Source: Thioalkalivibrio paradoxus ARh 1 (GTDB taxonomy: Bacteria; Pseudomonadota; Gammaproteobacteria; Ectothiorhodospirales; Ectothiorhodospiraceae). Taken from it: a stretch of 64,000 nucleotides of DNA. The notes beneath the pieces were generated by a model. The model searched no databases, was not told the origin of the DNA, and worked only from the letters and a program-made list of their open reading frames with translations. Position 1 is the stretch's first letter. Each line of letters opens with the position of its first letter. Below are positions 1 to 64,000 of this stretch, one piece after another. The stretch is from the NCBI RefSeq assembly GCF_000227685.2, contig NZ_CP007029.1, positions 3,632,501-3,696,500 on the forward strand, read 5' to 3'. The translations under genes were made by a program, and so were the position numbers.

Positions 1-2
1 TG

Positions 3-44
3 CGTACGCTTGCCGCCGAGGGGTATCAGGTGATGATTTTCTGA
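3..44 (+). CDS. 3' end of an unidentified gene cut by the window edge
   Basis: The first bases can be read in frame as a short protein tail (RTLAAEGYQVMIF) ending at TGA 42-44. The composition is protein-like and the stop is followed by about 160 bases without a gene, so this may be the end of a plus-strand gene lying to the left. Thirteen codons cannot be assigned to a family, and the reading could be chance. Confidence 0.25.
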   Translation, partial: RTLAAEGYQVMIF

Positions 45-210
45 GGCAATTGCCACCGCCCGGAGGCTTGGTGGCCACACCATCCACCGGGGCGGCGGCA
101 GTCGAGCATTGCCGGCAGGTCACGACCTTCAACGCGAATACCACCACGCTGCGCGCGTCGCGACGACGACCCGTGCAGCGCTTTCCTGGCAGCCCAGGCC
201 CGATGGGCCG

Positions 211-447
211 CTAGAACCGCCACCAGCGCCAGAAGCGCGGGCCGCAGCTCCGGACCGCCCGGGGAGGCGGCCCCGGCTGGCAGTACGCGAGGTTCACCAG
301 CTCCTTGATCCGGTGGCGATCGCACACCTCCTGCCCGAGATGACGGTCGTCGGCGATCACGCGCAGGACGTGCAGCCGGTCTTCCGCAGACAGCTGCCGG
401 TCGACAAAGGCGTTGAGCATTTCGTCACTGAGCGGTCGTTCGGTCAT
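211..447 (-). CDS. Small anti-sigma-factor-like protein
   Basis: This encodes about 78 residues. The N-terminal part (TERPLSDEMLNAFVDRQL, then SAEDRL) has the pattern of the N-terminal helix of RsiW/RskA-type anti-sigma factors, which normally bind an ECF sigma factor in the cytoplasm. The start at 447 was preferred over the ATG at 471 because a GAGAGA Shine-Dalgarno lies just upstream of it. There is no zinc-binding HxxxCxxC and no transmembrane segment, so it is either a short soluble relative or a truncated gene. No sigma-factor gene lies beside it in the window. The family assignment rests on pattern resemblance only. Confidence 0.5.
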   Translation of the reverse strand: MTERPLSDEMLNAFVDRQLSAEDRLHVLRVIADDRHLGQEVCDRHRIKELVNLAYCQPGPPPRAVRSCGPRFWRWWRF

Positions 448-643
448 CGCGATCTCTCTCGGCCATGTCATGGCATTGCATGCAAGCCTCCCGCCACGGC
501 GTCGCGGGCACCGGCTTGCAGGGCGCCTCCTTGTTCAGACGAAGACGTGGCGCGGGAGCGGGGAATTCCGTTCTGGCACGAGCCGCGCCACCCGGGTACG
601 CCAACGCGATGCGTGCATCGGCTCCGGTACAACCGGATCACAG

Positions 644-673
644 TGGCCAATGCCGGCACGGGCTGGGTACACT
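644..673 (+). promoter_or_regulatory. Possible sigma70 promoter of gmk
   Basis: TGGCCA (644-649) and TACACT (668-673) are separated by 18 bases and lie about 30 bases before the gmk start. Each hexamer matches 4 of 6 consensus bases. This is a weak prediction made by eye. Confidence 0.3.
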
Positions 674-703
674 CTGCGCCCGAATGCCGTTCCGGATCCC
701 GTG

Positions 704-1354
704 ATGACCGACCCGAGCCCCCTGCCGCGAGGCACGCTGTACATCGTTTCCGCGCCCTCCGGTGCGGGCAAGACCAGCCTCGTGGCTGCGCTTCTTGAGC
801 AGCTCGAGCATGTGGCACTGTCGGTTTCCCATACCACGCGCCGCCCGCGGCCCGGCGAGGTCGAGGGGCAGCACTATCACTTCGTCAGCGCCGAGCGTTT
901 CCTCGACATGATCGAGGCGGGCGAGCTGCTGGAACACGCGAAGGTGTTCGACAACTTCTACGGTACATCCAAGGCCGCGGTGGCCTCGCAGCTGGAATCC
1001 GGAACCGACGTGATTCTCGAGATCGACTGGCAGGGCGCGCGCCAGGTGCGGGCCGCGATCCCGGACTGCCAGTCGATCTTTATCCTGCCGCCGTCGCGCG
1101 CCGAACTCGAACGCCGCCTGCGAGGGCGCGGGCAGGACGACGAGGCCGTGATCCAGCGCCGGCTGCGCGATGCCGAGTCCGACAGTTCGCACTTCCGCGA
1201 GTACGACTACACCGTGGTGAACACCGATTTCAACGAAGCGGTGCGCGATCTGGAGAGCATCTTCCGTGCGAACCGGCTGCGCAGCACCGAGCAGGCGATC
1301 CGCAACCGCGGGATGATCGCATCACTGTTGGCGGGCGGTGCTGCCTCGGCGTAA
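704..1354 (+). CDS. gmk: Guanylate kinase
   Basis: The 216-residue product phosphorylates GMP (and dGMP) to the diphosphate with ATP, an essential cytoplasmic step of GTP synthesis. The P-loop APSGAGKT is at residues 17-24, followed by the GMP-binding segment SHTTRRPRPGE at about 37-47 and the lid region RLRGRGQDDEA. The length is normal for the family (about 205-220). ATG 704 was chosen because the homologous part begins just after it; GTG 701 is an alternative. The gene heads the gmk-rpoZ-spoT order known in gammaproteobacteria, but here its stop codon is embedded in an intrinsic terminator. Confidence 0.97.
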   Translation: MTDPSPLPRGTLYIVSAPSGAGKTSLVAALLEQLEHVALSVSHTTRRPRPGEVEGQHYHFVSAERFLDMIEAGELLEHAKVFDNFYGTSKAAVASQLESGTDVILEIDWQGARQVRAAIPDCQSIFILPPSRAELERRLRGRGQDDEAVIQRRLRDAESDSSHFREYDYTVVNTDFNEAVRDLESIFRANRLRSTEQAIRNRGMIASLLAGGAASA

Positions 1355-1376
1355 GATCGGGGGTCCGATCTTTTTT
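1353..1376 (+). terminator. Intrinsic terminator between gmk and rpoZ
   Basis: A perfect 8-bp stem (AAGATCGG 1353-1360, CCGATCTT 1365-1372) with a GGGT loop runs into a T6 tract (1371-1376). The gmk stop codon TAA overlaps the left arm. It lies in the 36-base gap before rpoZ, so it should attenuate or end transcription from gmk. Confidence 0.8.
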
Positions 1377-1390
1377 CTCCTGGAGTCGAA

Positions 1391-1666
1391 ATGGCCCGCA
1401 TCACCGTCGAGGACTGCCTCGAACACGTCGACAACCGCTTCGAACTGGTCTTGATGGCCGCACGGCGCGCGCGCCACCTCTCCCACGGCAAGGATCCGCG
1501 GGTGCCGGACGACAACGACAAACCCACTGTGATCGCGTTGCGCGAGATCGCCGAAGGGCTGGTCGGCCCGGAGGTCTTCGACGAACCCGACGAGCGCCCG
1601 CAGCCGCAGATGCTGGACTTCAGCACGATCCGGCACCTGGAGCAACTCGACGCCGACGAACGTTAG
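1391..1666 (+). CDS. rpoZ: RNA polymerase omega subunit
   Basis: The 91-residue omega subunit binds beta-prime and helps assemble core RNA polymerase; in many bacteria it also forms part of a ppGpp site. It opens with the family pattern [20 protein letters not shown] and contains [14 protein letters not shown] at about 44-57. The length equals that of typical proteobacterial omega. A TGGAG Shine-Dalgarno stands about 6 bases before the ATG. spoT starts 10 bases after the stop, the conserved pairing of omega with the ppGpp enzyme. Because a terminator lies upstream, rpoZ may depend on readthrough or on an unrecognised promoter. Confidence 0.96.
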
Positions 1667-1676
1667 CCCCGAGCCG

Positions 1677-3848
1677 ATGAATTCCGCGCTGCCGACCCTC
1701 GTCGGGGCCGCCCAAGAACCGAGCACCGACTCGACGCGATTCCTGATCAGCGACCTGTGCGCTGAACTCGAATCCTACCTCGAACCCGATCAGATCAACG
1801 AGGTGTACCGGGCCTATCTGTTCGGGGCCGAGGCGCACGAGGGGCAGACGCGGAAGACTGGGGAACCGTACATCTACCATCCGCTGGCGGTCGCCCGGAC
1901 CATGGGCGAAATGCGGATGGACCACCGGGCGATCGTGGCCGCGATCCTCCACGACGTGATGGAGGACACCCCGACCAGCAAGGAACGCATCCGCGCCGAA
2001 TTCGACACTGAGGTCGCGGACCTGGTCGACGGCGTATCGAAACTGACCCACCTGCAGTTCCAGACCAAGGCCGAGGCCCAGGCCGAAAACTTCCGCAAGA
2101 TGATGCTGGCGATCACCCGGGACATCCGGGTGATCCTGATCAAGCTCGCCGACCGGCTGCACAACATGCGCACATTGGGCGTGATGCGGACCGACAAGCG
2201 CCGCCGGATCGCCCGTGAGACGCTGGAAATCTATGCGCCGATCGCCCAGCGGCTCGGCATGAACCGGATCCGCCGGGAACTCGAGCAACTCGGCTTCGCC
2301 GCGCTGTACCCACGCCGTTTCGCGGTGCTCGACGCGTCGGTGCGGCAGGCGCGCGGGCACCGGCGCGAGCCCATGCAGAAGATCGAGGCCGCGATCACCC
2401 ACCGCATGGAGGCCGCCGGAATCGAGGCGCGGATCAGCGGGCGCGAGAAGGGGCTTTACAGCATTTACCGCAAGATGCTGGAGAAGCGCCAGCCGTTCAA
2501 GAAGATCGTCGATGTCTTCGCGGTGCGCATCGTGGTCGCGGACGTCGACACCTGCTATCGCGCGCTGGGCGTGGTGCACAACCTCTACAAGCCGGTGCCA
2601 GGGCGGTTCAAGGATTACATCGCGATCCCGAAATCGAACGGCTACCAGTCGCTGCATACGGTGCTGTTCGGACCTCACGGCAGCCCGATCGAAATCCAGA
2701 TCCGCAGCGCCGAGATGGACCGGGTCGCGGAGACCGGCATCGCGGCGCACTGGCAGTACAAGGCCGGTGACGACCATGCAATGACAGCCCAGAGCCGCGC
2801 CCGCGATTGGCTCAAGGACGTGCTCGAGATCCAGAACAGCGTCGGCAGCTCGATCGAGTTCCTGGAAAACGTCAAGGTCGACCTGTTCCCGGACGAGGTC
2901 TACACCTTCACGCCGATGGGCGAGATCATGGTGCTGCCGCGCGGCGCAACCCCGGTGGATTTCGCCTACGCAGTGCATTCGGACGTCGGCAATCACTGTG
3001 TCACGGCGCGAATCGACCGCCAGCTTGCGCCGCTTTCGGCGCGGCTCCAGAGCGGCCAGACGGTCGAGATCGTCACCGCCCCGGGCGCGCGCCCAAACCC
3101 CGCCTGGCTGTCGTTCGTGGTCACCGGCAAGGCCCGCTCGGGAATCCGTCACTGCCTGAAGTCGCTGCAGTCGGACGAGGCGGCGGCACTGGGCCGGCGC
3201 CTGATGGAAAAGGCGCTGGCCACGCTGGGCCAGGGGCTGGGGCAGATCTCGCCGGTGCGCATGGACCAGGTGCTCGACGCGATGAAGATTCCCGACATCG
3301 ACAGCCTGCTGGTCGAAATCGGCCTCGGCAACCGGATGGCGGCGCTGGTCGCGCGCCAGCTGGTCGGACAGGAACCCGCGCAGGAAGTCTGCGAAGGGTC
3401 TGGTTCGGCGCTGGCGGTCAAGGGCACCGAAGGGCTGGTCGTGAATTACGGGCGCTGCTGTTTTCCGATTCCCGGGGATCCGGTGATCGGGATCCTCAGC
3501 GCGGGACGCGGGCTGGTGGTCCACCGCGAGGCCTGTCGCAACCTGGGCGAACTCCGCGAGCGCAGCGACAAGACGGTATCGCTCGAATGGTCCAACGAGC
3601 CGGGCGCGGAATTCGCGGTTTCGGTGCGCGCCGAGACCGCGAACCGCCGCGGCGCGCTGGCCGAAATGGCGGCGGTCATCGCCGATCATGGCTCGAACAT
3701 CGAGCACATCTCGTTCAATGAGCGCGACGGCCACTCGACCGCGATGACCTTTACGATCACCGTGCGCGACCGCCGCCACCTCGCCCAGGTGATCCGTTCG
3801 CTGCGGCGCCTGAACGACGTGCTGCGGGTACAGCGCAGCCGGGGATGA
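1677..3848 (+). CDS. spoT: Bifunctional (p)ppGpp synthetase/hydrolase SpoT
   Basis: The 723-residue cytoplasmic enzyme makes and degrades the stringent-response alarmone ppGpp. The order is: HD hydrolase domain at about 45-195 with YHPL (His 68) and HD at 92-93; RelA/SpoT synthetase domain at about 250-360 with REKGLYSIYRK, RFKD and SNGYQSLHT; TGS domain at about 400-460; a Cys-containing region GRCCFPIPGDP near 590; and a C-terminal ACT domain from about 645. An intact HD motif and the RFKD motif typical of bifunctional enzymes indicate both activities. Family length is 700-730. It follows rpoZ by 10 bases and is probably co-transcribed with it. Confidence 0.97.
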   Translation: MNSALPTLVGAAQEPSTDSTRFLISDLCAELESYLEPDQINEVYRAYLFGAEAHEGQTRKTGEPYIYHPLAVARTMGEMRMDHRAIVAAILHDVMEDTPTSKERIRAEFDTEVADLVDGVSKLTHLQFQTKAEAQAENFRKMMLAITRDIRVILIKLADRLHNMRTLGVMRTDKRRRIARETLEIYAPIAQRLGMNRIRRELEQLGFAALYPRRFAVLDASVRQARGHRREPMQKIEAAITHRMEAAGIEARISGREKGLYSIYRKMLEKRQPFKKIVDVFAVRIVVADVDTCYRALGVVHNLYKPVPGRFKDYIAIPKSNGYQSLHTVLFGPHGSPIEIQIRSAEMDRVAETGIAAHWQYKAGDDHAMTAQSRARDWLKDVLEIQNSVGSSIEFLENVKVDLFPDEVYTFTPMGEIMVLPRGATPVDFAYAVHSDVGNHCVTARIDRQLAPLSARLQSGQTVEIVTAPGARPNPAWLSFVVTGKARSGIRHCLKSLQSDEAAALGRRLMEKALATLGQGLGQISPVRMDQVLDAMKIPDIDSLLVEIGLGNRMAALVARQLVGQEPAQEVCEGSGSALAVKGTEGLVVNYGRCCFPIPGDPVIGILSAGRGLVVHREACRNLGELRERSDKTVSLEWSNEPGAEFAVSVRAETANRRGALAEMAAVIADHGSNIEHISFNERDGHSTAMTFTITVRDRRHLAQVIRSLRRLNDVLRVQRSRG

Positions 3849-3932
3849 CCCGACCGGCACCGGACACCCTGACCCCGGCGCCCGCTTCGGGTATCTTCGC
3901 CCTCCTGTCCCAACGGCCTCGAGGAGAACCCC

Positions 3933-4322
3933 ATGACCCGAACGATCATCCAGACCGATGCCGCTCCCGCCGCGATCGGCACCTATTCGCAGGCAGTGCG
4001 TACCGATGCCACGGTCTACGTTTCCGGCCAGATCCCGCTGGATCCGGCCACGATGGATCTGATCGACGGCAGCATGGAAGCCCAGATCCGGCGCGTGTTC
4101 GACAACCTGGCCGCGATTGCCTCGGCGGCCGGCGGCACCCTGAACGATGTGGCCAAGCTGAACGTCTTCCTGACCGACCTCAGCCATTTCCCGCTGGTGA
4201 ATCAGGTGATGAGCGAGTATTTCAGCGAGCCCTACCCCGCGCGGGCCGCGATCGGCGTCGCGGCACTGCCCAAGGGAGCCGAGGTCGAGATGGACGCGAT
4301 CCTGTACCTGCCCCAGGGCTGA
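3933..4322 (+). CDS. ridA: RidA-family enamine/imine deaminase
   Basis: The 129-residue protein belongs to the RidA/YjgF family, trimeric cytoplasmic enzymes that hydrolyse reactive 2-aminoacrylate-type enamines from PLP-dependent dehydratases. Family motifs are visible: AIGTYSQAV near residue 14, [11 protein letters not shown] near 30 and the substrate-binding Arg in the C-terminal segment [28 protein letters not shown] Shine-Dalgarno precedes ATG 3933. A RidA gene after spoT is a known gammaproteobacterial arrangement. recG begins 23 bases after the stop. Confidence 0.94.
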
Positions 4323-4345
4323 TCCACGCGAATGGAACGCGTTGA

Positions 4346-6397
4346 ATGGATCTCGACGCACCGCTGACCGCGCTCCGTGGCGTGGGCCCGAAACAGGCAG
4401 AGCGGCTGGGCCGGCTGGGGCTGGCCCGAACCCACGACCTATTGCTCCACCTGCCGCTGCGCTTCGAGGATCGCACCCGCCTGACACCGCTGCAGGCGCT
4501 GCGCCCCGGTTCGCCGGCGCTGTTCGAAGGCCGGGTGGAAGCAACCGAGGTGGTCAGCGGCCGCCGGCGCATGCTGCTCGTTCACCTCGGCGAGGGAGAC
4601 GCACGCATCCTGCTGCGTTTCTTCCATTTCGGAGAGCGGCAGCAGCGGGCCTTCGCCAACGGAGTACGCCTGCGCGCCTACGGCGAAATCCGCGGAATGC
4701 CCGGGCTGCCGGAGTGCGTGCACCCGGAGTACCGCATCCTGCGCGGGCCGCCTCTGCCACTGGAACCCTGCCTGACCCCGGTCTATCCGGCCACCGAAGG
4801 CGTATCGCAGCGACTGCTGCGCGAGCTGGTCGGCGCCGCACTTCCCGAGGCAAGCCGTCTGCCCGACCTGCTGCCCGAACTGCGCGATCGGGACTTGCCC
4901 GATCTCGCCGAAGCGCTCGAGGCGCTGCACCGGCCGCCTCCGAACCGGTCGTCGCCAGCCCATGTGCCGCGCCGCAGCCCGGCGCTGACCCGCCTGGTGC
5001 TCGAGGAACTGTGCGCGCACCAGCTGGCGCTGATGCTGCACGCGGGCTCGCGACCGCGCGGGCGCGCGCCGGAACTGCGCCCCGTGGGACAGCTCTGGCG
5101 GCAGGTCGTCGCCGAGCTTCCCTTCACGCTGACCGGCGCCCAGCAGCGCACGATCGCCGAGATCCAGGCGGATCTGGGCCGGCAGCGGCCGATGAACCGG
5201 TTGCTCCAGGGCGACGTCGGATCGGGCAAGACGCTGGTCGCGGTCGCCGCCGCCCTGACCGCGATCGAGGCCGGCCACCAGGTCGCGTTCATGGCGCCGA
5301 CGGAGCTGCTCGCGCGCCAGCACCTGCACAACCTCGCGGCCTGGCTGGAACCGCTGGGCATCGGCATCGCCTGGCTCGGAGGCCGGCAACGCAAATCCGA
5401 GCGCGAGACGCTCTTGTCCGGGCTGGCCTCGGGCGAGCGCGCGCTGGCGGTCGGCACCCACGCGCTGTTCCAGGAACAGGTCGCGTTCGCCCGCTTGGGG
5501 CTTGCGATCATCGACGAGCAGCACCGCTTCGGCGTGCATCAGCGCATGGCACTGCGCGACAAGGGCACCAGGCTGCTGCCGCACCAGCTGATCATGACCG
5601 CAACGCCGATCCCGCGGACCCTGGCGATGTCGCTGTATGCGGATCTGGATCAGTCGGTGCTCGACGAACGTCCGCCGGGGCGCACGCCGGTGAAGACCGC
5701 GCTGATCAGCAGCGAGCGCCGCGACGAGGTGATCGCCCGCATCCGCGTCGCCTGCGGCGACGGCGTGCAAGCCTACTGGGTCTGCCCGCTGATCGAGGAT
5801 TCCGAAACCCTGGAAGCCGAGGCCGCCGAGACCACCGCCGAACGCCTGCGCGAAGCGCTGCCGGAGCTGCGCATCGAGCGCGTGCACGGGCGCATGAAAC
5901 CGGCCGAACGCGATGCGGTGATGGATCGCTTCCGCTCCGGCACGATCGACCTGCTGGTCGCGACCACGGTGATCGAGGTCGGGGTCGACGTACCCAACGC
6001 CAGCCTGATGATCATCGAGAACGCCGAGCGCATGGGACTTTCCCAGCTGCACCAATTGCGCGGGCGCGTCGGGCGCGGGCGCCGGACCAGCGCCTGTGTG
6101 CTCCTGTACCGGCCGCCGCTCGGAGAAGTCGCACAGGAACGGCTCGAGGCCATGCGCCAGACCGACGATGGCTTCGAAATCGCCGAGGTCGACCTCGCGA
6201 TCCGCGGCCCCGGCGAAATGCTCGGCACGCGCCAGACCGGTGAACGCGGCTACCGGGTCGCGGACTGGGGCCGCGACCAGGATCTGATGGAGGACGCGAC
6301 GCGTCTCGCCCGTCAGGTGCTCCCCGACCGCCAGCGCACCGAGGCGCTGATCCGCCGCTGGCTCGGATCCGCAGCGCATTACGGCGGCGTCGGCTGA
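4346..6397 (+). CDS. recG: ATP-dependent DNA helicase RecG
   Basis: The 683-residue helicase regresses stalled replication forks and processes recombination intermediates. The N-terminal wedge/OB-fold region (about 50-150; LFEGRVEATEVV) is followed by two RecA-like domains: Walker A GDVGSGKT near 290, DEQHRFGV (motif II) near 389, TATPIPRT near 415, and a C-terminal helicase domain with LVATTVIEVGVDVPNA and QLRGRVGRG. Length matches E. coli RecG (693). It closes the gmk-rpoZ-spoT-ridA-recG run and faces a minus-strand gene 82 bases away. Numerous GC-rich antisense frames overlap it and are shadows. Confidence 0.97.
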   Translation: MDLDAPLTALRGVGPKQAERLGRLGLARTHDLLLHLPLRFEDRTRLTPLQALRPGSPALFEGRVEATEVVSGRRRMLLVHLGEGDARILLRFFHFGERQQRAFANGVRLRAYGEIRGMPGLPECVHPEYRILRGPPLPLEPCLTPVYPATEGVSQRLLRELVGAALPEASRLPDLLPELRDRDLPDLAEALEALHRPPPNRSSPAHVPRRSPALTRLVLEELCAHQLALMLHAGSRPRGRAPELRPVGQLWRQVVAELPFTLTGAQQRTIAEIQADLGRQRPMNRLLQGDVGSGKTLVAVAAALTAIEAGHQVAFMAPTELLARQHLHNLAAWLEPLGIGIAWLGGRQRKSERETLLSGLASGERALAVGTHALFQEQVAFARLGLAIIDEQHRFGVHQRMALRDKGTRLLPHQLIMTATPIPRTLAMSLYADLDQSVLDERPPGRTPVKTALISSERRDEVIARIRVACGDGVQAYWVCPLIEDSETLEAEAAETTAERLREALPELRIERVHGRMKPAERDAVMDRFRSGTIDLLVATTVIEVGVDVPNASLMIIENAERMGLSQLHQLRGRVGRGRRTSACVLLYRPPLGEVAQERLEAMRQTDDGFEIAEVDLAIRGPGEMLGTRQTGERGYRVADWGRDQDLMEDATRLARQVLPDRQRTEALIRRWLGSAAHYGGVG

Positions 6398-6479
6398 TCC
6401 GGCGCACGCGGGCGGGAGAGGGAAAAACTCCTCCGATGAATTGCAAGGGCCGTATCGCTGCCGGGTGCCGACAGGGTCG

Positions 6480-7424
6480 TCAGCGATGATACGGGTCCGG
6501 CTGACCTTCCGGCGCCGGGCTGAACCGCTTGTAGGCCCAGTTGTACTGCTCGGGGCGCTGGCGCACGAGTGCCTCGACCAGACGGTTGATCGCGGCAGCC
6601 GCGCGTTCCGGGTCCGGGTCCGCGACCTCGGGGCCCGCCTCGATTTCGCGGTAGCGGTACCCGGAACCGCGCGGCAGGCGCTCGGCGAACGCGAACACCA
6701 CGCGATCGCTGCGCCCCCGCAACAGGCGTGGCAGCAAGGTCATCGTCAGCGCCGGGCACCCGAAGAACGGCGCGAACACGCCGGTGGCCCGGCGCGGGCT
6801 CTGGTCCGGCAGCAGGCCGATCATCTCGCCCCGGTCGCGCGCGGCCTGCAGCTGGCGCAGCCCCTCCCGGGTGGCCGGGGCCAGGCGCGCGCCGGTCGAA
6901 GCCCGCGCCTCGCGGATCCAGCGATCGATCTCCGGCTGGCGCAGCGGGGAATACAGGCTGGTCATCGGGCCGTAGCTTGCCGCATGCAACCCGGCGAATT
7001 CCCAGGACCCGAGGTGCGGGGCCACCAGGAACAGCGCCTGCCCCGGCGGGCGCGCAGCCGACAGGTCGCATTCGGTCTTGAACGGGGACAATGCGCGCAG
7101 CCGCTCGGGTCCCGCGCGCCAGAGCCAGGGCGCCTCGGTCAGCGCCTTGCCCATCTCCATCATCGAGCGGCGCCCGACCCGCCGCCTCCAGGCCGGGGTC
7201 TGTTCGGGAAAGCAGAGTTCGAGGTTGATCCGGGCGACCCGTGCCATCCGCGTCGGCAGCACCCAGGCGATCCAGCCCAGCGCGCCGCCGAGCGCGTGGT
7301 TTGCGCGCAGGGGCAGCGCCGCCAGCAGGCGCAGCACGAGTCCGAGCAGCCGGTCCCGGATCCGCCGCCCGCGCCGGGCCGTCACCGGCGGCGCCCCGCC
7401 TGGGCCGGGCGCGTCATGCCACAT
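6480..7424 (-). CDS. LpxL/HtrB-type lipid A (Kdo2-lipid IVA) acyltransferase
   Basis: The 314-residue inner-membrane enzyme probably transfers a secondary acyl chain to lipid A. It carries the family HX4E catalytic motif HLGSWE (His 137-Glu 142), the [19 protein letters not shown] region, [18 protein letters not shown] near 215 and one N-terminal hydrophobic helix (about 27-57). The start at 7424 was chosen because it overlaps the end of ttcA by 11 bases (ATGTGGCATGA), indicating translational coupling; an upstream extension would be Arg-rich and unlike the family. Whether it is the LpxL or LpxM type cannot be told by eye. Confidence 0.88.
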
Positions 7425-8220
7425 CCTCCGGACCCGCGGTGGGTGCCGGCGCGGGCCGTGCCGCCGCATGCTCGGATGCCGGCCCGGCATCCGGCAGCCC
7501 CTCGCGCATCAGCGGATCGAGCGCCGTGCGCAGGTTGCGGAACAGGCGCGGGTGCTGCGCCTCCTCGCGCGCCAGCAGCGCCTTCATGTGCTCGCGCTGG
7601 GTCGGCATCGCGAAGCAGGCGGGACAGTTGTCGGCGATCACCGGCAACTCCGCGGTCCGGGCGAAATCGCGCGTCTGGCGCTCGCGCACGTAGACCAGGG
7701 GCCGGATCACCCGCAGGTCACCCGCGTCGATTCGGTAATGCGCCTTCATCGTACGCAACTGCCCGCCGTGAAACGCGCTCATCAGGAAGCTCTCGGCAAG
7801 GTCGTCCAGGTGCTGGCCGAGCGCCAGCACGTTGTAGCCACGCTCGCGCGCGGTGCGATACATCAGGCCGCGTTTCATGCGCGCACAGAACGCGCAGAAC
7901 GAATCCTTGCCCATGTGCCGGCCAGCCAACTCCGCAATCGGTTCGGACACGAAGACATACGGGATGCCGAAACCCCCGAGGTAGTCGCGCAGCCGCCCGG
8001 GTTCGAACCCCGGGATCTCGGGATCGATGGTGACCGCACCGACCTCGAACCGCACGGGCGCCCGGCGGGCCAGATCGTGCAGCAGCCACAGCAGCGTCAG
8101 GGAATCCTTCCCGCCGGACAGGCCGACCAGGATCCGGTCGCCCGAACGAATCATGGCGAAATCGGCGATCGCCCTGCCGGCCAGGCGGCGGATCGTGGCG
8201 GGTACGGTGGGCGTGTTCAT
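7414..8220 (-). CDS. ttcA: TtcA-family tRNA 2-thiocytidine synthetase
   Basis: The 268-residue PP-loop ATPase is predicted to thiolate cytidine 32 of certain tRNAs using an iron-sulfur cluster. The PP-loop SGGKDS is at residues 35-40, the first CxxC pair FCAFC at Cys 109/112 with the [10 protein letters not shown] tail, and a second pair CPAC at Cys 199/202. [12 protein letters not shown] and [16 protein letters not shown] also fit TtcA. The segment after the second Cys pair is Met/His-rich and may mark a TtcA subgroup. The start at ATG 8220 excludes a Pro/Gly-rich extension. It is coupled to the downstream acyltransferase. Confidence 0.88.
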
Positions 8221-8439
8221 CGCCCGCGAACATACCCGGAAACCCGGGGCCGCCGCCAGCCGCCCGCACCGCATGCAGGAAAGTCGGGGCACCGGCGCCC
8301 ATCCCCACTCCCCATCCCCCCCACTCCCCATCGAAGATCCCCGCCAGGACCAGCAGGGCAATTCAGCGTCTTACGCCGCTGCTGCTACACTGTGCGCCGA
8401 ACCGACTCCGGTACTTTCTGGCATCCATTTTTCGGCACC

Positions 8440-10311
8440 ATGCGCAATCTCTTCGACGTGATCGTGATCGGCGGCGGCCACGCCGGCACCGAAGCCGCGC
8501 TGGCGGCCGCGCGCACCGGTGCGTGCACGCTGCTGCTGACCCACAACATCGAGACCATCGGCCAGATGAGCTGCAACCCGGCGATCGGCGGGATCGGCAA
8601 GGGGCACCTGGTGCGCGAGATCGATGCCCTCGGCGGCGCAATGGCCGAGGCCGCGGACCGCGCAGGGATCCATTTCCGGGTACTGAACCGGCGCAAGGGG
8701 CCGGCGGTGCGCGCAACCCGGGCGCAGGCCGACCGCCAGCGCTACCGGCAGGCGATCCGGCGGATCGTCGACGGCCAGCCGAACCTGCGCATCTTCCAGC
8801 AGGCGGTTGCCGACATCCGCATGCAGGGCGAACGCGCGACCAGCGTGGTCACCGAGGCGGGCCTGACCTTCGAGGCAAGAACGGTCGTATTGACCGTCGG
8901 CACCTTCCTGAACGGCCGGATCCACATCGGCGCCGAGCAGCACCCCGGCGGTCGTGCCGGCGACCCTCCGAGTGTCAGGCTCGCGGCGCGGCTGCGCGAG
9001 ATGGCGTTCGCGGTCGGCCGGCTGAAGACCGGGACACCGCCGCGGGTCGACGGACGCACGGTGGACTTTTCCGCGCTCGAGCCGCAGCCGGGCGACGACC
9101 CCCGGCCGGTGTTCTCGTTCCTCGGCGACCGCGGCCAGCACCCGATGCAGCGGCTGTGCCACATCGCGCGCACCACCGAGCGCACGCACGACCTGATCCG
9201 CGCCAACCTGCACCAGGCCCCGATGTACACCGGCCAGATCGAGGGCACCGGCCCTCGCTACTGCCCGTCGATCGAGGACAAGGTCGTGCGCTTCGCCGAC
9301 AAGACGAGTCACCAGGTGTTCGTGGAACCCGAGGGCCTCGATACCGAGGAGCTGTACCCGAACGGGATTTCCACCAGCCTGCCCTATGCGGTGCAACTCC
9401 AGGTGGTGCAAAGCCTGCCGGGATTCGCCGACGCCCACCTGACCCGCCCGGGCTACGCGATCGAATACGACTATTTCGACCCGCGCGGCCTGCTGCCGTC
9501 GCTGGCCACACGCGCCGTCTCGAACCTGTTCTTCGCTGGGCAGATCAACGGCACCACCGGATACGAGGAGGCCGCGGCGCAGGGCCTGATCGCCGGACTG
9601 AACGCGGCACGCTGCGCGCGCGACGAGCCGCCGTGGACGCCCGGCCGCGCCGACGGCTACATCGGCGTGCTGATCGACGACCTGGTGACCCGGGGCACCA
9701 ACGAGCCGTACCGGATGTTCACCTCGCGCGCCGAGTACCGGCTGCTGCTGCGCGAGGACAACGCCGATTTGCGCCTGACGCCGCGCGGGCGCGAACTGGG
9801 CCTGGTCGACGATCGCCGCTGGCACGCGTTCGGCGAACGGGCGCGGGCGATCGAGGCGGAACAGGCGCGTCTGTCCTCGCTGCGCGTCGACCGCGCGCGG
9901 CGCGACGATGCGGAGCTGGCCGAGTATCTGGGCGGACGCCCCGAGGATGCGACGCTGATGGATCTGCTGCGCCGGCCGCAAGTGGACTACCAGGGCCTGC
10001 TCGCGCGGCTTCCGGAACTCGCGGTGGACCTCCCCGAGTCGGTCGCCGACCAGGTCGAGATCCAGGCCAAGTACGCGGGCTACATCGAGCGCCAGATGGA
10101 CGAGATTCGGCGGCAGGATCGCTTCGAGACCACCGCGCTGCCGGCGGATCTCGACTACGAGCGCGTCCACGGGCTGTCCGCCGAGATCCGGCAGACGCTG
10201 ACCCGATTCCGACCGCACACGCTGGGTCAGGCCCAGCGCATTCCCGGGGTCACGCCGGCGGCGCTGTCGGCGCTGGCCGTTCATCTGAAGCAGCGCGCCG
10301 CCCGTGCCTGA
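8440..10311 (+). CDS. mnmG: tRNA uridine-5-carboxymethylaminomethyl synthesis enzyme MnmG (GidA)
   Basis: The 623-residue FAD enzyme works with MnmE to place the carboxymethylaminomethyl group on U34 of tRNAs reading split codon boxes. The FAD-binding [10 protein letters not shown] is near residues 11-20, with the signatures [20 protein letters not shown] near 43, [12 protein letters not shown] near 270, [16 protein letters not shown] near 368 and the C-terminal helical domain. Length is normal (about 630). ATG 8440 begins directly with the Rossmann strand. rsmG overlaps its 3' end by 8 bases. mnmE, often upstream, is not here. Confidence 0.97.
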
Positions 10312-10930
10312 ACAGCCTGCCGCGGCGCTGACCGCGGCCTGTGCGGCCCGCGGCCTCGACCCGGCGTGGATCCCGGGTGTGGTGCGCTATCTCGAGCTGC
10401 TCGAGCGCTGGAACCGGGTCCACAACCTGACCGCCGTCCGGGGCGCACAGGCCATGCTCGACCGTCACGTGCTCGACAGCCTGACCCTGCTGCCGTGGCT
10501 GCACGGCGACCGGGTGTTGGACGTCGGCAGCGGCGCCGGGCTTCCGGGCCTGGTGCTGGCGCTGGCCGACCCGGAACGGGAGTACCTGCTGGTGGACTCG
10601 GCGGCAAAGCGCGTGCGCTTCCTGCGGGCGGCGATCGCGGAACTGGCGCTGTCACGCGTCACCGCGCTGCACACGCGCATCGAGGACCTGCGGCCGGAGC
10701 ACGGTTTTGCTACCGTGGTGTCGCGGGCTTTCGCCGCGCCCCCGGAGTTCGTGCGCCGGGCCGGGCATTGCGTGGCACCGGGCGGCCGGCTGCTGGCGAT
10801 GCTTGGCCAGCCCGGGGCCGCGCAGGCCGCCCTGCCCGGAGGGTGGTCGTATCGCAACATCGTACCGGTTAGCATTCCCGGGTCACCGGCCAGCCGGCAC
10901 ATCGCCATCATCGAGAGAGAAAGCGCGTGA
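10304..10930 (+). CDS. rsmG: 16S rRNA (guanine527-N7)-methyltransferase RsmG (GidB)
   Basis: The 208-residue SAM-dependent enzyme methylates G527 in the 530 loop of 16S rRNA. It contains [11 protein letters not shown] near 36-46, the SAM-binding motif [12 protein letters not shown] at 72-83 and VVSRAFAAP near 137. The start is a GTG at 10304 lying inside the mnmG stop region (GTGCCTGA, 8-base overlap), the usual coupled arrangement. The next gene, parA, begins inside the rsmG stop codon. Confidence 0.96.
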
Positions 10931-11715
10931 CTCAGACCTTGGCCATCACGAACCAGAAGGGCGGGGTCGGCAAGACCACCACCTGCGTGAATCTGGCCGC
11001 ATCGCTGGTGCGGCTCGGGCGGCGGGTGCTGGTGATCGACCTGGACCCCCAGGGAAACGCGACCACCGGCAGCGGCCACGACAAGCACGGCCAGGGCCCG
11101 ACGAGCTGCGAGCTGCTGCTGGGCGAAGAAAGGCTCGCCGGCTGCGTGCGCCGGGTCGATTCGGGGTTCGACCTGGTGCCGGCCAACGGCGACCTGACCC
11201 TGGCCGAGGTCCGGCTGATGACGATGGAGCGCCGCGAGTTCCGGCTGCGCGAAATGCTCCAGAGCGCGAGTTCCGACTACCACCACGTGCTGATCGACTG
11301 CCCGCCGTCGCTGAACCTGCTGACGGTGAACGCGCTGGTCGCAGCCGACGGCGTGCTGATCCCGATGCAGTGCGAGTACTACGCGCTGGAAGGACTGACC
11401 GCGCTGATGGGCACGATCGAGAGCATCCAGCGCGGACCCAACCCGCGGCTGCGCATCGCCGGACTGCTACGGACGATGTTCGATCCGCGCAACCGGCTGT
11501 CCGGCGAGGTCTCCGATCAGCTGCTGGGGCACTTCGGCGAGCGCGTGTTCCGGACCATCGTGCCGCGCAACGTACGCCTGGCCGAGGCGCCGAGCTTCGG
11601 CCAGCCGGCCTTGCTGTATGATGCCAGCTCGCGCGGGGCGGTGGCCTACCTGGCGCTGGCCGGAGAAATGCTACGCCGTCCCGCGAGCGGAGGCCCCTCG
11701 CCCGCCGGGATCTGA
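10927..11715 (+). CDS. parA: Chromosome-partitioning ATPase ParA (Soj)
   Basis: The 262-residue Walker-type ATPase segregates the origin region together with ParB bound at parS. The deviant Walker A motif KGGVGKTT is at 11-18, the Walker A-prime/switch I aspartate at VIDLDPQGNAT near 37-47, and Walker B at VLIDCPPSLNLL near 119. The start is GTG 10927 in a 4-base GTGA overlap with rsmG. The mnmG-rsmG-parA-parB order is typical of origin-proximal proteobacterial DNA. Confidence 0.96.
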   Translation: MTQTLAITNQKGGVGKTTTCVNLAASLVRLGRRVLVIDLDPQGNATTGSGHDKHGQGPTSCELLLGEERLAGCVRRVDSGFDLVPANGDLTLAEVRLMTMERREFRLREMLQSASSDYHHVLIDCPPSLNLLTVNALVAADGVLIPMQCEYYALEGLTALMGTIESIQRGPNPRLRIAGLLRTMFDPRNRLSGEVSDQLLGHFGERVFRTIVPRNVRLAEAPSFGQPALLYDASSRGAVAYLALAGEMLRRPASGGPSPAGI

Positions 11716-11790
11716 CCGCCCCCCGCGGACGCGCTGGGAGAAAGGTTCATCTGGGCGGAACGAACGCACCACCTGTCGGGAACAGACACG

Positions 11791-12639
11791 ATGGTCAAAC
11801 GCAGAAGTGGTCTCGGACGAGGGCTCGAAGCCCTGCTCAGCGGCAACGAACGCCCGGAGCCGGATCAGGACCGGCTGGAACACCTGCCGATCGAGCAGGT
11901 TCGCAGAGGCCGGTACCAGCCCCGGGTGCACATGGCGCCCGAGGCACTCGAGGAACTCGCGACCTCGATCCGCTCCCAGGGAATCGTACAGCCGATCGTG
12001 GTGCGCCGGATCGGCGACGGCTACGAACTGATCGCCGGCGAACGCCGCTGGCGCGCGGCCCAGATAGCCGGACTCGAAACCATCCCGGCGGTCGTGCGCG
12101 ACATCCCGGACCAGGCCGCGGCGGCGATGGCGCTGATCGAGAACATCCAGCGCGAGAACCTGAACCCGCTGGAAGAGGCCGAGGCGATCCGCCGGCTGAT
12201 CGGCGAGTTCGAGATGACGCACCAGACCGCGGCCGACGCGGTCGGCCGTTCCCGCACCGCGGTCACGAATCTGCTGCGGCTGCTCGAACTGCACGATACG
12301 GTGAAGGAGCGGGTCAGCCGGCGCGAACTGGAGATGGGCCACGCCCGTTGCCTGCTCGCGCTGCCCACGGAACGGCAGCCGCATGCGGCGGAATTGATCG
12401 TGAAGCGCCAGCTGTCGGTGCGCGAATCCGAGCGACTGGTGCGCCGCCTGCTGGCCGAACCCGCGACGCTGGCCCCGGCACCGCGCCCACTGCCGGAGGT
12501 GCGCCAACTGGAGACCCGGCTGTCGGACACCCTCGGGGCCGCAGTGCAGGTGCGCTACAACCGGGCAGGCAAGGGACGCCTGGTGATCGAGTACAACAGC
12601 CTGGACGAACTCGATGGCATCCTCGCCCATATTCATTGA
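11791..12639 (+). CDS. parB: ParB/Spo0J-family chromosome-partitioning protein
   Basis: The 282-residue CTP-dependent DNA clamp loads at parS sites and stimulates ParA. It begins with the family sequence KRRSGLGRGLEALLSG, has the ParB/Srx domain at about 35-125 (SQGIVQPIVVRR, IAGERRWRAA, ALIENIQRENLNPLEEA) and a helix-turn-helix at about 145-185 (TAADAVGRSRTAVTNLLRLL), then a C-terminal dimerisation segment. No matching parS site (TGTTTCACGTGAAACA or near variant) was found nearby. The gap from parA is 75 bases. Confidence 0.96.
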   Translation: MVKRRSGLGRGLEALLSGNERPEPDQDRLEHLPIEQVRRGRYQPRVHMAPEALEELATSIRSQGIVQPIVVRRIGDGYELIAGERRWRAAQIAGLETIPAVVRDIPDQAAAAMALIENIQRENLNPLEEAEAIRRLIGEFEMTHQTAADAVGRSRTAVTNLLRLLELHDTVKERVSRRELEMGHARCLLALPTERQPHAAELIVKRQLSVRESERLVRRLLAEPATLAPAPRPLPEVRQLETRLSDTLGAAVQVRYNRAGKGRLVIEYNSLDELDGILAHIH

Positions 12640-12773
12640 TTCGGCATGCCCCCCATGGGTGGTGCCCAGCGCCGGGGTTGGCGGAGATCTCGCTCTGCCA
12701 GCTTCATGGGCACCCGACCATGTCCGCTCCTCCGGAGCAAGTATTCCGGGGGGGTCCTGCCCCCGAAGCCTGA

Positions 12774-12883
12774 GGGGTGTTGGCGGGGGGGCGTTTCCGG
12801 ACTCGCTCGAGCCTTCCCTGGGCGCTCTGCGGCGGCCATCCATGGCCGCCGACGGTCCGGAAACGCCCCCCCGCCAACACCCC
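12774..12883. repeat. 28-bp perfect inverted repeat with nested hairpin
   Basis: The left arm at 12774-12801 (starts GGGGTGTTGGCGGGG, ends TTTCCGGA) is perfectly complementary to 12856-12883. The 54-base spacer contains a second hairpin, GGCGGCCAT (12831-12839) with ATGGCCGCC (12842-12850). It lies in the 340-base gap between parB and atpI, 20 bases before the atp promoter. There is no T-tract, so it is not a standard terminator. It may be a palindromic repeat element or a transcription insulator. Confidence 0.85.
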
Positions 12884-12902
12884 GCCCCCGGGCGCTCCGG
12901 GT

Positions 12903-12932
12903 TTGACCTGATCATTAGGCCACTCTTATACT
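12903..12932 (+). promoter_or_regulatory. Sigma70-type promoter of the ATP synthase operon
   Basis: TTGACC (12903-12908) and TATACT (12927-12932) are separated by 18 bases, each with 5 of 6 consensus matches. The site is 48 bases upstream of the atpI start and is the best promoter match noticed in the window. Confidence 0.72.
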
Positions 12933-12979
12933 TCGCGCACTTTCTCGGGGAGGGGCGCGCCCTTGGCCGCGTCCGTTAC

Positions 12980-14535
<1,556 letters not shown>

Positions 14536-14586
14536 GGCTGAGCGAGTCCCGCGGACCCCTCACCACTCGTCAACCGAGGTACCAGG

Positions 14587-15057
14587 ATGAACATCAATCT
14601 GACCATCATCGGCCAGTTGCTGGCATTCAGCGTATTCGTATGGTTCACCATGCGTTTCGTCTGGCCGCCGCTGTCCGGTGCTCTGGAGACGCGGCGCAAG
14701 AAGATCGCCGACGGCCTCGCTGCCGCCGAGCGGGGCCAGAACGAGCAACGTCTCGCCGAGGAACGGGCGAAGGACGTGATCAAGCAGGCCAAGCAGCAGG
14801 CCAACGAGATCCTCGCCGCCGCACAGAAGCGTGCCAACGAGGTGGTCGAAGAAAGCAAGACCACGGCCCGCGAGGAAGGCGAGCGCATCAAGGAAGCCGC
14901 CCAGGCCGACATTGAGCAGGAACTGAACCGGGCACGCGAGGAACTCCGCAAGCAGCTGTCCAGGCTGGTGGTGCAGGGCGCCGAACAGATCCTGGCCAAG
15001 GAGATCGACGCGAAGGCGCACGGCAACCTGCTGAAAGATCTGGCTTCACGGCTGTAA
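14587..15057 (+). CDS. atpF: F-type ATP synthase subunit b
   Basis: The 156-residue peripheral-stalk subunit has one N-terminal membrane helix (about 5-26; [20 protein letters not shown]) followed by a long charged amphipathic coiled coil and ends near DLASRL. It starts [14 protein letters not shown] as in E. coli AtpF, and the length is identical to that protein. It lies between atpE and atpH in the standard order. Confidence 0.97.
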
Positions 15058-15066
15058 GGAGCCCCC

Positions 15067-15603
15067 ATGTCCGACATGACTCCGGTCGCCCGCCCCTACG
15101 CTCGCGCGGCCTTCGAACTGGCGCAGTCGCAAGACGCGCTGCAGATCTGGGACGACGAACTCTCGCTGCTCGCGGCGATCGCCACCGACGACCGCGTGCG
15201 CGCCGTGCTTGCCGACCCGCGGGTCGAGCGAAACGCCAAGGCGAAGCTGATGCTGGACATCGCGGAAGGGGAGCTCAGCCCCGAGGTCCAGAACTTTCTG
15301 CGGCTGCTGGCCGAGCGCGGCCGGCTGTCCGCGTTGCCGTCGGTGCAGGCACAGTTCGCTGCGCTGAAGGCGGAAACCGAAAAGAAGGTCGTTGCGCAGG
15401 TCGTGTCCTACCGCAAGGTGACCCAGGCCCAGGAAAAACAGATTCTCGACGCGCTGCGTCAGCGTCTGGGCTGCGAGGTCGAACTGGATTGCTCGGTCGA
15501 TGAATCCCTGCTCGGCGGCGTCGTGATCCGCGCCGGAGACCTGGTCATCGACGGGTCGGTGCGGGGCAAGCTGAACCGCATGGCCGCCCATTTGAGTCGC
15601 TAA
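15067..15603 (+). CDS. atpH: F-type ATP synthase subunit delta
   Basis: The 178-residue delta subunit links the b-dimer stalk to the top of F1. The N-terminal helical domain starts [12 protein letters not shown] and the C-terminal signature [20 protein letters not shown] is at about 149-168. A GGAG Shine-Dalgarno lies within the 9-base gap after atpF. The standard operon position supports the call. Confidence 0.97.
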
Positions 15604-15616
15604 GAGGATTTCATTC

Positions 15617-17158
<1,542 letters not shown>

Positions 17159-17170
17159 CGGGGGCACGCA

Positions 17171-18031
17171 ATGGCGGGCACAAAGGAAATCCGGTCGCAG
17201 ATCAAGAGTATCAAGAGTACTCAGAAGATCACCAAGGCGATGGAAATGGTCGCCGCGTCGAAGATGCGGCGGGCCCAGGAGCGGATGGAAGAATCGCGCC
17301 CCTACGCCCGAAAGATCCACAGCGTGATCGGACACGTCGCGATGGCGAACGCCGAGTACCGGCATCCGTTCATGATGGAACGCGAGGTCAAGCGGGTCGC
17401 GATGATCATCGTCTCGACCGACCGCGGGCTCTGCGGCGGCCTGAACGTGAATCTGTTCAAGAAAGCCGTCACGGAGATGCGGCACTACCGCGAGCAGGGG
17501 ATCGAGGTCGACCTGTGCCTGTTCGGCAACAAGGCGCTCGGTTTCTTCAAGCGCCTGGGCGGCAACATCATCGCCGAGGCCACCCATCTCGGCGACCGGC
17601 CGCGGCTGACCGACCTGATCGGCGGCATCAAGGTCGTGCTCGACCGTTTCCGCGAGGGCCAGATCGACCGTGTGCTGCTGGTCGAGAACAAGTTCGTGAA
17701 CACGATGACGCAGAAGCCGGTCGTGTCGCAGATGCTGCCGACCGCGCCCAGCGACGAGCGCGAGCTGAAGCACCATTGGGACTACATCTACGAGCCCGAC
17801 ACGCACCCGGTGCTCGACACGCTGCTCGAACGCTACGTCGAGTCGATGATTTACCAGGCAGTGGTCGAGAACGTGGCCTGCGAGATGGCCGCGCGCATGG
17901 TGGCGATGAAGTCGGCCTCGGACAATGCCGGCTCGCTGATCAAGGAGCTGCAGCTGATCTACAACAAGGCCCGCCAGGCGGCGATCACGCAGGAGATCTC
18001 GGAGATCGTCGGCGGCGCCGCTGCCGTGTAG
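17171..18031 (+). CDS. atpG: F-type ATP synthase subunit gamma
   Basis: The 286-residue central-stalk subunit couples c-ring rotation to catalysis. It begins with the conserved helix [20 protein letters not shown], contains the [11 protein letters not shown] motif near 82 and ends with the long C-terminal helix ([21 protein letters not shown]). Family length is 285-290. It starts 12 bases after atpA. Confidence 0.97.
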
Positions 18032-18090
18032 AACGCGCCACTCCCGCGCTGTCCGTCGGCCTCGCGCCCAGACAAGAATTTGCGACTTAG

Positions 18091-19482
<1,392 letters not shown>

Positions 19483-19570
19483 GGACTCTCGCCTACCGCG
19501 CCACGGCCCCAGCGAAGCATGACGCGCCGGCATGCGCTGCGCGCGGCCTTCACGTCAAGGAGCGTTCCCC

Positions 19571-19993
19571 ATGGCCATGACCATCCATGTCGACGTCGTC
19601 AGCGCCGAGGAGTCGATCTACTCCGGCGAGGCCTACATGATCGCGGCCCCCACCGAACTCGGCGAGATCGGCGTCTATCCCCGCCACACGCAGCTGCTCG
19701 CCCGGCTGAAACCCGGGGAACTGCGCATCCGCGAGAGCGAGCAGGGCGAGCCGCAGCATGTGTTCGTGTCCGGCGGGATCATCGAAGTGCAACCGCATGT
19801 GGTCACCGTGCTCGCGGACACCGCGATCCGGGCCAAGGATCTCGACGAGGCCGAAGCGCTGGAGGCCAAGCGCCGGGCCGAGGACGCGCTGGCGCATTCC
19901 AAGGCCGAGTTCGACTACGCAAAGGCGCAGGCCGAACTCGTCGAGGCGGCGGCACGCCTGCAAATGATCCAGAAGCTGCGCCGTTCCAGCTGA
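19571..19993 (+). CDS. atpC: F-type ATP synthase subunit epsilon
   Basis: The 140-residue epsilon subunit joins gamma to the c-ring and regulates ATP hydrolysis. The N-terminal beta-sandwich ([37 protein letters not shown]) is followed by a two-helix C-terminus (about 88-138). ATG 19571 gives the normal length and has an AAGGAG Shine-Dalgarno; upstream in-frame ATGs would add an unrelated Arg-rich leader. It is the last atp gene, 72 bases before glmU. Confidence 0.96.
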
Positions 19994-20065
19994 TCGTGGC
20001 CGTGCCGTTCCGGAACGGGACCCGGCTCCGCCCGCGGGCGGTCCGGGCAAGGCCTGAATGACGCC

Positions 20066-21454
20066 ATGACGCGACCGCTGCACGTGGTGGTACTGGCCGC
20101 CGGCAAGGGCACGCGCATGCGCTCCAGACGGCCCAAGGTGCTGCAGCCGCTCGGCGGCCTGCCGCTGATCCGCCATGTCCTCGAGCGCGCACGCGCGCTT
20201 TCCCCGGACGCGATCACCGTGGTGGTCGGGCACGAAGCGGCGCAGGTCCGGAACGCCGCCGGGGCCGAGGACATCCGCTTCGTCGAGCAGCGCGAGCAGA
20301 AAGGCACTGGCCACGCGGTGCATCTCGCGCTCGCCGGCCAGGATCCGGATTCCCGCGTGCTGGTGCTCTACGGCGACGTCCCGCTGGCGCCCCGCGCCGA
20401 TCTCGACGCCTGCCTGGCCGCCAATGCCCCGCTGGCAGTGCTGGGAGCCGAGATCGCCGACCCCACCGGCTACGGCCGGCTGATCGAACAGCCGCCGGGC
20501 CATCTCGACCGCATCGTCGAGGAACGGGACGCCGATCCGGCGACGCGGTCGATCAGCCGGATCAATACCGGGATCCTCTGCGCCGGCGCGCGCGATCTGC
20601 TGCGCTGGCTCGCGGCCGGCGAGGCCGCGGCGGAACAACGCCGCGGCGAGTGGTACCTGACCGATGTCGTGGCCGAGGCCCGCGGCGAGGACTGCCCGGT
20701 TGCGCTGCTGATGAGCAGCCGGCCCGAGGCGGTGCTCGGAATCAACGACCGGGTACAGCTCGCGGCCCAGGAACGGCTGCTGCAACGGGATCGCGCCGAA
20801 CGCTGCATGCGCGACGGGCTGCGGCTCGGCGACCCGGCCCGTTTCGACCTGCGCGGCTCGCTGGCATCCGGCAGCGACTGTTTCATCGACGTCAACGTGA
20901 TCATCGAGGGCGACGTGCGCCTGGGCGACGCGGTGACCATCGGCCCGGGCTGCCGGCTGCGGAACGTGACCGTCGGCGACGGCGCGGTGATCGACGCCCA
21001 CTCGCTGCTGGAATCCTGTAGCGTCGGTCCGGACTGTCACGTGGGGCCGTTCGCGCGCCTGCGCCCCGGCGCCCGTCTCGACGCGGGGGCCCGGGTCGGC
21101 AATTTCGTCGAAATGAAGAACGCTCTGCTCGGCCCCGGCGCGAAGGCGAACCACCTCAGCTATCTCGGAGACGCGTCGGTCGGCGCACGCGCCAACATCG
21201 GTGCGGGCACGATCACCTGCAACTACGACGGTGCGAACAAACACCGAACCGATATCGGCGCCGACGCGTTCATCGGCTCGAACTCGGCGCTGGTCGCACC
21301 CGTTCGCGTCGGGGCCGGCGCCACCGTGGGCGCGGGCACGGTGCTGACCCGGGACGCCCCGCCCGAACAATTGACCCTCGCCCGCGCACCACAGCGAACG
21401 CTGGAAGGCTGGCGCCGCCCCGTCAAGCGCCCGCGCGCGCCCGAAAACGACTAG
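20066..21454 (+). CDS. glmU: Bifunctional N-acetylglucosamine-1-phosphate uridyltransferase / glucosamine-1-phosphate acetyltransferase
   Basis: The 462-residue cytoplasmic enzyme makes UDP-N-acetylglucosamine for peptidoglycan and lipopolysaccharide. The N-terminal pyrophosphorylase domain has LAAGKGTRMRSRRPKVLQPL at about 8-27; the C-terminal left-handed beta-helix (from about 255) shows hexapeptide repeats, ending with GAGTITCNYDGANKHRT near 385 and the acetyltransferase active site beyond. Length is normal (about 456). The atpC-glmU-glmS order is widespread in gammaproteobacteria. Confidence 0.97.
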   Translation: MTRPLHVVVLAAGKGTRMRSRRPKVLQPLGGLPLIRHVLERARALSPDAITVVVGHEAAQVRNAAGAEDIRFVEQREQKGTGHAVHLALAGQDPDSRVLVLYGDVPLAPRADLDACLAANAPLAVLGAEIADPTGYGRLIEQPPGHLDRIVEERDADPATRSISRINTGILCAGARDLLRWLAAGEAAAEQRRGEWYLTDVVAEARGEDCPVALLMSSRPEAVLGINDRVQLAAQERLLQRDRAERCMRDGLRLGDPARFDLRGSLASGSDCFIDVNVIIEGDVRLGDAVTIGPGCRLRNVTVGDGAVIDAHSLLESCSVGPDCHVGPFARLRPGARLDAGARVGNFVEMKNALLGPGAKANHLSYLGDASVGARANIGAGTITCNYDGANKHRTDIGADAFIGSNSALVAPVRVGAGATVGAGTVLTRDAPPEQLTLARAPQRTLEGWRRPVKRPRAPEND

Positions 21455-21464
21455 ACTCCGCGCC

Positions 21465-23312
21465 ATGTGTGGAATCGTTGCCGGCATCGCCGAGCGAAAC
21501 ATCGTCCCGATCCTGATCGAGGGTCTGCGCAACCTCGAGTACCGAGGCTACGATTCGGCGGGCATCGCGGTACTCGCCGATGGCGACCTGCTGCGCGAAC
21601 GCACGCTGGGCAAGGTCGCAACGCTTGCGGACGCGGTCGAGCGGAGCGCACTGAAGGGCACCGCCGGCATCGCGCATACCCGCTGGGCCACGCATGGCGC
21701 GCCGAGTTCGGGCAACGCCCACCCTCACGTGTCGGCGGACCGAATTGCGGTGGTCCACAACGGGATCATCGAGAACCACGGCGAGCTGCGCGCCGGTCTG
21801 GAGGCGCGCGGCCACCGCTTCACCTCCGAGACCGATACCGAGGTGATCGCCCATCTGATTTGCGAGGAACTCGGCAACGGCAGCGGCGACCTGCTCACGG
21901 CGCTGCGCGCGGCGGCCCGCCGGCTCCACGGGGCCTATGCCATCGCCGCGATCGACCGGGACGCTCCCCAGCGCATCGTGCTCGCGCGCGAGGGCAGCCC
22001 GCTGGTGATCGGTCTTGGCATCGGGGAAAACTTCGCCGCCTCCGACATCCAGGCATTGCTTCCGGTCACGCAGCGCTTCGTCGATCTGGAGGACGGCGAT
22101 TTCGCGGTGCTGGAGCGCATCGCGATCACCGTGGTCGATGCGGATGGCCATCCGGTCCACCGACCGGTGCGCGAGAGCAGCCGGGAGGCGCTGGCGGCCG
22201 ACCGCGGCGGCTACCGGCACTTCATGCTGAAGGAGATCCATGAGCAGCCGGAGGCCGTTGCCGCGACGCTCGAGGGGCGCATCGGCACGCAGACGCTGCT
22301 GCCGAACCTGCTCGGACCGGACACCGCAAGCCAGCTCGCGGCGGTGCAGGCGGTGCAGATCGTCGCCTGCGGCACCAGCTATCATGCCGGCCTGGTGGCA
22401 CGCTACTGGCTCGAGGCCGCGCTGGGGCTGCCGTGCCAGGTCGAAGTGGCCAGCGAGTTCCGGTACCGGCCGCATGTGGTGCAACCGGGGACGCTGCTGG
22501 TGGTGATCTCCCAGTCCGGCGAAACCGCCGATACCCTCGCGGTGCTGAAGCAGTCCCGGCAGGAGGCGTTCTGTGCCCGGCTGGCGATCTGCAACGTGCC
22601 GGAGAGCGCGATGGTGCGCAACGCCGACCTGGTGCTGATGACCCACGCCGGACCGGAGATCGGTGTGGCATCGACCAAGGCCTTCACCACCCAGCTGGTG
22701 GCGCTGGCCCTGCTCGTCCTGCTGCTGGCCGAACACGCGCCCGGCGCCCGCATGGACGTCGCGACCCGCGCCCAGTGGGTGCAGGCGCTGCGCGCGCTGC
22801 CCGAGCAGATCCGGCAGGTGCTCGCGATGGATGCCGCGGTGGCGGAGGTGGCCGAACAGCTGGTCGAGCGACAGCATGCGCTGTTCCTCGGCCGCGGGCA
22901 GCACTTTCCGATCGCGCTGGAGGGCGCGCTGAAGCTGAAGGAGATCTCCTACATTCACGCAGAGGCCTATCCCTCGGGCGAGTTGAAGCACGGGCCGCTG
23001 GCATTGGTCGACGCCGACATGCCGGTGGTGGCCGTGGCCCCGAACGACCCGCAGCTCGAGAAACTGGCGAGCAACCTGCAGGAGGTGCGCGCGCGCGGCG
23101 GGGAACTGATCGTGTTCGCCGACGACGAAACCTCGCAGGCGCTCGGCAGCGCAGACACCTGGATCGGGCTGCCCGGCCGCAATTCGTTCCCCTGGCTCGC
23201 CCCGGTGCTGTTCACCGTGCCGCTGCAGCTGCTCGCCTACCACACCGCGGTGCTGAAAGGCACCGATGTCGACCAGCCGCGCAACCTCGCCAAGTCCGTC
23301 ACCGTCGAGTAG
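21465..23312 (+). CDS. glmS: Glutamine-fructose-6-phosphate aminotransferase (isomerising)
   Basis: The 615-residue enzyme makes glucosamine-6-phosphate from fructose-6-phosphate and glutamine, feeding GlmM and GlmU. Nucleophile Cys 2 heads the class II glutaminase domain (MCGIVAGIAERN, then YRGYDSAGIAV, HTRWATHGAPS). Two SIS domains follow (CGTSYHAGLVARYW near 304, SQSGETADTL near 350) and the C-terminus ends PRNLAKSVTVE, as in the family. It begins 10 bases after glmU. No glmS riboswitch space exists in this gap. Confidence 0.98.
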   Translation: MCGIVAGIAERNIVPILIEGLRNLEYRGYDSAGIAVLADGDLLRERTLGKVATLADAVERSALKGTAGIAHTRWATHGAPSSGNAHPHVSADRIAVVHNGIIENHGELRAGLEARGHRFTSETDTEVIAHLICEELGNGSGDLLTALRAAARRLHGAYAIAAIDRDAPQRIVLAREGSPLVIGLGIGENFAASDIQALLPVTQRFVDLEDGDFAVLERIAITVVDADGHPVHRPVRESSREALAADRGGYRHFMLKEIHEQPEAVAATLEGRIGTQTLLPNLLGPDTASQLAAVQAVQIVACGTSYHAGLVARYWLEAALGLPCQVEVASEFRYRPHVVQPGTLLVVISQSGETADTLAVLKQSRQEAFCARLAICNVPESAMVRNADLVLMTHAGPEIGVASTKAFTTQLVALALLVLLLAEHAPGARMDVATRAQWVQALRALPEQIRQVLAMDAAVAEVAEQLVERQHALFLGRGQHFPIALEGALKLKEISYIHAEAYPSGELKHGPLALVDADMPVVAVAPNDPQLEKLASNLQEVRARGGELIVFADDETSQALGSADTWIGLPGRNSFPWLAPVLFTVPLQLLAYHTAVLKGTDVDQPRNLAKSVTVE

Positions 23313-23331
23313 CCAGGGAGCGACGTCCTCG

Positions 23332-23634
23332 ATGGCCCCGGAAACGCCACGCCGCTGGTCACAAAGGGTCACCGAACACAGCGATGCGCTCGACCTCGAG
23401 GCCGGGGTCTTCACCCTCGACGATCCGCGGCAGATCGCGCTGTCCCTGAAGCGGTCGGCCGACCGCAGCGCGCGCCGCAAGACCGACCCGTTCCGGTCCG
23501 CGATGTCGATGCTCAACTTCTACATCAACCGGGCCGGGGGCAATCTCCCCGACGCGCGGCGGGCCTGCCTGGAACGGGCCAAGGATGAGCTCCGCGCCGC
23601 CTACGGCAGGCCCCGGCGCGACCGGCCAGCGTGA
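23332..23634 (+). CDS. DUF3175-type small protein
   Basis: The product has 100 residues. The central pattern TEHSDALDLEAGVFTLDDPR, then QIALSLKRSADRS, FRSAMSMLNFYINRAGGNL and ERAKDELRAAYGR, resembles the DUF3175 family of small uncharacterised proteins. ATG 23332 is 19 bases after the glmS stop and is preferred because an earlier in-frame start lies inside glmS and gives a Ser-rich leader. Function is unknown; no membrane segment or metal motif is visible. Confidence 0.72.
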   Translation: MAPETPRRWSQRVTEHSDALDLEAGVFTLDDPRQIALSLKRSADRSARRKTDPFRSAMSMLNFYINRAGGNLPDARRACLERAKDELRAAYGRPRRDRPA

Positions 23635-23662
23635 CACCCGGCTCCGGGGCAATCCAGTGCGC

Positions 23663-24229
23663 ATGAACCGGCGCATCACCCATGTCGCGGGCTTCGACGA
23701 TGCGCCGTTCCCGCGCGACCACCGGGGTCCCGTGCTGGTGGTCGGGACCGTTTTCGCGGGAAGTCGGCTCGAGGGCGTGCTCTCGACCCGCGTGCGCCGC
23801 GACGGGATCAACGCCACCGAGCGCCTGGCCCGGTCGCTGACGGGCTCGCGCCACTTCCCCCAGCTCCAGGCCATCCTGCTGCAAGGCATCGCGTTCGCGG
23901 GCTTCAACGTGGTCGACCTCGCGGCGCTGCACCGCGAAACCGGTCTGCCGGTGCTGGTCGTGGCACGCCGCCCGCCGGATCTTGCGGCGATCCGCCGCGC
24001 ACTGCTCGAACATGTGCCCGGCGGCCTGCGCAAATGGCGGCTGATCGAGGCGGCCGGGCCGATGGAACCCATCGCGGGCGTGCAGGTGCAGCGTCAGGGG
24101 CTGGATCCCGAAGACGCCCGGATGCTGGTGGAGGCATTGCAGATTCACGGCAAATTGCCGGAACCCCTGCGCACCGCCCACCTGATCGCCGGCGGCATCG
24201 CCACCGGAGAAAGCCGGCACCGTCCGTGA
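23663..24229 (+). CDS. DUF99 (UPF0215) family protein
   Basis: The 188-residue product has the conserved DUF99 segments: HVAGFDDAPF near residue 6-15, VLVVGTVFAGSRLEGVLST near 22-40, INATERLARSL, LLQGIAFAGFNVVDL near 75-90 and TGLPVLVVARRPPD near 97-110. DUF99 proteins are, to my knowledge, mostly archaeal and share the endonuclease V fold; their activity is unproven. ATG 23663 gives the conserved start; GTG 23657 is an alternative. It overlaps no neighbour and follows DUF3175 after 28 bases. Possible gene transfer is discussed in the findings. Confidence 0.82.
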   Translation: MNRRITHVAGFDDAPFPRDHRGPVLVVGTVFAGSRLEGVLSTRVRRDGINATERLARSLTGSRHFPQLQAILLQGIAFAGFNVVDLAALHRETGLPVLVVARRPPDLAAIRRALLEHVPGGLRKWRLIEAAGPMEPIAGVQVQRQGLDPEDARMLVEALQIHGKLPEPLRTAHLIAGGIATGESRHRP

Positions 24230-24330
24230 CCCGCGGCCGCGGTTTGGCGTGCAGGCCCGAAGGCCCTATCCTCTCGGAAGAACGCAGCGGGCCAGTGCCC
24301 AAACGCATGCCCGGCAAGAGGTACTCGGAG

Positions 24331-25569
24331 ATGACGAACGCGATACAGGGCCGAATCGCCCGCGGCCAACGTTGGCGGCGAGGCGCAACGGCGTGGCTCC
24401 TCGCGCTCCTGCTGCTCGCAGGCGCGATCGGCAGCAACCTCGGCTGCGCACCGCGGACCGAGTTCAGGAGCGAGCGGCTCGCCTACGAACAGAACACCAT
24501 CGAGATCGTGCAACGCGTCGCTCCCAGCGTCGTGTCGGTACGCGTATCGGCGCCCGGAACACCGGCCGAAGGCGAGTCGGACGGCCAGCGCGTCGCCGGC
24601 GGCAGCGGTTTCGTGGTGGACGGCGCGGGACGCATCATCACCAACTTTCACGTGGTCGCGATGGCGATCGGCGAAGGGCCGGACGACACGGTCGAACTGG
24701 CCCCCGGCGCACGCCTGAGCGTCTCCTACCTCGGCAGCCCCGAGACCGAGCATCCGGTCCGGATCCTGGGCGCAAACCCGGACGTCGACCTGGCGTTGCT
24801 GGAGCTGATCGAGCCGGACCGGGCCCCGTTCGTACCGCCGATCCCGCTGGCCGATTCCGACCGGGTGCAGGTCGGCCAGAAGGCGGTCGCGATCGGCAAC
24901 CCCTTCGGGCTGCATTCCAGCGTGACCGCCGGCATCGTCTCCGCGGTCGAGCGCACCCAGCCCGGGCTGGTGGGAATCGAGATCCCGTACATCCAGACCG
25001 ATGCCGCGATCAACCCCGGCAACTCGGGAGGTCCGCTGCTGAACTCGGCGGCGCAGGTCGTCGGCGTGAACAATACCATTCTGGCTCCGGCGGGGGCGTT
25101 CGCTGGCATCGGCCTGGCCGTGCCCAGCAATCTGTTGCGCGAGGCGATGGCCGAGTTGCTCGCCGGAGGGCTGTCCGGCCTTGCGGCCGCGGCCGCACAG
25201 CTTCCGGACCGCCCCCGCATCGGGCTGCAGATCGCACTGCGCGTCGCAGACTACCCGCGTGCGCTGCGGGAGCGTCTGGAACTGCCGCCCCAGGGGGTCG
25301 TGGTCACCGGGGTCGCCCGAAACGGACCGGGCGACCGCGCCGGGATCCGGGGGCCGGAAGGCGTGGTGGTCGTCGACGGGCAGCCCTTCCCGTACGGCAT
25401 GGACGTGATCACCGCGATCGACGGCGAACCCGTTGCGCGCGCGATCGACGTGCAGCGCGTCGTGCTCCAGCGCGACGCCGGAGACATCGTGACCGTAACG
25501 ATCTGGCGCGACGGCGAGGCGATGGATCTCGAGGTCGCGCTGGAGGTGGTCCCGCGGGAGGACGAATGA
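24331..25569 (+). CDS. HtrA/DegP-like membrane-anchored serine protease with one PDZ domain
   Basis: The 412-residue exported protease has an N-terminal hydrophobic segment (about 21-36) followed by NLGC, an imperfect lipobox, so it is either a lipoprotein or membrane-anchored. The trypsin-like domain has His in TNFHVV (near 107), Asp in NPDVDLALLEL (near 151-153) and Ser in NPGNSGGPL (near 231). A single PDZ domain follows (about 310-400, GVVVTGVARNGPGDRAGI). Start 24331 has AAGAGG upstream; ATG 24307 is possible. The last codons overlap the next gene (ATGA), so it is coupled to the invertase-like gene. Its role there is unknown. Confidence 0.85.
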   Translation: MTNAIQGRIARGQRWRRGATAWLLALLLLAGAIGSNLGCAPRTEFRSERLAYEQNTIEIVQRVAPSVVSVRVSAPGTPAEGESDGQRVAGGSGFVVDGAGRIITNFHVVAMAIGEGPDDTVELAPGARLSVSYLGSPETEHPVRILGANPDVDLALLELIEPDRAPFVPPIPLADSDRVQVGQKAVAIGNPFGLHSSVTAGIVSAVERTQPGLVGIEIPYIQTDAAINPGNSGGPLLNSAAQVVGVNNTILAPAGAFAGIGLAVPSNLLREAMAELLAGGLSGLAAAAAQLPDRPRIGLQIALRVADYPRALRERLELPPQGVVVTGVARNGPGDRAGIRGPEGVVVVDGQPFPYGMDVITAIDGEPVARAIDVQRVVLQRDAGDIVTVTIWRDGEAMDLEVALEVVPREDE

Positions 25570-26849
25570 GGCCGCCGGCGGACACGCGGGAAGGCGCGTT
25601 GCAACCGGAGCGCAGCGAAGGCTACGAACGCGCGATCGACCTGCTGCGCGCCTGCGCGACGCCCGACGGCTTTCTCGCCACGCCGACCCAGCGCTCGAAC
25701 TACCGGCGCATCTGGGCCCGCGATGGCGCGATCCTGGCGCTGGCAGCGCTTGGCACCGACGACGCCGAGCTGATCGCAACCGCCCGATGCACGCTGCAGG
25801 TGCTGGCAACGCACCAGGGACCGCATGGCGAGATCCCGAGCAACGTGGACCCGGCCACCGGGCGCGTCAGCTATGGCGGGACCACCGGGCGCGTCGATGC
25901 CGACCTCTGGTTCGTGATCGCCTGCGCGGAATACTGGCGCGCGACCGGCGATGGAGACTTTCTCGATCGCATGCTGCCCGCAATCGAGAAGGTGCGCTTC
26001 TTGCTCGGGGCCTGGGAATTCAACAACCGCGGGCTGCTGTACGTACCGGTGACCGGGGACTGGGCCGACGAGTATCTGCAGAGCGGCTACGTGCTCTACG
26101 ACCAGTTGCTGTATCTGCAGGCCCAGCGCGGCTTCGCTGCGCTGCATGAGGCAATGCACGGGTCCGCCGACCATGCGCTGGGCGAGCGCATCGGGCGTCT
26201 CCACCATCTGATCCGCGGGAACTACTGGTTCAACGGAGACGGCACGGTGCCCGGCGACGTGTACCACGAAGTGCTGTACCGCAAGGGACTCGAGGCCGCC
26301 CCGCACTGCGCCGACTGCTATTGGATGCCGTATTTTTCGCCCAGCGGCTACGGCTACCGCTTCGACGCCTTCGCTAACCTGCTCGCGTCGCTGTTCGGCG
26401 TGGCGGACGCTGCCCAGCGCGAACGTGTCGATGCCTTCATCGCCGAGCAACTGCTGAGCGACGAGTTGCCGCTGCTGCCGGCGTTCCATCCAGTGATCGA
26501 GCCGGTCGACGAGGACTGGGAGGATCTGCAGGTGATGTTTTCCTACACGTTCAAGAACCGGCCCTACGAGTTTCACAACGGCGGCCTCTGGCCGATGCTG
26601 ACCGGCTTCCATGTCGCCGACCTCGCGCACCGGGGCCACAGGCAACCGGCGCAAGACCTGCTCGCCGCGATCCACCGTGCCAACGCGCTGACCATGGACG
26701 GCGAGCCGTGGAGCTTTCCCGAATTCGTGCACGGCCGGGAGCTGACCCCCGGCGGCACGCGCCGCCAAGGCTGGAGCGCGGCGGCGGCGGTGATCGGGGA
26801 AAACGCCCTGCACGGCCGGACGCTGTTTCGGGTCACCAGCAATGCCTGA
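25566..26849 (+). CDS. GH100-type neutral/alkaline invertase or related (alpha/alpha)6-barrel glycosidase
   Basis: The 427-residue cytoplasmic protein lacks a signal peptide and shows the barrel-glycosidase motif IWARDGAILALAALG with candidate catalytic Asp 53, RVDADLWFVIACAEYW, TGDWADEYLQSGYVLYDQ and HNGGLWPMLTGFHVA. These fit GH100 invertases (sucrose to glucose plus fructose), and the neighbour is a sucrose-phosphatase-like enzyme. A GH63-type or debranching-type glycosidase with another substrate cannot be excluded without a search. The start ATG overlaps the protease stop by 4 bases, and the stop overlaps the next start by 8 bases. Confidence 0.72.
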   Translation: MRPPADTREGALQPERSEGYERAIDLLRACATPDGFLATPTQRSNYRRIWARDGAILALAALGTDDAELIATARCTLQVLATHQGPHGEIPSNVDPATGRVSYGGTTGRVDADLWFVIACAEYWRATGDGDFLDRMLPAIEKVRFLLGAWEFNNRGLLYVPVTGDWADEYLQSGYVLYDQLLYLQAQRGFAALHEAMHGSADHALGERIGRLHHLIRGNYWFNGDGTVPGDVYHEVLYRKGLEAAPHCADCYWMPYFSPSGYGYRFDAFANLLASLFGVADAAQRERVDAFIAEQLLSDELPLLPAFHPVIEPVDEDWEDLQVMFSYTFKNRPYEFHNGGLWPMLTGFHVADLAHRGHRQPAQDLLAAIHRANALTMDGEPWSFPEFVHGRELTPGGTRRQGWSAAAAVIGENALHGRTLFRVTSNA

Positions 26850-27702
26850 TCGCGTGATCCTCTGCACCGACCTCGACCGCACGGTGATTCCCAACGGGGA
26901 TCAGCCAGAGTCGCCCGAGGCCCGCCCCCGGCTGCACCGTTTTGCCGGCCGGTCCGAAACCGTGCTGGTCTACGTCAGCGGACGGGACGAGGGCCTGCTG
27001 CGCAGCGCGATCCGCGACTACACGCTGCCGGTGCCGGATTTCGCGATCGGCGATGTCGGCACGACGATCTACCGGCTCCAGGGTGAACGCTGGAGCCGGT
27101 GGCAGGCCTGGTCGGACGAAATCGCGCCGGACTGGCGGGGCTGGGAGGGGCCGGATCTGGCCGGCTGGCTCGGCGGCATCGACCGGCTGGAGTTGCAGGA
27201 ACCCGAGAAGCAGAACGACTTCAAACTCAGCTATTACGCCCCCTGCGATATCCGGCCCGCACAGCTGCTGGCAGCCGTTCGCGAACGCCTGGAGCCGCGC
27301 GGCGTGCGTGCGAACCTGATCTGGAGCATCGACGAACAAGCGGGCCGCGGGTTGCTGGATATCCTGCCCGCCTCCGCGAACAAGCGCCATGCGATCGAAT
27401 TCCTGATGCGCGAACAGGATTTCCCCGACCGCGCGACGGTATTCGCCGGCGACAGCGGCAACGACCTCGACGTGCTGGTCAGCGGGCTGCAGGCGGTGTT
27501 GGTGCGCAATGCGCCGGATGAAGTGCGCGAAGAGGCGGTGCGCCGCGCCGGAGAGGCCGGCCATCCGGAGCGCCTGTACGTCGCCCGCGGCGGTTTCCTC
27601 GGAATGAACGGCCATTACGCCGCCGGGGTTCTCGAGGGGGTCGCCCATTTCCTCCCGCAGACGGTCGCGTGGCTGGCCGAGCGGCCGGGAACGCGCCGCT
27701 GA
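26842..27702 (+). CDS. Sucrose-6-phosphate phosphatase-like HAD-IIB hydrolase
   Basis: The 286-residue HAD-superfamily phosphatase carries motif I TDLDRTVIP (Asp 9/Asp 11), motif II YVSGRDEGLL near 44, FAIGDVGTTIY near 67, NDFKLSYYAP near 130 and motif IV VFAGDSGNDLDVL near 200-212. The GDVGTTIY and FKLSYY segments are characteristic of the sucrose-phosphatase (S6PP) branch. It probably releases sucrose from sucrose-6-phosphate; a related glucosyl- or mannosyl-phosphoglycerate substrate is the main alternative. No sucrose-phosphate synthase is in the window. It is translationally coupled to the glycosidase. Confidence 0.78.
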   Translation: MPDRVILCTDLDRTVIPNGDQPESPEARPRLHRFAGRSETVLVYVSGRDEGLLRSAIRDYTLPVPDFAIGDVGTTIYRLQGERWSRWQAWSDEIAPDWRGWEGPDLAGWLGGIDRLELQEPEKQNDFKLSYYAPCDIRPAQLLAAVRERLEPRGVRANLIWSIDEQAGRGLLDILPASANKRHAIEFLMREQDFPDRATVFAGDSGNDLDVLVSGLQAVLVRNAPDEVREEAVRRAGEAGHPERLYVARGGFLGMNGHYAAGVLEGVAHFLPQTVAWLAERPGTRR

Positions 27703-27760
27703 CGCCGAGCCCCTCGATCGCGGAGGCGCTCGCCGCGCGGGATGCGTCGCGCGGTGGGGG

Positions 27761-27961
27761 TTAGCGTGAAAGTCACGGCCTGTCTCGTGTCCCGGGCGAC
27801 CCGTAGGGCGGAAAAGCGCAGCGTCATCCGCCGTACGGCGTTCGCAGTGCCCAGGCGCCCGCGGCAATCCGGGCGCCAGCTGGCGGATGACGGCCTTCGG
27901 CCTTTTCCGCCCTACGCCTCTTTCATCATCGGGGGTGGCCACATAGGCCGTGGAAGTTAGC
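27761..27961 (+). repeat. TTAGC-bounded 200-bp dispersed repeat, copy A
   Basis: The unit starts TTAGCGTGAAAGTCAC and ends GGAAGTTAGC. Its core (27803-27915) is a long imperfect palindrome, GTAGGGCGGAAAAG at the left and CTTTTCCGCCCTAC at the right, with GTCATCCGCC/GGCGGATGAC inside. The same unit occurs at 32035-32432 (two copies) and 35605-35976 (two copies). A 5-base direct repeat TTAGC flanks it. The terminal TTAGC supplies the yajL stop codon. It resembles a non-coding miniature mobile element. Confidence 0.88.
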
Positions 27962-28514
27962 GCAGCAGCGGCGCCTCGACGCGCTCGCGCAGCGCCTTGC
28001 CGCCGAGCCGCTCGATCAGCGTCAGCGCAAAATCCATCGCCACGCCGGGGCCGCGGCCGGTGACGATGTCGCCGTCGATCTCCACCGCTGCGCCCGTCGG
28101 CTGCAGCCCGCTCTCGTCGAGCGCGCCCGGGTATGCGGTGGCGCGCCGACCACCGAGGATGCCGGCGCTGGCGAGCGCCTTCGGTGCTGCACAGATCGCC
28201 GCAACCAGGCGTCCGGCATCCGCCTGCCCGCGCAGCAGCGCCTGCACCCGCGGGTCGTCCCGCAGGTGGTCGGCGCCCGGCAGCCCGCCCGGCAGCACGA
28301 TCAGATCGAAGGATTGTCCGGCGAGCTCGTCCAGCGGCTGGTCCGGAACGATCACCGTGCCTCGGGAGCAGGTAACCGGCCCCGGCTCGAGCCCGGCCAC
28401 CACCACGGTGAAACCGGCGCGCCGGAACAGGTCGATGAGCGTCACCGCCTCGAGTTCTTCCGCGCCGGGGGCCAGCGGCACCAGCACCCGGATCGCGTCC
28501 GGGGTCCGGGTCAC
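27957..28514 (-). CDS. yajL: DJ-1/PfpI family protein (YajL-like)
   Basis: The 185-residue protein belongs to the DJ-1 superfamily, implicated in protection against oxidative and carbonyl stress. The nucleophile-elbow Cys 108 is in AAICAAPKAL, with the supporting Glu in PGAEELEAVT near residue 19-20 and LIVLPGGLPGA at 71-81. The start is GTG 28514, in a 4-base overlap with the ctpA stop. The stop TAA is formed by the end of repeat copy A, so the last codons may have been altered by its insertion. It is third in the envC-ctpA-yajL set. Confidence 0.87.
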   Translation of the reverse strand: MTRTPDAIRVLVPLAPGAEELEAVTLIDLFRRAGFTVVVAGLEPGPVTCSRGTVIVPDQPLDELAGQSFDLIVLPGGLPGADHLRDDPRVQALLRGQADAGRLVAAICAAPKALASAGILGGRRATAYPGALDESGLQPTGAAVEIDGDIVTGRGPGVAMDFALTLIERLGGKALRERVEAPLLR

Positions 28515-29815
28515 GAACGCTGCCCCAGGATCGCCAGGCCCTTCAGGAGGTTCAGCGCCTCGTTCAGCGCGTAGTCGCGCTGGGCCAAGGGTTCGTCCGG
28601 ATCGTCGGCATCGACCGCGTCGCGCTCGTTCGCTTCGTCGTTGCCCCGCAGGTGGCGATCGAGGTTCGCCTCGCTCACGCGCGCCGCTCCGTCATCGTTG
28701 CGTGCCACCGTCAGAGGTTCGATCTTGATGTCGGGTTCGATCCCCTCGGCCTGGATCGAGCGGCCGTCCGGCGTGTAGTAGCGCGCGGTCGTGAGCTTGA
28801 TCGCGGTTTCCTGAGCCAGCGGGAGAATCGTCTGCACCGACCCCTTGCCGAAGGTCTGGACGCCCATGATCACCGCCCGCTTGTGGTCCTGCAGCGCCCC
28901 GGCGACGATCTCCGACGCCGACGCCGAACCCTCGTTCACCAGCACCACGATCGGCGCACCGGCCGCCACGTCGCCAGGCGACGCGGTGTAGCGGAACTGG
29001 GATTCCTGCAGCCGGCCCTCGGTGTACACGATCAGGCCGCTGTCGAGGAAGGCGTCGGAGACACCGACCGCCCCGTTCAGCACGCCCCCCGGATTGTTGC
29101 GCAGGTCGAGCACCAGCCCGTTCAGCGGCCCCTCCTCCTTCAGGGATTCGACCGCGCGGACCAGGTCACGCGCGGTACGCGCCTGGAAATTGGTGATCCG
29201 GACGTAGCCGAAGCCCGGTTCCAGCGTCTCCCAACGCACGCTCTGCACCCGGATCACGTCGCGGGTGATGGTGATGCGCAGCGGACCGTCGACGCCTTCG
29301 CGCATGATGGTCAGCGTAATGTCGGTGCCGCGCTCGCCGCGCATCTTGCTGACCGCGTCGGACAGCGTCATGCCCTTGACCGGGGTGTCGTCGAGGCGAA
29401 TGATCAGGTCGCCCGCGCGGATGCCGGCGCGGCTGGCCGGGGTATCGTCGATCGGCGCGATCACCTTGACGAAGCCGTCTTCCATCCCGACTTCGATTCC
29501 GAGACCGCCGAACTCGCCGCTGGTGCCGACCTGCAGATCGCGGAACTCCCGCTCGTCGAGGTAGGCCGAATGCGGGTCCAGCCCGGACAGCATCCCCTTG
29601 ATCGCGTTGTCCAGGAGTTCCCGGTCGTCGACCTCGGAGACATAGTTGCGCTTGATGCGCATATACACGTCGGTGAATCGACGCAGGTCTTCCACGGGGA
29701 TCTGCGCGCCAGCGCCTTCGTGGCGGTCGGCGAATACGCCGAAGGACACGCTCAGAAACAGACCCAGGATGACGCCGATCACGAGCCCGTAGCCGACGCT
29801 GAAACGCTTGTTCAT
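28511..29815 (-). CDS. ctpA: S41 carboxyl-terminal processing protease
   Basis: The 434-residue exported protease cleaves periplasmic or membrane substrates from the C-terminus; in related bacteria CtpA controls peptidoglycan hydrolases. It has an N-terminal hydrophobic signal/anchor (about 8-27), a PDZ domain (about 95-180, GLGIEVGMEDGFVKVIAP) and the S41 core with LRNNPGGVLNGAV, the Ser in EGSASASEIVAGAL and the Lys in TFGKGSVQT. ATG 29815 was chosen so that the protein begins with the signal sequence. envC lies 104 bases upstream and yajL overlaps downstream. Confidence 0.93.
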   Translation of the reverse strand: MNKRFSVGYGLVIGVILGLFLSVSFGVFADRHEGAGAQIPVEDLRRFTDVYMRIKRNYVSEVDDRELLDNAIKGMLSGLDPHSAYLDEREFRDLQVGTSGEFGGLGIEVGMEDGFVKVIAPIDDTPASRAGIRAGDLIIRLDDTPVKGMTLSDAVSKMRGERGTDITLTIMREGVDGPLRITITRDVIRVQSVRWETLEPGFGYVRITNFQARTARDLVRAVESLKEEGPLNGLVLDLRNNPGGVLNGAVGVSDAFLDSGLIVYTEGRLQESQFRYTASPGDVAAGAPIVVLVNEGSASASEIVAGALQDHKRAVIMGVQTFGKGSVQTILPLAQETAIKLTTARYYTPDGRSIQAEGIEPDIKIEPLTVARNDDGAARVSEANLDRHLRGNDEANERDAVDADDPDEPLAQRDYALNEALNLLKGLAILGQRS

Positions 29816-29919
29816 ACTCGAATCCCCACGCGGGAAGCCATTGATTCCGGATGTTACCACTGCCTGCACCCCTACCGACAATCGCGCGCGGGCGGCGCGG
29901 AATCGGGGTGTCGGGCGTG

Positions 29920-31092
29920 CTAGTTTGAGTCCCACCAGGACGCCGGGTTCAATGTCTCCCCGCGGTGGCGAAGCTCGAAATAGAGCCCCGGCGCGATCAC
30001 GGCACTCGTCGCCCCTGCGCGGGCGATCACGGCGCCCCGCTCGACGACCGCCCCCTGGCGCACCAGCAGTTCCCGGTTGTTGCCGTACAGGGTGAGGTAG
30101 CCATCGCCGTGATCGAGAATCACCAGGAACCCGTACCCCCGCATCCAGTCAGCGTAGACCACCCGCCCGCGGTGCACCGCCTGTACTGGCGCGTCTTCAC
30201 CCGCCTCGAACACGTCGCCGCGCCACCTCGCGTGCACGCCGCTGCCACGCGATCCGCCATAGCGATGGAGCGTCGCCCCGTCGACCGGCCGCGCCATGCT
30301 GCCCCGGCGCGCAGCGAACGAGCCATCTGCCGGCTCCGCGGCTTCCGGGCGCGACGGCGCAGGAGGTGCCGGGGGAGGGGGCGCCGCACGCATCCGCTCC
30401 AGCACCCGTTCGAGCGTCTGCGCATTGCGTTCCAGGCGAGTCAGCTCCAGCTCGGCGCGCTCTGCCTCCTGCTGCGCCCGGGCAAGCAGCGCCTGCTGCT
30501 CGGCTTCCTGGCGCTCGATCTCGCGCTGCAGGAGCTGCGCCTCGCGCTCCCGCTCGATCAAGCCGTCCCGCGCGTCGGCCAGCCGATCCCGCGCCTCGGC
30601 CAGTTCATGCAGGCGGCGATCGATTCCGGCGAGCAGCTGTTCGCGCCTGGCCTGGACCCGCGCATCGAACTCACCATGGTGCCGCGCCTCGCCTTGCTGG
30701 GGATGCCACTGGCGGTGCCGCTCGCGCAGCCACTGCCCACGCAACAGCTGCGCGGCCTGGTCCTGGGCCGCAGCGAGCTCGGCCTCCTGCTGGTCGACCC
30801 GCGCCTGCTGCCGCTCCACCTCGCGATCCTGTGCCGCGATCCTGGCGCTCAGCTCGCGGCGCTCGGAACGCAATTGCTGGTTGCGCCTGGCCACTTCCGC
30901 AACCCGCTCCTCGATGCGTTCGATCTCCCGCATCCGCTGCAGTTGCTGTCGTTCCAGCAGTTCCAGTGCCTCCCGAGTCGCCTCCAGCTCGGATTCCGTC
31001 TCGACCCCTACCAACGGGGCCGGCACCAGGATCAGCGCGAGCAGCCACCCGGCAAGGGGCTGTATCAGGGGGAATTTCCACACTCTAGCCAT
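29920..31092 (-). CDS. envC: EnvC-like murein hydrolase activator
   Basis: The 390-residue periplasmic protein has a signal peptide (about 1-29), a long coiled coil (about 35-240, rich in Glu/Arg/Gln) and a C-terminal LytM domain from about 275. The LytM metal ligands look degenerate (GVHARWRGDVFEA in place of the usual HxxxD pattern), as in EnvC, which activates amidases during cell division rather than cutting murein itself. The ATG at 31092 precedes a clear signal peptide. It pairs with ctpA as in Pseudomonas. It is divergent from the ArsR-type gene. Confidence 0.87.
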   Translation of the reverse strand: MARVWKFPLIQPLAGWLLALILVPAPLVGVETESELEATREALELLERQQLQRMREIERIEERVAEVARRNQQLRSERRELSARIAAQDREVERQQARVDQQEAELAAAQDQAAQLLRGQWLRERHRQWHPQQGEARHHGEFDARVQARREQLLAGIDRRLHELAEARDRLADARDGLIEREREAQLLQREIERQEAEQQALLARAQQEAERAELELTRLERNAQTLERVLERMRAAPPPPAPPAPSRPEAAEPADGSFAARRGSMARPVDGATLHRYGGSRGSGVHARWRGDVFEAGEDAPVQAVHRGRVVYADWMRGYGFLVILDHGDGYLTLYGNNRELLVRQGAVVERGAVIARAGATSAVIAPGLYFELRHRGETLNPASWWDSN

Positions 31093-31157
31093 TGCGCTCG
31101 GGAAAACATCCGAGTACTTTTGATTGCTTATATTCTGTACGATAGCCGTATCTGCCC

Positions 31158-31511
31158 ATGATGTTCCCAAAATACGGGTGTGTAGCCGTGGACCACGATC
31201 CGATCTGCTTCGATGAAACCCTGATGACCCAGGACGAGGACATCGAGCGCGCGTCGCGTTCGCTGAAGGCGATGTCCCATCCACTACGGCTGAAGATACT
31301 CTGCATCCTCGGGGACCGCGAGATCAGCGTCCAGGAGATCGTGGACCAGGTGGGAACCTCCCAGAGCAATATCTCCCAGCATCTTGGCATTCTCCGCGAC
31401 AAGGGTATCCTTGCGACCCGAAAGGACGCGAACCGCGTCTACTACCGCGTCGGCGATGCCCGGACCCTGCGCCTGATCGGCATGATGCAGGATGTCTTTT
31501 GCCGCTCCTGA
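31158..31511 (+). CDS. ArsR-family regulator, probable persulfide/thiol switch (BigR/SqrR/YgaV type)
   Basis: The 117-residue winged-helix repressor has MSHPLRLKILCILGD near 39-53, the recognition helix SQSNISQHLGILRDKGI near 68-84 and a beta-wing RKDANRVYYRV. Cys 49 and Cys 115 are 66 residues apart, the same spacing as the redox cysteine pair I recall for BigR and SqrR, which form a di-/tetrasulfide with reactive sulfur. The metal-binding ELCVCDL box of arsenic-type ArsR proteins is absent. ATG 31224 is an alternative start that keeps both cysteines. The next gene is a membrane rhodanese, as in the E. coli ygaV-ygaP pair. Confidence 0.85.
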   Translation: MMFPKYGCVAVDHDPICFDETLMTQDEDIERASRSLKAMSHPLRLKILCILGDREISVQEIVDQVGTSQSNISQHLGILRDKGILATRKDANRVYYRVGDARTLRLIGMMQDVFCRS

Positions 31512-31529
31512 CTCTGAACGGTTGTCACC

Positions 31530-31958
31530 ATGCTTGAACGCTTGCCCGAATTTCTCGGCAATCATCCGCTATTGACCGGCGCGCTGATCGCGGTGGTCGC
31601 GCTGATCCTCTACACCGAGTTTCAGCGCGCGACCCGGAAGTACCGGGCGCTGCCGCCATCGGAAGCGGTCCGCGTGATGAACCGCGAAGGCGCGCTGGTT
31701 CTCGACGTGCGCGAGGACAACGAACTGACCGGCGGCCGGATCGCCGCGTCCCGGCACATCCCGATGGGGGTGCTGAAGAAGCGGATCACCGACATCGAGC
31801 GCTACAAGGAGTCTCCGGTCGTCGTCTACTGCCGCAGCGGTGCACGGTCGGCTGTGGCCGCGTCGCAGCTGGTCAGCGCAGGTTTCACCGACGTGACCAA
31901 TCTCCAGGGCGGTATCCAGGCGTGGCAGTCGGCCGGTCTTCCGGTCAAGAAGAAGTGA
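31530..31958 (+). CDS. yibN: Membrane-anchored rhodanese (YibN-like)
   Basis: The 142-residue protein has one N-terminal membrane helix (about 13-28) and a single rhodanese domain (about 40-138) with the active-site Cys 101 in VVYCRSGARSAVAA. It can carry a persulfide. yibN-grxC-secB-gpsA is a conserved gammaproteobacterial order and the same order follows here, interrupted by two repeat copies. The ArsR-type gene ends 18 bases upstream, so the two are probably co-transcribed. Confidence 0.9.
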   Translation: MLERLPEFLGNHPLLTGALIAVVALILYTEFQRATRKYRALPPSEAVRVMNREGALVLDVREDNELTGGRIAASRHIPMGVLKKRITDIERYKESPVVVYCRSGARSAVAASQLVSAGFTDVTNLQGGIQAWQSAGLPVKKK

Positions 31959-32034
31959 ACGCTCGTGCCGGCACAGCGGATCACGAGCGATGACGATCGA
32001 TCCCGCGGCGACGCGCGCCGAGAGCGTGTTTCAC

Positions 32035-32232
32035 GCTAACTGTCATGGCCCGCGGCCACCCCCGATGATGAAAGAGGCGTAGGGGGAAAAGGCCGAAGGC
32101 CGTCATCCGCCATCCGGCGCCGGGGTCGCCGCAGGCGCCGGGGAGGCGCGAACGCCGTACGGCGGATGACGCTGCGCTTTTCCGCCCTACGGGTGGCCCG
32201 GAACACGAGACAGGCGGTGACTTTCACGCTAA
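32035..32232 (-). repeat. TTAGC-bounded 200-bp dispersed repeat, copy B
   Basis: This copy is in reverse orientation: it begins GCTAACTGTCATGGCC and ends CTTTCACGCTAA. It is more diverged than copy C in the centre (an AGGGGGAAAAGG block replaces AGGGCGGAAAAGG). It shares its terminal GCTAA with copy C, forming a head-to-tail tandem. A further partial terminus (TTTCACGCTAAC) stands at its left edge. Confidence 0.85.
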
Positions 32233-32432
32233 CTGTCATGGCCAGCGGCCACCCCCGATGATGAAAGAGGCATAGGCGTAGGGCGGCAGAGGCCGAAGGC
32301 CGTCATCCGCCAGCTGGCGCCCGGATTGCCGCGGGCGCCTGGGCACTGCGAACGCCGTACGGCGGATGACGCTGCGCTTTTCCGCCCTACGGGTCGCCCG
32401 GGACACGAGACAGGCCGTGACTTTCACGCTAA
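32228..32432 (-). repeat. TTAGC-bounded 200-bp dispersed repeat, copy C
   Basis: This is the second reverse-orientation unit of the tandem, very similar to copy A along its full length. It ends 9 bases before the grxC start codon, so the Shine-Dalgarno region of grxC (AAGGTTGGCGG) is the first sequence outside it. Copies B and C together fill the 483-base gap between yibN and grxC. Confidence 0.87.
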
Positions 32433-32441
32433 GGTTGGCGG

Positions 32442-32711
32442 ATGCAATTCCAGATCTATCTCTCCGAATTCTGCCCCTACTGCACGCTGGCACGCCAGCT
32501 GCTGGACCAGCTCGGGCACGCGTACCAGGTGATCCGCGTCGACATCGACCCCGAGCAGCGCCGCACGATGGAACGCCGCTCCGGGCGCGGCACGGTGCCG
32601 CAGATCTTCCTTGGTGACACCCATGTCGGCGGCTACGACGACCTGGCCGCGCTGCACCGCGCCGGGCGACTCGAGCAGCTGATCGCCAGCGCAGGCAGGC
32701 AGAGCGCATGA
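32442..32711 (+). CDS. grxC: Glutaredoxin 3
   Basis: The 89-residue cytoplasmic thiol-disulfide oxidoreductase has the dithiol active site CPYC at Cys 11/Cys 14, the cis-Pro segment TVPQIFLGD near 51 and the GGYDDLAALHRAG glutathione-binding region near 63. Size matches family members (82-90). It overlaps the thioredoxin gene by 4 bases (ATGA). Repeat copy C ends directly upstream. Confidence 0.95.
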   Translation: MQFQIYLSEFCPYCTLARQLLDQLGHAYQVIRVDIDPEQRRTMERRSGRGTVPQIFLGDTHVGGYDDLAALHRAGRLEQLIASAGRQSA

Positions 32712-33148
32712 ATGCCACTGCCGGCGCACATCGGGTCTGCCCGCACTGCGGCCAGGTGAACCGGGTCCCGGAGTCCCGCGCAGCCGGCGCCCGTTGCGGG
32801 GCCTGCCGCAGCCCGCTGTTCAGCGGCGAGCCGAGCCCGGTCGATCTGGCACGGCTGGAACGTTTCGTCAGCCGCGACCAGCGGCCTGTGCTGGTGGATT
32901 TCTGGGCACCGTGGTGCGCCCCCTGCCGGATGATGGCCCCGCAATTCGTCAGCGCGGCGCGGGAGCTCGAGCCCGCGATGCGCCTGCTGAAGCTCGACAC
33001 CGAGGCACACCCCGAGGCTGGCGCCCGATTCGCCATCCGCGGCATCCCGACGATGATTCTGTTTCATCACGGGCGCGAAAGCGCCCGCCAGAGCGGCGCG
33101 ATGTCGGCCAGCGACATCGTCGCCTGGGCGCGCGGCGCCGCGCGCTGA
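32708..33148 (+). CDS. trxC: Thioredoxin 2 with N-terminal zinc ribbon
   Basis: The 146-residue protein begins with a four-Cys zinc-binding module (CPHC at 11/14 and CGAC at 30/33) and then a thioredoxin domain with the active site WAPWCAPC (Cys 70/Cys 73) and cis-Pro in RGIPTMILF. This is the TrxC layout, a cytoplasmic thioredoxin linked to oxidative stress. It is translationally coupled to grxC and sits between grxC and secB, where many gammaproteobacteria have no gene. Confidence 0.95.
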   Translation: MNATAGAHRVCPHCGQVNRVPESRAAGARCGACRSPLFSGEPSPVDLARLERFVSRDQRPVLVDFWAPWCAPCRMMAPQFVSAARELEPAMRLLKLDTEAHPEAGARFAIRGIPTMILFHHGRESARQSGAMSASDIVAWARGAAR

Positions 33149-33189
33149 CCGCCCCTCCCCCTTACACCCCTTGCACGAGACGACCAGAC

Positions 33190-33729
33190 ATGGCTGAAGA
33201 GAACAACCCGAGCGCCAACACCAACTCAGGCACCCCGCCACCACAGGGGCAAGGTCCCGAGTTCACGATCCAGAAGCTCTACATCAAGGATTTGTCGTTC
33301 GAGGCGCCGTCTGCGCCCGGCATCTTTCTGAAGGAATGGAAGGGCGAGACCAACCTGCAGCTGAACACGAAGACCCGTACGCTGAACGAGCAGGATGGAG
33401 TCTACGAGGTGGAACTCGGCTTGACGGTCACGACCAAATCGCAGGACGAGACCGCCTACCTGGTCGAGGTCAAACAGGCCGGCGTGTTCGTCGCGCGCGG
33501 GTTTTCCCCGGAGCAGAAGGGCCACCTGTTCGGCGCGTACTGCCCGAACATCCTGTTCCCGTTCGCCCGCGAGGTCGTCGCCGACATGGTGCTGAAAGGG
33601 GGCTTCCCTCAGGTGCTGCTGCAACCGATCAACTTCGACGCGCTGTATGCGCAGCACCAGCAGGAACAACAGGCACAGCAGAACGCCCCCGCTGGCGCCC
33701 CCAGCCCTGCCGGCCCGGCGTCGGCCTGA
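33190..33729 (+). CDS. secB: Protein-export chaperone SecB
   Basis: The 179-residue tetrameric cytoplasmic chaperone keeps preproteins unfolded and delivers them to SecA. After a low-complexity start, the core FTIQKLYIKDLSFEAPSAP and HLFGAYCPNILFPFAREVV are unmistakable family motifs. The C-terminal tail after about 150 is Gln/Ala/Pro-rich and lacks the zinc-binding-like tail of enteric SecB. ATG 33190 lies 41 bases after trxC. Confidence 0.95.
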   Translation: MAEENNPSANTNSGTPPPQGQGPEFTIQKLYIKDLSFEAPSAPGIFLKEWKGETNLQLNTKTRTLNEQDGVYEVELGLTVTTKSQDETAYLVEVKQAGVFVARGFSPEQKGHLFGAYCPNILFPFAREVVADMVLKGGFPQVLLQPINFDALYAQHQQEQQAQQNAPAGAPSPAGPASA

Positions 33730-33775
33730 GGTGCTGGCGGCCGCCCCCTGGGACCACGCACCGCGCTGACCGGCG

Positions 33776-34798
33776 ATGGACACGCACCGCAGGGCCGACC
33801 GCGCACCTCGGGTCGCCGTTCTTGGCGCAGGTTCCTGGGGCACGGCGCTCGCGCTGCAGGCCGCGCGCCTGCATCCGGACGTGGTCCTGTGGGCCCGCGA
33901 CCCCGAACATGCCGAACGGCTCGAGCAGCGCCGGGAGAACACGCGGTATCTGCCCGGGGTCTCGTTTCCCGGCTCGCTGCATGTGGTTTCCGACCGCGAT
34001 CGGGCGATCGCCGGCCGCGACCTGATCCTGGTCACGGTGCCGACCGGCGGGTTCCGCGAGACCCTGCGCTGGATCGCCCCCCGGATCCAGCCCGAGCAGC
34101 GCATCGCCTGGGCCACCAAGGGCCTCGAGATGGCCACCGGCGCCTGGCTCCACGAGATCCTGGAGCAGGAGATTCCCGGCCATGCCCCGGCGGTGCTCTC
34201 GGGGCCGTCGTTTGCCGCCGAGGTGGCACGCGAACAGCCGACGGCGATGACCGTCGCCGCGTCCGAGCCCGGATTGGCCAAGCTGGTCGTCACCGCGTTC
34301 CACGGGCAGGCCATGCGCCTCTACCGCAATGCCGACGTGCTCGGTGTCGAACTCGGAGGCGCTTTCAAGAACGTGTTCGCGATCGCGGCCGGCATCTCCG
34401 ACGGTGCCGGCTTCGGCGCCAATGCCCGTGCCGCGCTGATGACGCGCGGGCTGGCGGAACTGCAGCGGCTCGGAGCCGCGGTGGGTGCACGACCGCAGAC
34501 ATTGACCGGACTGTCCGGCCTCGGCGACCTGATCCTCACCTGTACCGACGATCAGTCGCGCAACCGCCGGCTGGGGCTGTTCCTCGGCCAGGGATACGAT
34601 CTGGAAACGGCGCGGCGTCGGATCGGCCAGGCCGTGGAAGGCGCCGAAACCGCGCGGGTGGCCATCGAGCGGGCGCAACAGGCCGGCGTCGAGATGCCGA
34701 TTTGCGCCGAGGTTCATGCGGTGCTGTACCAGGGCCGGCCGGTTCGCGAAACCGCGCGCCGCCTGCTCGAACGCGACCCGGTAGCCGAAGACGAATAG
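33776..34798 (+). CDS. gpsA: NAD(P)-dependent glycerol-3-phosphate dehydrogenase
   Basis: The 340-residue cytoplasmic enzyme reduces dihydroxyacetone phosphate to sn-glycerol-3-phosphate for phospholipid synthesis. The dinucleotide-binding VAVLGAGSWGTALAL is at 13-27, ATKGLE near 116-121, VLSGPSFAAEVA near 139-150 and the catalytic Lys in LGGAFKNVFAIAAGI near 196-210. A short charged leader precedes the Rossmann strand. It follows secB as in the E. coli secB-gpsA pair. Confidence 0.96.
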   Translation: MDTHRRADRAPRVAVLGAGSWGTALALQAARLHPDVVLWARDPEHAERLEQRRENTRYLPGVSFPGSLHVVSDRDRAIAGRDLILVTVPTGGFRETLRWIAPRIQPEQRIAWATKGLEMATGAWLHEILEQEIPGHAPAVLSGPSFAAEVAREQPTAMTVAASEPGLAKLVVTAFHGQAMRLYRNADVLGVELGGAFKNVFAIAAGISDGAGFGANARAALMTRGLAELQRLGAAVGARPQTLTGLSGLGDLILTCTDDQSRNRRLGLFLGQGYDLETARRRIGQAVEGAETARVAIERAQQAGVEMPICAEVHAVLYQGRPVRETARRLLERDPVAEDE

Positions 34799-34896
34799 CC
34801 CGGCAGTTCCAGAGCCGCCACCGCGCAGCGCTGGCCTTCCCGAGATCCGCGCTGAAACGGGTATTCCGCGCGCAGGCGACCCGCGGCGCGAGACCG

Positions 34897-35361
34897 TCAG
34901 ACGCTGCCGGGAAACCCCAACTGGCGCCAGGCCTCGAACACGACGACCGCGACCGCGTTGGAGAGATTCAGGCTGCGGCTCTGCGCCCGCATCGGGATGC
35001 GCAGGCGCCGCTCTTCCGGAAATCGTTCGAGCACCGGCCCGGGCAAACCGCGGGTCTCGGGGCCGAACAGAAAACCGTCGCCGGGCGCGAAGGCAGGCGC
35101 ATCGTGGCGGCGATGCGCTCGCGTGGTCAATGCGAACAGACGCGTGACGGTTCCGGTCTTCAGACAGGCGGCCAGGCTCGGGTACTCGTGAACCGCGCTG
35201 AATTCGCGATAGTCCAGGCCCGCACGGCGCAGCCGCCGTTCGTCGAGCGTGAAGCCCAGCGGGTGGATCAGGTGAAGCCGGGCGCCCGTATTCGCGGCCA
35301 GGCGGATGATGTTGCCGGTGTTCGGCGGGATCTCGGGCTCGAACAGTACGATATGCAGCAT
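34897..35361 (-). CDS. trmL: tRNA (cytidine/uridine-2'-O)-methyltransferase TrmL
   Basis: The 154-residue SPOUT-class enzyme methylates the wobble ribose of tRNA-Leu isoacceptors. Motif 1 is [17 protein letters not shown] at 9-25, with [12 protein letters not shown] near 95-106 and the knot-forming C-terminus [19 protein letters not shown] near 126-144. Length equals typical TrmL (155-160). It converges on gpsA, with about 98 bases between the stops; its upstream side abuts the repeat-rich 610-base gap before ntrC. Confidence 0.95.
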
Positions 35362-35470
35362 GGCTCAGGATTTCCCGGTTCCCTACCTGGAGACGAAATT
35401 CTGCGCCAGCCTACGCTTCTTGCGGGGCCGGGGTCGCGACCACGAACTGCGGTCGCCCACGTAAAAAAAC

Positions 35471-35548
35471 AGCCACGGAAGAACACGGAAATCACGGAAG
35501 ATGAACCGGATCAGCCTTTTTCCGTGCCTGTCCGTGCTTTCCGTGGCT
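35471..35548. repeat. CACGGAA-type palindromic repeat
   Basis: A 78-base segment contains three CACGGAA motifs on the left (within 35471-35499) and three TTCCGTG/TCCGTG motifs on the right (35519-35548). The outer arms AGCCACGGAA and TTCCGTGGCT are perfectly complementary. It lies between trmL and repeat copy D. Such ACGGAAA-rich palindromes are common intergenic repeats in proteobacteria (recalled, not searched). Confidence 0.7.
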
Positions 35549-35604
35549 GGCATTTTCATGTTGCGGGGTGGCCGTTGGCACAGGCGTTGAGGCGAAAGAA
35601 CCCG

Positions 35605-35783
35605 CGTCGCGTCCCGGACGACACGTAGGGCGGAATAGCGCAGCGTCATCCGCCGTACGGCGTTCGCGCCTGCTTGGCGCCTGCGGCAACCCCGGCGCCA
35701 GCTGGCGGATGACGGCCTTCGGCCTTTTCCGCCCTACGCCTCTTTCATCATCGGGGGTGGCCGCATAGGCCATGGTAGTTAGC
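35605..35783 (+). repeat. TTAGC-bounded 200-bp dispersed repeat, copy D
   Basis: Forward-orientation copy with a degenerate left end (the TTAGCGTGAAAGTC terminus is not recognisable) but an intact palindromic core (GTAGGGCGGAATAG to CTTTTCCGCCCTAC) and the right terminus GGTAGTTAGC. It joins copy E head-to-tail, sharing TTAGC at 35779-35783. Confidence 0.82.
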
Positions 35784-35971
35784 GTGAAAGTCACGGCCTG
35801 TCTCGTGTCCCTGGCGACCCGTAGGGCGGAAAAGCGCAGCGTCATCCGCCGTACGGCGTTCGCAATGCCCAGGCGCCCGCGGCAATCCGGGCGCCAGCTG
35901 GCGGATGACGGCCTTCGGCCTTTTCCGCCCTACGCTTCTTTCAACATCGGGGTGGCCGCTGGCCATGAGAG

Positions 35972-35976
<5 letters not shown>
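35779..35976 (+). repeat. TTAGC-bounded 200-bp dispersed repeat, copy E
   Basis: Forward-orientation copy nearly identical to copy A. Its right terminus is changed from AGTTAGC to AGTCAGC, and the TCA of that terminus is the reverse complement of the ntrC stop codon. Copies D and E plus the CACGGAA palindrome account for most of the 610-base gap between trmL and ntrC. Confidence 0.85.
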
Positions 35977-37401
<1,425 letters not shown>

Positions 37402-37405
<4 letters not shown>

Positions 37406-38484
37406 TGCTCGCTCTCCAGGGGCAGCAACACGTCGAAGTCGGTGCATCCCGGCCGCGAATGGCACTCGATCAGGCCATTGTTGAGCTGCACCAGGCTCTG
37501 CGCGATCGGCAAGCCCAGTCCGGTACCCGATGCGTGGCCGGTCACCATCGGAAAGAAGATGCGTTCGCGGATCTCTTCGGGAATGCCAGGGCCGTTGTCG
37601 CGTACCCGCAGGCGCGCCACCAACCGGTGGCGTTCGCCGGAGATCGTGTACTGGCGCAGGATCCGGGTCATCAGGCGGATCTCGCCGTGATCGCCGAGTG
37701 CCTGCAGCGCGTTCTGCACCAGATTGAGGGTCGCCTGCACCAGCATGTCGCGGTCCGCCAAGACCTCGGGAATGCTCGGGTCGTAATCGGCGGTGATCCG
37801 AAGATTCAGCGGCAGCTGCACGCTGACCAGCCCGCGCACGTGCTCGAGCACCTCATGCACGTTCACCGGCTCTCGGCGGGGCAGATTGTTCGGCCCCAGC
37901 ATGCGGTCGACCAGACCGCGCAGGCGGTCCGCCTCGCGGATGATGATCCGCGTGTATTCGCGCAGTGCAGGGTCGTCCACCTCGCTGGCGAGCAGCTGCG
38001 CCGCACCGCGCAACCCGCCCAGCGGATTCTTGATCTCGTGTGCGAGCCCGCGGGTCACCGCCCGGCTGATCGACTGCTGCTGGCGCAGCTGGTCTTCCTG
38101 GCTAATCCGCTGCTGGCGATCGATGGCGGTGAGCTCGATCAGCAGGCGCGCGGACGACGTCGCATCGTGCAGCGGCGAGACGACCAGGTCGGCAAGGAAC
38201 TCGCTGGCGCGCAACGGCTGCAGGCGGCGTGCGCGCAGCGTCATCGGGTGGTCCAGGGTCATCGCATGCTGCAGCTGTCCGGTCAGGTTCCGGTCGAGGC
38301 GCAGCGACTGGCCGAGTGGTCCCCCCACCACACGTTCCCGGCTGAGCCCGAGCAACACTTCGGCCGCCGAGTTGACCGCAAGCAGCCGCAGCCGATCGTC
38401 GGTGACCAGCACGGCGGTCGACAGGTCGTCCCACCACGAACAGACGTCCGCGCCGGACAGGGGTGGATCAGCATGGGCATTCAT
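37402..38484 (-). CDS. ntrB: Nitrogen-regulation sensor kinase NtrB (GlnL)
   Basis: The 360-residue soluble kinase/phosphatase controls NtrC in response to the PII protein. A PAS domain (about 18-125) precedes the phospho-acceptor His in RGLAHEIKNPLGGLRGA near 148, then the N box LVQNALQALGD and the G boxes RVRDNGPGIP and GTGLGLPIAQSLV. Length is close to E. coli NtrB (349). ATG 38484 was chosen because longer readings run back through the NtrC sites. It is coupled to ntrC. Confidence 0.96.
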
Positions 38485-38597
38485 CAAAGGGGACCAAGCA
38501 GGAACTGCGCCAGGATCTCGCGCCCCTGGCCTGCGCCATCGGCTTGCCGATCCGGCGCCGGAGGCGCGCAGCACGTGCAGGCTCTGGCGACATGATA

Positions 38598-38612
38598 GCA
38601 CCAACCTGGTGC
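38598..38612. promoter_or_regulatory. NtrC operator site 1 upstream of ntrB
   Basis: GCACC-N5-GGTGC is a perfect match to the core of the NtrC dyad (TGCACC-N5-GGTGCA). The minus-strand hexamer TATCAT (38592-38597) directly abuts it and could be the -10 box of ntrBC, so binding here would repress transcription, as known for the E. coli glnL promoter. The site is about 114 bases upstream of the ntrB start. Confidence 0.78.
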
Positions 38613-38629
38613 GATCCACGCAGCGACTT

Positions 38630-38644
38630 GCACCAGATTGGTGC
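38630..38644. promoter_or_regulatory. NtrC operator site 2 upstream of ntrB
   Basis: A second perfect GCACC-N5-GGTGC dyad lies 32 bases (about three helical turns) from site 1. It also has a preceding T (TTGCACC). Its last base is also the final base of the stop codon of the upstream DUF4124 gene. Two phased sites favour cooperative NtrC binding. Confidence 0.78.
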
Positions 38645-38988
38645 TACTGGTCGCGGATGCTGTGCCGATCCCGTGTCGCCGGCTCGAGTTCGCCCGGATC
38701 GGCGTCGACCGGAGCCGCATGTTCGGGCTCCTCCGGCAAGGGCCGCACCGGCCTGCGCAGGATCTCCTCGGCATCCGGCAACGGCAGCGCACCCATCGGC
38801 TCACGAACCTCGATCCGTTCCGAATCGCTGCCGCTCGGTGGCCGATCCCCGAACTGCGGCGTTCCGTCCGGACCGGTCCAGCGATAAACGTCGGCGGCAG
38901 CCCCTGGCGGCGCCCCCAGCAGCGCCAGGAGGACCCCGAAGGGGAGGGCCAGCCTCCCCTTCCGAATCACCAGGTGAACAGAATCCAT
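38644..38988 (-). CDS. DUF4124-domain small exported protein
   Basis: The 114-residue protein has a hydrophobic N-terminal signal (about 11-29; LALPFGVLLALLGAPPGAAA) followed by the DUF4124 core ADVYRWTGPDGTPQFGDRPP and a Glu/Pro-rich tail. DUF4124 proteins are periplasmic and of unknown function; one is often found between glnA and ntrBC in gammaproteobacteria, which matches this position. The start at 38988 overlaps the upstream DUF2782 gene by 22 bases. glnA itself is not in the window. Confidence 0.82.
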   Translation of the reverse strand: MDSVHLVIRKGRLALPFGVLLALLGAPPGAAADVYRWTGPDGTPQFGDRPPSGSDSERIEVREPMGALPLPDAEEILRRPVRPLPEEPEHAAPVDADPGELEPATRDRHSIRDQ

Positions 38989-39329
38989 TGCGGCGGCACG
39001 AAATCGGGGCCCAGACCGGGCCGGCGGGTATCGAGCATACCGTCGCCGGTGGTGTCGAGCAGATAGTAGGGGCGCCCGTAGCGGGGGATCACCTCGACCA
39101 TGAACAGGCGCCCGCCGAACCGGTATTCCCGGATCAGCCCGTCGCGCCGCTCGATCAGCGTGATGTCGGCCTCCTCGAGCCGCTGCAGCTGCCGGGCGCG
39201 CTCGTCGAGCACCGGCGGCGGCGCGTCGGCGGCCATTTCCGGCGGTGGCGGAGCATCGCTCCACTCCTGTGCCCAGGTAGCCGGGAAGGCGATCAGGCCC
39301 GCCAGGGCCGCGAACAGGATCCAGCGCAT
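38967..39329 (-). CDS. DUF2782-domain small exported protein
   Basis: The 120-residue protein has a signal peptide (about 1-20, MRWILFAALAGLIAFPATWA) and the DUF2782 pattern: ITLIERRDGLIREYRFGGRL near 56, FMVEVIPRYGRPYYLLDTTGDGML and a terminal PPQWILFTW. The family is gammaproteobacterial and uncharacterised; its usual neighbour is polA, which begins less than 1 kb away on the other strand. It lies 1 base from the end of the LOG gene and overlaps DUF4124. Confidence 0.85.
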   Translation of the reverse strand: MRWILFAALAGLIAFPATWAQEWSDAPPPPEMAADAPPPVLDERARQLQRLEEADITLIERRDGLIREYRFGGRLFMVEVIPRYGRPYYLLDTTGDGMLDTRRPGLGPDFVPPQWILFTW

Positions 39330-39330
39330 T

Positions 39331-40083
39331 TCAGAGCTCCATCAGGCGTTGCTTTTCCTCTGCCGAGGGCTCGAAGCTGCGTGCCTCGTAGTACTCGAAG
39401 ATGGCGTTGACCGCGGCCTCGGGAGTGTCTACCAGCGAGTATAACGCCAAGTCGCCGGTCGAGATCGTGCCGCGGGGGACCAGCGTCTGCTCGAACCAGT
39501 CCAGCAGGCCGCGCCAGAACGCGGTTCCGACCAGCACGATCGGGATCCGGCGCGACTTTCCGGTCTGAACCAGGGTCAGGATCTCGGCCAGTTCGTCGAG
39601 GGTGCCGAAGCCGCCGGGCAGCACCACGTAGGCGGACGCGTATTTGACGAACATCACCTTGCGTGCGAAAAAGTGCCGGAACCCCAGGCCGATGTCCTGA
39701 TACGGATTGGCCTGCTGTTCGTGCGGCAGCTGGATGTTCAGACCGATGCTCGGCGATTTCCCCGCGAACGCCCCCTTGTTCGCCGCCTCCATAATGCCCG
39801 GACCGCCGCCACTGACCACCGCGAAACCGGAATCCGACAACTGGCGCGCGATCTCCTCGGCAAGCAGGTAGTCCGGGTGTCCCGGCGGAATCCTGGCCGA
39901 ACCGAAGACACTCACCGACGGCTTGATCCGCGCGAGCCGTTCGAAGCCCTCGACGAACTCGGCCATGATCTGGAAGATCTTCCAGCTTTCCCGGGTCAGC
40001 TCGGAATCGTCGATCGGCGCCAGTCCGGGATGATGGGCGCGCTCGCTGGTCGGGTCTGGAAGGGCACTGGCATCCTTTTTCAT
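39331..40083 (-). CDS. LOG-family (TIGR00730) nucleotide monophosphate phosphoribohydrolase
   Basis: The 250-residue Rossmann-fold protein has SVSVFGSARIPPGHPDY near 56-72, VVSGGGPGIMEAANKGAF near 92-109 and the family motif PGGFGTLDE near 157-165. LOG proteins hydrolyse nucleoside 5'-monophosphates to base plus ribose-5-phosphate (cytokinin-activating in plants, PpnN-like in bacteria). The start ATG 40083 avoids a long shadow extension antisense to polA. It is divergent from polA by 114 bases. Confidence 0.88.
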   Translation of the reverse strand: MKKDASALPDPTSERAHHPGLAPIDDSELTRESWKIFQIMAEFVEGFERLARIKPSVSVFGSARIPPGHPDYLLAEEIARQLSDSGFAVVSGGGPGIMEAANKGAFAGKSPSIGLNIQLPHEQQANPYQDIGLGFRHFFARKVMFVKYASAYVVLPGGFGTLDELAEILTLVQTGKSRRIPIVLVGTAFWRGLLDWFEQTLVPRGTISTGDLALYSLVDTPEAAVNAIFEYYEARSFEPSAEEKQRLMEL

Positions 40084-40197
40084 CGCGCTAGCGTAGCGCT
40101 GGTTCGACTCACCGACAAACCGCCGGGCCCGCGCGGCGGTTCCCGGTGGGGACGGCAACGCAGTACACTCGGGCCGACACCCAGCGAACCCGATCCG

Positions 40198-42906
40198 ATG
40201 ACCGAAAACGCCCCCCTGGTGCTGGTGGATGGCTCGTCGTACCTGTATCGAGCCTTCCACGCGCTGCCGCCGCTGACCGCCCCCGGCGGCGAACCGACCG
40301 GCGCCCTGTACGGGGTCGTGGGCATGCTGCGCAAGCTCCGGGCCGACTACGGGCCGCAACGGATGGCCGTGGTCTTCGATGCCCCGGGCAAGACCTTCCG
40401 GGACGACCTCTACGCCGAGTACAAGGCGAACCGCCCGCCGATGCCCGAGGAGCTCGCGGCTCAGACCGAGCCGCTGCACGAACTGGTGCGGGCGCTGGGC
40501 CTGCCGTTGCTGTGCATCCCCGGGGTCGAGGCAGACGACGTGATCGCGACCCTGGCCGCGCAGGCTGAGGCACGCGGCGAGCCGGTCGTGATTTCCACCG
40601 GTGACAAGGATCTGGCGCAACTGGTCGGCGACCGCGTGACGCTGGTGAACACCATGAACGGCACCGTACTCGACCGGGCGGGCGTGCGCGAGAAATTCGG
40701 CGTCGACCCCGAACGGATCGTCGACCTGCTGACCCTGGTCGGCGACAGCGTCGACAATGTCCCCGGCGTCGACAAGGTCGGCCCGAAGACCGCGGCGAAG
40801 TGGCTCGCCGAATACGGCAGCCTGGACGCAGTGATCGAAAACGCCGACCGGATCAAGGGCAAGGTCGGCGAGAACCTGCGCGCGGCGCTGGAGCGGCTGG
40901 CGCTGTCGCGCGAACTGGTCACCGTGCGGCGCGACGTCGATCTGGGAATCGACGAGCACGAACTGACGCTGCGCGAACCCGACACCACGCGCCTGCGCGA
41001 GATGTACGCGCGCTTCGGTTTCCGGCGCTGGCTGGAGGAACTCGAAGGCAATGACGGCGCCGACTCCGCCGCCAACCCGCCGCCGGACGAAGCGCAAGCG
41101 CGTGACTACTCCGCGATCCGGGACGAACAGGCGTTCCGGGATCTGCTGAGCCGCCTGGAACACGCCGATCTGGTCGCGTTCGACACCGAGACGACCAGCC
41201 TCGACTACATGCAGGCCCGGATCGTCGGCGTGTCGTTCAGCGTCGAGCCCGGCCGGGGCTGGTATCTACCACTGGCGCACGAGGGCCCGGACGCCGCTCC
41301 CCAGCTCGACCGCGACCGCACGCTCGAGCAGCTGCGCCCCTGGCTGGAATCCGCGGAACGCGCGAAGCTCGGGCACCACCTGAAGTACGACCGCAACGTG
41401 CTCGCCAACCACGGCATTACCTTGCGCGGCATCCGCGAGGACACGATGCTCGAGTCCTACGTGCTCGACGCCGGCGCACACCGCCACGACCTCGACAGCC
41501 TCGCCGAGCGGCACCTCGGCCATCGCATGATCACCTACGAGGACGTCGCCGGAAAGGGCGCGAAGCAGATCGCGTTCGCGGAAGTTCCGGTGGCCCGTGC
41601 AACCGAGTACGCGGCCGAAGACGCCGAGATCTGCCTGCGCCTGCACCAGACGCTGAACCCGCGCCTCGCGGGCGCCGAGGGCCCCCGTTCGGTCTACCAC
41701 GAGATCGAGCTGCCGCTGGTGCCGGTGCTGTCCGACATGGAACGCACCGGCGTCCGGGTCGACGCGGAACTGCTGCGCGCGCAGAGCGCGGAACTCGCGC
41801 AGCGCATGGACGCGGTCGCCGAGCGCGCCTACTGCGAAGCCGGCGGAGAATTCAACCTGGGCTCGCCGAAGCAGATCCAGGAGATCCTGTTCGACCGGCT
41901 CGGCCTGCCGGTACTGCGGCGAACCCCGAAAGGGCAGCCGTCCACCGCCGAGGATGTGCTCGAGCAGATGGCGGCCGAATACCCGTTGCCGCGTCTGATC
42001 CTCGAACACCGCGGGTTGGCCAAGCTGCGCAGCACCTACACCGAACGCCTGCCCGAGCGCGTCCACCCCGAAACCGGACGCGTGCACACGTCCTACCACC
42101 AGGCGGTCGCGGCAACGGGCCGGCTGTCGTCGTCGGATCCGAACCTGCAGAACATTCCGGTGCGCACCGACGAGGGCCGCCGGATCCGCCAGGCGTTCAT
42201 CGCCGAACCCGGGCAACTGCTGCTGGCCGCAGACTATTCGCAGATCGAACTGCGCATCATGGCGCACCTGTCGCAGGACCGCGGCCTGCTCGAGGCATTC
42301 GCTGCCGGCGAGGACATCCACCGCGCCACCGCCGCGGAGGTCTTCGGGCTGGAGCCCGAGGCGGTGGGTCCGGACCAGCGCCGCGCCGCGAAGGCGATCA
42401 ACTTCGGGCTGATCTACGGCATGTCGGCATTCGGGCTGGCGCGCAACCTGGGGATCGAACAGGGCCAGGCGCGCGAGTACATCGACCGCTATTTCGCGCG
42501 TTACCCGGGGGTGAAGGACTACATGGAACGCGCGAAGGAGCTGGCCCGCGACCAGGGGTACGTGGAGACACTGTTCGGCCGCCGCCTGTACCTGCCCGAG
42601 ATCCGCAGCCGCAACCCGGCGCGGCGCGCGCAGTCCGAGCGGGTCGCGATCAACGCACCGATGCAGGGCACGGCCGCGGACATCATCAAGCGCGCGATGC
42701 TGAAGGTCGCCGCGCGCCTGGAAGATGGCGACCTGCCGGCGCGGATGATCATGCAGGTACACGACGAGCTGGTGCTCGAGGTGCGGGAGGACGCGGTGGA
42801 CGCGCTGCGCGCGGCGGTGGCCGAAGACATGTCCGGCGCGGCGGAGCTCGCGGTCGATCTGGTCGTCGATGTCGGCGTCGGCGCGAACTGGGATGCCGCG
42901 CATTGA
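40198..42906 (+). CDS. polA: DNA polymerase I
   Basis: The 902-residue repair polymerase has a 5'-3' exonuclease domain (about 1-290; LVLVDGSSYLYRAFHAL, GDKDLAQLV, VDNVPGVDKVGPKTA), a 3'-5' exonuclease domain with VAFDTETTSLDYM near 325 retaining the metal-binding Asp and Glu, and a polymerase domain with motif A LAADYSQIELRIMAHL near 678, motif B RRAAKAINFGLIYGM near 731 and motif C MQVHDELVLEV near 851. Length is normal (about 930). ATG 40198 begins directly with the conserved N-terminus. Confidence 0.98.
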   Translation: MTENAPLVLVDGSSYLYRAFHALPPLTAPGGEPTGALYGVVGMLRKLRADYGPQRMAVVFDAPGKTFRDDLYAEYKANRPPMPEELAAQTEPLHELVRALGLPLLCIPGVEADDVIATLAAQAEARGEPVVISTGDKDLAQLVGDRVTLVNTMNGTVLDRAGVREKFGVDPERIVDLLTLVGDSVDNVPGVDKVGPKTAAKWLAEYGSLDAVIENADRIKGKVGENLRAALERLALSRELVTVRRDVDLGIDEHELTLREPDTTRLREMYARFGFRRWLEELEGNDGADSAANPPPDEAQARDYSAIRDEQAFRDLLSRLEHADLVAFDTETTSLDYMQARIVGVSFSVEPGRGWYLPLAHEGPDAAPQLDRDRTLEQLRPWLESAERAKLGHHLKYDRNVLANHGITLRGIREDTMLESYVLDAGAHRHDLDSLAERHLGHRMITYEDVAGKGAKQIAFAEVPVARATEYAAEDAEICLRLHQTLNPRLAGAEGPRSVYHEIELPLVPVLSDMERTGVRVDAELLRAQSAELAQRMDAVAERAYCEAGGEFNLGSPKQIQEILFDRLGLPVLRRTPKGQPSTAEDVLEQMAAEYPLPRLILEHRGLAKLRSTYTERLPERVHPETGRVHTSYHQAVAATGRLSSSDPNLQNIPVRTDEGRRIRQAFIAEPGQLLLAADYSQIELRIMAHLSQDRGLLEAFAAGEDIHRATAAEVFGLEPEAVGPDQRRAAKAINFGLIYGMSAFGLARNLGIEQGQAREYIDRYFARYPGVKDYMERAKELARDQGYVETLFGRRLYLPEIRSRNPARRAQSERVAINAPMQGTAADIIKRAMLKVAARLEDGDLPARMIMQVHDELVLEVREDAVDALRAAVAEDMSGAAELAVDLVVDVGVGANWDAAH

Positions 42907-42925
42907 CCGCAGGCGGCCGACCGAG

Positions 42926-43420
42926 ATGACCCCTTCCCAGATGCTTTCGTGGGCTGCACCCTGGGCTGCCGCGCTGCTGGGCCTGGCAGCGCTGTGGATC
43001 TGGGCCGACCGCCTGCTGCCGGAACGGGGCGCAGACACCGCCGTGATCGTCGAACCCAGCGACTGCGACCTGGCGGCGCGCGCCTGCACGACACCCCTGC
43101 CTTCGGGCGGAACGCTGCGCGTGGCGATCGAACCGCGCCCGATCCGCCACCTCGAGCCGCTGAACGTCGAGGTGACGTTTTCCGAACAGGATCCCGAATG
43201 GGTCGAGATCGATCTCTCCGGAGTCGAGATGTTCATGGGCTATCATCGGCCGCGCCTGGAGCGAGTCGCGCAGGGGCAATACCGCGGCGAGGCGGTGCTG
43301 CCCGCGTGCACCGGCGAGCAAATGACCTGGGCCGCCACCGTGCTGCCCGAGGGCGCCGCTGACCGTGCCGAGGCGCGGTTCCATTTCGTGACCCGACGCA
43401 CGCCGGTGGGCGGCACATGA
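42926..43420 (+). CDS. Single-helix membrane protein paired with a SCO-type gene
   Basis: The 164-residue product has one N-terminal hydrophobic helix (about 9-25) and a soluble part rich in beta pattern with PSGGTLRVAIEPRPIRHLE, VEIDLSGVEMFMGYHRPRLE and two Cys in its first third (near 49-54). The layout resembles FixH/YtkA-like accessory proteins near cytochrome oxidase assembly genes, but I cannot assign a family. ATG 42926 has GAG just upstream; ATG 42893 is possible. It overlaps the SCO gene by 4 bases, so the two are made together. Confidence 0.7.
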   Translation: MTPSQMLSWAAPWAAALLGLAALWIWADRLLPERGADTAVIVEPSDCDLAARACTTPLPSGGTLRVAIEPRPIRHLEPLNVEVTFSEQDPEWVEIDLSGVEMFMGYHRPRLERVAQGQYRGEAVLPACTGEQMTWAATVLPEGAADRAEARFHFVTRRTPVGGT

Positions 43421-44052
43421 ATGCCCGCACGCTGGTCTGGCTGGCGCTGGCAGCGTTCGCGCTGACGCTGATCGCACTGGGGCTGCGCCCGCCCGAAAAC
43501 GACCCGACGGCCCCGCACCGAGTGCTTCCAACCGCACAGGCTCCGGAAGGCGGCCCGATCGAACTGCCGGTCAGCAGCACCGGGGCAGCGCTCAGCCTTG
43601 ACGACTTCCACGGGGACTATGTCTGGGTCTATTTCGGATACACGTCCTGCCCGGATGCCTGCCCGGTGTCTCTCGCCTGGATCGCAGGCGCGCTTGCGCG
43701 CCTGCCGCCACAGTGGCAGGGACGTGTGCACGGATTGTTCGTGAGCGTGGACCCCGACCGCGACGACGCCGAGCGCCTGCGCGACTACGTCGCGTTCTTC
43801 GACCCCGCGATCGTCGGCGCGACCGGCCCGCAGGAACGCCTGCGGGAGATTACCGCGCGCTACGGGGCGTTTTACCAATACACGGAGGTAGACTCGGCGC
43901 TGGGGTACGTGGTCGATCATTCATCGTCGACCTACCTGGTCGGGCCGGATGGCGCCCTGCTGGAGGTGCATCCGCACGGCACGACCTCGGCACAGCTCCT
44001 GGAAGCGCTGCAGGCACACACCGGTTCCCGCGAGGAGCCGACTCAGCGTTGA
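43417..44052 (+). CDS. SCO1/SenC-family copper chaperone
   Basis: The 211-residue protein is anchored by an N-terminal helix (about 5-23) and has a thioredoxin-like domain with the copper ligands Cys 78 and Cys 82 (YTSCPDACP) and His 168 (YVVDHSSSTYLVGP). SCO proteins deliver copper to the CuA centre of cytochrome c oxidase or protect thiols in the periplasm. It is coupled to the preceding membrane protein by an ATGA overlap and is followed by a terminator. No oxidase genes are adjacent. Confidence 0.92.
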   Translation: MNARTLVWLALAAFALTLIALGLRPPENDPTAPHRVLPTAQAPEGGPIELPVSSTGAALSLDDFHGDYVWVYFGYTSCPDACPVSLAWIAGALARLPPQWQGRVHGLFVSVDPDRDDAERLRDYVAFFDPAIVGATGPQERLREITARYGAFYQYTEVDSALGYVVDHSSSTYLVGPDGALLEVHPHGTTSAQLLEALQAHTGSREEPTQR

Positions 44053-44198
44053 CCGGTCATCTTCTGCCGATGCCTGCGTCCACATCCCGGGAACTAATCG
44101 GCGGGACCCGCGTCATACAGGCAGACGCTAAGCCCAGCGTCTCCCGCTTCCCTCCCTGAGCGGGATGGTTCCGGCCCCCCCTGCCGGAACCCATCTTG

Positions 44199-44233
44199 CC
44201 CCGGTCATCCCCCTGTGACCGGGGCATTTTTTT
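44199..44233 (+). terminator. Intrinsic terminator after the SCO gene
   Basis: A perfect 9-bp stem (CCCCGGTCA 44199-44207 with TGACCGGGG 44216-44224), an 8-base loop and a following T7 run (44227-44233). It ends transcription coming from the polA-side plus-strand genes. Confidence 0.85.
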
Positions 44234-44434
44234 CGTCACCATTCACGATCATGGCGCGCACGGTTCGCACGGATGGCCGTCATTCCATGCATTTGCTCAC
44301 CGCGAAGCAGCCGTCGGGCGCCCATGGAGCTGATCCTTCACTCGCAGATGGCGGACGCCGGCGATTTGCACCGGAACGATGCGATGATCCGAACCGCCGT
44401 TGTTGCGCGCCCCCTATGGGGATAAACCTGTCAG
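44234..44434. other. Gap without recognisable genes between terminator and engB
   Basis: Together with the 146 bases after the SCO gene, this forms a 382-base gap. Apart from the terminator I see no coding pattern, promoter match or repeat in it. Confidence 0.5.
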
Positions 44435-45085
44435 CTAGCAGCCTGGGGTCCCCTGCGCGCCGCCGGCCTGCCCTTCCGGATCCGCGGCGCCGAGCCAGTC
44501 GACGAGCAACCCGCGCAGGTCCTCGACCCCTTCGCGCTTGAGCGCGGAAAAGGTCTGCAGCGTGGCGTCGAGCCCGCGCGCCTCCAAGCCGCGGCGGGTC
44601 GCCTGCAGCTGCCGGCCGGCCTCGCTTCGGGAGACCTTGTCGGCCTTGGTCAGCAGCACGTGCAACGGGCGTGGGCGCCCTTCCAGCCAGTGCAGCATGG
44701 CCTCGTCCAACGGCGTCAGCGGATGGCGAATGTCCATGATCAGCACCAGCCCTGCCAGGCTGCGACGCTCACGAAGGTAATCTCCGATCAGCCGGTCCCA
44801 ATGCGCGCGCTGCCTGGCGGAGACCTTGGCGTAGCCGTATCCAGGCAGATCCACCAGCCGCCACCGACCCAACGGCGGCAGCCGGAACACGTTGATCTCC
44901 TGAGTACGCCCCGGCGTACGGCCCACCCGGGCCAACGCGCGCCGTTCGCATAGGGTATTGAGCGCGCTGGACTTGCCGGCGTTGGAGCGGCCGGCGAACG
45001 CGATCTCCGCACCTGCATCGTCGGGCAACTGGTCCAGCCGACCTGCGCCCAGCACGAACTCGGCTTCACGGAATGGGTTATGCAT
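44435..45085 (-). CDS. engB: Ribosome-biogenesis GTPase EngB (YsxC/YihA)
   Basis: The 216-residue GTPase assists large-subunit assembly. G1 GRSNAGKSS is at 32-40, G3 DLPGYGYA near 78-85, G4 TKAD near 145, and FSALKREGVEDL near 178 is G5. ATG 45085 is preferred because an upstream extension overlaps the cytochrome c4 promoter region. The gene is divergent from cytochrome c4, the same neighbourhood as in Pseudomonas. Confidence 0.95.
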   Translation of the reverse strand: MHNPFREAEFVLGAGRLDQLPDDAGAEIAFAGRSNAGKSSALNTLCERRALARVGRTPGRTQEINVFRLPPLGRWRLVDLPGYGYAKVSARQRAHWDRLIGDYLRERRSLAGLVLIMDIRHPLTPLDEAMLHWLEGRPRPLHVLLTKADKVSRSEAGRQLQATRRGLEARGLDATLQTFSALKREGVEDLRGLLVDWLGAADPEGQAGGAQGTPGC

Positions 45086-45239
45086 GATCGTCCTGGACCG
45101 GGCCCGCAGGGGCGTGGGTCTTTGCCGGGGTTCGGCGCTTATGCTATATACTGCGCCCCTTATTTTGATGTCCCTCGGCCCGGGGGCACAAGGTCCGGCA
45201 CGACCGGCTCGTGGTTTCCAAGCAGGAGTTTCGTCGATC

Positions 45240-45857
45240 ATGAATTACATGCGTGCAAGCCTCCCCATGGTCCTGTCCCTGGCGCTCTTGCTCCCACTGC
45301 CGGCGCAGGCGGGGGATCCGGCGCGTGGCCAGGAGCTGTCGCAGGCCTGCGCCGCCTGCCACGGCGCGGACGGGAACAGCGTGAACCCGGAATGGCCGAA
45401 AATCGCCGGCCAGCATGCCGACTACATCCATAAGCAGCTGATGGACTACAAGTCCGGTCGCCGCGAAGACGCGCTGATGGCCGGTCAGGTTGCGAATCTC
45501 GATGAACAGGATATGCGCGATCTCGCGGCCTTCTACGCCCGCCAGGAAATGTCGACCGGAACCGCCGACGAGACCGTCGCCGAACGCGGCGAGCGGATCT
45601 ACCGCGGCGGCATTCCCACTGCCGGAGTCGCGGCATGCAGCGCCTGCCACGGCGCCAGCGGCAAGGGCAACCCGGCGGCGATGTTCCCGCGCGTCGCGGG
45701 CCAGCACGCACAGTACAACGCCGATCAGGTGCATGCTTTCCGGTCGGGCGCTCGCGCCAACGACAATGGCCGCATGATGCGCAACCTGGCGGCCCGGATG
45801 TCCGACGAGGATATCCGGGCGGTGGCGGAATACATGGCCGGGTTGCGTGCCCAGTAG
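45240..45857 (+). CDS. Di-heme cytochrome c4
   Basis: The 205-residue periplasmic electron carrier has a signal peptide (about 1-24) and two class I cytochrome domains, each with one CXXCH: CAACH at 37-41 and CSACH at 133-137. Met ligands are likely in the DALMAGQ and NGRMMRNLA segments. Cytochrome c4 typically feeds terminal oxidases. A CAGGAG element lies upstream, and the sequence TATACT (45147-45152) may be a -10 box. It is followed by its own terminator and then dsbA. Confidence 0.94.
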   Translation: MNYMRASLPMVLSLALLLPLPAQAGDPARGQELSQACAACHGADGNSVNPEWPKIAGQHADYIHKQLMDYKSGRREDALMAGQVANLDEQDMRDLAAFYARQEMSTGTADETVAERGERIYRGGIPTAGVAACSACHGASGKGNPAAMFPRVAGQHAQYNADQVHAFRSGARANDNGRMMRNLAARMSDEDIRAVAEYMAGLRAQ

Positions 45858-45884
45858 GCCATGCGCCGATCGTAGCGGCAGTCG

Positions 45885-45911
45885 AAAAAGGTGGCCCTGG
45901 CCACCTTTTTT
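45885..45911. terminator. Bidirectional-looking terminator after cytochrome c4
   Basis: AAAAAGGTGGCC (45885-45896) pairs with GGCCACCTTTTT (45899-45910), giving a strong stem with A-tract and T-tract (to 45911) on either side. It lies 27 bases after the cytochrome stop codon. Confidence 0.85.
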
Positions 45912-46034
45912 GTCGTCTTTGGCGCACCCGAACAAACCGCGCGGCCGTAGGTCCAACAGCCGGACGGGCGCCGCCCCTTAGAGCGCCGACGGCAACACCA
46001 GCGCCGAACGCAACACCCAATGGAGAGATCGACC

Positions 46035-46667
46035 ATGAATCGACGTCATTTCATCGGCACCCTGCTCGGAGGCAGCGCCTTGCTGGCATCGGGCGCCGGT
46101 TTGGCCCGCGACTACACCGCGGGCATCGACTACCGCGAACTGTTCCCGCGTGTGGACACCGGGCTTCCCGATGGCCGTATCCAGGTCGTCGAGGTGTTCT
46201 GGTACGGCTGCCCCCACTGCTATCAGCTGCAGCCGCTGCTGCGAGACTGGAAGACCACCCTCCCCGAACACGTCGATCTGCAGCACCTGCCGGCCGCCTT
46301 CAACGACCTCTGGGCGTTGCACGCCCGGGTGTTCTTCGCGGCGCAGACGTTGGGCGTGCTTGAGGAAATCCACCAGCCGTTTTTCGAAGCGATCCACGGC
46401 CAGGGGCGCAACCTGCGATCGGAAAGCGCGATCCTGCGTTTCGTGGATCAGCGCGGCATCGATGCCGACGCGTTCCGCGAGGCCATGCGTTCGCCCGACA
46501 CCGGTGCAGCGCTGCAGGATGCGGGCCTGAGGGTGCAGGCCTATCAGGTCGAGGGAACGCCGTCGATGGTCGTCGACGGGCGCGCGATGGTGTCCTCGGG
46601 CATGAGCGGGAGCCACAGCGAAATGCTGCGCGTGGTCGACCATCTGATCGGCGAATTCTCGGCCTGA
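46035..46667 (+). CDS. dsbA: Periplasmic thiol:disulfide oxidoreductase DsbA
   Basis: The 210-residue protein introduces disulfides in exported proteins. The signal region begins RRHFIG followed by a hydrophobic stretch (about 7-23), which resembles a Tat-type start. The thioredoxin domain has the active site CPHC at 59-62 (FWYGCPHCYQ) and cis-Pro in VEGTPSMVV near 178. ATG 46035 with a GAGAGA Shine-Dalgarno is preferred over ATG 46020. It follows cytochrome c4 as in Pseudomonas. Confidence 0.94.
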   Translation: MNRRHFIGTLLGGSALLASGAGLARDYTAGIDYRELFPRVDTGLPDGRIQVVEVFWYGCPHCYQLQPLLRDWKTTLPEHVDLQHLPAAFNDLWALHARVFFAAQTLGVLEEIHQPFFEAIHGQGRNLRSESAILRFVDQRGIDADAFREAMRSPDTGAALQDAGLRVQAYQVEGTPSMVVDGRAMVSSGMSGSHSEMLRVVDHLIGEFSA

Positions 46668-46786
46668 GCGGGACGCACCCGATCCGTTCGCCAACACAGC
46701 CAGGCACAGGCCCGATCCGTCGTTTGGATACCCGTGCCGGGCACAGGGGAACCCTGCGCTGCGCCGCGGGTCTAGAATATCGCGAG

Positions 46787-46822
46787 CCGCCTGCGATCGT
46801 AGCTGCTCACGATCGCAGGCGG
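46787..46822. repeat. 14-bp perfect inverted repeat between dsbA and the EEP gene
   Basis: CCGCCTGCGATCGT (46787-46800) and ACGATCGCAGGCGG (46809-46822) are separated by an 8-base loop. There is no T-tract. It could be an operator, a transcript-stabilising hairpin or a short palindromic repeat. Confidence 0.7.
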
Positions 46823-46862
46823 AACCGCGTATCGGGACCAATGCGACCATCGGAGGCGCTGC

Positions 46863-47738
46863 TTGTCACTCGTCAGACTGGGACCCAGCGATGGCGGCCT
46901 CCCGTTGCCGATCCCCCCGGAACGCCCCGAGGGAGCCGGCAAACGGCTGCGGCTGCTCAGCTTCAACGCGCAGGTCGGGATCCATTTCTCGCGACCGCAC
47001 CATTATCTGACGCACAGCTGGAAACACCTGCTGCCCTTCGACGGGCGCATGACCAACCTCGACCGCGTCGCCCGCTTCATCTCGTCGTTCGACGTCGTTG
47101 GACTCCAGGAGATGGATGCCGGCAGCCTGCGTAGCAGCTACGTCGACCTGACGGCGTACCTGTCCGAACGCGCCGGTTTCCCGCATGCCTACACGCGCGT
47201 GAACCGGGATCTCGGCACCTTCGCGAAACACGCGATGGGCCTGCTGACGCGCACCGAGCCCGACCGGGTGGAAATGCACCGCCTTCCCGGTCCGATCCCG
47301 GGGCGCGGCGCGATCGAGGCGCGGTTCGGGCTCGAGAACGGCGAATCGCTGGTGCTGGTTCTGGTCCACCTGGCGCTGGGGCGGCGCGCCCGGCGTTCGC
47401 AACTCGACTACATCGCCGAACGCATCGCCCACGAGCCCCACGCGATCGTGATGGGCGACTTCAACTGCCATCCCGAGAGCCGGGAATTGAAGCAGCTGGT
47501 GGCCCGCACCGGCCTGCTCGACCCGATGCCCTGTGCCGCCACCTATCCGTCCTGGGATCCGCAACGGGTATTCGACCATATCCTGTTGACTCCCGATCTC
47601 AGCGTCAGCGACATGCGCGTGTATGACGTACAGCTGTCGGACCACCTGCCGGTCGGGATCGAGATCGAGCTGCCGGGGGCCGGACGCATCATCGAAGCGG
47701 GCCGGCAGACCCCGTCGCTGGCCAGGACCGACGCCTGA
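46863..47738 (+). CDS. Endonuclease/exonuclease/phosphatase-family protein
   Basis: The 291-residue protein has the EEP fold pattern: LRLLSFNAQVG near 29-39, VVGLQEMDAGS near 79-89 with the metal-binding Glu, IVMGDFNCHPESREL near 197-211 and the C-terminal catalytic LSDHLPVGIEIE near 257. It lacks an obvious signal peptide. The start is taken as TTG 46863, six bases after a GGAGG Shine-Dalgarno; no in-frame ATG lies before the conserved region. An EEP gene after dsbA is a conserved gammaproteobacterial neighbourhood. The substrate is unknown. Confidence 0.85.
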   Translation: MSLVRLGPSDGGLPLPIPPERPEGAGKRLRLLSFNAQVGIHFSRPHHYLTHSWKHLLPFDGRMTNLDRVARFISSFDVVGLQEMDAGSLRSSYVDLTAYLSERAGFPHAYTRVNRDLGTFAKHAMGLLTRTEPDRVEMHRLPGPIPGRGAIEARFGLENGESLVLVLVHLALGRRARRSQLDYIAERIAHEPHAIVMGDFNCHPESRELKQLVARTGLLDPMPCAATYPSWDPQRVFDHILLTPDLSVSDMRVYDVQLSDHLPVGIEIELPGAGRIIEAGRQTPSLARTDA

Positions 47739-47753
47739 CGCGCAGCCTACGGA

Positions 47754-47768
47754 TAGGAAAAAGTCCTA
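47754..47768. promoter_or_regulatory. TAGGA-N5-TCCTA palindrome upstream of the cytochrome pair
   Basis: A perfect 5+5 dyad lies 173 bases upstream of the small cytochrome gene and just after the EEP stop. A further TCCTTCCTA stands about 15 bases downstream. The form suits a binding site for a LuxR-type response regulator, and two such regulators are encoded 4-5 kb downstream, but no protein has been linked to it here. Confidence 0.4.
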
Positions 47769-47926
47769 GGTATTGCGCGACTCCTTCCTACGGGACATCA
47801 GCCCGGATTCAACCATGCTCTTGGCGTGCACTTCACCAACGCAGTGGAGTGACAACCGGTGAGCGCGATCGCGCTCCGGCACGATGCGCACCGGCCACCG
47901 AACGCCAACCATGGAGGATCTACCCG

Positions 47927-48280
47927 ATGTCACCACGTTTCGCATTCGCATGTACCGCCGGCGCTGTGCTGCTGGCGACCAGCTTCGCAGCCTCGGCCGT
48001 GGACCGCCCCGGCATGGGCGGCGCCGAGTTGTTCAACTTCCACAGCTGCGTGAACTGCCACGGCGCGGAAGGCAAGAACCCGGTCAGCCGGCTGGTGCCA
48101 AGCATCGGCGGCATGGACGCAGCCGAGATCGAGGAAAATGCGCTGAGGATTCTCCGGGGGGAGACCGATTCCGAGGAGGCCAAGCTGATGAAATCGGCCG
48201 TCGCGTACAGCCAGGCCTGTGACGCGCCGCCGACCACAGCGGAAATTCAGAAGATCGCCGAATGGCTGTCGACCCTGTAA
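47927..48280 (+). CDS. Mono-heme class I cytochrome c
   Basis: The 117-residue protein has a signal peptide (about 1-24) and a single CXXCH heme site CVNCHG at 41-46. MKSAVAYSQACDAPPTTAEI near 85-104 is its distal region, with Met as possible ligand. ATG 47927 has a GGAGGA Shine-Dalgarno 8 bases upstream. It overlaps the next cytochrome gene by 19 bases, so the two heme proteins are co-expressed and may pass electrons to one another. Confidence 0.88.
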   Translation: MSPRFAFACTAGAVLLATSFAASAVDRPGMGGAELFNFHSCVNCHGAEGKNPVSRLVPSIGGMDAAEIEENALRILRGETDSEEAKLMKSAVAYSQACDAPPTTAEIQKIAEWLSTL

Positions 48281-48891
48281 TCCGCCGAGCCGGGTGGCGG
48301 AACCATCTGACCCACCGGTTCCGCCACGTCGCCCTTGCCCTGGGGCTTCTGGTCGTAGCGCCGCAAGCCGCTGCCGATTTGACCCAGGGCGAACTCCTCG
48401 CCGGCGCCTGCGGCGGCTGTCACGGGCATGCCGGGGTCAGTACCGCAGCGTCGATGCCGAGCATCGCGGGTTTCGACCGGCGCTATGGGGCACGCGTGTT
48501 GCGCGAGTTTCGCTCGGGAGTGCGGTTTTCGACGATCATGGGGCGGCTGATGGCGGGATACACACCGGGCGAGATGGCCCAGTTGGCCGCGTACTATTCC
48601 GAGCAACCGTGGCAAGGCGCGAATTTCACTGCGGACCCGGCCCTGGCCGCACGGGGCCTGCGCATACACGAGGCGCGCTGCGAGGAGTGCCACGAGCAGC
48701 ACGGGCGTTACCAGGATCGCGACATGCCGCGCACGGCCGGCCAGCAGCCCGAGTATCTGCGTATGCAGCTGTTTGCACGCCGCGACCATCCCGAGGGGAT
48801 GCAGCAGCCGCGCAGGATGCGCGAGGCGATCGCGGCGCTCTCCGACGAGGACATCATCGCATTGAGTCATTTTCTCGCCAGTCAGGAATAG
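48262..48891 (+). CDS. Di-heme cytochrome c resembling the FccA subunit of sulfide dehydrogenase
   Basis: The 209-residue exported protein has a signal segment (about 22-38) and two CXXCH motifs, CGGCH at 50-54 and CEECH at 140-144. Around the first heme, VSTAASMPSIAGFD, FRSGVRFSTIMGRLMAGYT and MAQLAAYYSEQPW closely follow the FccA pattern of flavocytochrome c sulfide dehydrogenase. No FccB flavoprotein is nearby. It could be a free c4-like carrier or the partner of a distant flavoprotein. It overlaps the mono-heme gene by 19 bases. Confidence 0.82.
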   Translation: MAVDPVIRRAGWRNHLTHRFRHVALALGLLVVAPQAAADLTQGELLAGACGGCHGHAGVSTAASMPSIAGFDRRYGARVLREFRSGVRFSTIMGRLMAGYTPGEMAQLAAYYSEQPWQGANFTADPALAARGLRIHEARCEECHEQHGRYQDRDMPRTAGQQPEYLRMQLFARRDHPEGMQQPRRMREAIAALSDEDIIALSHFLASQE

Positions 48892-48984
48892 CACGCCGGA
48901 ACCAGAGCGGCCGCGGTTGCGCGGAAAGGGTTCCGGTTTCCGGCGGCATTCCACGTCCGGCCGGGCCCCACAGAGAGAACGAAC

Positions 48985-49785
48985 ATGAGTGCCTTCAGCT
49001 GTCGATCCGCACGCTCCGTTGCCGCCGTCGCGGCGCTGGCGCTCTATTGGCTAGCGGCCTGCGTGTACGCGGAGCCGGGACTCTCGGCAGAGGAGCTGGC
49101 GCGCGAGCGCGCCGCGCTGCTCGCGATCATGGCCGACGCACAGGCCCCGGCGACTGACGCCCGCGATGCCATCCGCCTGCCCACCGCCGCGACCCTTGGA
49201 CCGGACGATGCGCCGCTGGTGCTGATCGAGTTCGCGGATTACCAGTGCGGCTTCTGTCGCCGCCACCTGCTGACGGTGATGCCTGCGCTGTTGCGCGACT
49301 ACATCGAGCCGGGGCATCTGCGCTACGTGTTCATGGAGTTTCCGGCGCAACGCACGTTCGCGCCGTCGCTGGCCGCAGCAAACGCCGCGCTTTGCGCTGA
49401 AGACCAGGGACGGTACTGGGACATGCGTGAGAAGATCTACACGCACCCCATGAACATCGACACCGAGGGTTTTCTCGGTCACGGCGAGTCGCTAGGGCTC
49501 GAACTAGCGGCCTTCAGCGCCTGCCTGGAGGAGGGGGCCCACGAGGTGGTGATCCGGCAGCACATGGCGCTTGGCAATTCGTTGGGCGTACGGGGCACGC
49601 CGACGTTTTTCCTCGCCAAGGACCTGGACGACCGCGGGGAACTGCAGCTCCTGCGCCGAATCGTGGGTGCCCAGCCACTCGATCTGCTCCAGACAGAGAT
49701 CGACAGCCTGGCCGCTTCCCGGCCCGAGGGGTCGCCGTGCCTGCCGGAACAGGCCTGTGCCGGGGATCGAGGCGCAGATCCATGA
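48985..49785 (+). CDS. DsbA/DsbG-like thioredoxin-fold lipoprotein
   Basis: The 266-residue protein has an N-terminal hydrophobic stretch ending in the lipobox LAAC (Cys 26), then a linker and a DsbA-type domain with EFADYQCGFCRRHL (Cys 88/Cys 91) and cis-Pro in VRGTPTFFLA near 205. Two further cysteines near the C-terminus (PCLPEQAC) may form a structural or resolving pair. It likely handles thiols or heme-site cysteines of periplasmic proteins at the membrane. It follows the cytochrome pair by 93 bases in the same direction. Confidence 0.85.
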   Translation: MSAFSCRSARSVAAVAALALYWLAACVYAEPGLSAEELARERAALLAIMADAQAPATDARDAIRLPTAATLGPDDAPLVLIEFADYQCGFCRRHLLTVMPALLRDYIEPGHLRYVFMEFPAQRTFAPSLAAANAALCAEDQGRYWDMREKIYTHPMNIDTEGFLGHGESLGLELAAFSACLEEGAHEVVIRQHMALGNSLGVRGTPTFFLAKDLDDRGELQLLRRIVGAQPLDLLQTEIDSLAASRPEGSPCLPEQACAGDRGADP

Positions 49786-49938
49786 CGCGAAGCCATCGGC
49801 CAGCGCCAGCGACGATGTTGCGGGCTCAGGGCCCTTTTCACCTTGCCGCCCGTGGGCGGACGCGCGCACACTGGAACCCGGTAGCAGAGCGGGCGTCGGG
49901 AATCGGACCATCGGCTGCCGTGATGGAGGATCCGACCG

Positions 49939-51843
49939 ATGACCAGCGCTACCGGGGCCACCGCGATCGCGCGTTCGACCGGGCGAGCCAGGCTCATGCT
50001 GGCGAGTGCCTGGATCGCGGTGACGCTTGCCGTCGCCTGGGCGCTGTTTCATTCGGCACTCCAGGCAGTCGACCAAACGGCATCGAAGCACGCGGAGGCG
50101 CTGCGCGGGACACTCGCCGACCGCGCGATGCTCAGCGATGCGGTGATCGAGGGTCTGGCCGCAGCGCTGCGCATCGGTCCTGGGGCCGACCCGTCGGCCA
50201 CCCGTGACTACGCAGAATCCATTCTGGCCCGCTACCCGCACATTTACCTGCTCGGCGCCGCTCGGGTGATCCCGCACGCCGAGCGCGCCGACCTCGAATC
50301 CGGCATCCATGCGGGAGGAGTGGCGCCATCCGGGCTGCGGTACTTCGATTACCAGGGTGACCGCCGTTGGCACCCAGTGCCCGACAAGGCGCTGTACTAC
50401 CCGATGCTGATGGTCGAGCCCGAGTCGGACGCGACGCGGGCGATCCTGGGTCTCGACCTGGACGCGGTACCGTTGTTCCGGCCCGCGCTGCGTCAAGCCT
50501 ACGCCAGCGATGGGCCGGTGATGGTCGGACCCTTCGAAATGACGACTGGCCAGCGCGCGATTGCGCTGGTGCGAACCGTCTGCGCAAAGGGCTCGGATCG
50601 TTGCGAGAATGGCGATGGTTTGGGCATGGCGTCCCACGTTGCAGTGCTCGCGGTACTCGCCGAGGCGATCATCGATTGCGGGGGGCTTGCCGCGAACGGC
50701 TACTCCTGCGCCGTTTGGGTCGATGACGGCACGGTACCCCGGAACCCGGAAACCCTGCTGGCGGAGCAGCCGGCTGCCTACGACGGATCGCGTGTCGAGC
50801 GCTGGCTCTTGCCGAGGACCGAACACCGTCTCGCGATCTCCGGCACCTCGCAGCCTTTGAATCTGGAGGTATCCCGCCAGCTGACCCGGGACGCGATCAA
50901 CTTCCAGGGGATACTCGCGCTGCTGTTGCTTTCCGGCGCCGGTCTTGCGATTGCGCTGCGCCTGCAGGCACGGCACGAGCGTAGCGAACAGGCGCGGGCG
51001 GACACCTACCGGGCGCTGCGCGAGGAAAGGGCCAGCCTGGAGCACAGGGTCCAGGAGCGAACGGCAGAGCTCTCCGAGATCAATACCGCCCTGGAGCGGG
51101 AGAATCGGGCGCGCCAGGGCGCAGAAGATGCATTGCGCCGGAAGGGGATGCAGCTGCGCCTGCTCGCGCGGCGGCTGATGGACGCGCAGGAGCAGGAGCG
51201 CCGCACCCTCGCACGGGAGTTGCACGACGATATCGGCCAGACGCTGACCGCACTGCGGACCCACGCGCAGTTGATACGGCAACAGCACCGCTCGCCCGAC
51301 CACCCCTGCGCGCGCAGCGCCAGCACCATCTTCGATCTCGCGGGCGCTCTCTACGACTCCGCGCACCGGATCATGCGCCGCCTCCGCCCCCGGGCGCTCG
51401 ACGAACTGGGGCCGGTCGAGGCACTGCAGGCCTGCATCGACGCGGCCGGCCTTGAAGCGATGGGGATCGAGGTGCACACCGAGCTGCGCGGCCAGCTCGA
51501 AGACCTCGACGATGCGGTCACCGTTGCCGTCTACCGCTTGCTGCAGGAGGCACTGACCAATGTGGTGCGGCATGCGGATGCGCGGAGCGTCCGGGTGGAA
51601 GTGGCACGGGACGCAGCCGGTATTCCTTCCCTGGGATACCCCGAGGGCGACAGCCTGCGCCTTCGAGTGGAGGACGATGGCCAGGGGATGCCCGAGCAGG
51701 CCCTGGACAAGGACCGGCTCGGCCTGCTCGGAGCACAGGAGCGGGTCGAGGCACTGGGCGGGCGTTTCCTCGTCGAGCGCTCCGCCGCCGGGGGCGTGTT
51801 GCTCCGGGCAGAAATCCCGCTGAACCGAAGGTTGAGCCGGTGA
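49939..51843 (+). CDS. CHASE-domain sensor histidine kinase (NarX/LuxR-system type)
   Basis: The 634-residue inner-membrane kinase has a first membrane helix (about 20-38), a periplasmic CHASE-type sensor (about 70-220; GSDRC and ENGDGL lie in it), a second helix (about 315-333), a coiled coil and a HisKA_3 domain with the phospho-acceptor His in LARELHDDIGQTLTAL near 425, then HATPase_c (EALTNVVRHADA, RVEDDGQGMP). The ATG has GGAGGA 8 bases before it. Its stop overlaps the GTG start of the response regulator, forming a cognate pair. The signal is unknown. Confidence 0.9.
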   Translation: MTSATGATAIARSTGRARLMLASAWIAVTLAVAWALFHSALQAVDQTASKHAEALRGTLADRAMLSDAVIEGLAAALRIGPGADPSATRDYAESILARYPHIYLLGAARVIPHAERADLESGIHAGGVAPSGLRYFDYQGDRRWHPVPDKALYYPMLMVEPESDATRAILGLDLDAVPLFRPALRQAYASDGPVMVGPFEMTTGQRAIALVRTVCAKGSDRCENGDGLGMASHVAVLAVLAEAIIDCGGLAANGYSCAVWVDDGTVPRNPETLLAEQPAAYDGSRVERWLLPRTEHRLAISGTSQPLNLEVSRQLTRDAINFQGILALLLLSGAGLAIALRLQARHERSEQARADTYRALREERASLEHRVQERTAELSEINTALERENRARQGAEDALRRKGMQLRLLARRLMDAQEQERRTLARELHDDIGQTLTALRTHAQLIRQQHRSPDHPCARSASTIFDLAGALYDSAHRIMRRLRPRALDELGPVEALQACIDAAGLEAMGIEVHTELRGQLEDLDDAVTVAVYRLLQEALTNVVRHADARSVRVEVARDAAGIPSLGYPEGDSLRLRVEDDGQGMPEQALDKDRLGLLGAQERVEALGGRFLVERSAAGGVLLRAEIPLNRRLSR

Positions 51844-52505
51844 TCCCGCTGTATCCGATTCGAGTCGTGCTGGTCGAGGACCAATGCCTGGTCCGCGCGG
51901 GCTTTCGCCAGTTGCTGGAGAGCGGCGGGGAGATCCAGGTCGTTGGCGAGGCCACATCGGCGGAAGAAGCGCTGTTGCTGCTCCAGGAAATCTACCCGGC
52001 CGTGCTGATCCTGGACGTATCGTTACCCGGTATCAGCGGCGTCGAGGCGCTTGGGCGTCTGCGCCGGATGCGGCCCGACTTGCGGATCCTGATGCTGAGC
52101 ATGCACGAGTCCGATCCGCTGCCGGAAGTCGCGCTGCGCAGTGGTGCCAGCGGCTACCTGTCCAAGCGCTGCGCGCCGGAAGAACTGGTGACCGCGGTAC
52201 GCCAGATTGCCGCGGGCCGGCAGTACCTGTCCGGCAGCATTGCCCAGCGCGTCGCGCTCGAGCGCATGAAATCCGGACGTTCGGGGCTGAACGCGCTGAG
52301 TCCCAGGGAGCTCGAGATTTTCACGCTGCTGGGACGCGGCCACTCGGTCAAGGAGATCGCCCTGGCGCTGCAGCTGAGCCCGAAGACCGTGCATGTCCAC
52401 CGCGCCAACCTGTTGCGCAAGCTCGATGTGCGCACCAACGCCGATCTGGCCCAGATCGCGCTGCGCAACGGCCTGGTGCCCATGGATCGGCCGACGGACA
52501 GCTGA
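51840..52505 (+). CDS. NarL/FixJ-type response regulator, partner of the CHASE kinase
   Basis: The 221-residue regulator has a receiver domain (about 7-125; phospho-acceptor Asp in LILDVSLPGISG near 60) and a LuxR-type HTH (about 150-215; LSPRELEIFTLLGRGHSVKE, ALQLSPKTVHVHRANLL). The start is GTG 51840, in a 4-base overlap with the kinase. It is a close paralogue of the convergent regulator at 52555-53202: MLSMHESDPL and GASGYLSKR are identical in both. Confidence 0.92.
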   Translation: MIPLYPIRVVLVEDQCLVRAGFRQLLESGGEIQVVGEATSAEEALLLLQEIYPAVLILDVSLPGISGVEALGRLRRMRPDLRILMLSMHESDPLPEVALRSGASGYLSKRCAPEELVTAVRQIAAGRQYLSGSIAQRVALERMKSGRSGLNALSPRELEIFTLLGRGHSVKEIALALQLSPKTVHVHRANLLRKLDVRTNADLAQIALRNGLVPMDRPTDS

Positions 52506-52554
52506 CGTACGTTCGCGCCCCGGCTCGGGCAACGGCCGGAACCTCCGGCGTTCG

Positions 52555-53202
52555 TCAGGGCTCGACGACCCCGGCCTCGACTGCCAGCTGCACCAGCTCG
52601 GCGGCGCAGTGGACCCCCAGCTTTTCCAGAACCCGGGCCCGGTGGGTATGGATCGTCTTGGGGCTCAGATGCAGCGCCAGGCCGATCTCCTTGACCGAGT
52701 GGCCACGCGCCAGCATCACGAACACTTCGAACTCCCGCGGCCCGAGCGAAGCGATTCCCGGTGCCGTGTCGTCCTCAGCATGTGTCGCGATGGCATGGGC
52801 CATCGCCCCCTCCAGATACGTCCCGCCGGCAGCGACCGCGCGTACTGCGGTCGCGAGTTCCTGCGGCGCGCTGCGCTTGGACAGGTAGCCACTGGCGCCC
52901 TGGCCAAGCGCGAGTTTCAGCAGCGGATCGGACTCGTGCATGCTCAGCATCAGGATCGCCGCGCCCGGTACGATCCTTCGCAGGCGCGCGATCCCCTCGA
53001 TCCCGGAGACCCCGGGCAGGGAGATGTCGAGCACGATCACATCGGGCTCGAGCCCCCCCGCGACACGGCAGGCTTCCTCACAGGAAGCGGCCTCGCCAAC
53101 CACCGCAAAATCGCCTGCGTCGAGAAGCAGTCCGCGCACGCCGGCGCGCACCAGCCGGTGATCGTCGACCAGAAGCACGCGGATCGGGCAGACAGAAGTC
53201 AT
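52555..53202 (-). CDS. NarL/FixJ-type response regulator, paralogue of the convergent one
   Basis: The 215-residue regulator has a receiver domain (VLLVDDHRLVRAG near 9, Asp in IVLDISLPGVSG near 57) and a LuxR-type HTH (LGPREFEVFVMLARGHSVKE, ALHLSPKTIHTHRARVLEKL). It lies 112 bases downstream of the hybrid kinase on the same strand, and its stop is 49 bases from the stop of the first regulator. The inverted arrangement of two near-identical domains suggests duplication. ATG 53202 is chosen at the first conserved segment. Confidence 0.92.
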   Translation of the reverse strand: MTSVCPIRVLLVDDHRLVRAGVRGLLLDAGDFAVVGEAASCEEACRVAGGLEPDVIVLDISLPGVSGIEGIARLRRIVPGAAILMLSMHESDPLLKLALGQGASGYLSKRSAPQELATAVRAVAAGGTYLEGAMAHAIATHAEDDTAPGIASLGPREFEVFVMLARGHSVKEIGLALHLSPKTIHTHRARVLEKLGVHCAAELVQLAVEAGVVEP

Positions 53203-53314
53203 TGCGGTGTCTCCGTCGGGCCATCGCGGCCACGGCGGGTCGGTGGCGATCCGGGTGCTGCCTGGCCGCCGGCCTGGCACCGGCGGTCGCCCCTCTGTCC
53301 GGCAGCGCGTGCCT

Positions 53315-55600
53315 TCATCGTTCCTCCTCGCTCACGACATCCGCCACCGCGCGATGCAACCCCGCGAGGCACTGTTCCATACGAGCCGCGTCGCCGTCTC
53401 CGATCGCCTGCTGCAGGTCGGAGACGCAGTGGTAGACGCCTTCGAGCGCACACACGGCAGCGGCTCCCTTCAGCGCATGCAGTCGCTCCCGAGCGCGCCC
53501 CCAGTCCCGATCCTCGAACGCCCGATCGATGGCGTCCAGGTCCGCCCCAAGCTCCTGGGCAAGAATACCCGCCACCGCCTCGGGAACGCTGCCGTGACCG
53601 CCGGCCTCGGGTGGTCTGGCCGGCGCCCTCACCGGCACCGCGGAACGGGCGACCTTCCTGCGCGAGCCTCTTACGCTGATCTCGATCGTGCGCACCAGCA
53701 GTCGCTCGTCCACCGGCTTGACCAGATAGCTCGCGACCTCGGGACACTCGCGTTGGACCCGGTCTTGCGACACCGCGTCCGCGGTCAGCGCATGAATCGG
53801 TACGTCGTGGTACCCCGGCAGCTCCCGAATCCGGCGGCTGGCCTCGATCCCGCCCATACCGGGCATGTGGAGGTCCATCAGCACCACGTCGAAAGCCCGT
53901 TCCCCGGCAATTGCGACGGCCTCGCTCCCGCTGGCGGCAAGCACCACCTCGGCTCCGAGCCCCTCGAGCGTCACCTGCATCAGGTGCCGGTTGACCGGGT
54001 GATCGTCGACCGTGAGGATGCGCAGCCCGTCGAGGCGGTGATCGCCGCACGCAACGGACCGGACCGGATCCCCCGGCAGCACAGATGTCGGGACCGCGAC
54101 CGGAAGATGCAGCCGCACCTGGAATACGGATCCTCCGCCGGGCGTGCTCGAGACCTCGAGATCCGCATCGAGCGCGTCCGCGAGGCGCCTGACGATCGCG
54201 AGTCCCAGCCCGGTCCCTCGATAGTGCCTGCGGTTGCCGAAGTCTACCTGGGTGAAGGGCTCGAAGATACGCTGCATATCCTCTTCCGCGATCCCGATCC
54301 CGGTGTCCCGAACCGCCAAGGACAACGCGCACTGCTCCCCGGGACGCTCCTCGGCACCGATCTCGATCCGAACCCAGCCAGACGGGGTGTACTTGATCGC
54401 GTTGGCCACCAGGTTGGACAGGATCTGGCGGATCCGCAGCGGGTCGCCCAGCAGGGTCCTCGGAACCCCGGAGTCGACGTGGAGCCTGCAATCGATCCCC
54501 TTCGCGGCTGCCTCGAGTCCAAGCAGGTCGCAGACCGAGCGCGCCAGCTGGCGTATGTCCAGGCGTTCCTCGGTCAGGTCTATCCGGCCCGACTCGATTC
54601 GAGAAAAGTCGAGCATCTGGTCGATCACGGCAAGCAGTTCCTCCGCCGACTGGCGGACGAACCCGGCGTGGTCGCGTTGCCGGCCCTGGGGCAGCGACCG
54701 GGCCAACAGCTCCGCGAAGCCCAGGATGCCGTTCATCGGGGTCCGGATCTCGTGGCTCATCTGTGCCAGGAACTCGGACTTCGACTCGCTGGCGCGCAAG
54801 GCTTCGGCCTCCGCCCGCTGCAGTTGCGCGTTGCGCAGGCGCAGTTTCGCGGTGGCCACCTCGACGCGCCGCTCGAGTTCCCCCCTGTGCCGCTGGAGGG
54901 AATCCATCATGCCGTTGATGCCGGCCTCGAGCTGGGCGAGTTCGCCAGTCGCCCCGGTATGTGTGCGCTGTCCGTAGCTCCCATCAGTCGCCTGGCGGAC
55001 CAGGTCGGTGATCTCGGTGATCGGCGACGCGATCTTCCGGCTGGTGCGCCAGAGCAGAGCGAAGCCCGCCAACATTCCGGCGAGCAGCAGGGCAATGCTG
55101 TGCACGACCAGGGTGCGAGTCTGCCTGCTCGCTTCCCGAGAAGTCAGCACCACCGTCACGGTGCCGAGCGGCAGGCTGTGGCCAGCCCGCGCATGCGGAT
55201 CGAAGGCGCGATCCTCGTCCAGCAGCGCCATGACATCGGGGAATACGATCTTCCTGAACGATTTCAGGTGCCGGGCGTTGGACCGGCCGTCCGGGTCGGC
55301 CACCGCGGTAATCCCAAGGCTCTGGCCCTGCCCGGCGATCCAGACGCTGTGGACCCATTCACGCTCGACGAACTCGATGGCCAGGCGCTGCAACTCGTCG
55401 TTGTCGGCGACGAACAGCCCGAACCGCGACGCGGCGGCCAACTCGCGCGCGTAGGATTCGCCCAGGCGCTGGAACTCCGCCCACTGTTCGTTCAGGCGCG
55501 TCGCGACCAGGTAGGCCGTCAGCAGTGCGGCGACCAGCAGCAGCGGCAGCAGCCCCGACAGCAGGATGCGGCTGCGGGTTGAGGGGCCTTCGTGTCTCAT
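53315..55600 (-). CDS. Hybrid sensor histidine kinase with receiver and HPt domains
   Basis: The 761-residue inner-membrane phosphorelay kinase has a first helix (about 13-32), a periplasmic region (about 33-165), a second helix (about 167-187), HAMP, a HisKA domain (FLAQMSHEIRTPMNGILGFA near 285), HATPase_c (NLVANAIKYTPSGW, VRDTGIGIAEEDM, GTGLGLAIVRRL), a receiver domain (VLMDLHMPGMGG near 565) and a C-terminal HPt domain with LHALKGAAA near 715. The architecture is BarA/TorS-like. The phosphoryl group presumably goes to the downstream NarL-type regulator. Its ATG overlaps the stop of a small ORF upstream. Confidence 0.92.
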   Translation of the reverse strand: MRHEGPSTRSRILLSGLLPLLLVAALLTAYLVATRLNEQWAEFQRLGESYARELAAASRFGLFVADNDELQRLAIEFVEREWVHSVWIAGQGQSLGITAVADPDGRSNARHLKSFRKIVFPDVMALLDEDRAFDPHARAGHSLPLGTVTVVLTSREASRQTRTLVVHSIALLLAGMLAGFALLWRTSRKIASPITEITDLVRQATDGSYGQRTHTGATGELAQLEAGINGMMDSLQRHRGELERRVEVATAKLRLRNAQLQRAEAEALRASESKSEFLAQMSHEIRTPMNGILGFAELLARSLPQGRQRDHAGFVRQSAEELLAVIDQMLDFSRIESGRIDLTEERLDIRQLARSVCDLLGLEAAAKGIDCRLHVDSGVPRTLLGDPLRIRQILSNLVANAIKYTPSGWVRIEIGAEERPGEQCALSLAVRDTGIGIAEEDMQRIFEPFTQVDFGNRRHYRGTGLGLAIVRRLADALDADLEVSSTPGGGSVFQVRLHLPVAVPTSVLPGDPVRSVACGDHRLDGLRILTVDDHPVNRHLMQVTLEGLGAEVVLAASGSEAVAIAGERAFDVVLMDLHMPGMGGIEASRRIRELPGYHDVPIHALTADAVSQDRVQRECPEVASYLVKPVDERLLVRTIEISVRGSRRKVARSAVPVRAPARPPEAGGHGSVPEAVAGILAQELGADLDAIDRAFEDRDWGRARERLHALKGAAAVCALEGVYHCVSDLQQAIGDGDAARMEQCLAGLHRAVADVVSEEER

Positions 55601-55809
55601 GGGTCCGTGTCGATCAGGCCTTGGCGCAGCGCCTTCTCGGGCCCGGACCGGAGCCGCAGCCAACGCAGCACGTCGCGGTTCACGCGCAACGGATAACCCG
55701 GCGGGACCCCGGGCAACGTCGCATTCCCGAGCCGCGCGGTTGCGGGACGCGTCGACCGCGCATGGCACACGCGCGTGCCGGATGGAATGCGTTCAGCCCC
55801 CGTCCGCAT
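55597..55809 (-). pseudogene. Truncated ORF coupled to the hybrid kinase
   Basis: A 70-residue frame ends in an ATGA overlap with the hybrid kinase, the usual sign of a real upstream operon gene. The C-terminal part (PGYPLRVNRDVLRWLRL, then ALRQGLIDTDP) looks like the tail of an ABC-type substrate-binding protein, a common partner of such kinases; this is inference from pattern only. The frame is blocked upstream at 55843-55845 just inside the GTCATTGCGAG-type repeat, so the rest of the gene appears to have been lost or replaced. Confidence 0.4.
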
Positions 55810-55830
55810 CCTCGTCGCCCCCCCCCTGCC

Positions 55831-55949
55831 TAGGAAAATGCGTCATCGCGAGGAGCGAAGCGACGTGGCGATCCATAAGGCGGTGATTCAATTTGCGTCG
55901 TTTGGATTGCCGCGCTTCGCTCGCAATGACAATAACAGGCGCTTTCCTA
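55831..55949. repeat. GTCATTGCGAG-type palindromic repeat
   Basis: Left arm GTCATCGCGAGGAGCGAAG (from 55842) with GGCGATCCA; right arm TGGATTGCCGCGCTTCGCTC followed by GCAATGAC, ending at 55930. Outer arms TAGGAAA (55831-55837) and TTTCCTA (55943-55949) extend the palindrome. This motif is a well-known intergenic repeat found in many bacteria (recalled). It has replaced the upstream part of the small ORF before the hybrid kinase. Confidence 0.8.
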
Positions 55950-56410
55950 ACCCTCGCACTCGGATTTGGGAGAGGGGACTGAACGGATACGCCGGATGGC
56001 GCACCAAGGCATGCGTTGCCTGGACTCTGCACAGACTGACGATTCGTGTCGACCACATCATCAGCATAGTGCGTCCTCCCATTTCTGCACCGCTACCGCC
56101 GCGACCGCAGGGCGATGCGCTGGGCAATGGGCCCGCTTTTGGCGCGACGGATCTTCCATGGCCACCCTCACGACCGGCGCTCCCTCGCGCAAAGTGCCGG
56201 CCGTGTTCAGTGCCTGGATCCGCCACGCGACCGCGTCGCGGTCGAACAGCGCCACGGGCGGCCTGCTGCCCGGCGGGGCAATCGGGATTCGCGCCGGGAC
56301 CTCCGAGCGAGCGGATCCGAGGGATTCTTCCGGCCGGCCCCGCACCCTGAGGATTCCTTGCAGTCGCGCGTTACCATGGGGCCCGAATCCCCTCCCCAAG
56401 GAGTTGTGCA
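55950..56410. other. Gap without a confident gene, between repeat and sugar kinase
   Basis: About 460 bases. A minus-strand frame (to 56061) has some protein-like composition (LFDRDAVAWRIQALNTAGTL, then REGAPVVRVAME) and might be a gene remnant, but no family is recognisable and no start with a ribosome site is seen. The 3' end contains the AAGGAG ribosome site of the next gene. Confidence 0.4.
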
Positions 56411-57307
56411 ATGACTCGAAACGCCGGCGGGCGTCCCGTGATTTTCGGAGAGGTGCTGTTCGACAGTTTTCCCGAGGGCGCAGACATCCTCGGCGGCGCA
56501 CCCTTCAACGTGGCCTGGAACCTGCGCCGCCTGGGGGCCGAACCGCTGTTCGTCGGGGCCGTGGGCGCCGATGCGCTGGGTGACCGGGTGCGCGCGGCGA
56601 TGGCAGCAGCGGAGCTCGACGCTGCCGCCCTTCAGGTCGTCCCGGATGCCCCGACCGGACGCGTTCAGGTGACCCTGCATGCGGGCGAGCCAAGCTACGA
56701 AATCCTGCCTGACCAGGCCTATGATCGCGTCGACCCGGCGGGGCTCCAGCAGGCGGTGCCGGACGCCCCCGCGCTGCTCTACCACGGGAGCCTCGCGTTG
56801 CGTGCCGAGCCCAGCCGTTCCGCCTGCGCCTGGCTCGCCGAGCGCGCCCGACTGCGTTTCGTCGACGTGAATCTGCGACGCCCCTGGTACCGCCCCGACT
56901 CGGTTCTGGAGTGGTTGCAGCACGCGGACTACGTGAAGCTGAACCGGGACGAGCTGCGCGAACTGGTGGCGGGCACGGACGATGCCGCGCGGGTGGCGAC
57001 ACTGATCGAGCAGGCCGCGATTGGCGGCGCGGTCATCCTGACCGCCGGGGAAGAAGGCGCCGCGATCGTTACGCCGGCGGGGAAGCGGTTCGAAGCGGCG
57101 GCGGCGGTGGTCGACGACCTGCGCGATCCGGTCGGCGCGGGCGACGCCTTCGCGAGCGTGGTCATGCTGGGCATCCTGCGGGGGTGGTCCTGGCCGGCCA
57201 CGCTGGAGCGCGCGCTCGACTTCGCCGCGCGCGTGTGCACGCTGCAGGGTGCGACCACGACCGATCCGTCGTTCTATGCCGCCGCGCGCGAGGCCTGGCG
57301 CGACTAG
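56411..57307 (+). CDS. PfkB-family sugar kinase, probably fructokinase
   Basis: The 298-residue cytoplasmic kinase has the ribokinase-fold N-terminus IFGEVLFDSFPEGADILGGA with PFNVAWNLRRLG, and the PfkB signature DPVGAGDAFASVV near 238-250 containing the catalytic Asp. The EVLFD and GGAPFNVAWNL patterns are those of bacterial fructokinases. With the invertase-like and sucrose-phosphatase-like genes 30 kb away it could serve sucrose turnover, but the distance makes this a guess. An AAGGAG Shine-Dalgarno lies 7 bases before the ATG. Alternatives are other ketose or nucleoside kinases. Confidence 0.83.
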   Translation: MTRNAGGRPVIFGEVLFDSFPEGADILGGAPFNVAWNLRRLGAEPLFVGAVGADALGDRVRAAMAAAELDAAALQVVPDAPTGRVQVTLHAGEPSYEILPDQAYDRVDPAGLQQAVPDAPALLYHGSLALRAEPSRSACAWLAERARLRFVDVNLRRPWYRPDSVLEWLQHADYVKLNRDELRELVAGTDDAARVATLIEQAAIGGAVILTAGEEGAAIVTPAGKRFEAAAAVVDDLRDPVGAGDAFASVVMLGILRGWSWPATLERALDFAARVCTLQGATTTDPSFYAAAREAWRD

Positions 57308-57426
57308 ACGCGGTACCGCCGCTCCCCGCCCCCCTGATCGGGGGAGGGGCTTCCCCCGATCGCGTTCGCGCCTCGCGATGACGGGTCGGCCGACCCGTCC
57401 CTAGGCAGCCTGTCGGACCTGGGCTG

Positions 57427-59445
57427 CTAGGCACGCCAGCCGAGGGCTTCGGCCTTGCGGCGGGCGACGCGCGGGATGTCGGCGGCGACGAAGTGCTCGT
57501 GCAGCACCTGGACGCTGATCATGTGGTTGATCACCGCGTCGAGCTGAACCTGGGTCGCGACCGGGGTGTCCTCGGCCTCGTGTAGCGCGAACAGGCGGGC
57601 AACGCCTTCCGGATCCAGCAGCCCGGCTGCCTCGATTGCTTCCGTCGACAGGTACTGATCCGCCAGCGCCTTCATCGCCGCCCATTTCTTCGGGTCGGTA
57701 TGCGCCGGCGGGGCCATGAACGCGAACTTCTCGCGCTCGTAGAGCACCCGCGGCAGCAGACCCTTCATCGCCTCGCGCAGCACGTATTTCTCGGTACGGC
57801 CCTTGATGCGCATCGACGGCGGCAGCTGCGCCGCGAATTCGGCCAGGTGATGGTCGAGAAACGGCGGGCGGGCCTCCATCGAGTTGGCCATGTCGACCCG
57901 GTCGCCGCCCCAGGTCAGGATCTGCCCCTCGAGCATGGTCTTGATCCAGACGTACTGGGCCTTGTCGAGCGGATGCCGGCCTTCGAGCATATCCGCATCG
58001 AGCGCGCTGGCGATCGCGGCGCCGGGCGCGTAGCCGGCGAGCGCTGCGCGCCGCCCCGGAGCCAGCAGGCCCGGAACGTGATCGGCGGCGGCCAGCCAGG
58101 GCTGCAGGCAGGACGGGGTGAACCCGACCAGCCGGGTCAGCGCCGGGTCGTCTAGTTCGTTCTCGGCCAGCATCGCGCCGCTGAACAGTTTGTTGCTCTC
58201 GGCCAGGAGCTGTTCCCAGGACGCGCGTTCCGCCGGCGGCAGGGTGTCGAGCCCGTGCAGGAACATGTCGCGCCGGAACGCCGGATAGCCGGCGAACAGC
58301 TCGTCCGAGCCCTCGCCGGTGACCACGACCTTGTAACCCGCCTCGTTCACGTGCCGGCTCATCAGCAGCTTCGCGACACCCAGCGTGTTGTAGATGGATC
58401 GCTCCGTGTGCCACAGCGTCTCGACCAGGTTGTCGTACAGGTGGTCGGCCTGCAGGGTCATGATGTCCTGGTCCGCTCCGACGCTCTCGGCCATCTCGCG
58501 GGCGATCGCGGTCTCGTCGTAGGCGGCGTCGTCGAAGCCGATGGTGAACGCCTTGACCGGGCTCTGCTGGCTGGCCGCCGCCAGCCCGAGCGTGATGCAG
58601 GAGTCGATCCCACCGGACAGATAGCAGGCGACCGGGACATCGGCCTCGAGCCGCAGCTGCACCGCCTCCATCAAGTGCTCGCGTACGCCCTCGATCCAGT
58701 ATTCCTCGTCGGTGTCGTCGTGCTCGGGGCGCTCGGCCGCCAGCGGGAAGTCCATATCCCAGTACTTCTCCTGACGCACTTTCAGCTTTCCGTGGGCGCG
58801 TTCGACGATCACCATGTGGCCGGGCTTCACCTGGTGTACGCCCTCGAACGCGGTAGTCCCAGGCACGATGGTCTGCATCAACTGGTGGAACAGCCCGGTG
58901 TCCGAGAATCGGCGCGGCACATCCGGGTGCGCGAACAGCACCTTCAGCTCGGAGCCGAACACGAATGCGCCGTTCGCCTCGGTGAAATACAGCGGCTTGA
59001 CGCCGAAGCGGTCGCGGATCAGCACCAGCCGGTCGTGCTCGCGGTCGTACAGCGAGATCGCGAACTCGCCGCGGAAGTGCGGGATCGCATCCTCCAGCCC
59101 CACGCGCCGGTAGAGGTGCATCACCATTTCCGAGTCGCTCTTGGTGCGGAACTTGACGCCGCGCAGCGTCAGGTCGGCGCGGATGCGCTTGTAGTCGTAC
59201 AGCTCGCCGTTGACCGCGGTCATGATGCTGTTGTCGGGCATCACGAACGGCTGCCGGCCCCGGTCCTCGTCGAGGTCGATGATCGACAGCCGGGCATGGG
59301 AAAAACCGACGCCGCGGTCCTGCTGCACCCGGTAGCCGAAGCCGTCCGGTCCGCGGTGGTACTGGATCGCGGCCATCGCGACCAGCGTTTCGGGATCGAC
59401 CCGGCGCTCCGGGTCGGCGTGAAAGATTCCTGCGATGCCACACAT
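57427..59445 (-). CDS. Asparagine synthetase B-like amidotransferase
   Basis: The 672-residue protein has a class II glutaminase domain with nucleophile Cys 2 (MCGIAGIFHADPER, YHRGPDGFGYRV, VNGELYDYKRIRADL) and a synthetase domain with the ATP-binding SGGIDS in VACYLSGGIDSCITLGLA near 264 and VVTGEGSDELFAGYP near 370. Canonical AsnB makes asparagine from aspartate and glutamine, but paralogues amidate other carboxylates in secondary pathways. It is longer than E. coli AsnB (554). As last gene of the carbamoyl/ureido operon, 119 bases after the carbamoyltransferase paralogue, an alternative substrate is plausible. Confidence 0.88.
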   Translation of the reverse strand: MCGIAGIFHADPERRVDPETLVAMAAIQYHRGPDGFGYRVQQDRGVGFSHARLSIIDLDEDRGRQPFVMPDNSIMTAVNGELYDYKRIRADLTLRGVKFRTKSDSEMVMHLYRRVGLEDAIPHFRGEFAISLYDREHDRLVLIRDRFGVKPLYFTEANGAFVFGSELKVLFAHPDVPRRFSDTGLFHQLMQTIVPGTTAFEGVHQVKPGHMVIVERAHGKLKVRQEKYWDMDFPLAAERPEHDDTDEEYWIEGVREHLMEAVQLRLEADVPVACYLSGGIDSCITLGLAAASQQSPVKAFTIGFDDAAYDETAIAREMAESVGADQDIMTLQADHLYDNLVETLWHTERSIYNTLGVAKLLMSRHVNEAGYKVVVTGEGSDELFAGYPAFRRDMFLHGLDTLPPAERASWEQLLAESNKLFSGAMLAENELDDPALTRLVGFTPSCLQPWLAAADHVPGLLAPGRRAALAGYAPGAAIASALDADMLEGRHPLDKAQYVWIKTMLEGQILTWGGDRVDMANSMEARPPFLDHHLAEFAAQLPPSMRIKGRTEKYVLREAMKGLLPRVLYEREKFAFMAPPAHTDPKKWAAMKALADQYLSTEAIEAAGLLDPEGVARLFALHEAEDTPVATQVQLDAVINHMISVQVLHEHFVAADIPRVARRKAEALGWRA

Positions 59446-59564
59446 AGACTGTCTCCTGAAGTTTTTGGGGGGCGGCCGCAGCGCGTCTGCGTCTCGTCAA
59501 CCGCGCGCGGCTGCCCCGACCGGGTTCCTGTCGCCGGCGCCCGCCGACCCTCGCATGGCCGCGG

Positions 59565-60641
59565 TCACTGTTCCGGGGTGTCCATCACGGCGCTGATCCG
59601 GCGCACCACCGAAGTCAACAGCGCCATGCGCACGAACACCGCACCGCGGGCCTGGGCGAAGTACCAGTTGTGAGGGGTGTCATCGAGATCGGTGGCGAGC
59701 TCGTCCCCCCGCGCCAGCGGGTGCAGAATGATCGCACCCGGTTTCAGCGGCGAGTTCCGGGTCAGGTGCAGGCCGGTGCCCAACGACTCGAAAGTGTCGC
59801 CGACCCAGGCGATCGCGTTGATGTACACCACGTCGAGTTCCGGCAACACCGGGTCGAGCTGGTCGACCACGCGCAGCACCAGCCCCGCGGCCTCGAGTTC
59901 CTCGCGCTGTCCGGCGTCGAAATTCTCGTCCTCTCGGGAGATGATCACGACTTCGCGGATCGCCTCCGGGAAGCGGCCGAGCATCAGCAGCAGGCTGCGC
60001 ACCGTGCGCATGCGCGAGGGCACGCCGATGATTCCGACCCGGATGCGCGCCTGCAGGTCGACCTCCCCGCGGAACAGGTCCGGGCGCCACTTGGCCAGCG
60101 TGTACACGTCGGCCAGCGCCTGGGTGGGGTGCTCGTCGATGCCGTTGCCGGCGTTCACGATCGGGATGCGGAGCCCCTCCAGCATCTGGTAGACCGCCTG
60201 ATCCTCGCTGCTGCGCAGCACGATCACGTCGCCGTAGTTGTTGAACATCTCGGCGATGTCGACCAGCGACTCGCCCTTGGCCATACCGGTGCTCTTCGGA
60301 TCGGTGATCGACATGATCGCGCCACCGAGCCGGTGCCAGGCGCTCTCGAACGACAGCCGCGTGCGCGTGGATGGCTCGTAGAAGGCGCTGATCAGGATCT
60401 TGCCCGTCAGCGGCAGGTGCATCAGCGCCGGTGTGGCTTCGTACTGCGCGGCCAGCCGAAACAGCTGGATCAGCGTCGCACGGTCGAACTGCCGGCTGGA
60501 CACCACATGCCGGGCCGCGAGTTCGAGCAGGGGTTCGGGGTCTTCCGGCAGCGCATCGACCAGAGCCCTCGGCCGCTCGATGCCGGCTGTGCCGTCCTTC
60601 GGTTGCAGCGGTCGCTGCAGCTGTTCGTCCAGGTGGGTCAC
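59565..60641 (-). CDS. Aspartate-carbamoyltransferase paralogue with altered amino-acid site
   Basis: The 358-residue protein has the carbamoyl-phosphate site of transcarbamylases: STRTR in FYEPSTRTRLSFESAW, an equivalent of E. coli PyrB Lys 84 in MAKGES, an Arg in IVLRSSED, EHPTQAL, and Arg in RMRTVRSL. The C-terminal ARGDELATDLDDTPHNWYF follows PyrB. However, where PyrB has the aspartate-binding MTRVQKER (Arg 229, Gln 231), this protein has INAIAWVG, so aspartate is unlikely to be the acceptor. The start is GTG 60641 with GAGAGG 7 bases upstream. The leader of about 60 residues before the fold is unusual. Confidence 0.87.
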   Translation of the reverse strand: MTHLDEQLQRPLQPKDGTAGIERPRALVDALPEDPEPLLELAARHVVSSRQFDRATLIQLFRLAAQYEATPALMHLPLTGKILISAFYEPSTRTRLSFESAWHRLGGAIMSITDPKSTGMAKGESLVDIAEMFNNYGDVIVLRSSEDQAVYQMLEGLRIPIVNAGNGIDEHPTQALADVYTLAKWRPDLFRGEVDLQARIRVGIIGVPSRMRTVRSLLLMLGRFPEAIREVVIISREDENFDAGQREELEAAGLVLRVVDQLDPVLPELDVVYINAIAWVGDTFESLGTGLHLTRNSPLKPGAIILHPLARGDELATDLDDTPHNWYFAQARGAVFVRMALLTSVVRRISAVMDTPEQ

Positions 60642-60765
60642 GCGGAACCTCTCGTGCTGTCTGGAGGGAAGCGGTCGGGGTACCCGCGGCATTTGGGCCG
60701 GAATCGGGCCGCCGGGTCCGCTCGAGTGGCCGGACCGGCCGGCATCGTGCACGCGTCGGCGCTGT

Positions 60766-61503
60766 TCACGAGGCCTGCCGCGCACGGGTGATTTCTGCGA
60801 CTGCCTCGGCGGTGGTCATCACCCGCGCGTACCGGTCCCGGATGGTGGTGATGGTCGCCTCCTGCAGTTCCGGCGTCACGGTGGTACAGCCGTCCTCGAT
60901 CAGCGTCACGTAGAACCCGAGGTCGCAAGCGTCGCGTACCGCGGTCGAGACACACTCGTTGGTATAGACCCCTACCATGAACAGCGAGCTGATGTCGAGA
61001 TTGCGCAGCAGGTAGTGCAGGTTGGTCGAATTGAAGACGCCGCTGGCGGTCTTGTTCAGCACGATCTCGTCGCCCACCGGCGCTACCGACTCGACGAACT
61101 CGGCCTCCTTCGAGCCGGGCGAGGCATGCAGGTTCAGCCGCTTGTGGCCGGGGCTGCGGTCCCGGCCGTCACGCGTCAGCGACTGGATCCGGGTATGGAT
61201 CACCTCGAGCTGCCGTGCCCGGAACGCGTCCTGGAGCTTGCGTACGTTCGGCAGCACCTCGGTCTCGAGCTGGTGGAAGTAGTATTCCTGGGCTGCCAGC
61301 GGCACCCCCGAGGCGGCGACATCGGCGAACACGCCGTGCCCGCGCGCCGCATCGAGGTACTGCAGGTCGATACACAACAGCGCGACATGGTGGCGCGCAA
61401 GCTCCTCGCGCAGCAGGCGGGTCGAGATCAGGCTGCCGCGGTACTGGTCGCGCAGCGGATCGAGCGCGTCGAAATCGGTGATGCTGGTGATCTTGTCGGT
61501 CAT
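60766..61503 (-). CDS. Isochorismatase-family cysteine amidohydrolase
   Basis: The 245-residue cytoplasmic hydrolase has the Asp-Lys-Cys catalytic triad of the isochorismatase-like family: Asp 46 in LLCIDLQ, Lys 151 in LNKTASGVF and Cys 184 in GVYTNECVSTAVRDA. Cysteine members such as N-carbamoylsarcosine amidase, ureidoacrylate and biuret hydrolases release ammonia or carbamate from amides and ureides; true isochorismatase lacks the Cys. ATG 61503 has GGAGG upstream. It follows the carbamoylase by 12 bases, so a ureide or N-carbamoyl substrate fits the context. The exact substrate is not shown. Confidence 0.88.
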   Translation of the reverse strand: MTDKITSITDFDALDPLRDQYRGSLISTRLLREELARHHVALLCIDLQYLDAARGHGVFADVAASGVPLAAQEYYFHQLETEVLPNVRKLQDAFRARQLEVIHTRIQSLTRDGRDRSPGHKRLNLHASPGSKEAEFVESVAPVGDEIVLNKTASGVFNSTNLHYLLRNLDISSLFMVGVYTNECVSTAVRDACDLGFYVTLIEDGCTTVTPELQEATITTIRDRYARVMTTAEAVAEITRARQAS

Positions 61504-61515
61504 CGGATCCTCCCG

Positions 61516-62757
61516 TCAGTCGCGGGCCGCGAGCGCCAGCACGCTGCTCAGCATCAGGTTTGCGCCCGCCTCGATGTCTTCCCAGTTCGTCCACTCGCCC
61601 GCGGAATGGCTGCGGCCCTCGATGCTGGGCACGAAGATCATGCCAGTGCGCGCCACCGAACTCATGCTCTGGGTATCGTGCGCCGCGCCGCTGGGCATGC
61701 GCAGGTAGGCCTGCCCCATCGCCTCGGCCTCACGGGCGATCAGTTCGACCAGGCCCGGATCGCATTTCGCCGGCGGAATCTCGGACAGCACATCGAACTC
61801 GAACATCAGGTCGCGGCGCCGCGCAATACTGGACAGCGTGCGCCGGCAGGCATCCGACAGCGCCTTCAGCACCCGGTCGTCGGTGTCGCGAACCTCCAGC
61901 GAGAAGGTCGCGAGACCGGGAATCGTGTTCGCGGCACCCGGCTTCAATTCCACCCGACCGATGGTAGCGCGGCTGTTCGGGCCGCCGTGCTCCTCCAGGA
62001 TGCGGTTGATCTCGCCGCCGAACTCGGCCAGCCCCTGGAACGCGTCGATGCGCATGTCCATGGGCGTGGTACCGGCATGGTTGGCCTGACCCTTCAGCCG
62101 CACCTCCCACTTGAACAGCCCGGTGATCGCTTCGACCACGCCGATGCCGATCCGCCGCCGGTCGAGCACCGGCCCCTGCTCGATATGCAGTTCGAGGAAC
62201 GCATGGATGCTGTTCGGGTCGCGGCGGGCGTCCAGCGCGTCGTTCGCGTCCAGGCCCCAGCTGGCCATCGCATCCACCAGCGTGATCCCCTCGAGATCCC
62301 GGGCGCCGTGGATCCGTTCCGGCGTCAGCTGCCCGGCCATCGCCTGGGATCCGAACAGCCCCCCGAAGCGCCCCTCCTCGTCGCTGAAGTCGATGACCTC
62401 CAGCGGGAAACGCAGCGCAATGGCGCGTTCCTTCACGGTACGCAGAACCTCGAGCCCGACCAATACCCCGAGGGCGCCGTCCAGCGGCCCACCGCCAGGC
62501 ACGGTATCGAGATGGGATCCCATCACTACCGCCGGACGCTTGCCATCGAAATCCAGGCGTCCATGAAGGTTTGCGGCACCGTCCTGGTGGATCTCGATGC
62601 CGGCCACCGCGAGGCGTTGCCGGAACCAGTCCCGCCCCTGCCGATCGCACTCGGTGAACGCACGGCGATTGAGACCGAATTCCGTGTCGCGACCGACCTG
62701 CGCGAGGTCCATCACGTCCTGGCGCAGGCGCTCCATGTTCACTCGTGTTTCGGACAT
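61516..62757 (-). CDS. M20-family N-carbamoyl-amino-acid hydrolase / allantoate amidohydrolase
   Basis: The 413-residue binuclear metal hydrolase has the family's ligands: His 82 in VMGSHLDTVPGGG, Asp 93 in GPLDGALG, Glu 127/128 in DFSDEEG, His 191 in LELHIEQGPVLD and a C-terminal His in GRSHSAGEW near 385. The HIEQG segment is the mark of the hydantoinase/carbamoylase (HyuC/AmaB/AllC) branch as opposed to plain peptidases. It should remove carbamoyl or ureido groups. Distinguishing L-carbamoylase from allantoate hydrolase needs a tree. ATG 62757 follows the MarR gene by 52 bases. Confidence 0.9.
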   Translation of the reverse strand: MSETRVNMERLRQDVMDLAQVGRDTEFGLNRRAFTECDRQGRDWFRQRLAVAGIEIHQDGAANLHGRLDFDGKRPAVVMGSHLDTVPGGGPLDGALGVLVGLEVLRTVKERAIALRFPLEVIDFSDEEGRFGGLFGSQAMAGQLTPERIHGARDLEGITLVDAMASWGLDANDALDARRDPNSIHAFLELHIEQGPVLDRRRIGIGVVEAITGLFKWEVRLKGQANHAGTTPMDMRIDAFQGLAEFGGEINRILEEHGGPNSRATIGRVELKPGAANTIPGLATFSLEVRDTDDRVLKALSDACRRTLSSIARRRDLMFEFDVLSEIPPAKCDPGLVELIAREAEAMGQAYLRMPSGAAHDTQSMSSVARTGMIFVPSIEGRSHSAGEWTNWEDIEAGANLMLSSVLALAARD

Positions 62758-62809
62758 CGTGATTCCCGTTTACGGATTTCGGAGTCGGTAGCGTACCGCG
62801 GGCCGCAGG

Positions 62810-63319
62810 TCATCCACCGCCATCAAAGGGTTGCAGGCCGGCCATCGGCTCAGCGGACGCCATATGCCCCACCAGCGCGTGCAGCGACACATTGAGTGCC
62901 GCCAGCTCTGCCGGGTCGAGCGCATGCAGCGCCCGGTTCAGCTCGCCCTGGGGCGCAGCGGGCGCTCGCTCGAGCAGCGCGTCTCCGGCCGGGGTCACGA
63001 ACACCCGCACGATACGCTGATCCCGCTGGCGCCGCATGCGCTCGATCAGCCCCGCCTGCTCCAGCTTGTCCAACAGGTTCGATGTGGTCGACGGGTGCAC
63101 CGAAAGACGCCGCGACAGGTCGCCGACATTCAGTCCGGGGCTGCCTCGTACCTCCCACAACGCCCACAGCTGCGCCGCACTGATGCCACAGGAACGCTGC
63201 ACGCTGCGCGAATGGCCCTGCAGTGCACGGATGATCACCCGAAGCTGGCGGATGACCGAATGCACGGTTTCGGTCCGGTCGCCGTCGGGCGACGGGGATG
63301 CACCATCAGGCGCGGACAT
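62810..63319 (-). CDS. MarR-family transcriptional regulator
   Basis: The 169-residue winged-helix regulator has SCGISAAQLWALWEVRGSPG near 47, the recognition helix in LSRRLSVHPSTTSNLLDKLE near 72-91 and the wing RRQRDQRIVRVFVTPAG near 100-116. It is first in the minus-strand operon with the carbamoylase, amidohydrolase, carbamoyltransferase and AsnB-like genes, and divergent from a porin; MarR proteins commonly repress their own operon and respond to a small ligand. ATG 63319 gives the normal length (about 150-170). Confidence 0.85.
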   Translation of the reverse strand: MSAPDGASPSPDGDRTETVHSVIRQLRVIIRALQGHSRSVQRSCGISAAQLWALWEVRGSPGLNVGDLSRRLSVHPSTTSNLLDKLEQAGLIERMRRQRDQRIVRVFVTPAGDALLERAPAAPQGELNRALHALDPAELAALNVSLHALVGHMASAEPMAGLQPFDGGG

Positions 63320-63849
63320 CAGAGTCGCGGCTCCGAGTCGGCCGCCGTGGGCCTGCGACAGGCAGGACTCCCATGGTATCGATGACCAGCAGCGGCGATG
63401 GCTGTGCCGGGGATCCAAAGGTACATGGCAGGGGCTCGGTTTCCTGAATGCTGGAATGGCGGCTGTCCCGGGCCTTCGCCGGGAAGAGTCTTCTGCACCT
63501 GACGACCGATGTTGCTGCCGGGAGTTCGGGGCGGCGCCAGGATCCGCGCCGTTCCAGAGCGGGCACCCAACGATTATCGATTGATGAACCAGGAGACGAG
63601 CTGTCATTTTTGTGCAAAACTATTTGCCGTGCAACCCCGCGACCGTGCCCTTGGCCACGGACCGCTGGTGCATCGGTTGGATGCTCCGCCTCCAGGCCCG
63701 GCCGGGAGCCTGTCGCAAGGCACGCGCGATGCCCCTGGTGCCGGGAAACGCAATGCCCGCGGATCGCGCGCGACGCGCGTACGCGTGTTGGACGCGCCGT
63801 CTGCGCAAACCAAGACGGTGCCCGGAACCGCAAGAGAAGGGAGAACCGA
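63320..63849. other. Intergenic region between the MarR gene and the porin
   Basis: About 530 bases without a credible gene; the long frames here are GC-rich shadows with Arg/Pro-rich composition. An AT-rich island at 63600-63625 contains the imperfect dyad ATTTTTGTG/CAAAACTAT (63606-63623), possibly regulatory. The porin ribosome site (GGGAG) is at its right end. Confidence 0.5.
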
Positions 63850-64000
63850 ATGAACAAGAAGATCCTCGCGGCGCTGGCCGCCGCTTCGCTGTTTCCCCCG
63901 GGCCTGGCCGCTGCCGACGACGGTGCGGGCGGTCTGAACATCCATTTCTACGGCTCGCTGCGAATCCACGGCGAGCACGTGCGCCCCGACAACCGGGACG
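63850..64000 (+). CDS. Gram-negative porin, 5' end (cut by window edge)
   Basis: The first 50 residues are a signal peptide (MNKKILAALAAASLFPPGLA, cleavage after AAA near residue 22) followed by GGLNIHFYGSLRIHGEHVR, the first beta-strand of general porins (FYGS/LR pattern). The mature protein would form an outer-membrane channel. The AGGGAG Shine-Dalgarno ends about 6 bases before the ATG. It is divergent from the MarR operon and could take up the compound that operon handles. The remainder is outside the window. Confidence 0.8.
   Translation, partial: MNKKILAALAAASLFPPGLAAADDGAGGLNIHFYGSLRIHGEHVRPDNRD

Follow-up and report, generated by a model that had tools for sequence, protein, structure and literature searches.

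We infer that five genes in the 64,000-nucleotide stretch of Thioalkalivibrio paradoxus ARh 1 analyzed here (the window) form an operon that probably serves the synthesis and recycling of a compatible solute consisting of a doubly capped amino acid. The most likely candidate is Nα-carbamoyl-L-glutamine 1-amide (CGA). CGA is a compatible solute known from Ectothiorhodospira marismortui, and a review describes it as reported from one organism only, as a minor solute (PMC3857566), which is a point against our reading. Making CGA takes a single carbamoyl transfer to nitrogen and a single amidation at C1. From the CGA reading we predicted beforehand that E. marismortui would carry the operon, and it was then found: type strain DSM 4180 has all five genes in the same order (FOUO01000006.1, our locus L064; the accession was tied to the strain through a table in PMC8877833), with identities to the window proteins of 58, 72, 73, 78 and 82% for MarR, M20, amidase, carbamoyltransferase and AsnB, respectively. 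The operon is present at all eight Ectothiorhodospira loci examined. Because the producer belongs to the family of the window genome and every one of these loci is positive, the result is not an independent test and we treat it as support, not proof.

Gene layout and enzyme families

The five operon genes and their neighbors are as follows:

62810-63319, minus strand: MarR-family regulator, the operon's first gene, 169 aa (PF01047, 58 bits)
61516-62757, minus strand: M20 N-carbamoyl-L-amino-acid amidohydrolase, 413 aa (TIGR01879, 363 bits)
60766-61503, minus strand: isochorismatase-fold cysteine amidase, 245 aa (PF00857, 113.5 bits)
59565-60641, minus strand: ATCase-like carbamoyltransferase (CTase), 358 aa, GTG start (TIGR00670, 187 bits, below cut-off)
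57427-59445, minus strand: AsnB-like glutamine-dependent amidotransferase, 672 aa (TIGR01536, 415 bits)
63850-64000, running beyond the window end, plus strand: divergent Gram-negative porin, start only (Porin_4; start near 63850)
56411-57307, plus strand: PfkB-family sugar kinase, a convergent neighbor outside the proposed system

Each of the five operon genes is an in-frame sequence without internal stops on the minus strand, and the gaps from MarR to AsnB measure 52, 12, 124 and 119 bases. The intact frames and measured gaps confirm the sequence-only reading, which had described five same-strand genes with gaps of 12-124 bases, and its gene names agree with the Pfam and NCBIfam matches.

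The CTase belongs to the ATCase/OTCase superfamily, as the STRTR carbamoyl-phosphate motif and HPxQ are found in 27/27 sequences, with STRTR, K122, R143, H171, Q174 and R212 invariant throughout. It shares its fold family and carbamoyl-phosphate motif with PyrB (ATCase), and its best solved relatives are ATCases; a predicted structure of the CTase has pLDDT 85.8 and pTM 0.88. However, the loop that binds aspartate in ATCases carries an Arg and a Gln (R229 and Q231 in E. coli), and both are missing from all 27 CTases; these positions hold A/S/T and A/S/V, and NA-I-A stands opposite the TR-I-Q of ATCases in the alignment. The CTase also falls below the ATCase cut-offs (TIGR00670, 187 bits vs 237; NF002032, 184 vs 263), and a genuine PyrB is encoded elsewhere in the window genome (308 and 403 bits with the same models).

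The operon AsnB has domains PF00733 and PF13537, and its N-terminal glutaminase Cys2, SGGIDS ATP loop and E378 are invariant in all six AsnBs compared. It passes the TIGR01536 cut-off of 267, which counts toward an asparagine synthetase reading, and annotation alone would therefore hide it. It lies below the cut-offs of TIGR03108 (XrtA amidotransferase; 390 bits) and TIGR03104 (AsnO of N-acetylglutaminylglutamine amide, NAGGN; 308 vs 570). By these scores it is no nearer AsnO than asparagine synthase or the XrtA enzyme, an observation that runs against the CGA reading. In a tree that leaves out six paralogues (five from Pleionea and one from Aliikangiella, mostly long branches), the operon AsnBs form a single clade with support of 100/100. 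GatB is present in the window genome (594 bits) and no AsnRS there scores above cut-off, so protein synthesis does not depend on the operon AsnB for its asparagine. AsnA was found in three genomes, one from Kangiella, one from Idiomarina (where the match has one internal TGA) and one from Pseudidiomarina. With PyrB and a tRNA-dependent asparagine route elsewhere in the genome, neither CTase nor AsnB looks like a housekeeping copy, and we rejected pyrimidine or asparagine synthesis as the role of the operon.

Both hydrolases retain their presumed catalytic residues. In the amidase, D46, K151 and C184 are invariant in 6/6 sequences and match the Asp-Lys-Cys triad of isochorismatase-fold cysteine amidases; N-carbamoylsarcosine amidohydrolase and biuret hydrolase are among its relatives of known structure. 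In the M20 enzyme, H82, D93, E128, H191 and H384, which we take to be metal ligands, are likewise invariant in 6/6. This protein passes the TIGR01879 cut-off (204), does not reach that of the ErtE model for N-carbamyl-L-glutamate amidohydrolase (395 bits vs 520), and has as its closest solved relative the N-carbamoyl-L-amino acid hydrolase 3n5f (E 9e-100).

Conservation and co-occurrence

The sequence-only reading had proposed a search for co-occurrence in other genomes, and would have taken the operon for a chance grouping if conservation failed and the carbamoyltransferase proved to be a pyrB; the genes are indeed conserved together, and the genome has its genuine PyrB at another place. Operon-type CTase and AsnB occur in an identical set of 23 of 369 gammaproteobacterial genomes, spanning 15 families; the remaining 346 carry neither. 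An SSS sodium:solute symporter is found in 22 of these 23 genomes (unlinked in four of the 22) and in 0/346 of the others. For these counts, at most five CTase, three AsnB and four SSS candidates were scored per genome, and two genomes with CTase matches of 245-247 bits (G195 and G304; all others scored at least 374) were set aside after the scores were known; with both included, there are 25 CTase genomes, of which 23 have AsnB and 22 have SSS. Ectoine synthase, which marks species adapted to salt, is not associated with the CTase (2/23 carriers vs 48/346 others). The gene set is also carried by Spirochaetes, Kangiella and Idiomarinaceae.

Linkage was counted at the 58 named loci that offer more than 6 kb of upstream and more than 5 kb of downstream sequence. 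Within 6 kb of the CTase, AsnB is present at 57/58, the M20 gene at 50/58 and the isochorismatase-fold gene at 46/58; eight loci have neither hydrolase within that distance (a statement about linkage at the locus only), and at seven SSS, CTase and AsnB are adjacent with no hydrolase within 6 kb. In the same genus all five genes, MarR included, are found at 18 of 19 CTase loci, one of them with AsnB clipped by the contig end, and the remaining locus, on a contig of 3.2 kb, has just CTase and AsnB. Together, the co-occurrence of CTase, AsnB and SSS and the conserved loci show that the gene set is not a chance grouping.

The symporter lies in the operon at 48/58 loci. The window operon lacks it; in this genome a different locus encodes the symporter together with a small partner protein. 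A sodium symporter is also compatible with nutrient uptake, which is a point against the CGA reading. Just upstream of the operon is a gene for a BCCT transporter, which counts in favor of the CGA reading. In several Ectothiorhodospira loci, a PfkB gene sits about 250 bases to 2.3 kb away from where the operon ends. The divergent porin noted by the sequence-only reading exists, but the hint of an external substrate drawn from it is weak: a tblastn search with a Thioalkalivibrio porin matched Thioalkalivibrio loci only and none of the others that carry the system. We therefore rejected a role for the porin.

Proposed pathway and competing readings

We hypothesize that the CTase would carbamoylate the alpha-amine of L-glutamine from carbamoyl phosphate, and that AsnB would then turn the alpha-carboxylate of N-carbamoyl-glutamine into an amide with ATP and glutamine nitrogen, masking both charges of glutamine. 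For breakdown, the isochorismatase-fold amidase would hydrolyze the C1 amide and the M20 carbamoylase would strip the carbamoyl group, regaining glutamine. MarR would be the operon's regulator, and SSS with its small partner, encoded at a separate locus, may retrieve leaked solute. The substrates, step order, transport direction, regulation and osmotic role are all what we infer from the genes. The suggestion in the sequence-only reading that the set builds and breaks an N-carbamoyl or amide compatible solute or signal is thus supported, and CGA can be named as the specific product. In the literature searched we found no gene assignment for CGA synthesis.

The nearest known logic is that of the NAGGN operon, which comprises asnO, ngg, a peptidase and the MarR regulator PA3458; the text available to us describes an AsnB-like enzyme that amidates glutamine, together with a partner enzyme, peptidase and MarR repressor important in osmoadaptation (PMC8070244). 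Judged from that text, both systems have an AsnB-family enzyme for amidating a glutamine carboxylate, a second enzyme for capping the amine, a hydrolase gene in the operon and an adjacent MarR. They differ in the amine cap, which here is the proposed carbamoyl group from a carbamoyltransferase and in NAGGN is acetyl-glutaminyl from Ngg, and in the AsnB, which here lies in a separate clade and well under the TIGR03104 cut-off. NAGGN synthesis by the operon itself was rejected: an AsnO that scores over the cut-off (901 bits) is encoded at another place in this genome, and no acetyltransferase is among the five genes.

The same logic could yield another product, an N-carbamoyl amide of asparagine, glutamate or another amino acid serving as solute, nitrogen store or signal. 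In favor of this, glutamine as the second substrate of the CTase is a prediction, and the literature searched held no report of CGA from Spirochaetes, Kangiella or Idiomarinaceae, all of which have the set. We nevertheless consider another product unlikely, as CGA is the sole N-carbamoyl amino-acid amide solute named in that literature and its producer has the operon. Less probable still is catabolism of a ureide or hydantoin, in which SSS would import the ureide, M20 and the amidase would hydrolyze it, and the CTase would run in reverse to give carbamoyl phosphate. In its favor, the M20 enzyme passes the allantoate amidohydrolase model NF006771 (521 bits vs a cut-off of 399), and most relatives have the symporter in the operon. 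However, AsnB, which uses ATP to form an amide, does not fit such a route although it is the strictest partner of the CTase, the hydrolases are more loosely linked, with neither within 6 kb at 8/58 loci, and hosts in the family of the window genome are known as autotrophs or phototrophs. Carbamoyltransferase and M20 genes also co-occur in YgeW/allantoate-type purine-ureide catabolic clusters, but YgeW models match at 28-29 bits only, and AsnB and the amidase are present here. Ureide breakdown, which the sequence-only reading had also offered, is thus unsupported as the main role.

That the genes are a second ATCase, an ordinary asparagine synthetase and unrelated hydrolases brought together by chance has in its favor the TIGR01536 score of AsnB. 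We give it almost no weight. Conservation already excludes chance, as CTase and AsnB share an identical set of genomes. The CTase is under the ATCase cut-off and lacks the aspartate-binding residues, PyrB sits at a separate place in the genome, and asparagine supply is accounted for by GatB without an AsnRS above cut-off, and by AsnA in the Kangiella, Idiomarina and Pseudidiomarina genomes named above.

Meaning for osmoadaptation

Glycine betaine and sucrose are the Thioalkalivibrio solutes named in the available text of two papers (PMC5328954, PMC9062515), which counts against the CGA reading. The main text of two Thioalkalivibrio papers on responses to salt or cold makes no mention of carbamoyltransferase, asparagine synth or isochorismatase. 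In a genome study of Pseudidiomarina strains, ectoine and betaine synthesis were both missing, and the 2024 genome paper on Pseudidiomarina terrestris, in the part available to us, states that the osmoadaptation strategy could not be deduced from the genome (PMC10893183). We found SSS-CTase-AsnB in species of Pseudidiomarina and Idiomarina other than P. terrestris.

A broader proposal is that CTase, AsnB and SSS form the heart of a widespread osmolyte pathway that has been overlooked, with CGA common in some Spirochaetes and in gammaproteobacteria of at least 15 families. Here we are evenly balanced between acceptance and doubt; if true, it would account for the way in which Idiomarinaceae adapt to osmotic stress. 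If the CGA reading of the operon is right, the well-studied carbamoyltransferase superfamily gains a member of new specificity, and CGA, an orphan rare solute of halophilic bacteria, gains genes. Many more salt-living bacteria may then make CGA, and organisms without a known osmolyte would have a candidate that can be tested.

Genes of the operon and the identities of its enzymes

The sequence-only reading had named five genes as encoding MarR, a carbamoylase (the M20 gene below), an isochorismatase-type amidase, a carbamoyltransferase (CTase) and an AsnB-like amidotransferase, and family scans backed every name. All five frames are intact, with gaps, from MarR through to AsnB, of 52, 12, 124 and 119 bases.

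62810-63319, minus strand, MarR
61516-62757, minus strand, M20 amidohydrolase
60766-61503, minus strand, isochorismatase-fold hydrolase (amidase)
59565-60641, minus strand, carbamoyltransferase, GTG start
57427-59445, minus strand, AsnB-like amidotransferase

The second-best model for M20 was the N-carbamyl-L-glutamate amidohydrolase ErtE (395 bits, under that model's cut-off). A PfkB-family sugar kinase gene (56411-57307) is convergent to the operon, and one is near it in several Ectothiorhodospira too.

The window genome, 3.76 Mb in a single contig, encodes a genuine PyrB away from the operon (403 bits, cut-off 263). The CTase failed the cut-off for an aspartate carbamoyltransferase (ATCase). 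In 27/27 aligned homologues small residues replace the Arg and Gln that bind aspartate in ATCases, whereas the residues for carbamoyl phosphate and the counterpart of ATCase R167 (E. coli numbering), also an Arg, are invariant. This pattern fits as substrate an amino acid whose alpha-carboxylate is free and whose side chain is uncharged.

GatB is present in the window genome, Ectothiorhodospira marismortui, E. mobilis and Thiorhodospira sibirica, and no AsnRS scored over the cut-off in these four genomes; therefore asparagine can be made on tRNA in each. Kangiella, Idiomarina and Pseudidiomarina (one genome each) have AsnRS and AsnA instead, with one internal TGA reported in the Idiomarina AsnA match, and Pleionea and Aliikangiella have AsnRS and no AsnA, but carry additional AsnB-like genes. 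In the AsnB tree the operon sequences group in a separate clade (100/100) that excludes E. coli AsnB, itself a long branch, and four AsnO sequences, AsnO being the amidotransferase for the osmolyte N-acetylglutaminylglutamine amide (NAGGN). A point to the contrary is that the operon AsnB passes the general asparagine synthase cut-off. The window genome has a bona fide NAGGN AsnO at G000:C1:2322745-2324517 (901 bits, cut-off 570), as do E. marismortui, E. mobilis and T. sibirica.

Conservation and genome-wide co-occurrence

A panel of 369 gammaproteobacterial genomes was screened separately for CTase, AsnB and a sodium:solute symporter (SSS). Operon-type CTase was found in 23, with two low-scoring genomes set aside, and operon-type AsnB (E 1e-150) in exactly the same 23. 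The proposal that these genes form a set held up, and loci of relatives mostly keep the hydrolases. The SSS (E 1e-100) occurs in 22 of the 23 CTase genomes and 0/346 others; the one genome lacking it, G111, has a completeness of 81%. Four of the 22 (the window genome, G138, G353 and G273) do have the SSS, but at a distance from CTase. Fisher's test gives a P of about 2e-34 or less, though related genomes are not independent; the 23 carriers span 15 families. Ectoine synthase was neither associated with CTase nor excluded by its presence in this set. A second, more distant carbamoyltransferase subfamily (G195:C275:3863-4858, G304:C246:2495-3499 and G278:C2:413235-414224) matches the profile of the operon CTase at 245-252 bits, and G278 carries both kinds.

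Within the genus, CTase at E 1e-180 or better is present in 20 of 25 genomes, the window genome counted. Completeness is 67-80% in the five that lack a full match, of which one (G013) retains a 22-residue CTase fragment at 91% identity. All five operon genes occur at 18 of 19 same-genus relative loci, the remaining locus being a 3.2-kb contig. Scanning named genomes yielded 210 relatives, and locus counts were drawn from the best 80, of which 77 have AsnB. Among the 58 well-flanked loci of these 80, the genes within 6 kb of CTase were AsnB (57), M20 (50), SSS (48), amidase (46), the small gene described below (40) and MarR (30); both hydrolases were found at 46, M20 alone at 4 and neither at 8. 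The sole locus of the 58 without a nearby AsnB is that of T. sibirica, where AsnB lies elsewhere on the same contig; in this genome (L067, G041) CTase, AsnB and SSS are at three separate places. Leptospiraceae and Spirochaetaceae MAGs have the same gene set in a different order, SSS-CTase-M20-amidase-AsnB (L078, L088, L093, L097, L099, L102, L107 and L113), which may reflect transfer between phyla. The named cultured carriers among the relatives listed belong to genera of marine, saline or soda-lake organisms.

In many relatives the operon has two extra genes, encoding the SSS (PF00474 above cut-off; TIGR00813 under it, 141 vs 184) and a small protein without a family match that is FN3-like by eye alone. 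Two copies (L117:7922-8410 and L038, about 2897-3325) have, by eye, a signal-like start and a C-terminal hydrophobic segment; the L038 copy had no Pfam or NCBIfam match and the L117 copy no Pfam match. A small FN3-like gene adjoins the unlinked SSS in four of five genomes (the window genome, G010, E. marismortui and E. mobilis) and was not found beside it in T. sibirica. The small protein is possibly a transporter partner of the SSS. We read the distribution as three modules, a CTase/AsnB synthesis pair, a small protein/SSS transport pair and an amidase/M20 breakdown pair, the last less strictly linked.

An osmolyte as the putative product

Reviews state that Nα-carbamoyl-L-glutamine 1-amide (CGA) accumulates in E. 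marismortui (PMC1224877, PMC3857566), and a further source reports it from other purple sulfur bacteria, species not named there (PMC7824335). To make CGA, a carbamoyl group would have to be transferred and C1 amidated, one step each, and breakdown would take an amidase and a carbamoylase; for each of these four steps the operon would supply one enzyme. The CGA hypothesis was set down before the operon was sought in the producer. FOUO00000000 is E. marismortui DSM 4180 (table in PMC8877833). In the relatives scan its contig FOUO01000006.1 has the five genes in the same order at 58-82% identity. The original 1991 CGA work was reportedly done on this strain. The presence of the operon in E. marismortui supports the link to CGA, short of proof, since Ectothiorhodospira and Thioalkalivibrio share a family and all 8/8 Ectothiorhodospira loci (among the best 80 of 210 relatives) carry the operon.

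In the open-licence literature CGA is named by three relevant papers, whose passages on it assign no genes, and a report elsewhere is possible. Six Pseudidiomarina strains are described as having no ectoine or betaine synthesis genes, their strategy not being deducible (PMC10893183). The NAGGN operon of Pseudomonas aeruginosa (AsnO, a GNAT enzyme and a peptidase) offers a parallel to the pairing of MarR and AsnB in the window: there the adjoining MarR gene product, PA3458, represses the operon, and this control is important for growth at high osmolarity (PMC8070244). Just past the window end, beyond the divergent porin and upstream of the operon, lies a BCCT-family transporter gene (G000:C1:3697501-3699171; L041 11001-12671), which matches TIGR00842 (459 bits, cut-off 408) but does not reach the threshold of NF047988, a glycine betaine model. 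Its presence there suggests an osmolyte neighbourhood. On the grounds of chemistry, distribution and a known producer, we hypothesize that CGA is the product of the operon.
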